A DNA stretch of 20,327 bases, from positions 1 through 20,327 of the IMG/VR virus record IMGVR_UViG_3300043654_000008. The stretch is one strand, 5' to 3'. Positions 1 to 20,327 of this stretch are shown here, in pieces. Position numbers and translations under genes: made by a program. Each line of letters starts with the position of its first letter. The first letter of the stretch is position 1. The notes beneath the pieces were generated by a model, which was not told where the DNA came from, did not search any database, and saw nothing but the letters and a program-made list of their open reading frames with translations. Source of the stretch: a virus.

Positions 1-488
1 AAAAATACTCTCTGATTTGCTTTCCAAATTGTAGGATTATTAACACTATTTATACCATCCCATACCCAAAGATTCGTTCCACCGTTTGTCCAGTAGAATT
101 TATTAAGAAACGTCTGCGCTGCAACAGGAATATCTGGTCCTGGTTGAACATCAAATGATCCTACTAAATTCCATGCATTTCTTGTATTACGACGAAAATT
201 TGGATTTAACTGCCACAAACCTTTACGAGTAACAATAACTGTATGAGTGACATTATTGCCATCCATAAACGTGTCTACGATATCTATCGGATATCCATCT
301 GGAGTTCCGAGAATACCAACACTCATTTTTGGACGAGTTCGAATTTCTGAATTTTTAAGAATAATATTAGACAAATCGGGAGAATAAGCTTCGGCCATCT
401 GGTTTTCGGGTTGCTCTACATTGACGCCTTTCCATGGGCCTTCAAATAGAGTTTCGAAATATCCATTCTCTTTAATTTGAGTTGGCAA
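1..488 (-). CDS. Putative tail-associated virion protein, N-terminal part
   Basis: This gene runs off the left edge, so only about 162 N-terminal residues are visible. I place the start at a TTG at 488 because GGGAG lies just upstream and no in-frame ATG has a comparable site; the first internal ATG is about 31 codons in. The protein begins PTQIKENGYFETLFEGPWKG and has many short strands with W and G, such as GLWQLNP, NKFYWTNGG and LWVWDG. Such repeats suit a beta-propeller or beta-rich tail protein of the kind found in the distal tail of short-tailed phages. It is the most downstream late gene visible, which fits a tail role. The propeller idea is an inference from strand spacing only; no catalytic motif is visible. 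Confidence 0.6.
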   Translation of the reverse strand, partial: MPTQIKENGYFETLFEGPWKGVNVEQPENQMAEAYSPDLSNIILKNSEIRTRPKMSVGILGTPDGYPIDIVDTFMDGNNVTHTVIVTRKGLWQLNPNFRRNTRNAWNLVGSFDVQPGPDIPVAAQTFLNKFYWTNGGTNLWVWDGINSVNNPTIWKANQRVF

Positions 489-538
489 GTTATTCTCCCG
501 TTCTGTTTGTTGTATGGGACAACACCTTTAAAAACTAA

Positions 539-607
539 TTACATATCCTTCTTTTTCTTCATCTTCACTGGCATTTTCTTTGAAGACTTTTTTGAAGACA
601 CTTTCAT
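539..607 (-). CDS. 22-residue lysine-rich micropeptide
   Basis: A 22-codon frame starts with ATG behind AAAAGGAGAATATCAATT, one of the better ribosome binding sites in this block, and ends in TAA at 539. The product is almost only Lys, Ser and Met (it starts MKVSSKKSSKKMPVKM), with a net charge far above +8. It lies between the fibre-like gene (ends 624) and the large tail gene (starts 488), in the same direction. Such a peptide could bind nucleic acid or be a packaged basic peptide, but function is unknown. The SD match and fit to the operon argue that it is real; its length argues for caution. Confidence 0.45.
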   Translation of the reverse strand: MKVSSKKSSKKMPVKMKKKKDM

Positions 608-623
608 AATTGATATTCTCCTT

Positions 624-2291
624 TTAGTTTGTAGATATTTGTGTTACTTCCACTCTAACATCATATGTCGGACTGTTTGCTATGACAGTTGTATATGTAA
701 TATTCGTGGCATTCTTAGCCACAATAACACTATTAATTGTGGCCAAACTACTAGCTCCTAAAGTCGTACATGTAGCCGTACCACCACTAATTGTTTGAAC
801 AGTACTACTAGGATCAGTATAACTAACACTTAATGAAACAGTCGCAGCAGCGCTACTTGTATCACAATATACTGAACCAGTTATAAGATACTGTACAGTT
901 ACACCGCCAGTAGTTATTATTGTCGTCGGTCCTAGTGATGTAGTCTGTGATATTAATCTCGCAGCACCAGCAAGCAAATCTGTATATAATAGAGTTGCTG
1001 ATACAAAATTCGTTCCATTACCACGTAAATACTTTCCAGTCGCTGCGGCGCCAGCAATTTCATATCCAGTAGGTGTATCGAAAATTGGCGCATTTAAAGT
1101 CGCTTTTCCTGAAGTTCCAGTATGCAAAAATTTAAATGTGCTTGCGCCATTCAATCCATTAGTAAGAACATTTTGAAAAGTCCAAAAGTCTGGATTATCC
1201 GCTCCATTCCAATATTCTCCTTGTAAGGTAAATAAAGGACTCGATTGTGCTACTGTAATAGTTGCTGGTGTTTCATTTTCCCAAAACCATGGAACAGCAC
1301 CGTCTTGAATAAACGCACTCTGGTTAGTTCCGTTATTTATAAACAGTGAATTCGTTGCATTTTGTAAATCATTCCATGGAACGACAGCATTTATAGTTAC
1401 ATCTCCCGCCCCATCATCTACTACTGTTGTATCTGTTCCACTTTTAAGATTTAAAAATCCTTGTAATCCGGGCGTGCCATTAGCACTTAAAGTAACTCCT
1501 AATCCAACATCTGCCCAATAATTAGTTCCACCAGAATAAATAATCATACTCTGATTAGAACCTAACACTTGACTTGTAAACCCATTAACAGAATGCCCAT
1601 TACCACTTACTGTCCAATTTACTGTATCTTCATTATAAATACGAATTAGCCATGGTATTGCTGGAACAGCAGCAGGTAAGAGAATAGATTGTCCACCAGC
1701 ACCAGTGCTATTAACATTAAAAGACACACCATTCTGTACGGATGTAATTGTAAATGTCGCTGTATGACTTACAATACTAGTTACTGAACAAGACGGACAA
1801 GCTAATGTACCAGTGGTTGTAATAGGTCCACCAGTTAAAGGAGAGCTAGTTCCGACATTCGTAACAGTTCCGCTACTTCCACCAGACGGATTAACTTGAT
1901 AACCACTTAAATTAACAGCTAACGAAGCTCCTGCGGAGGCCGTTATAGACGTTACATTTACACGTACATAATTCGGAACAATGATTCCGGACAGTGTATT
2001 CCCATTACTTGTACATGTTTTCGCACTTATAACATCTCCAACATTCCAAGTAATATTATCTACTGATGAATCAACTCTTACTGAACATGCAGATAATGTA
2101 CCAGTAACATTCCATGTCAGATAATGGTATTGTGCTCCAGTCGCAATCGTACTACAACTAGCCGCACTTCCACAATGTTGTCCTGTTGTAGTTATAAGTC
2201 GTGTAATACCTTGATATACTATATTCTGAGCTTCGCTTTTTACAGCCAACGCTGTAAGAGCTAATAGCGCAGCTAGTAAGAACTTTTTCAT
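624..2291 (-). CDS. Tail-fibre-like protein with Sec signal peptide
   Basis: A 555-residue protein. Residues 1-22 look like a classical signal peptide: MKK, a Leu/Ala-rich core (FLLAALLALTALAV) and a likely signal-peptidase I site after SEA. The rest is rich in Thr, Ser, Gly and Asn. It contains phrases common in phage tail-fibre and collar proteins: GTVTNVGTSSPLTGGPITTT near residues 141-160 and ATGKYLRGNGTNFVSATL near 416-433. The C-terminus is a beta-rich Thr/Ser/Val domain. TAGGAG lies 7 bases before the ATG, and the gene starts 13 bases after the preceding stop. Fibres bind host receptors and normally assemble in the cytoplasm, so a secretion signal is odd. It could be a surface-exported adhesin-like protein, or the N-terminus may be a membrane or virion anchor. 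The fibre-like repeats are secure; the receptor role is inferred. Confidence 0.7.
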   Translation of the reverse strand: MKKFLLAALLALTALAVKSEAQNIVYQGITRLITTTGQHCGSAASCSTIATGAQYHYLTWNVTGTLSACSVRVDSSVDNITWNVGDVISAKTCTSNGNTLSGIIVPNYVRVNVTSITASAGASLAVNLSGYQVNPSGGSSGTVTNVGTSSPLTGGPITTTGTLACPSCSVTSIVSHTATFTITSVQNGVSFNVNSTGAGGQSILLPAAVPAIPWLIRIYNEDTVNWTVSGNGHSVNGFTSQVLGSNQSMIIYSGGTNYWADVGLGVTLSANGTPGLQGFLNLKSGTDTTVVDDGAGDVTINAVVPWNDLQNATNSLFINNGTNQSAFIQDGAVPWFWENETPATITVAQSSPLFTLQGEYWNGADNPDFWTFQNVLTNGLNGASTFKFLHTGTSGKATLNAPIFDTPTGYEIAGAAATGKYLRGNGTNFVSATLLYTDLLAGAARLISQTTSLGPTTIITTGGVTVQYLITGSVYCDTSSAAATVSLSVSYTDPSSTVQTISGGTATCTTLGASSLATINSVIVAKNATNITYTTVIANSPTYDVRVEVTQISTN

Positions 2292-2304
2292 AGCGAAACT
2301 CCTA

Positions 2305-2652
2305 TTACCGATGATAAATATTTACACGACCAGAAGTTATTCCATTATTCGGAATTAGTAATCCATTAACTACCCATCCTGTCATACCAGTTCTAACAGT
2401 TTCAAAATCACTTGCACCATTCAAAAATGCAAATTCTCTTGGAGAATTAACATCAACATTGTCAAATCTATCTACTTCGGCTGTATCAGTAGTTGCGGTA
2501 TATTCTGCGAATTCTACTTGTAAAACAGGAACTGGTCCTTTCCAAACGATTAGATATGTTGTGCCATTAATATCAGTCGTTCCTGCCTGACCACTAATTA
2601 ATCCTGCTACATCACTAGCTAAAATTATAAAAGGATTCCCAGTAATGTCCAT
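2305..2652 (-). CDS. Small virion-like protein, function unknown
   Basis: A 115-residue acidic protein with no cysteine and alternating hydrophobic and polar stretches (for example TYLIVWKGPVPVLQVEFAEY), suggesting a small beta fold. It contains a DVNSPREFAF segment and ends GRVNIYHR. AAAGGAGATAAC precedes the ATG at 2652. A second SD-like site, AAAGGAGCC at about 2684-2692, lies further upstream in the spacer, as in several other late spacers here. Its place between two virion-like genes in the late operon suggests a structural or assembly role, perhaps a fibre- or collar-associated protein. I do not recognise a family. Confidence 0.7.
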   Translation of the reverse strand: MDITGNPFIILASDVAGLISGQAGTTDINGTTYLIVWKGPVPVLQVEFAEYTATTDTAEVDRFDNVDVNSPREFAFLNGASDFETVRTGMTGWVVNGLLIPNNGITSGRVNIYHR

Positions 2653-2703
2653 GTTATCTCCTTTAAAACTTATAAATTTAAAAGGCTCCTTTATAACAAA
2701 AAA

Positions 2704-3252
2704 TTACGGAACTGAAACTACTTCGAAGATAACAATGAATTCAACCGTACCATCTCCAAGCGTATAATTTGCTGCGCCGTCATTACCAATCTGAATAGAA
2801 ACATTAATCGCTTGTGCATCAGTTAACGTAGCTAGACCTAAAACAGCTTGTCCAATAGTCGTAGCATTTACAACTTGTGTCAATAACGCTGACATATCAG
2901 CCGTTAGTGCTTTAGCACTAGCTACAGCGCCCATGAACAATTTAAGAGTACCAGCATTTAAAGTAAATGCAGTTGTTCCAAATAAATATCTAGCTGTTAT
3001 ACCTAAAACTTGAAGATAACGATTTGGACCGGGAGCAGGAACTAGATTAATAGGCGTTGTCTTAATTGCATTCAATTGTGCCGCAGTCAATAAAACTTTA
3101 ACTTTACTAACTGGTCCAGCCACAGGAGGATTTCCGGCGACTGTTGGCGTAGCTCCAGTATTATTCAAAGAAGCAATAATATCTCCGCCTTCATCAACAA
3201 GTTGCCATACGGGATTAGGTGAAATACGATTTGCAATTCCGCTTGTAGACAT
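2704..3252 (-). CDS. Virion structural protein, probable beta-rich fibre or head protein
   Basis: A 182-residue protein. The middle, LLTAAQLNAIKTTPINLVPA followed by PGPNRYLQVLGITARYL, matches a pattern common in phage structural proteins, where a segment 'LTAAQLxxLxTTPxxLVxAPGxGxxxxV' begins a jelly-roll-like domain. The remainder is Ala/Thr/Val-rich and ends in an alternating strand pattern (GTVEFIVIFEVVSVP). TAGGAGG precedes the ATG at 3252, and the gene follows the zinc-ribbon gene by 9 bases. It is probably part of the particle surface or a fibre-associated protein. The assignment rests on pattern memory and on position in the late operon, not on a database match. Confidence 0.75.
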   Translation of the reverse strand: MSTSGIANRISPNPVWQLVDEGGDIIASLNNTGATPTVAGNPPVAGPVSKVKVLLTAAQLNAIKTTPINLVPAPGPNRYLQVLGITARYLFGTTAFTLNAGTLKLFMGAVASAKALTADMSALLTQVVNATTIGQAVLGLATLTDAQAINVSIQIGNDGAANYTLGDGTVEFIVIFEVVSVP

Positions 3253-3261
3253 TATAGCCTC

Positions 3262-3570
3262 CTAGAATATAATTAAATCATCTGGTTCACTACCACTTGT
3301 GACATTTGTTAATTTATCATTCGGTTGAAGTTCTTTACTAGGAACTTCTAAAACTTGAGCTATATTAGCTTCACGTTGACCAATTAGATAATTTCCATGA
3401 TTACCATAATCAACACAGTCCCAAGTTTTGCAGAGTAATAAACCTCTCTGCCATTGCATTTCTGAAATAAGAACTCGTGATCCACATCTTGCACAATAAT
3501 GATACTCACTCGTCTTAAACGATCTATGTCCTCTATACGCAACCGATGTTATTATTGGTTGATCAGACAT
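3262..3570 (-). CDS. Zinc-ribbon protein of the late operon
   Basis: A 102-residue protein with a four-cysteine zinc site: CARCG near residues 26-30 and, further on, C and C in the LLLCKTWDC stretch (about residues 47 and 52). Similar short proteins with a CxxCG knuckle, an aromatic stretch and a second Cys pair occur in the head and tail gene clusters of many phages, often without known function. The C-terminus is acidic (SGSEPDDLIIF). The ribosome binding site is weakly placed: AAAAGGAGCC is about 18 bases before the ATG and a nearer AAAGGC is poor. That upstream AAAAGGAGCCTA is complementary to the loop of the terminator just upstream, so translation may be controlled. It is the first gene after that terminator. 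Confidence 0.75.
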   Translation of the reverse strand: MSDQPIITSVAYRGHRSFKTSEYHYCARCGSRVLISEMQWQRGLLLCKTWDCVDYGNHGNYLIGQREANIAQVLEVPSKELQPNDKLTNVTSGSEPDDLIIF

Positions 3571-3586
3571 ATTATATGATTGCCTT

Positions 3587-3598
3587 TAGGCTCCTTTT
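3587..3598 (-). promoter_or_regulatory. AAAAGGAGCCTA leader element of the zinc-ribbon gene
   Basis: On the minus strand this reads AAAAGGAGCCTA and is the only good SD-like sequence before the gene starting at 3570. It is perfectly complementary to 12 bases of the loop of the terminator at 3626-3672, only 45 bases upstream on the same transcript. Read-through RNA could therefore hide this site. Confidence 0.55.
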
Positions 3599-3625
3599 AT
3601 ATTAATTGTTATGGGACAACTGGTA

Positions 3626-3672
3626 TAAAAAGCGGGGAGTAGAAAAGGAGCCTATCCAAAACTACTCCCCTA
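3626..3672 (-). terminator. Intrinsic terminator with a 19-base loop
   Basis: On the minus strand GGGGAGTAG (3670-3662) pairs perfectly with CTACTCCCC (3642-3634), and the stem is followed by GCTTTTTAT. The 9-bp, mostly G:C stem plus T tract is a typical rho-independent terminator for transcripts coming from the capsid genes. The loop, TTTTGGATAGGCTCCTTTT, is unusually long and non-random: it contains the reverse complement of the AAAAGGAGCCTAT leader element found before several late genes. Confidence 0.75.
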
Positions 3673-3730
3673 TCCATCGTTATAACTAACAACATCCCGC
3701 AGGCGTTATTAGTACAACAATGGAATCTCG
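3626..3730 (-). ncRNA. Candidate structured 3'-UTR RNA with anti-SD loop
   Basis: Between the stop codon at 3731 and the terminator T tract there are about 100 bases with no open frame and two stacked hairpins. The first pairs ACTAATAAC (3713-3705) with GTTGTTAGT (3693-3685): nine pairs, one of them G-T. Its 11-base loop, GCCTGCGGGAT, can close further by C-G pairs. The second is the terminator itself, which exposes ATAGGCTCCTTTT. Two hairpins ending in a Rho-independent terminator with a CU-rich loop is the layout of many 3'-UTR-derived small RNAs. That a stable RNA is released is an inference. Confidence 0.4.
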
Positions 3731-4132
3731 TTAAGTACTTTTCCCTTTTACTACGACAATACGTCTTTGTGCAGCGGCAATATGTTTCATGGCGTTATGT
3801 TCTCCAACTGCGAGATCGACAAAGCGACCCTCCCAATTACAAGAACATTTGCCAATAAAATTATAATTAAGACCTTTTTCCACAGTGATAGTGAGCGCAT
3901 GTATATCATGTTCTACATGATAAACTACAGATCCATTTTCAAGATCTTTTGCTTGTTCTTGAACACTTTCTGATACTTTCGCTTGTTCATTAGCTGCGGC
4001 AGTAGCTAATGGTTGTGTATTCTTATTCTCTGTCATTGTTGCAGTAACTTGTTCATTTACTGTATCATTAGTAACTGGTGGAACTGCTGCTTTAGCATCT
4101 GCTTTAGCAAAAGGATCATTAACATTACTCAT
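3731..4132 (-). CDS. Small late protein with C-terminal Cys/His cluster
   Basis: A 133-residue protein. Residues 1-65 are low-complexity and rich in Ala, Thr, Asn, Gln and Glu, so probably disordered. From about residue 70 a compact domain follows, with NFIGKCSCNWEGRF and then GEHNAMKHI. This gives a C-x-C-x(n)-H-x(4)-H arrangement that could bind zinc, and 'CSCxWEG' followed by a His-containing helix recurs in small phage proteins. AAAAAGGAGTC lies just before the ATG at 4132. It follows the major capsid gene, so a capsid-related or assembly role is possible, but function is unknown. The terminator at 3626-3672 closes the transcript behind it. Confidence 0.7.
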   Translation of the reverse strand: MSNVNDPFAKADAKAAVPPVTNDTVNEQVTATMTENKNTQPLATAAANEQAKVSESVQEQAKDLENGSVVYHVEHDIHALTITVEKGLNYNFIGKCSCNWEGRFVDLAVGEHNAMKHIAAAQRRIVVVKGKST

Positions 4133-4155
4133 ATAAAGACTCCTTTTTAAATTAA

Positions 4156-4169
4156 ATAGGCTCCTTTTT
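4156..4169 (-). promoter_or_regulatory. AAAAAGGAGCCTAT spacer element before the Cys/His gene
   Basis: The minus strand reads AAAAAGGAGCCTAT, 24 bases upstream of the ATG at 4132. It is not the functional SD, because a closer AAAAAGGAG is present. The same 14 bases occur before the capsid gene. Thirteen of them are exactly complementary to the terminator loop at 3643-3655. Confidence 0.5.
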
Positions 4170-4189
4170 CAATTCTAATTCATTACAAT

Positions 4190-5143
4190 CTACGGCCCAT
4201 TACTGCCCCAAACACCTAACCAATGAGACGCACCAGCAGCAAATCTCATCTTAGATTTCTGTTTCAATGCATCAGTATCAAAATCATCATCATAATCCAT
4301 GTCGGGTTTTTTACGCCACATGAATTTCAATTGATGTTGATCTTTAGCACAAACAGCAAACCATGCTGTATCGCTAGTAAGATAATGGCCTACCATATAT
4401 CCAAGATCTTCACCAAGCAAAGAGTTAATCTCATTGGTCGCTGTTCCTGGTTTACCCGGAGAACCAAGTAATTCCCGAGCTAGAAATCTAAGTGCTGGAG
4501 GAATTACCAATGCTTTAGGTTTCAGAACAATAGGCAAACCAACACCGTCTACGATTCTTTCAAATTGATTTGTCATTGCAATTACAGCAGCAAGAGACAA
4601 ATCAACATCAGTCGCAGGACGATTAGGATAAGTACCCGGAGAACTAATCACACCGGATAAACCCGGTGAATAAGATGTTGCAGTAGGACCGCCAAGCAGA
4701 GGATGTTGATTATTAAAAAGACTAACACCGTCAATAGTTTTAACAGTAGAAAAGCCCAAGTTAAAAATATTCCAAGGGACCATTTCTTCTGTAAATCTTT
4801 GACTACGCGCCAGTGCTTTAGGAATCTGTTTAATAACACCATAAACGTCATCTTCATAAAGCTCAAATGACGCACGCGCTGCAAGAGCATATGTTAGAGG
4901 AATATACCGCAAAGTTCCACCCTGAATAACTTGGGTGTAGTTTACTGGTGTATTCTCAGGTTTATACGGCATTGGACCAGTACCGGCGAATTCAACATCG
5001 TCGGCATAAGCCGTAGTAATAGATTCAACGTTAAACACGGCCGGATACTCAAGATCGCGCTGGTAAGTCTCAAGCCATTGATTAAAAAGCTTGTGAATTC
5101 CCGGTGCCATCAACTGAGCATACTGGCCTCGCACCATTGTCAT
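4190..5143 (-). CDS. Major capsid protein
   Basis: A 317-residue protein that forms the head shell. It resembles the Mu gpT-like branch of HK97-fold major head proteins: an N-terminal LFNQWLETYQRDLEYPAVF segment, a central FSTVKTIDGVSLFNNQHPLL loop and VIPPALRFLARELLGSP near residues 214-230, a phrase typical of that branch. The C-terminus has WFAVCAKDQHQLKFMWRKKP followed by an acidic DMDYDDDFDTD and MRFAAGASHWLGVWG. Length fits the family. The nearer SD is AAAGGAT; a second SD-like copy, AAAAAGGAGCCTAT, is further upstream. Position downstream of portal, scaffold-like and decoration-like genes is what is expected for this protein. The main doubt is the exact subfamily. Confidence 0.88.
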   Translation of the reverse strand: MTMVRGQYAQLMAPGIHKLFNQWLETYQRDLEYPAVFNVESITTAYADDVEFAGTGPMPYKPENTPVNYTQVIQGGTLRYIPLTYALAARASFELYEDDVYGVIKQIPKALARSQRFTEEMVPWNIFNLGFSTVKTIDGVSLFNNQHPLLGGPTATSYSPGLSGVISSPGTYPNRPATDVDLSLAAVIAMTNQFERIVDGVGLPIVLKPKALVIPPALRFLARELLGSPGKPGTATNEINSLLGEDLGYMVGHYLTSDTAWFAVCAKDQHQLKFMWRKKPDMDYDDDFDTDALKQKSKMRFAAGASHWLGVWGSNGP

Positions 5144-5187
5144 ATTAATGATATCCTTTACGAAGATTTAATAACAAAAAATTTAAA

Positions 5188-5201
5188 ATAGGCTCCTTTT
5201 T
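5188..5201 (-). promoter_or_regulatory. AAAAAGGAGCCTAT spacer element before the capsid gene
   Basis: The minus strand reads AAAAAGGAGCCTATTTTAA, about 45 bases upstream of the capsid ATG and directly after the stop of the decoration-like gene. It is too far away to be the working SD. It is identical over 14 bases to the element at 4156-4169 and complementary to the terminator loop at 3643-3655. Confidence 0.5.
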
Positions 5202-5211
5202 GTTATTAAAA

Positions 5212-5859
5212 CTATTGCAGATACTGAGAAGCACTTGCCAAGAATTTGAATTGGACGCGACCATTAGGAATACTTCCATCAATCGGGTCCAAGTTAACAA
5301 TGATAAGAACAGTATTAGTACCCGGAGTAGCTTTTGCTTTATCCACGTACCAGTAAACAGGAGCAGTACCATCAGCCGTTAGGCCATATTGAACTCCAAT
5401 ATCCGCTTGGGTCGGAGTCCAATCTGCTGCGACGTTACCAGTAGAGTTATCAAACATTGCTTCAAAAATTGTATCACCGATAGCCTTATTAAACAAAGTT
5501 TGCCCAGTACTAAACGGCGCCCCACGAGGGATATTAACAGCAGATGGTTCATTAGGTACACTACCAAACGTAGTTGATGTACCGGGGAATCCAATACCAG
5601 TAAAAGGAGTAGGTGCTCCTGCTCCGCTAGTAGCAAGATTACTTCCATCAATTAGTGTAATACCTGCGATAACTTCTGCAACTCCTCCACCAGTTCCGGG
5701 CCATGCTTGAATAAAACCAAGATTACTGATTTGAACCGGAGTACCAGCAAGAAAAGTTTGCCCATTCTTCTCGTTAATTGCAGCAGTGTTATCAGTATTT
5801 CCACTGATAGTTTGTACTGCAACAATAGGAGCATGATGTAATAGATTAGGACCAGCCAT
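5212..5859 (-). CDS. Probable head decoration (capsid cement) protein
   Basis: A 215-residue protein rich in Gly, Thr, Ala and Pro, with the start MAGPNLLHHAPIVAVQTISG. The stretch NGQTFLAGTPVQIS near residues 32-45 and IAGITL near 64-69 look like the 'FxxGTPVxxS ... xxGI' pattern of small beta-barrel decoration proteins encoded next to the major capsid gene. Near the C-terminus VYWYVDKAK and VLIIVNLDPIDG suggest further strands. TAAGGAGGATATAAAC gives a strong SD before the ATG at 5859. Decoration proteins sit on the outside of the head and stabilise it. The assignment comes from composition and gene order; another virion role is possible. Confidence 0.6.
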   Translation of the reverse strand: MAGPNLLHHAPIVAVQTISGNTDNTAAINEKNGQTFLAGTPVQISNLGFIQAWPGTGGGVAEVIAGITLIDGSNLATSGAGAPTPFTGIGFPGTSTTFGSVPNEPSAVNIPRGAPFSTGQTLFNKAIGDTIFEAMFDNSTGNVAADWTPTQADIGVQYGLTADGTAPVYWYVDKAKATPGTNTVLIIVNLDPIDGSIPNGRVQFKFLASASQYLQ

Positions 5860-5899
5860 TGTTTATATCCTCCTTACAAATTATAAATCATGTCAAAAG

Positions 5900-6748
5900 T
5901 TAAACGTTAACATTCCGCCCATCTTCCGGAAACATATCTTTCATTTCCGATTGATTAGGTGCATAAAATTCTACATTCTTACCTTGCTTACGCAAAGCCT
6001 CCAAAACATCGGAACCAATTTCGTTTTGAAGAGTTCTTCGTGCTTGGGCAATAGCTGTAGGCTGCCATCTACCAACCATTTCCAGAGCACGAATTTGATT
6101 CTTCTTGTAAATACCCATCAAGATAAGTACAGGAATTTTCATCAACATTACATCAAACCATTTAATCGTACCATCTTCTGATTTAATCAAATGTTCACTA
6201 ACTTCACCTTTAACATCTTGAGGAGCCGCATTTGAAAAACCGATGGCTTTAAAGAACGCATAGTTTCCGCCCTCGTAATTTTTGTAATTAACCCATCTAA
6301 AACGAGTTCCGGGATCTTTTGGAGATAGTTGTAGCATGGCAGGGATATCAAAAGAATGTGCGTCGATGAAAGGAAGATCGAGAATATTACTCTCGTCAAT
6401 ACTAGCCAGATCAATATTCGTTGCCGGACGAACAGATTGTTTCGTACTAACTGCTCTATTCTGATTTGCGCTAGATTGTGGAGGAGTAATCTGCACATCC
6501 GGCATTAGATGGTCGATATTCTCTTGTGAAGAAAAACCGGCCTTAGCCTTCGTGACTTGAATATCAGGACTGAAAGGATCACGATATTTCGAGCGTGTTT
6601 GTGACTCTGTGCTATTACCAGTCGGAGTCATATCACGAATAATCTTACGAAAATCCGTATCAATTCCTTCATGAACTTCTGCAAGTTTTTCTTTTGCCAG
6701 TTCAGATGCTCTAGTGAGATCGTCTTTCATATCGTCTTTATCCAACAT
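5900..6748 (-). CDS. Virion-associated protein of the capsid cluster
   Basis: A 282-residue protein. Residues 1-110 are charged and probably flexible. From about residue 135 a compact region has LSPKDPGTRFRWVNYKN, ANYAF-like aromatic residues, IKWFDVMLMKIPV and a helical tail (NQIRALEMVGRW). The RFRWVN phrase followed by a DxxLMKIP phrase occurs in a widespread family encoded between scaffold and capsid genes in phages; its function is unknown to me, though it is commonly taken to be particle-associated. The start overlaps the end of the scaffold-like gene by 11 bases, implying coupled translation. AAAGGAGGATTG precedes the ATG at 6748. I would not name a function beyond head assembly or structure. 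Confidence 0.65.
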   Translation of the reverse strand: MLDKDDMKDDLTRASELAKEKLAEVHEGIDTDFRKIIRDMTPTGNSTESQTRSKYRDPFSPDIQVTKAKAGFSSQENIDHLMPDVQITPPQSSANQNRAVSTKQSVRPATNIDLASIDESNILDLPFIDAHSFDIPAMLQLSPKDPGTRFRWVNYKNYEGGNYAFFKAIGFSNAAPQDVKGEVSEHLIKSEDGTIKWFDVMLMKIPVLILMGIYKKNQIRALEMVGRWQPTAIAQARRTLQNEIGSDVLEALRKQGKNVEFYAPNQSEMKDMFPEDGRNVNV

Positions 6749-7460
6749 ATTTCAATCCTCCTTTAGAAGCATTCCATTCTTCAGGAGTCATGCCAAATTT
6801 CTTCGCAGCAATTAATTCTGCATCAGTTAATTCTTCCTTTTTCTCTGTAGTTGTTGGCCGAATTACTGACGTTCCACCGGATTGAACAATGTTATATTTA
6901 CCTTCTTTCTTGTTCGTATCCGTGATAATCTCATCAAGATGACGACCTTTGATAAGATTATAAATATTGTCGATCAATACTTGTGGATTACCTTTTTGAA
7001 CAGGAGTGTATTTGTCCCATTCTTTTTTAATTTCTTCTTCAAAAACTTTAAAATATGGAAGCGAATTCTTTGCCGTATTGTATGCCATCTCCGCAGCAAG
7101 AGATATACTATGAAGTTGAACTCCAGCCACTTGCTGTTGAACCATTTTCTTAATATGTTCCCCAGGATTCTCCATGAACTCTACTGGATCAACGGCATAT
7201 GGATCAACAACAGTTGTTCGTTGTTGGTCATTATTTCCGCCATTATTTCCACCATTGTTATTATCTACACGTTCCACAGGAGTATTAACTTTTTGTGTTA
7301 ATGCCGCAATAGAATCTCTAATCTCCGTCAGTGACGAAGTGGCAGTAGCTAGTTCTTCTTTCGTGACTACATTGCCTAGTTTTGTTTCTAACGCCGCAAT
7401 CTTATCCGGATCAACGCCAAGTTCTTTCAATTGTTCTTTACTCATCTGTCCCCATGCCAT
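6738..7460 (-). CDS. Probable capsid scaffold protein
   Basis: A 240-residue, highly charged, helical protein. Residues 1-65 form a likely coiled coil (MSKEQLKELGVDPDKIAALE, then ITEIRDSIAALTQKV-like heptads). An Asn/Gly-rich linker follows near 68-78. The C-terminus, LTDAELIAAKKFGMTPEEWN (about 212-231), is a phrase typical of the end of phage scaffold and capsid-assembly proteins. Scaffolds guide shell formation and leave or are cleaved before packaging. Position between portal and capsid genes supports this. AAAGGAGATTTATA precedes the ATG at 7460; further upstream is AAAAAAGCGAGCCTATTATT, a variant of the late spacer element. No protease motif is seen in it. Confidence 0.7.
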   Translation of the reverse strand: MAWGQMSKEQLKELGVDPDKIAALETKLGNVVTKEELATATSSLTEIRDSIAALTQKVNTPVERVDNNNGGNNGGNNDQQRTTVVDPYAVDPVEFMENPGEHIKKMVQQQVAGVQLHSISLAAEMAYNTAKNSLPYFKVFEEEIKKEWDKYTPVQKGNPQVLIDNIYNLIKGRHLDEIITDTNKKEGKYNIVQSGGTSVIRPTTTEKKEELTDAELIAAKKFGMTPEEWNASKGGLKYVG

Positions 7461-7492
7461 TATAAATCTCCTTTAATAATAGGCTCGCTTTT

Positions 7493-7909
7493 TTAATTTG
7501 TCTTATTTTCTGCGCCTGTTCCTACTGCTCTCATATTCGATGGATCAGTTTCTTTCGTATAACCTTCGGTTTCGAGATTTGATAATTCAATTTTCATTTT
7601 CTCATAACTTTTTAATTCTTCTGGTAGTTTCAAAAACTCACGAAGTTGAAATATACGTCCGCGAATCGTAGCCGAAGTATCATTACCTTTTGCGTCAATA
7701 TAATTCTCTGTCAATTCACTTAGATATACCCCCAACCAAGTTTCAATATATTTTTGAAAATGTTGCCCAGCTTCCTGTTTAAACCAATTATCCATTAACG
7801 CCCGATGCTTGTACATTTCCAGAAATGGTTTGAACTGACGTTGGTTGTCTAGATTGGCTAACTGGGAACGGAGTTGAAACGCTCTGAGAACTTTCTTTGG
7901 GTCCAGCAT
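7493..7909 (-). CDS. Small helical protein between portal and scaffold
   Basis: A 138-residue, mainly helical, charged protein beginning MLDPKKVLRAFQLRSQLANL with no recognisable motif. It has a strong site, AAAAGGAGCCAATAATAATG, so I keep the first Met even though the gene then overlaps the portal C-terminus by 122 bases in another frame. Later in-frame Mets (codons 32 and 39) lack an SD of this quality. Genes in this position often encode head-tail connector, portal-associated or inner-core proteins, but nothing in the sequence proves that. The C-terminus is polar and ends GTGAENKTN. Confidence 0.6.
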   Translation of the reverse strand: MLDPKKVLRAFQLRSQLANLDNQRQFKPFLEMYKHRALMDNWFKQEAGQHFQKYIETWLGVYLSELTENYIDAKGNDTSATIRGRIFQLREFLKLPEELKSYEKMKIELSNLETEGYTKETDPSNMRAVGTGAENKTN

Positions 7910-9713
7910 TATTATTGGCTCCTTTTAACATCTTTACTAACTCTATCTCTGGCTGTAATCTTGCAATATCATCATGGCCGAAATTACGAAGAATCCTAGA
8001 CATAAGATGACCATTAGCAGCGATAACACCAATGAGATAATTCTTCATCGGCTCACCCATTTGAGGATTCTGTAATCCACTTAAAATTTGCGATATCATA
8101 GCCTGATGACGTTGCATGACTTGAGTAAGCAACATGTCGTTTTGCTTTTCAAGTTCTTTATTAATACTAGCATTAGCCGCACGAATCGGAAGGTCAATAC
8201 GACCTTCTTTGATATTTTGGAGAGCTTTCTTAATACTCTCGGCTTGTGTACCGAAATATTTTAAACGCTCTCCGACGCCAAATTCTGCATACTGTCTAGC
8301 CGCTTTGCGGCCTAGTTTCAGATGTAAGTATCTGAAATCAGTTATGTTAACATTGACACGTCTATTACCAGACTGCATAACCGCGAATGTTCCCATCGCG
8401 GAAAGCTGTCCTTTCTTATTAGTGGTATCTCCGCCTGCCCCTTGCATACCGCCGTCAACACCAGCACGACTACGCGCAAGTTCAATAGTTAACTGTTCTT
8501 CCTGCACTGACGAAGGATACGGAACACCCAACTGATGAATACTAAAATCCTCAGCATTTATTGGTAATGCTGCCATAGGATAGATAGCTAAATTAGCATC
8601 TATCTTATTATTTCTTCCTGTTGTAACAATAGAAGTATTACCCAAAGTCCTATTATCATTACGCTGATTATGTCCAGTGGTAACTTCTTCTTGGTAGTAT
8701 TTAAGCATCTCAGCAAAACCATAACCGAGAAGACCGTCATCAGTATATCCAAGTCTACCAAACTCAAATGGTTCTTCATTATCAGGATAGAAATTGAATA
8801 TCGCATTACACTTTAAGTCTGTCCCTTTATGATAGAGATAAACGATACGCCACTTGGCGTTATTGTGCCAGTACCAGAACCAACATTCGTAAATGTCCCA
8901 CTGAGCCAAGACTTGCGCGTGTTGGGCCTGGATATTTTGATTCTGTTGCTTTTGCTGTTCAGTATTATCCGGCCCATATCCGTCTGGAGAATCAAGAAGT
9001 TTCTTCTTATCCGCTTCATTTAGATCGAATAATTTCAGATAAATTTTTTGTTCTATTTGTTGTTTTGTCAGTCTGTATTTATTATACTTGAAATCTGCTT
9101 TTTCCCAAGTCGGCGCACTTACAGTGGCGCCCCAATCTTCGATTGGTACTTTTTCTGGCCTTGGGCCATCATAACGAGTTTTATCAATAGTTGCTGGTTC
9201 TCCACCTTGAATACCCGGCCCAGTAACAACTTTCTCAATATCTGTCTCCCATGGCTGTTTAATAAGAACACTACCAAATTGACAGATATCATTTGCAGCT
9301 AAACTTTCAACACGATAGAGATCTAATTCATTAGGCTCCATGCCCATCAAATTCATGAAATCTTCTAAACCTTGTCGTTGGTCATCGCCACCTGAATCAG
9401 CAGACCATTCTCCAACAAGATGACTTACCCACAGGGGAAGAATTTCATAAATTGTTCCAATAATACGTGCTTTAAGAATATCAACATTCTCAGCAATTAA
9501 TTGAATAACAACATTGGAACAATTCGGCCACGGCCAATCTCTAGAATCTTGTTCAGGTAGTCCTTTATACAAACGACGCCACTCTGGAACTTTAACCGTA
9601 TGAAAACTATCATACGCATCAAGCTGTGCTTGAAGATTCTCTTTGACAAAGAGATGAAGATGTTTATTAACATCTGCTCCAAAATCTGCGCTGACTGGTG
9701 TTGTTACGGGCAT
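7788..9713 (-). CDS. Portal protein
   Basis: A 641-residue protein that should form the dodecameric DNA channel at one head vertex. The N-terminus has FHTVKVPEWRRLYKGLPEQ, then DWPWPNCSNVVIQLIAENVD and ILKARI, a combination typical of large P22-like portals in phages with roomy capsids. The clip and wing part includes WDIYECWFWYWHNNAKW, YNIPDNEEP-like strands and LLGYGFAEMLKYYQEEVTTG. A long helix with KNIKEGRIDLPIRAANASIN follows, and the last 40 residues are polar and Ser/Gln-rich. That tail is overlapped by the next gene. It lies downstream of terL and the small membrane genes, in standard order. The start at 9713 has only a weak site (AAAAGAGATTCTAAAA). Confidence 0.85.
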   Translation of the reverse strand: MPVTTPVSADFGADVNKHLHLFVKENLQAQLDAYDSFHTVKVPEWRRLYKGLPEQDSRDWPWPNCSNVVIQLIAENVDILKARIIGTIYEILPLWVSHLVGEWSADSGGDDQRQGLEDFMNLMGMEPNELDLYRVESLAANDICQFGSVLIKQPWETDIEKVVTGPGIQGGEPATIDKTRYDGPRPEKVPIEDWGATVSAPTWEKADFKYNKYRLTKQQIEQKIYLKLFDLNEADKKKLLDSPDGYGPDNTEQQKQQNQNIQAQHAQVLAQWDIYECWFWYWHNNAKWRIVYLYHKGTDLKCNAIFNFYPDNEEPFEFGRLGYTDDGLLGYGFAEMLKYYQEEVTTGHNQRNDNRTLGNTSIVTTGRNNKIDANLAIYPMAALPINAEDFSIHQLGVPYPSSVQEEQLTIELARSRAGVDGGMQGAGGDTTNKKGQLSAMGTFAVMQSGNRRVNVNITDFRYLHLKLGRKAARQYAEFGVGERLKYFGTQAESIKKALQNIKEGRIDLPIRAANASINKELEKQNDMLLTQVMQRHQAMISQILSGLQNPQMGEPMKNYLIGVIAANGHLMSRILRNFGHDDIARLQPEIELVKMLKGANNNAGPKESSQSVSTPFPVSQSRQPTSVQTISGNVQASGVNG

Positions 9714-9727
9714 TTTTAGAATCTCTT

Positions 9728-10042
9728 TTATCTTTGAATTTCTGTCAGACTATTATCTTTTTCAACTTTCATAACTTCTGTCGGAGCGACTAGTAACATT
9801 CCTTTTGTTAGTTTACTTTTCAAAAAGAACGTAACCATTGTTCCTGCTACACCAACCATTCCTATTCCTACTGAAACTGGCCAACTTTTACTAGCAATTA
9901 AAGACGAACCACAGGAGAAACAAAAAACTACCACAGAACTGAAAGCAGTTTGGAAAATAAGGCTGATCCATTGTTGTATCTTATGCGTGTCATAGATACC
10001 TATTATTAACGTGGAGAGGGCTGTAAATGGATCACCAATCAT
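9728..10042 (-). CDS. Small membrane protein with two transmembrane helices
   Basis: A 104-residue protein with two hydrophobic segments: about 22-52 (WISLIFQTAFSSVVVFCFSC) and about 56-74 (VGIGMVGVAGTMVTFFL). The C-terminus is charged (KVEKDNSLTEIQR). It starts 2 bases after the stop of the 57-residue membrane protein, so the two are likely translated together. Two hydrophobic segments and small size would fit a holin, which makes holes in the inner membrane for lysis, but no endolysin is visible in the window and no holin-specific residue pattern is known. It could equally be an unrelated membrane protein. The assignment to the membrane is firm; lysis is a guess. Confidence 0.6.
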   Translation of the reverse strand: MIGDPFTALSTLIIGIYDTHKIQQWISLIFQTAFSSVVVFCFSCGSSLIASKSWPVSVGIGMVGVAGTMVTFFLKSKLTKGMLLVAPTEVMKVEKDNSLTEIQR

Positions 10043-10044
10043 AA

Positions 10045-10218
10045 TTATTTTCCAATGGGGGAGGGGAGAAGCCCTTTAACAACACCCCATACTCCAGCAA
10101 GAACAATTGATGCTGTCGGATGGGCAGACCAAAATGCTGTCGCTGTTGGTGAAAGAGCTGCGGCTGCCGCTGTTCCAACTGTAACAATAATAGGCAACCA
10201 ACTTTTGAACGTATTCAT
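10045..10218 (-). CDS. 57-residue membrane protein
   Basis: A short gene. The product starts MNTFKSWLPIIVTVGTAAAA, continues through a Pro/His turn (FWSAHPTA) and a second hydrophobic stretch (SIVLAGVWGVVKGL) and ends LPSPIGK. It probably spans the membrane once or twice. AAGGGGAG lies 9 bases before the ATG, inside the loop of an 8-bp hairpin that ends right at the start codon. It lies between terL (ends 10272) and the 104-residue membrane protein, with which it seems coupled (TAATTATG). Small hydrophobic proteins are frequent near terminase genes; this one may act with its neighbour, for example in lysis or superinfection exclusion, but neither is shown. Confidence 0.65.
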   Translation of the reverse strand: MNTFKSWLPIIVTVGTAAAAALSPTATAFWSAHPTASIVLAGVWGVVKGLLPSPIGK

Positions 10219-10249
10219 GTAGGTAATCTCCCCTTACTAAGTTACCTAC
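10219..10249 (-). promoter_or_regulatory. Hairpin presenting the SD in its loop
   Basis: On the minus strand GTAGGTAA (10249-10242) pairs perfectly with TTACCTAC (10226-10219). The 15-base loop, CTTAGTAAGGGGAGA, contains the SD (AGGGGAG) of the small membrane gene, and the last stem base touches its ATG at 10218. A structure that displays the SD but shields the initiation site suggests translational control. Confidence 0.5.
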
Positions 10250-10271
10250 CATTACTACCCAGGAAACTCGT

Positions 10272-12014
10272 TTAATAACCAGCGGAGTTACTACTCCGGC
10301 CTCTGAAAGAGTGAGAATTATTTCTCATTATTTCAATCGCTTCTTTGTCTGAGATATGATCTGTGTTAAAAGTCTGCACAGCGTAGCCAAGAACATCAAG
10401 AATATCACGAGTCGCATGGTATGGATATTCAAGGTATTCAGATACAAACTGCTCATGGCCGTTACGAGCGCAATAAAACTCACCACGATTAAACATAGGC
10501 TCAAGTCCATCAATACGCTGTGTTTTGGCGTCTTTACCATTATCTTTTTTAAACTCATTAAACTTATTGAATGTCCACTTGCCAGCTTTTTTATGCGTTT
10601 CGCTCATTACTTCTAAATGATATTTCAACCATTTCTGAGCGCCGACTGTTTCTAACCATGGTTCACGAATCTTCCACTTCTCACCAAATTCAAATAGTTT
10701 ATTCACTAAATCAGCATGACTTGAATTTTCAGCGTATAAATCAAGAAGGTACACACGAAAAGGGAGTTCAAGAGTATAACCCAAGACAACAAGCGCGTGT
10801 CTACTTCTTCCCTCAGTACCAGCGTGATTAGGATCGAGAAGCAACACACGCTCAAGATGAGAAGGGAATAAGTTTTTTGGAGTAACTCCATTTTTAGTCT
10901 CGTGTACAATTTGAATTCGTTTATCCGTTCTTGGATTTACAGCTTGATATCTGAAATAGTTTAAATAAGATTCCTTAAACTTAGCATCCGAAGGAGGAAC
11001 AGGACTATTAAGAAATTGACAACTGAAAAAATAAGGACCAAGGCGCGTTTTCCACCTGTCGAGTTTTTTCCAGCTAAACTCATGCGGAAAGATGATCTTA
11101 CCAGCAGGGTGTTTGTCACAACATCCGCCAATAGCACTATGAGAAGTAATTCGAAAGTATGGTTCATTCTTACGAATCCAATGATTTAAATCTTTATAAG
11201 ACCATCTATTTCCAATTACTATCTCATCATTATCCGCTTCTGGATCATTAGGATCACTATCAAAAGCACCGACTAGTAATTTATGATAGTCGATTGTACC
11301 ATTCATCACTGTTTCAGATTCTAATGCTTCTTTTCCTACTAAGTCATCTTGTATAACTCGATTATAATGACGAGACTGGAGAGCAGTACCAACCGACATA
11401 TAATCAAAAGTACCTTCACCATCGGCTGTTCGTCCTGTTCTTTTATGTGTTTTAGTAGTAACCGACCACGTACACGAAGTGTCTGGTATTACTTCGGTGA
11501 ATAGTTTGATAAAGAATTCATTATTTTTATATTGATTATCAACACGAACGCCGAGTTTGGCGATATTTTCTTTATTCTCAGAGACCAACAACGTTCGTGT
11601 GTCCCTGTCATGGCAGCGCCGCATCCATTTAATCCATTCATCACCATATCCAAGCAAACGCATGAATCGCTCATCATCGTCATTGAATGGCAATGCCCAC
11701 CAAATAGGAGTTGATTCGCTACCGATTGTGGACTTAAAATGATCACGAGGAATCTCGATTATATCTTTTAAACGTTCACATTCAAAAGAATCACAGATGT
11801 CTTTGTGAAGATATTCTCTTAATCTATGTTTTCGAAGAACAATTTTCGCAAAATAATACAAAGAACCTAAAGCATTAAGTCTATGTATTCTTTGGCGACC
11901 AACTTCAGTCTTTGACTGAGATGGATCAATAATAGTCCAAGTATTCGCCCAACTCTTAGAATTTTCTTCGGCCAGTATATTTATCTGGTCGGTTAATAGT
12001 ATAGTGTCAGACAT
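10272..12014 (-). CDS. terL: Terminase large subunit
   Basis: A 580-residue DNA-packaging motor. The N-terminal ATPase carries a Walker A-like loop, EIPRDHFKSTIGSES, at about 87-101; it has RxxxKST-type residues rather than the classical GKS. Walker B is RVIQDDL at about 219-225, with Asp224 following Asp223. The nuclease half begins with RVLLLDP (Asp394) and ends with RDILDVLGYAV (Asp537/Asp540), placing two of the expected acidic metal ligands. Length fits TerL proteins. The SD before the ATG at 12014 is poor (AAAGGG about 19 bases upstream), and a 13-codon leader frame ends 5 bases past this ATG, so initiation may be coupled. It lies downstream of terS. Confidence 0.9.
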   Translation of the reverse strand: MSDTILLTDQINILAEENSKSWANTWTIIDPSQSKTEVGRQRIHRLNALGSLYYFAKIVLRKHRLREYLHKDICDSFECERLKDIIEIPRDHFKSTIGSESTPIWWALPFNDDDERFMRLLGYGDEWIKWMRRCHDRDTRTLLVSENKENIAKLGVRVDNQYKNNEFFIKLFTEVIPDTSCTWSVTTKTHKRTGRTADGEGTFDYMSVGTALQSRHYNRVIQDDLVGKEALESETVMNGTIDYHKLLVGAFDSDPNDPEADNDEIVIGNRWSYKDLNHWIRKNEPYFRITSHSAIGGCCDKHPAGKIIFPHEFSWKKLDRWKTRLGPYFFSCQFLNSPVPPSDAKFKESYLNYFRYQAVNPRTDKRIQIVHETKNGVTPKNLFPSHLERVLLLDPNHAGTEGRSRHALVVLGYTLELPFRVYLLDLYAENSSHADLVNKLFEFGEKWKIREPWLETVGAQKWLKYHLEVMSETHKKAGKWTFNKFNEFKKDNGKDAKTQRIDGLEPMFNRGEFYCARNGHEQFVSEYLEYPYHATRDILDVLGYAVQTFNTDHISDKEAIEIMRNNSHSFRGRSSNSAGY

Positions 12015-12048
12015 TCAATGTATTTTTTACATACCCTTTAAGCTTCAT
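12007..12048 (-). CDS. Possible 13-codon leader frame overlapping terL
   Basis: A frame with ATG at 12048 and TGA at 12007-12009 encodes MKLKGYVKNTLNV, with its stop inside the first codons of terL. AGGG lies about 11 bases before it. Its only support is that terL itself lacks a good SD and that stop and start are arranged as in translational reinitiation. Confidence 0.2.
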   Translation of the reverse strand: MKLKGYVKNTLNV

Positions 12049-12285
12049 TTTGCGCCGCCCTATTTTGGTAAGTCGCCTCCGGCGGGGCAGCCTCGTTTTC
12101 CCTGCTCCCCACAATACGGTATGTATAAGGATACTGTTGTTAGTAAAAGGAGAGTTTAGTATTGTGGGTGGCTTGGTCGAAGGGGGTTGGCTCTGCCAGG
12201 ATACAACCCGTATCTTCTCTTGGCCGTTTTACTAAACTAAACTCTCCCTACTACTCCAAATCCTCCCGAACTTGGAGTAATGTTG
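12049..12285. other. Structured non-coding region between terS and terL
   Basis: A stretch of about 240 bases without an SD-backed gene, richer in G+C than its surroundings, packed with helices. TACTCCAA/TTGGAGTA (12252-12259/12272-12279) is 8 bp. GGAGAGTTTAGT/ACTAAACTCTCC (12149-12160/12236-12247) is 12 bp. TTAGTAAAA/TTTTACTAA (12140-12148/12227-12235) is 9 bp. CCCACAATAC/GTATTGTGGG (12108-12117/12159-12168) is 10 bp. GGGTTG/CAACCC (12184-12189/12204-12209 approx.) and small CGCC/GGCG and TGGC/GCCA stems lie inside. The 9- and 12-bp helices interlock without a linker, so they cannot easily form together and are more likely alternatives. Possible roles are a cos or pac packaging site, an RNA regulator of terL, or a structural packaging RNA; none is proven. 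Confidence 0.55.
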
Positions 12286-12816
12286 TTATTGGGTCGTTTC
12301 AGTTATCGGCGGATCTTCGATAGTGACTTCATCATTTTTCTTCTTCGTCATTGCTAAAGCATTTATAAGCTCACTAGCGACTTCTTGATCTTGTAGCGTT
12401 CCTATACCTTGATCCATTGTTGGTAATCCGATACGACTAACTTTAGCGAACACACCATGACGGTCGAGTATTTCTGTCGAGGCTTTAAACTGCATAGCTT
12501 TGTCTATACGTTGGGTGGCTAAAGCAACAAGGTTTTCAAGAGCAGCCGGGACGGCTTGTGATAGGATACGACGTTGTAAAGGAAGGTTGTCTATAATTTC
12601 TTCATCTGCGACGGATAAAATTCCGGTTATAAATTGATTCTTTATTTGTTGATAAATCTTTGTCTTTTTAAGCAAAGAATACGAAGTACTCGACATGCCA
12701 ATATGCGCGGCTATATCTTGATCTTTCATGCCAAGATTCAACATCTCTATACGACAGGCGATACGAATCTTGTCCACAGTCTTACTGTGATGTTTTCCTT
12801 TATTTGAAAAGGCCAT
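12286..12816 (-). CDS. terS: Terminase small subunit
   Basis: A 176-residue protein that should recognise phage DNA and load the large terminase. A helix-turn-helix near residues 28-52 is read from MKDQDIAAHIGMSSTSYSLL followed by KKTKIYQQI, the phrase expected of phage TerS-like DNA-binding domains. The central region has LPLQRRILSQAVPAALENLV (oligomerisation helices) and EILDRHGVFAKVSRIGLP, another phrase common in this family. The C-terminus is charged and would contact TerL. The start at 12816 has only a poor SD (GTTGGAATAACAAAC). It precedes the structured region and terL, the normal order. Confidence 0.8.
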   Translation of the reverse strand: MAFSNKGKHHSKTVDKIRIACRIEMLNLGMKDQDIAAHIGMSSTSYSLLKKTKIYQQIKNQFITGILSVADEEIIDNLPLQRRILSQAVPAALENLVALATQRIDKAMQFKASTEILDRHGVFAKVSRIGLPTMDQGIGTLQDQEVASELINALAMTKKKNDEVTIEDPPITETTQ

Positions 12817-12830
12817 GTTTGTTATTCCAA

Positions 12831-13061
12831 CTATTTCTTCTTCGCTTCCGCTTTTCGAACTTTTTTAATTTTAACATCCGGATGATACTTTCGAAAGTGA
12901 GATGAAAGAGCGTCCACTATCTTTGGAACTTGTTGCCCAATCTCAGACTCGTCATTCTTTCCATGATCATTACTGATGAAGACCTTCCCCACTGTTGGTT
13001 CAGTGTCAGTATTGATCGAAGATTGTTCAAACTCGTTCATGGATAAAAAACGCTCTTTCAT
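12831..13061 (-). CDS. Small charged protein, first gene of the late operon
   Basis: A 76-residue protein, acidic in the middle and strongly basic at the end (HPDVKIKKVRKAEAKKK). No family is recognised. The ATG at 13061 has no clear SD (upstream GGTTAAAGC), and codon 8 (MNEFEQSS) is an alternative start, also without one. It follows the predicted late promoter by about 40 bases and precedes terS by 14 bases, so it shares its transcript. The basic tail suggests nucleic-acid contact, which would suit packaging, but this is inference. Confidence 0.55.
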   Translation of the reverse strand: MKERFLSMNEFEQSSINTDTEPTVGKVFISNDHGKNDESEIGQQVPKIVDALSSHFRKYHPDVKIKKVRKAEAKKK

Positions 13062-13104
13062 GCTTTAACCAGAACACAAACGATTCGAACTTCGTCGTTT
13101 TAAA

Positions 13105-13133
13105 AGTATGACATTTTTCACAAACAAAGTCAA
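13105..13133 (-). promoter_or_regulatory. Sigma70-type promoter for the late block
   Basis: The minus strand has TTGACT (13133-13128, 5 of 6 to consensus), a 17-base spacer and CATACT (13110-13105, 4 of 6), preceded by TG at the extended -10 position (TGTCATACT). It points at the first late gene about 45 bases away. No other good promoter is seen between here and the terminase genes. Confidence 0.55.
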
Positions 13134-13454
13134 GCGTTTTTACGACTGCAAGTCGTTACAAACACTCATTGTTACCAAAGTCACTTTTTACAACTAAACA
13201 ACTCTGAATAATACTCTGTGAAGGCGTTTCAATTAATCATTATAAACTTCACATATTTGAATTCACATATTCGAACATACATATTCATAATAATAAACGT
13301 TATGAATATAATTGTTAATATGACTATTAATTTAGTATATGTGATATGGAAATCAAAAATAGAAAAAATTTATATAGCCACCCCCGTGGTGTGTAACAAA
13401 TACTCAGTATATTACCCCCGGCCTTAGAATCATACACTTAGAAGGATGGTCCTA

Positions 13455-13488
13455 TGTAATATATACACTCTCTTGTGTAATATATACA
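13455..13488. repeat. Two 13-bp operator-like repeats 21 bp apart
   Basis: TGTAATATATACA occurs at 13455-13467 and again at 13476-13488, identical. Each copy has palindromic ends (TGTA/TACA) around ATATA. The start-to-start distance of 21 bp is two helical turns, so both copies face the same side of the DNA, a common arrangement for a repressor or activator. The cognate protein is unknown. Confidence 0.5.
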
Positions 13489-13599
13489 TACAGCTTAGAG
13501 CTTATGTCTATGATAGTAAAGGAGTTAGCTTTGGCATAGGGCGTGCTATAGTACATGTGTCACCTGTTATGAGCGGGTGCTAACAGCATATAGTGTTTA

Positions 13600-13611
13600 C
13601 TTACTAGTAAG
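13600..13611. repeat. 12-bp palindrome between early promoter elements
   Basis: CTTACTAGTAAG is a perfect palindrome, preceded by TGTTTA. The composite TGTTTACTTACTAGTAAG resembles the 20-bp palindrome TGTTTACTATATAGTAAACA at 18737-18756, and both lie upstream of candidate early promoters, so they may bind the same regulator. The flanks ATAGGGC (13536-13542) and GCCCTAT (13611-13617) also form a long-range inverted repeat. Confidence 0.35.
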
Positions 13612-13627
13612 CCCTATATCTTGTGGC

Positions 13628-13656
13628 TTGACTCGTTTTAAAAATTCGGTTATTGT
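13628..13656 (+). promoter_or_regulatory. Candidate early promoter
   Basis: TTGACT (13628-13633), a 17-base spacer and TATTGT (13651-13656) give 5 and 4 matches to the consensus. It uses the same TTGACT/17 architecture as the late promoter. The transcript would start near 13663 and carry a 180-base leader to the first early gene. Confidence 0.4.
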
Positions 13657-13691
13657 TTCTACTGTAAGGTGCATTAAGCGCGTGGCAGTGT

Positions 13692-13819
13692 ACAGATCAG
13701 CGGATAACGTAGGCTATTACCTACTAAGCTAGCCGTTTGTGCATACCATAGGACAGATCAGCGTATACTGATTATACGCTACAGCTAGAAGATTATCTTC
13801 CGCATACTGTGCTCTAGCT
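13692..13819 (+). promoter_or_regulatory. Hairpin-rich early leader
   Basis: ACAGATCAGCG occurs twice (13692-13702, 13753-13763). Stems follow in series: GTAGG/CCTAC (13709-13713/13720-13724), AGCGTATA/TATACGCT (13760-13767/13773-13780, perfect 8 bp, 5-base loop) and AGCTAGA/TCTAGCT (13783-13789/13813-13819). The last stem can also be replaced by pairing of TGCTCTAGCT (13810-13819) with AGCTAGAGCA just after the first early gene (14196-14205). Confidence 0.45.
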
Positions 13820-13845
13820 ATGATAATCCAATAGAGGAGAATATC

Positions 13846-14190
13846 ATGGCAAAGATGAACGGACAGACCCCTGAGGAAATGGCAGCGGATATTGTTAAAG
13901 CTGCCGTCGAACCAATCGTTGTCGAAATTGACGGTGTACGCGGTCAAGAACTTGACGAGTTGATTCGTTATCGCAAAGCGAAACATATCTACTCGAAGGG
14001 TGAGAAGTGGTTTCAGAATAATCTTGAGGAATTTCGCAAGGAACTTCTTGAAACCATCATCTCTGCTCAATTCGTCCAGCGCAAGAAGATGGATGAGAAG
14101 CAAGAGAAAACAGACGCGCTTGAGTATTTTCAACTCCTCGTCAGTCGTGGCGTTGATAAAATTCAGGCAATGGAAATGGCTGGGCTGTAA
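13846..14190 (+). CDS. First early protein, unknown function
   Basis: A 114-residue helical, charged protein starting MAKMNGQTPEEMAADIVKAA and ending DKIQAMEMAGL. AGAGGAGAATATC gives a strong SD. It has no Cys and no recognisable motif; the pattern is mainly amphipathic helices (LDELIRYRKAKHIYSKGEK, LEEFRKELLETIISAQF). It is the first gene after the control region, the usual place for host-takeover or DNA-metabolism proteins. A 244-codon frame on the other strand is its shadow. The gene is flanked by an inverted repeat (13810-13819 and 14196-14205). Function unknown. Confidence 0.75.
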   Translation: MAKMNGQTPEEMAADIVKAAVEPIVVEIDGVRGQELDELIRYRKAKHIYSKGEKWFQNNLEEFRKELLETIISAQFVQRKKMDEKQEKTDALEYFQLLVSRGVDKIQAMEMAGL

Positions 14191-14224
14191 AATCAAGCTA
14201 GAGCATAGTATAAGGAGGATAATC

Positions 14225-14443
14225 ATGCCATTACTGACATGGAAGAATGGTAAGCCCGTATTACTAATAATCGAGCGGCCACGAAACGCAAACGCGGATA
14301 TGTCAGATGTCAAGTCAGCACATAAACCTAAGTTCATTGTTGACATGTCATCTGTACTAAAACGTGACCTTAATCGCTTGGATAGGTTACAAGCGCGAAT
14401 AGAACGAAGAAAACAGTTGAATAATATGCGGAAGATGAAATAG
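14225..14443 (+). CDS. Small basic early protein
   Basis: A 72-residue protein that starts at the ATG after TAAGGAGGATAATC. The same frame is open much further upstream, but that part runs through the preceding gene in another frame, so the real start is 14225. It begins MPLLTWKNGKPVLLIIERPR and ends in a strongly basic helix, with RLDRLQARIERRKQLNNM followed by RKMK. Basic helical peptides of this size often bind nucleic acid or a host enzyme. Nothing more specific is visible. Its stop lies inside a 7-bp hairpin. Confidence 0.7.
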   Translation: MPLLTWKNGKPVLLIIERPRNANADMSDVKSAHKPKFIVDMSSVLKRDLNRLDRLQARIERRKQLNNMRKMK

Positions 14444-14460
14444 GGGGTTATATCCCCTAT
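14440..14460 (+). terminator. Hairpin at the end of the small basic gene
   Basis: ATAGGGG (14440-14446) pairs with CCCCTAT (14454-14460) around GTTATAT and overlaps the stop codon. No T run follows directly, so it may stabilise the 3' end or attenuate rather than terminate alone. Confidence 0.35.
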
Positions 14461-14554
14461 CAACCTTTACGATTTTACTTGGCGTCTCGGAGGGAGAAAA
14501 GTCGTATCCCTATAACTCATTTCGTTTGAACCACTTACCATTTGTATTTCCGCG

Positions 14555-14696
14555 TGATACACACACGCAAGCGAAGGCGGCAAAGGGGGGTATCTTATTT
14601 TTTTTTTTTTTTTTTTTTTTCATTAGTAAAGATCTTATCCTTGTTTTGGCCCTTTTCACTGATCCCGACGGTGCCGTTAGTCGAGTGTGTGTATCA
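14555..14696. repeat. Dyad with TGATACACACAC arms around a 23-T tract
   Basis: TGATACACACAC (14555-14566) and GTGTGTGTATCA (14685-14696) are a perfect 12-bp inverted repeat. Inside, CGGCA and TGCCG, and AAAGGG and CCCTTT, extend the symmetry toward the centre, where T(23) lies at 14598-14620. A long A/T homopolymer at the centre of a dyad is not expected for a coding or simple terminator region. Confidence 0.6.
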
Positions 14697-14744
14697 GACG
14701 AGAATATAAATTCCATGTCGTTGAAATGACTGGACTTACACCCC

Positions 14745-14773
14745 TTGACCTTCTACCCCTCCAGACATACAAT
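14745..14773 (+). promoter_or_regulatory. Candidate promoter close to the next gene
   Basis: TTGACC (14745-14750), 17 bases, TACAAT (14768-14773): 5 and 5 matches to the consensus. The transcript would begin near 14780, cutting into the AAAAAGGAG SD of the gene at 14791, which weakens the case; a start slightly further upstream, or a different promoter, would be needed for full translation. Confidence 0.35.
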
Positions 14774-14790
14774 TCAAAAAGGAGAATTTT

Positions 14791-15408
14791 ATGTCTGATG
14801 AAGATATTTGTATTTGTGGTCGTTTTAAAACAAAACCACACTGTCCTTATTGTGGAAGATTAAAAATTTATGGGTTTTCTAAACCAATAACCCGTGTAAA
14901 TCCCATTAATGGAGAAATAACAGACAAAGTTAGATTATTTCGCTGCGAAGTATGTGGGAGACGGTTTGATAATTTTCAATGGCAGTTTGATTGTAAAGCG
15001 CCTATGGCATCATCAGCAAGGGTTAAAGAACAACACGAAATGACCATGGAAAAATGGCGACAAAGAGCGATTAGTATGGTCAAATTTACAGATAATGACA
15101 AGCGCGCATTCAAAAAAGCTGTTGGATTTACGTATGATGATTTTATGGACATGTGGCGCAAGGCTAATGATTTAAAAGATAAAATACACATGCGTAAATT
15201 AGGTCTATCCGCAGAACCGAAAATTATATCATCATCATCATCTTCGATATCACAGTCTTCGGCACCAAAGATTATAATAGACGATAAAAAGAAACTGACT
15301 CCGTATCAAATTCATATTGAATCCTGCAATAAATTCGCAGCTGACCAACAATGTGTAGCGTGTGATGCATTGTTAAAATTAGAAAAGAGTTCTGAAAACA
15401 AGACTTGA
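14791..15408 (+). CDS. Zinc-finger-like early protein
   Basis: A 205-residue protein. Cysteines at positions 7, 9, 18, 21, 52, 55 and 68 (CICGRF, CPYCG, CEVCGRRF, FDC) suggest one or two zinc sites; CPYCG plus CEVCG is the typical ribbon pair. The middle is helical and charged (WRQRAISMVKF, FKKAVGFTYDDFMDMWRK). A run of six Ser lies near 145. The C-terminus has CNKFAADQQCVACDALLKLE, a second small Cys group. AAAAAGGAGAATTTT precedes the ATG. Ribbons of this kind bind DNA or RNA, or partner proteins, so an early regulator is plausible. I do not recognise the family. Confidence 0.7.
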   Translation: MSDEDICICGRFKTKPHCPYCGRLKIYGFSKPITRVNPINGEITDKVRLFRCEVCGRRFDNFQWQFDCKAPMASSARVKEQHEMTMEKWRQRAISMVKFTDNDKRAFKKAVGFTYDDFMDMWRKANDLKDKIHMRKLGLSAEPKIISSSSSSISQSSAPKIIIDDKKKLTPYQIHIESCNKFAADQQCVACDALLKLEKSSENKT

Positions 15409-15463
15409 AGAATTACAAAACACTTCTTCAAAAGACTAAAGAAAGGAGTTAGATACTAATCCA

Positions 15464-15646
15464 ATGGCCACGTTAAATTACTTCTGTAACACTTGCGAGA
15501 ATGAGGACGATTTCATTATCGTACAAGGACATCCACATTGTACATCGTGTGGTAGTTCAGATGTTGAAGTTATACGACAAGAAGATATTGAAGACATTGA
15601 TATATTCGTCAATCCGTATGACGATTTGGAGGATTTGTACAAATGA
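15464..15646 (+). CDS. 60-residue zinc-ribbon protein
   Basis: Residues 8, 11, 26 and 29 form a clean CxxC...CxxC ribbon (FCNTCENED and HCTSCGSSDVE). After it the protein is very acidic (RQEDIEDIDIFVNPYDDLED), reminiscent of small transcription-elongation or RNA-polymerase-binding ribbons, but that is only an analogy. The AAAGGAG is 15-17 bases before the ATG, rather far. Its stop overlaps the ATG of the next gene by 4 bases (ATGA), so the pair should be co-translated. Confidence 0.65.
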   Translation: MATLNYFCNTCENEDDFIIVQGHPHCTSCGSSDVEVIRQEDIEDIDIFVNPYDDLEDLYK

Positions 15647-15846
15647 CACTCGAATGTTTTGTATTCTTTTTGATGTTGTGGATTTTAGCATGGATACCAC
15701 TTTCGTATAAGCAAAGGCCGGAGGCCGGAGGCCAGAGCACAAATCACGATGTAGACATTAAAGATATACAAAAAGATATACAAAAACAAACACAAAAACA
15801 AACCGACAACATTGAATTAACCACACCCGATGAATCGGAGTTGTAG
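15643..15846 (+). CDS. Small single-pass membrane protein
   Basis: A 67-residue protein. Residues 3-22 form one transmembrane segment (LECFVFFLMLWILAWIPL), followed by a polar tail with an imperfect repeat, KDIQKDIQKQTQKQTDN. GGAGGATTTG precedes the ATG, which overlaps the previous stop. Short membrane proteins with long hydrophilic tails are common in early phage regions and may bind host membrane enzymes, but no partner is suggested by the sequence. The DNA for the tail is itself repetitive (GATATACAAAAA and ACAAACACAAAA), which may be a slippage product. Confidence 0.65.
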   Translation: MTLECFVFFLMLWILAWIPLSYKQRPEAGGQSTNHDVDIKDIQKDIQKQTQKQTDNIELTTPDESEL

Positions 15847-15871
15847 TTTTAAAAGTTTTAAAAGTTTTAAA
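15845..15871. repeat. Three perfect tandem copies of AGTTTTAAA
   Basis: The 9-base unit AGTTTTAAA repeats at 15845, 15854 and 15863, starting at the stop codon of the membrane gene and ending 11 bases before the next ATG. Iterated short units may bind a replication or regulatory protein, but the low complexity also allows slippage. Confidence 0.5.
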
Positions 15872-15881
15872 AGAACAAAAA

Positions 15882-16076
15882 ATGAAATACGTCACAAAAG
15901 ACGAAATGTATAACTGGCATCCTACGAAGTATAGGTTTGAAGCCGATGCAGTTATTACAGACGAACTGCATACAAAACTATGCGATGCCATCGCGCAGTA
16001 TAACAATGTTTGTAAACAGATACATAATTATATTGAGGAAAATCCTGAACTACGAAAAGTTCCCGATGAGACATAA
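15882..16076 (+). CDS. Small acidic early protein
   Basis: A 64-residue protein starting MKYVTKDEMYNWHPTKYRFE and ending ENPELRKVPDET. It has no SD (upstream AAAAGAACAAAAA), so it is less certain than its neighbours, though the amino-acid pattern of alternating helix residues looks natural. Its last codons overlap the start of the next gene by 11 bases. Function unknown. Confidence 0.5.
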   Translation: MKYVTKDEMYNWHPTKYRFEADAVITDELHTKLCDAIAQYNNVCKQIHNYIEENPELRKVPDET

Positions 16077-16410
16077 TATCAACTTTCTCTACGACGCTTT
16101 TACACAATACGACAACGACCCACAACGGACTATGTTTTTATGGTCCCACCCACAAAAAAAGGCCGAACTTTTCAACCATCTACTTCATGAAAGTATCCAT
16201 GGAATAGACCATCTTGAAAACTTCGAATGTGAACGTAAGCATAAAGAAATTCTTCACTGGCTAGATAATCACTATGATGTATACACATGGCCACTTCATG
16301 ATGTTCATTTTCATACCGATATAATGGAATGGATTAGTTGTCCTTTTACTTGTCTTAATGAAATTACAACAACGCTATCTAAGATTTTGAAGGAGAACTT
16401 CCATGCGTGA
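16066..16410 (+). CDS. Histidine-rich early protein with HExxH motif
   Basis: A 114-residue protein starting MRHNINFLYDAFTQYDNDPQ. The longer open frame starting at 15937 runs through the preceding gene, so I use the ATG at 16066. LLHESIHGIDHLENFE at about residues 39-54 contains HESIH, an HExxH signature of zinc metallopeptidases, and several further His and Glu residues lie in the C-terminal half (ILHWLDNHYDVYTWPLHDVH). It is small for a peptidase and the third ligand is not identified, so this may be chance or a metal-binding helix. Translation is probably coupled by the 11-base overlap with the gene before and by ATG overlap with the gene after (16403). Confidence 0.6.
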   Translation: MRHNINFLYDAFTQYDNDPQRTMFLWSHPQKKAELFNHLLHESIHGIDHLENFECERKHKEILHWLDNHYDVYTWPLHDVHFHTDIMEWISCPFTCLNEITTTLSKILKENFHA

Positions 16411-16654
16411 AATTCGTGAAATTACTCGTTATCATGATATTCTGGACGAAATAATTAACAATCCAGAAGTAAGAGATTCTTTTAATTGGGAAGGTGCGGC
16501 TGATATAAAAACTAATATTTTAAGTATTCAACGCACTCTTTGTTGGATTTTGAATCATGACCAAGGTCGCTGGTTAGAAAATAATATGAATACATTGGAA
16601 AACGACAACAAAAGGAGCCATAACAATGTTACGAACAATAATCGCCCACGTTGA
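16403..16654 (+). CDS. Small early protein, unknown function
   Basis: An 83-residue protein starting MREIREITRYHDILDEIINN. GAAGGAGAACTTCC gives a clear SD, and the start overlaps the previous gene by 8 bases. The N-terminal half is helical and charged (DEIINNPEVRDSFNWEGAAD). The end is Asn-rich (ENNMNTLENDNKRSHNNVTN), where the DNA is shared with the start of the next gene, so the tail sequence may be shaped by that overlap of 29 bases. No motif recognised. Confidence 0.6.
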   Translation: MREIREITRYHDILDEIINNPEVRDSFNWEGAADIKTNILSIQRTLCWILNHDQGRWLENNMNTLENDNKRSHNNVTNNNRPR

Positions 16655-16913
16655 AGTTGTTAAAGTCAGTAAAAAATCTGACTATGTAATTAACGACGAC
16701 GGAACACCGAATTGGACCAAAAAAGTTGAATATTTTGAAACCGTTTTAAACATACTAGACAATAAACTAGGTATCCATGGGAATGTCATCGTCAAAGGCA
16801 AGTTCGATTTCGGGCAGATTTTTAAAATTTCTGTCGATTTTTCGTCCCCCATCCAAGTCGCTGAATCCAAAGATGATATCCAACTTTCTGACACGTCAAA
16901 ACAATGGCCGTAG
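16626..16913 (+). CDS. Small early protein, beta-rich
   Basis: A 95-residue protein starting MLRTIIAHVEVVKVSKKSDY. Its SD, AAAAGGAGCCATAACA, lies within the end of the preceding gene. Alternating strands (IIAHVEVVKV, FDFGQIFKISVDFSSP) suggest a small beta fold; charged and Asp/Glu-rich elsewhere. Its stop sits in a GGCCGTAGGCC inverted repeat next to a strong promoter for the following operon. No family recognised. Confidence 0.65.
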   Translation: MLRTIIAHVEVVKVSKKSDYVINDDGTPNWTKKVEYFETVLNILDNKLGIHGNVIVKGKFDFGQIFKISVDFSSPIQVAESKDDIQLSDTSKQWP

Positions 16914-16924
16914 GCCGTCTTGCC

Positions 16925-16953
16925 TTGACAGCGTTATCTAGACCGTGTATTCT
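16925..16953 (+). promoter_or_regulatory. Sigma70-type promoter
   Basis: TTGACA (16925-16930, perfect) with a 17-base spacer and TATTCT (16948-16953, 4 of 6). The start point would be near 16960, right at the beginning of the GTTGTGAAACACAAC hairpin, so the first bases of the RNA would fold. This fit of promoter to hairpin supports the call. Confidence 0.55.
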
Positions 16954-16960
16954 GACAGTG

Positions 16961-17004
16961 GTTGTGAAACACAACTCCGCTTCTTCCGACGGTAATATCG
17001 GAAG
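16961..17004 (+). promoter_or_regulatory. Two leader hairpins after the promoter
   Basis: GTTGTG/CACAAC (16961-16966/16970-16975) with an AAA loop, then CTTCCGA/TCGGAAG (16983-16989/16998-17004) with an 8-base loop. Both are perfect. They would cap the transcript of the gene at 17073 and may protect it from decay. Confidence 0.5.
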
Positions 17005-17072
17005 TGTTATTATAAATAAGCGTTCGAAAAAGTTAAACACTTAAAGAAAATCCGAAGGATAAATATAATAAT

Positions 17073-17366
17073 ATGATACGAAATATCAAAGTTAAAATTT
17101 ATCCTCCGGATGAAAAAACGGGTGGAGTTAGTAAGCAACATAAACTACACATAATAAAAGCTCCACCCGGACGCCATTTTACAGATAAAGGTATATTAAA
17201 TGAGATCGAAGTTATAATAAATGAGATTGAAACAAAGTTTCCAACTTTGGAATTTAAGCTGGTTTGTATAGGTAAAAACGCATATAATATTATCTATATA
17301 GGCTTAAAAGACAACAATATTCCCATCGAAACTGATGAGAATCCAACCACGGTGAAGGCCATATAA
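17073..17366 (+). CDS. Small early protein, alternating charge pattern
   Basis: A 97-residue protein starting MIRNIKVKIYPPDEKTGGVS, with alternating hydrophobic and basic residues in the first 30 positions, then helical (ILNEIEVIINEIETKF). AAGGA lies about 13 bases before the ATG, a weak site. The two leader hairpins lie upstream. There are no Cys pairs or known motifs. It is the first gene of the transcript from 16925 and shares it with the 198-residue gene that starts 25 bases later. Confidence 0.6.
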   Translation: MIRNIKVKIYPPDEKTGGVSKQHKLHIIKAPPGRHFTDKGILNEIEVIINEIETKFPTLEFKLVCIGKNAYNIIYIGLKDNNIPIETDENPTTVKAI

Positions 17367-17390
17367 ACACTAAAAGGAGCTTTAAAATCT

Positions 17391-17987
17391 ATGTCTACCA
17401 CTCTAACAACCGTTCCTCAACCATCGACTGGTGAGACTAATGTCACCAGTGAACAACAGGCTTTTGTCATTGTTTATAAACTTGGAAAGAGTGACAATGG
17501 CGAAGTTACAAAATCTATCGCTTTTTATCCATATCAATCAGATGATGAAAAGGCCGTTGTAGCAAAAGCGATTGAAAATGGTGAAGTCAGTCGTGATGGT
17601 GCTGTCGGTCCTATCACTGTCAGCTATCCACGGGCGAAGAATCTTGCTGGTATTAAAGAGATTTGCCCGAACGAAGAAGAAGCGGCTAATAACTTTAATC
17701 GTGGAGCGAAACAAAAAGCAAACAACCGTCTGAAAGCAATCTTTACTGCTGAAGCAAAAGACGGTAGTATTATTTTCGACCCTGAAACTGCCGTTGACGA
17801 AGATGGTAAACCAAGAGTTGTTAATGGTGTTCTCGATCTCACCAGCGAAATCGCTAGCGAATCGAAGCGCCGTGTACTGACTGAGGAAGAAAAGATGGAT
17901 AAATTCCTTGAACAGTTCGACGACAAGACTCGTGTTATTATGAAGAATGCTTATCTCCAGAGCCGTCAAGCAGCTCCGGCAGCGTAA
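17391..17987 (+). CDS. Early protein, 198 residues, unknown function
   Basis: An acidic protein starting MSTTLTTVPQPSTGETNVTS, with a core VIVYKLGKSDNGEVTKSIAF near residues 27-46 and FNRGAKQKANNRLKAIFTAE near 103-122. The C-terminal part is helical and charged (VLTEEEKMDKFLEQFDDKTR) and ends AAPAA. AAAAGGAGCTTTAAAATCT precedes the ATG, an SD of the late-leader type but with different following bases. It is followed by the hairpin at 17997-18030. Size and charge would suit a DNA-mimic or single-stranded-DNA-associated protein, but no specific motif supports either. Confidence 0.65.
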   Translation: MSTTLTTVPQPSTGETNVTSEQQAFVIVYKLGKSDNGEVTKSIAFYPYQSDDEKAVVAKAIENGEVSRDGAVGPITVSYPRAKNLAGIKEICPNEEEAANNFNRGAKQKANNRLKAIFTAEAKDGSIIFDPETAVDEDGKPRVVNGVLDLTSEIASESKRRVLTEEEKMDKFLEQFDDKTRVIMKNAYLQSRQAAPAA

Positions 17988-17996
17988 GTAATAAAA

Positions 17997-18030
17997 CCCT
18001 TGTTATGAGTTCACGTTTTAATAGCAAGGG
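17997..18030 (+). terminator. Hairpin after the 198-residue gene
   Basis: CCCTTGTTAT (17997-18006) and ATAGCAAGGG (18021-18030) pair over 10 bp with one G-T pair and a 14-base loop, starting 10 bases after the stop. No T run follows, so it may protect the 3' end or attenuate, not terminate alone. Confidence 0.4.
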
Positions 18031-18050
18031 ACATATATAACGTGGGCCGG

Positions 18051-18119
18051 GATCGTATGGTGGTAGCGATCAGGCAATTCCCCTCCACCATTTTTATGGG
18101 AATTATATACTTAATTCCC
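18051..18119 (+). promoter_or_regulatory. Candidate pseudoknot switch in the leader of the zinc-ribbon gene
   Basis: ATGGTGG (18057-18063) pairs with CCACCAT (18085-18091). AATTCCC, lying in the loop (18076-18082), pairs with GGGAATT (18098-18104) downstream: an H-type pseudoknot layout with 12-, 2- and 6-base connectors. A second AATTCCC (18113-18119) can pair with the same GGGAATT (as GGGAATTA/TAATTCCC, 8 bp, 6-base loop). GATCG/CGATC (18051-18055/18067-18071) adds a short stem. TTTTT follows the first helix. Two exclusive partners for one strand are the hallmark of a switch. The ligand, if any, is unknown. Confidence 0.5.
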
Positions 18120-18139
18120 TTGACAAGCGTGCGGGAGTC

Positions 18140-18364
18140 ATGTACATTGTTGATATGGACAATACATATAAAGACGACAAGGGAATCGAGCATGGTAACT
18201 GCTGTGTTTGCAACGTTCATGTCTCTACCCACATCGACGCTGGCGCATTATCCTTAGCATTTTGCGGGGATTGCGGGAAGCCGACATGTTCCGAACATAG
18301 GTCTACTGACAGTGCAACCCGTTGCCTTATTTGTGAAACCGCGAAAGCGGGTATGCTTCTATGA
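18140..18364 (+). CDS. Cysteine-rich zinc-binding protein
   Basis: A 74-residue protein with Cys at positions 21, 22, 24, 42, 45, 50, 62 and 65 (CCVC, CGDCGKPTC, CLIC), enough for two zinc sites in a RING- or LIM-like order; also H31. GGGAG lies just before the ATG at 18140, which follows the pseudoknot-like leader. The region 18140-18620 is visibly richer in G and C than the rest of the early block, as if acquired. Its stop overlaps the ATG of the next small frame (ATGA), so the three small genes here may be translated as a chain. Function unknown. Confidence 0.65.
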   Translation: MYIVDMDNTYKDDKGIEHGNCCVCNVHVSTHIDAGALSLAFCGDCGKPTCSEHRSTDSATRCLICETAKAGMLL

Positions 18365-18435
18365 GTCGTTCCACAATCAGTACCTTCCAGCTTTTCGAGA
18401 TGTTCCCCGACGCGGAGTCGGCTTTGACGGCATGA
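18361..18435 (+). CDS. 24-residue frame resembling the start of an IS1595-type zinc-ribbon protein
   Basis: The frame begins at the ATG of ATGA, sharing bases with the previous stop, and ends at the TGA of the next ATGA. It encodes MSRSTISTFQLFEMFPDAES and ALTA. 'STFxLFEMFPDEESA' is the opening of the zinc-ribbon domain that precedes many IS1595-family transposases and related phage proteins, but the ribbon itself is missing here. It is either a tiny real peptide, or the broken remains of such a gene fused by overlap to the next frame. The SD is poor (GCGGG). Confidence 0.4.
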   Translation: MSRSTISTFQLFEMFPDAESALTA

Positions 18436-18623
18436 AGCGAGATAGTCCGAATCCTCAACCCACGGACGTTTGCGAATGCGGAGATTATCGGAGTCAACAC
18501 GACACGAATGGAAAGTGTCGCCTTTGCGGAGACTCGCGTGCTCCCGGTGACGGCTGTATAAAGTTTCGCTTCCACGGCACAACGCCGAAGAAGATGCGAG
18601 ATTTAAACCAGTTAGGGAGTTAA
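18432..18623 (+). CDS. 63-residue zinc-ribbon protein
   Basis: Starting at the ATG of the second ATGA overlap, the protein begins MKRDSPNPQPTDVCECGDYR. Cys and His at 14, 16, 23, 29, 32 and 42 (CECGDYRSQH, CRLCG, GCIKFRF) form a CxC...H...CxxC set. The phrase CGDYRSQHDxxGKCxxCG then CxKFRF recurs in small bacterial and phage proteins of unknown role. An in-frame GTG at 18312 would extend it upstream, but through the coding frame of the two preceding genes, so I prefer 18432. Like its neighbours it is G+C-rich. Function unknown; zinc binding is likely. Confidence 0.6.
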   Translation: MKRDSPNPQPTDVCECGDYRSQHDTNGKCRLCGDSRAPGDGCIKFRFHGTTPKKMRDLNQLGS

Positions 18624-18668
18624 GTATATAAATCCCATTTTTATTAACTATTTCGTATAGTATTTTTT

Positions 18669-18706
18669 AAAAAGCCTTCAATTAATATAATTGGGGGCTT
18701 TTTTAT
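18669..18706 (+). terminator. Strong intrinsic terminator, usable on both strands
   Basis: GCCTTCAATT (18674-18683) pairs with AATTGGGGGC (18689-18698) with two G-T pairs and a 5-base loop. AAAAA lies before and TTTTTT after the stem, giving up to 15 pairs. It follows the zinc-protein chain. A weaker hairpin, ACTAT/ATAGT followed by a T run, precedes it at about 18646-18667. Confidence 0.8.
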
Positions 18707-18736
18707 TTGTTATATTCATAGCGATCAGATTTGAAC

Positions 18737-18756
18737 TGTTTACTATATAGTAAACA
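18737..18756. repeat. 20-bp perfect palindrome, operator-like
   Basis: TGTTTACTATATAGTAAACA is identical on both strands. It lies 40 bases upstream of the -35 of the promoter at 18796-18824, a place for an activator or repressor. A related sequence at 13594-13611 suggests one regulator. It lies within a 60-base symmetrical stretch (TCATAG at 18716, CTATGA at 18770). Confidence 0.6.
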
Positions 18757-18795
18757 TTAGTCTCCAAGTCTATGATTTTAAAGGAATTAAAACAC

Positions 18796-18824
18796 TTGAC
18801 CGTTCTTCGAATACTCTGTAAAGT
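18796..18824 (+). promoter_or_regulatory. Sigma70-type promoter for the J-domain gene
   Basis: TTGACC (18796-18801, 5 of 6), 17-base spacer, TAAAGT (18819-18824, 4 of 6). The transcript would start near 18831, leaving about 50 bases of leader before the ATG at 18884. It lies between the terminator and the operator-like palindrome on one side and the next operon on the other. Confidence 0.5.
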
Positions 18825-18883
18825 TGAAAGATGGCATAATATTCGCGTTTCAGAATTTAACAGTCAAAACAAGGAACATTCCA

Positions 18884-19432
18884 ATGTCCAGATATCGTCG
18901 TGATACATACAAAGGTCCAACTAATGTAACATTAGCATGGTCACAGACTATAGGCGCATACGAATTGAAATTCGACAACGCCTTCAATCAATGGGATAAA
19001 GTCAAGTCTGTAATCGAATGGATCAAAATGACAATCCCGGCAGGATATGAACGGGATTATGATGAAAATACGAAAGTATGGACAATCCATGAAAAATACT
19101 TTCAAACACTTAAAAATGTAATCGAGTTGATTAGTGAATTCAACACGACAATATTTGAAAAACCAGAAAACAACCAACAATTCGGACAAGTGAAATATGT
19201 CCCATTGAAGGAATATACAGACTTATTCAAGTATGTAACTAACGAAGACGTTACACAGCTTGAATTTAAACAAGCCCAAAAGGTATATCGTATAGCCGCC
19301 ATGAGAATGCATCCGGATAAAAATCCAACAGATTTAAATGCCGGACAAAAAATGAGTGAATTCAACGAAGCTTGGGATGTAATCAAGGAAAAACATTTTA
19401 AAATAATACGAACAATGGAACAAGTCGTATGA
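18884..19432 (+). CDS. J-domain (DnaJ-like) protein
   Basis: A 182-residue protein. The C-terminal third is a J domain: helix II QAQKVYRIAAMRMHPDKNPT with the essential HPD loop at about residues 143-145, and helix III MSEFNEAWDVIKEKHF. It should stimulate an Hsp70 (DnaK) ATPase and direct it to a substrate. The first half has IPAGYERDYDENTKVWTIHE, reminiscent of the nucleic-acid-related domain seen in some helicase and annealing proteins, so it may act in replication. I chose the ATG at 18884, after AAGGAACATTCCA; a TTG 60 bases upstream keeps the frame open but lacks an SD. It is the first gene after the operator-promoter. Confidence 0.75.
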   Translation: MSRYRRDTYKGPTNVTLAWSQTIGAYELKFDNAFNQWDKVKSVIEWIKMTIPAGYERDYDENTKVWTIHEKYFQTLKNVIELISEFNTTIFEKPENNQQFGQVKYVPLKEYTDLFKYVTNEDVTQLEFKQAQKVYRIAAMRMHPDKNPTDLNAGQKMSEFNEAWDVIKEKHFKIIRTMEQVV

Positions 19433-19504
19433 TAATTCTGCTTCCCGAATATATGTGATAACAAATACGCCGAATAATTCGTAACTGATTTAAAAGATTC
19501 AAAA

Positions 19505-20002
19505 ATGACTCCCCGTCTGAGATATTACAAAAATTTCGATTACGAAAGTGAAAATACAAACGATGCCAAAATCAATCAACCAAATGATGAAGGAAACTTT
19601 ACAGAAAGCCAATCAGAAGAATATGAAAACTTCAAAAGTAAAAACTGGCTCTCAAATTCCAACATCATCGCTTCATTATCTGACGCCAAGATCAAACAAT
19701 CTATCAACCACTACAAACTACTACTACAACTCCTTCAAAATGAACTTACTATTAGGGCTTTTAATACTAAGCCGAATTTGCATTTTCGTGGGAGGAAGAT
19801 TTTCGAAGGTAGCGAATTACCTAAACAAATACGTAACACAAGAATCGGAAAAATTAACCGAACGTCAGAATCAACAGACGTTCTACAAACTTCCACGCTG
19901 AAAGATATTCGTCGAATACTGAAACAGTTGTCTCTTTCTAAAGACGCGAAACGTAAACTATTCGATGAATGGTGTAGTATAATTAACAATCCAAAAGCTT
20001 AA
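19505..20002 (+). CDS. Early protein, 165 residues, unknown function
   Basis: A mixed-charge protein starting MTPRLRYYKNFDYESENTND, acidic in the first third and basic toward the end (RRILKQLSLSKDAKRKLFDE). It has no recognisable motif; NHYKLLLQLLQNELTIRAFN suggests helices. No SD precedes the ATG (upstream AAAAGATTCAAAA), so the start is uncertain, but the reading frame is long and the amino-acid pattern natural. It lies in the same direction as the J-domain gene, with a 70-base gap between them that has no terminator, so they may share one transcript. Confidence 0.55.
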   Translation: MTPRLRYYKNFDYESENTNDAKINQPNDEGNFTESQSEEYENFKSKNWLSNSNIIASLSDAKIKQSINHYKLLLQLLQNELTIRAFNTKPNLHFRGRKIFEGSELPKQIRNTRIGKINRTSESTDVLQTSTLKDIRRILKQLSLSKDAKRKLFDEWCSIINNPKA

Positions 20003-20015
20003 ATGGAGTTAAATC

Positions 20016-20327
20016 AATGGTCGTAATAACAGAGGAAACGGAACATATCCCAAATGAACTCGTCATCTACGCATTTAGCCACTGTGAAACCTGGCTCGAA
20101 GATTACGCCAAGTCAACTAAGACATTTCAACATGAACTTACCGAACGGGTGGCAACATTACTTTTATCGCAGGGGCAGGGGTTTAGCAATACAATGCCCA
20201 CATTGCGAAGAAAAGCCACCAAAGCACATAAACTCATACGGAAGGTGGCGCTGGCTAAGCGTACATATCGCAAAACACAGAGGATTAAACCTGAACGTAA
20301 ATTAACTCCACGTAAAAAGTATAAGAA
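20016..20327 (+). CDS. Early protein, cut by the right edge
   Basis: A frame of 104 codons open to the end of the window. ATGGAGTTAAATCA before the ATG gives a usable SD (GGAG). The protein starts MVVITEETEHIPNELVIYAF and becomes strongly basic (KLIRKVALAKRTYRKTQRIK), so a nucleic-acid-binding tail is likely. A second frame at 20054-20305 (83 codons, CPHC...H...H pattern) overlaps it without an SD. I prefer this one because of its SD and openness, but coding sense between the two frames is not certain. Confidence 0.5.

Follow-up and report, generated by a model that had tools for sequence, protein, structure and literature searches.

The window, i.e. the whole analysed stretch of DNA, is a 20.3-kb virus record (W) in which the order of genes (terminase, portal-like connector, small genes, head protein) is of the tailed-phage type. 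The major head protein (MCP) gene is located on the minus strand at 4190-5143 (PHROG 371 major head protein, E 2e-11). Its relatives were collected in MCP searches that gave 24 loci and then 80; loci are labeled below with L-numbers. The sole MCP relative in the GTDB genome collection (L110, 51% identity) lies on a Sulfuriferula MAG contig, which may be a hint to the host or a contamination. The early region of the window contains a long A/T homopolymer run with overlapping K-rich and F-rich frames (14510-14716).

On the minus (late) strand the gene 3731-4132 is followed by a terminator, GGGGAGTAG-TTTTGGATAGGCTCCTTTT-CTACTCCCC-GCTTTTTATA, which comprises a hairpin with arms GGGGAGTAG and CTACTCCCC and a 19-nt loop (3634-3670, minus strand) and the tail GCTTTTTATA (3624-3633, minus strand). 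The loop carries the anti-leader element ATAGGCTCCTTTT (3643-3655, minus strand; reverse complement AAAAGGAGCCTAT on the plus strand), the predicted seed. Upstream in the same 3' UTR a long hairpin is found on the minus strand at about 3673-3724, and the relatives have one of a different sequence at the same place. Both hairpins are parts of a predicted two-hairpin 3'-UTR RNA of 104 nt that begins just past the stop codon of gene 3731-4132 and runs to the U tract (3624-3727, minus strand), with an MFE of -48.1 kcal/mol and z = -8.4 (0/200 shuffles); its position relative to the MCP gene is conserved in the relatives. In many lineages UCC is predicted to pair with GGA or GGG of the loop, forming a mini-stem that leaves the co-varying bases apical, from which we infer masking of the generic anti-SD part, with the seed formed by the part that is specific to the phage. 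No Rfam family matched above the gathering score in the window, L003, L008 or L013.

The sequence AAAAGGAGCCTAT recurs in the leaders of several late genes, with two exact copies on the minus strand (4156-4168 and 5188-5200) and one of 12/13 (3586-3598); when up to three mismatches were allowed, 18 matches were found in the window vs 6.5 +/- 2.8 expected, and none of 100 shuffles gave as many. The element of the MCP leader (5188-5200, minus strand) is complementary to the loop over 13/13 positions and lies 49 nt from the ATG (duplex -21.3 kcal/mol, 0/200 shuffled loops), that of gene 3731-4132 (4156-4168, minus strand) pairs over 13/13 positions 28 nt from the ATG, with a proximal SD at 4135-4147 (-23.5 kcal/mol, 0/200), and that of the zinc-ribbon gene 3262-3570 (3587-3598, minus strand), the cis site, pairs over 12/12 positions 20 nt from the ATG (-18.7 kcal/mol, 0/200). 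Weaker copies on the minus strand precede gene 6738-7460 (AAAGCGAGCCTAT, 7479-7491; two mismatches, unusable as SD; -17.6 kcal/mol, 0/200), gene 7493-7909 (AAAAGGAGCCAAT, 7914-7926, at the same time the SD; one mismatch; -16.4 kcal/mol, 3/200) and gene 2305-2652 (TAAAGGAGCCTTT, 2681-2693; two mismatches, 33 nt from the ATG; -18.4 kcal/mol, 1/200). In the leaders of MCP, 3731-4132 and 2305-2652 the element, placed 28-49 nt from the ATG, is not a working SD and a second SD-like site is present near the start.

The six target leaders, with duplexes of about -16 to -23.5 kcal/mol, are separated from three non-target late leaders of the window (-9.2 to -13.2 kcal/mol), and the separation persists after subtraction of opening costs (-6.7 to -15.7 vs -0.3 to -3.9 kcal/mol, topological strain excluded). 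Dimers of the loop RNA with the leaders showed little gain in RNAcofold, because the loop-leader pairing is a pseudoknot and thus beyond the model of that program. In a small hand count for the window, L003 and L008 the loop was matched by 10/15 late leaders vs 1/9 early-gene leaders (Fisher P = 0.013); GGAGCC is also a frequent SD of early genes. The MCP leader element itself lies within a predicted A/T hairpin (5160-5210, TAATAACAAAAA..TTTTTGTTATTA) with GGAGCCTAT in its loop, so that loop-loop kissing with the terminator loop would be allowed.

A preliminary description of the locus, made without database searches, had proposed that the terminator loop (3655-3643) is the antisense of a leader element at 5188-5200, 4156-4168 and 3587-3598, and this held in full. 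Its view of the element as a leader site held as well, with the correction that before MCP, 3731-4132 and 2305-2652 it does not work as SD, and the targets go beyond the three it named, to the weaker copies at 7914-7926, 7479-7491 and 2681-2693. The second hairpin, which it had placed at 3685-3713, was confirmed but is larger. The fold and duplex energies that it had suggested for checking are those given above, z = -8.4 for the two-hairpin RNA and -16.4 to -23.5 kcal/mol for the six leader duplexes.

The hairpin is conserved in related phages. About 25 related contigs, with 60-97% identity in MCP, have a terminator within 2 kb after MCP and a long hairpin upstream of it; the stem varies between phages and the anti-leader stays immediately 5' of the 3' arm. 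Among the closest relatives, every contig with sufficient sequence has the hairpin at the equivalent position, its loop being WAGGCTCCTTTT and its stem differing, and more distant relatives combine this architecture with other loops. In L019, L057, L087, L092 and L096 the hairpin comes immediately after MCP, and in the group of the window it is found one or two genes further on. Stem differences are compensatory in 25 lineages, the first seven positions each showing four to five pair types; all pairs in this count are standard by construction and only their diversity is informative. Nearly all lineages that were folded are also predicted to have the second long hairpin immediately upstream, with unrelated sequences. 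CTCC is present in the terminator loop of 15/16 terminator-like hairpins within 2 kb after MCP vs 0/35 elsewhere (25 contigs), and in the six window-like genomes with forward and reverse counts a single antisense copy was found on the late strand, in the hairpin. Several family members lack a recognisable anti-leader terminator, and the cultured MCP relatives Roseobacter CRP-902, Caulobacter GB2A, Alcaligenes QDWS535, Pelagibacter HTVC027P, DSL-LC04 and 023Pt_psg01 have ordinary terminators without an anti-leader loop. In L113 (Planktothrix phage Pag-Yong1) the gap after MCP (about 7900-8005) contains a terminator-like hairpin with CCGTCTCC at the border of loop and 3' arm, complementary over 8 nt to the leader of the next gene (GGAGACGG); this could be a coincidence or an instance of the design in a cultured phage.

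Loop and leaders were found to co-vary. As leaders we took GGAG sites lying upstream of ORF starts, and scoring was confined to the bases after GGAG, therefore SD function cannot generate the result. Matches of at least 4 nt beyond GGAG to the loop of the same genome were found in 32 leaders vs 5.2 expected from the loops of other genomes (28 genomes, 0/20,000 permutations); with one genome for each of the 14 loop types, 16 leaders matched vs 0.85 expected (0/100,000 permutations). The loci are IMG/VR contigs with common ancestry, so the permutation falls short of a full phylogenetic test. The extension past the SD core (CCTA, CCTT, CCA, CCG, CTTC, ATGG) changes jointly with the leaders, giving the loop/leader types TAGG/CCTA, AAGG/CCTT, TGG/CCA, GTGG/CCAC, CGG/CCG, GAAG/CTTC and CCATCTCC/GGAGATGGC. 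For example, the loop CGGCTCC of L016 is accompanied by the leader GGAGCCG, GGAAGCTCCTTT of L057 by AAGGAGCTTCC, GTGGCTCC of L015 by GGAGCCAC and GGCCATCTCC of L019-L021 by GGAGATGGC. The loops of L065 and L103 match no leader, and their assignment is possibly false. When all hairpin loops were compared with the leaders without constraint, matches of at least 9 nt showed no excess (96 vs 94 in the same-sense control), because short matches are common and the signal resides in the 11-14 nt matches of MCP-side terminators.

Elements that no longer serve as SDs retain the rest of the match (7479-7491 of the window, L002 and L012). The zinc-ribbon leaders of L002, L012 and L014 have the SD core mutated (GCGAG, GAGAG and GTGAG, respectively) with the flanking GAGCCT part kept, so the element seems to be retained there for a role other than ribosome binding.

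It has thus been shown that the hairpins are conserved, that the complementarity is conserved and that loop and leaders co-vary. The earlier claim that the match exceeds a plain anti-SD match held, the covariation being in the bases after GGAG. Loss of the loop-leader complementarity in relatives, named in advance as an outcome that would refute the proposal, was not seen; the relatives keep it. The proposal that a 3'-UTR element tunes its own late operon is supported as far as the conserved and co-varying complementarity goes; production and release of the RNA and its effect on translation remain inferred.

Since the loop and the sites before head genes change together in evolution, it is probable that a small RNA encoded by the phage adjusts how its own capsid-building genes are translated. 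The reading we favor, and consider likely, is that of a 3'-UTR-derived two-hairpin antisense RNA acting on the leaders of its own late operon, with its making, release, pairing in vivo and effect on translation being inferences. Past the capsid gene, the late transcript would have as its 3' end an RNA of about 100 nt with two hairpins, and the loop of the terminator hairpin would be the antisense seed for the short element shared by the leaders of several late (head) genes of the phage that encodes it. Once released, the RNA may pair in trans with the leaders that carry this element, or else bind the polycistronic mRNA. Pairing of sRNAs at the SD is known to repress initiation (PMC9438474), and ribosome binding would be blocked at genes 7493-7909 and 3262-3570, in which the element coincides with the SD or overlaps it. 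For elements 28-49 nt upstream of the start and accompanied by a second SD the effect may concern a standby site, leader folding or mRNA stability, and its sign is open. The putative outcome is negative feedback or stoichiometry control of the head genes once the capsid transcript is complete, repression being inferred. A 13-bp duplex in a closed loop of 19 nt would be sterically strained, and it is possible that just 7-10 bp form. The position of the MCP element of the window outside the usual ribosome footprint is a point against this reading. For a bolder version, namely an undescribed class of phage antisense RNAs in which a terminator-loop seed co-evolves with operator-like elements in head-gene leaders and phage-specific pairing determines, at the RNA level, either the timing or the stoichiometry of capsid assembly, we see as much reason to accept it as to withhold judgement.

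Among the alternatives the most serious is a cis lock, in which the terminator loop of read-through RNA forms a pseudoknot with the zinc-ribbon SD and the match to other leaders is incidental. The zinc-ribbon leader indeed lies 24-60 nt past the hairpin in most genomes of the group and co-varies with it (window, L003, L006, L007, L013, L015, L044 and L050), with a match spanning 13-14 nt in L013. However, L009 has kept the loop without a zinc-ribbon site, the cis site of L008 has a wrong base and three trans leaders fit the loop better, and in L019 and L057 the hairpin is placed immediately after MCP with the matching leaders elsewhere, only a trans leader matching in L019. A cis-only lock is insufficient, because trans leaders often match better and some phages have no cis site; we consider it unlikely. 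The cis lock of the downstream SD put forward in the preliminary description therefore held in part, being possible in many genomes and insufficient in view of L008, L009 and L019. A cis effect on read-through RNA remains possible, and trans or operon-wide action explains more. As a separate observation, the anti-leader and the zinc-ribbon leader of L013 (12387-12444) could form a 15-bp cis hairpin as an alternative to the terminator.

The remaining explanations find less support. A phage protein might bind the 13-bp sequence as DNA in both orientations, in a stoperator-like manner, the hairpin copy being one more site; a shared DNA-binding protein would also predict covariation of all copies within a genome, and asymmetric 13-bp stoperators are present in L5-like phages (PMC3203893). 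Against it, the hairpin copy is always antisense, single on the late strand and placed between covarying arms just 5' of the 3' arm with its T tract, the leader copies overlap SDs, and a DNA site needs no stem, which makes this reading very improbable. We give as little credence to a mimic of the 16S anti-SD that would bind mRNAs or ribosomal factors generally, with the leader match reduced to SD/anti-SD pairing: the loop core CUCCUUUU is similar to the 16S 3' end, but the co-varying bases lie beyond GGAG and do not pair with 16S, UCC is masked in the mini-stem in most lineages with the co-varying bases in the apical loop, and plain-SD leaders pair poorly. A neutral repeat, with leaders descended from one another and the loop copy a chance inversion, is the least likely of all; the leaders within a genome are clearly related, but the complementarity persists over 60-97% MCP identity despite changed stems and motifs (0/100,000 permutations).

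If the antisense reading is true, a family of tailed phages (uncultured soil phages) controls the expression of its capsid gene by an RNA feedback loop residing in a transcription terminator, at least 10 seed/target specificities exist in nature, and phage late operons join the short list of cases of 3'-UTR autoregulation. Such phages would be a natural supply of orthogonal antisense pairs and would provide a testable model for unexplained start-site repeats in other phages, e.g. those of cluster K.

Phage-encoded RNA regulators have been reviewed (PMC12197685), among them lambda aQ, StxS, AsxR and c4; none of these four derives from the 3' UTR of a late operon and is directed against the head genes of its own phage. 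The Start-Associated Sequences (SAS, GGGATAGGAGCCC) of cluster K mycobacteriophages are 13-bp repeats of unknown role with nearly all copies in one orientation (PMC3203893). They resemble the window element in being asymmetric, 13 bp long and SD-containing, in recurring before genes in a single orientation and in a conservation that extends past the SD, but they differ in sequence, precede early/non-structural genes and lie 3-9 nt from the starts. No match between AAAAGGAGCCTAT and GGGATAGGAGCCC was found with up to two mismatches, AGGAGCC alone being shared, and placement a few nt from non-structural gene starts is not met by the window copies, which precede late head genes, mostly at a distance of 20-49 nt. 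A one-orientation start element whose lone antisense copy lies within a hairpin loop was seen in the group of the window and in Anaya/Adephagia and is not conserved across cluster K. In Anaya (L120, 31871) and Adephagia (L121, 30683) the sole antisense SAS copy of the region examined lies in the loop of a strong hairpin (AGGCGTCGACCAG..CTGGTCGACGTCT) beside a GC-rich hairpin. This loop is kept in Validus and LilPharaoh, changed in Amgine, Unicorn and Bryler, and absent in Yuna, Scarlett and K3 phages. The hairpin is present in K1 and some others and lost or changed elsewhere; its loop is not conserved over the cluster and hence offers a lead only and is no evidence for a shared system.

RNAIII of S. 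aureus (terminator hairpin H14) and the RsaE C-rich-motif sRNAs (PMC3053349) also expose an anti-SD in a hairpin loop, including a terminator loop, for pairing with the SD regions of several mRNAs; there is no sequence relation, and their C-rich motif is general with many host targets, whereas the window element is phage-specific and co-varying. OppZ and CarZ of Vibrio cholerae have been shown experimentally to be 3'-UTR-derived autoregulatory sRNAs, processed by RNase E and Hfq-dependent (PMC7398697). The likeness lies in an RNA that stems from the 3'-terminal part of an operon, carries a Rho-independent terminator and is complementary to the translation initiation regions of that operon. Both features are found here: the predicted RNA of the window, encoded in the 3' UTR of an operon of protein-coding genes, has an intrinsic terminator as its end, and its complementarity to translation initiation regions of its own operon is kept in the relatives. 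The putative feedback by an RNA belonging to the completed late transcript is a further resemblance. Unlike the bacterial OppZ and CarZ, the window system belongs to a phage late operon, has its seed inside the terminator loop and rests on sequence evidence only; it is also distinguished by one element common to several leaders of one operon and by a seed and targets that co-vary between phages.
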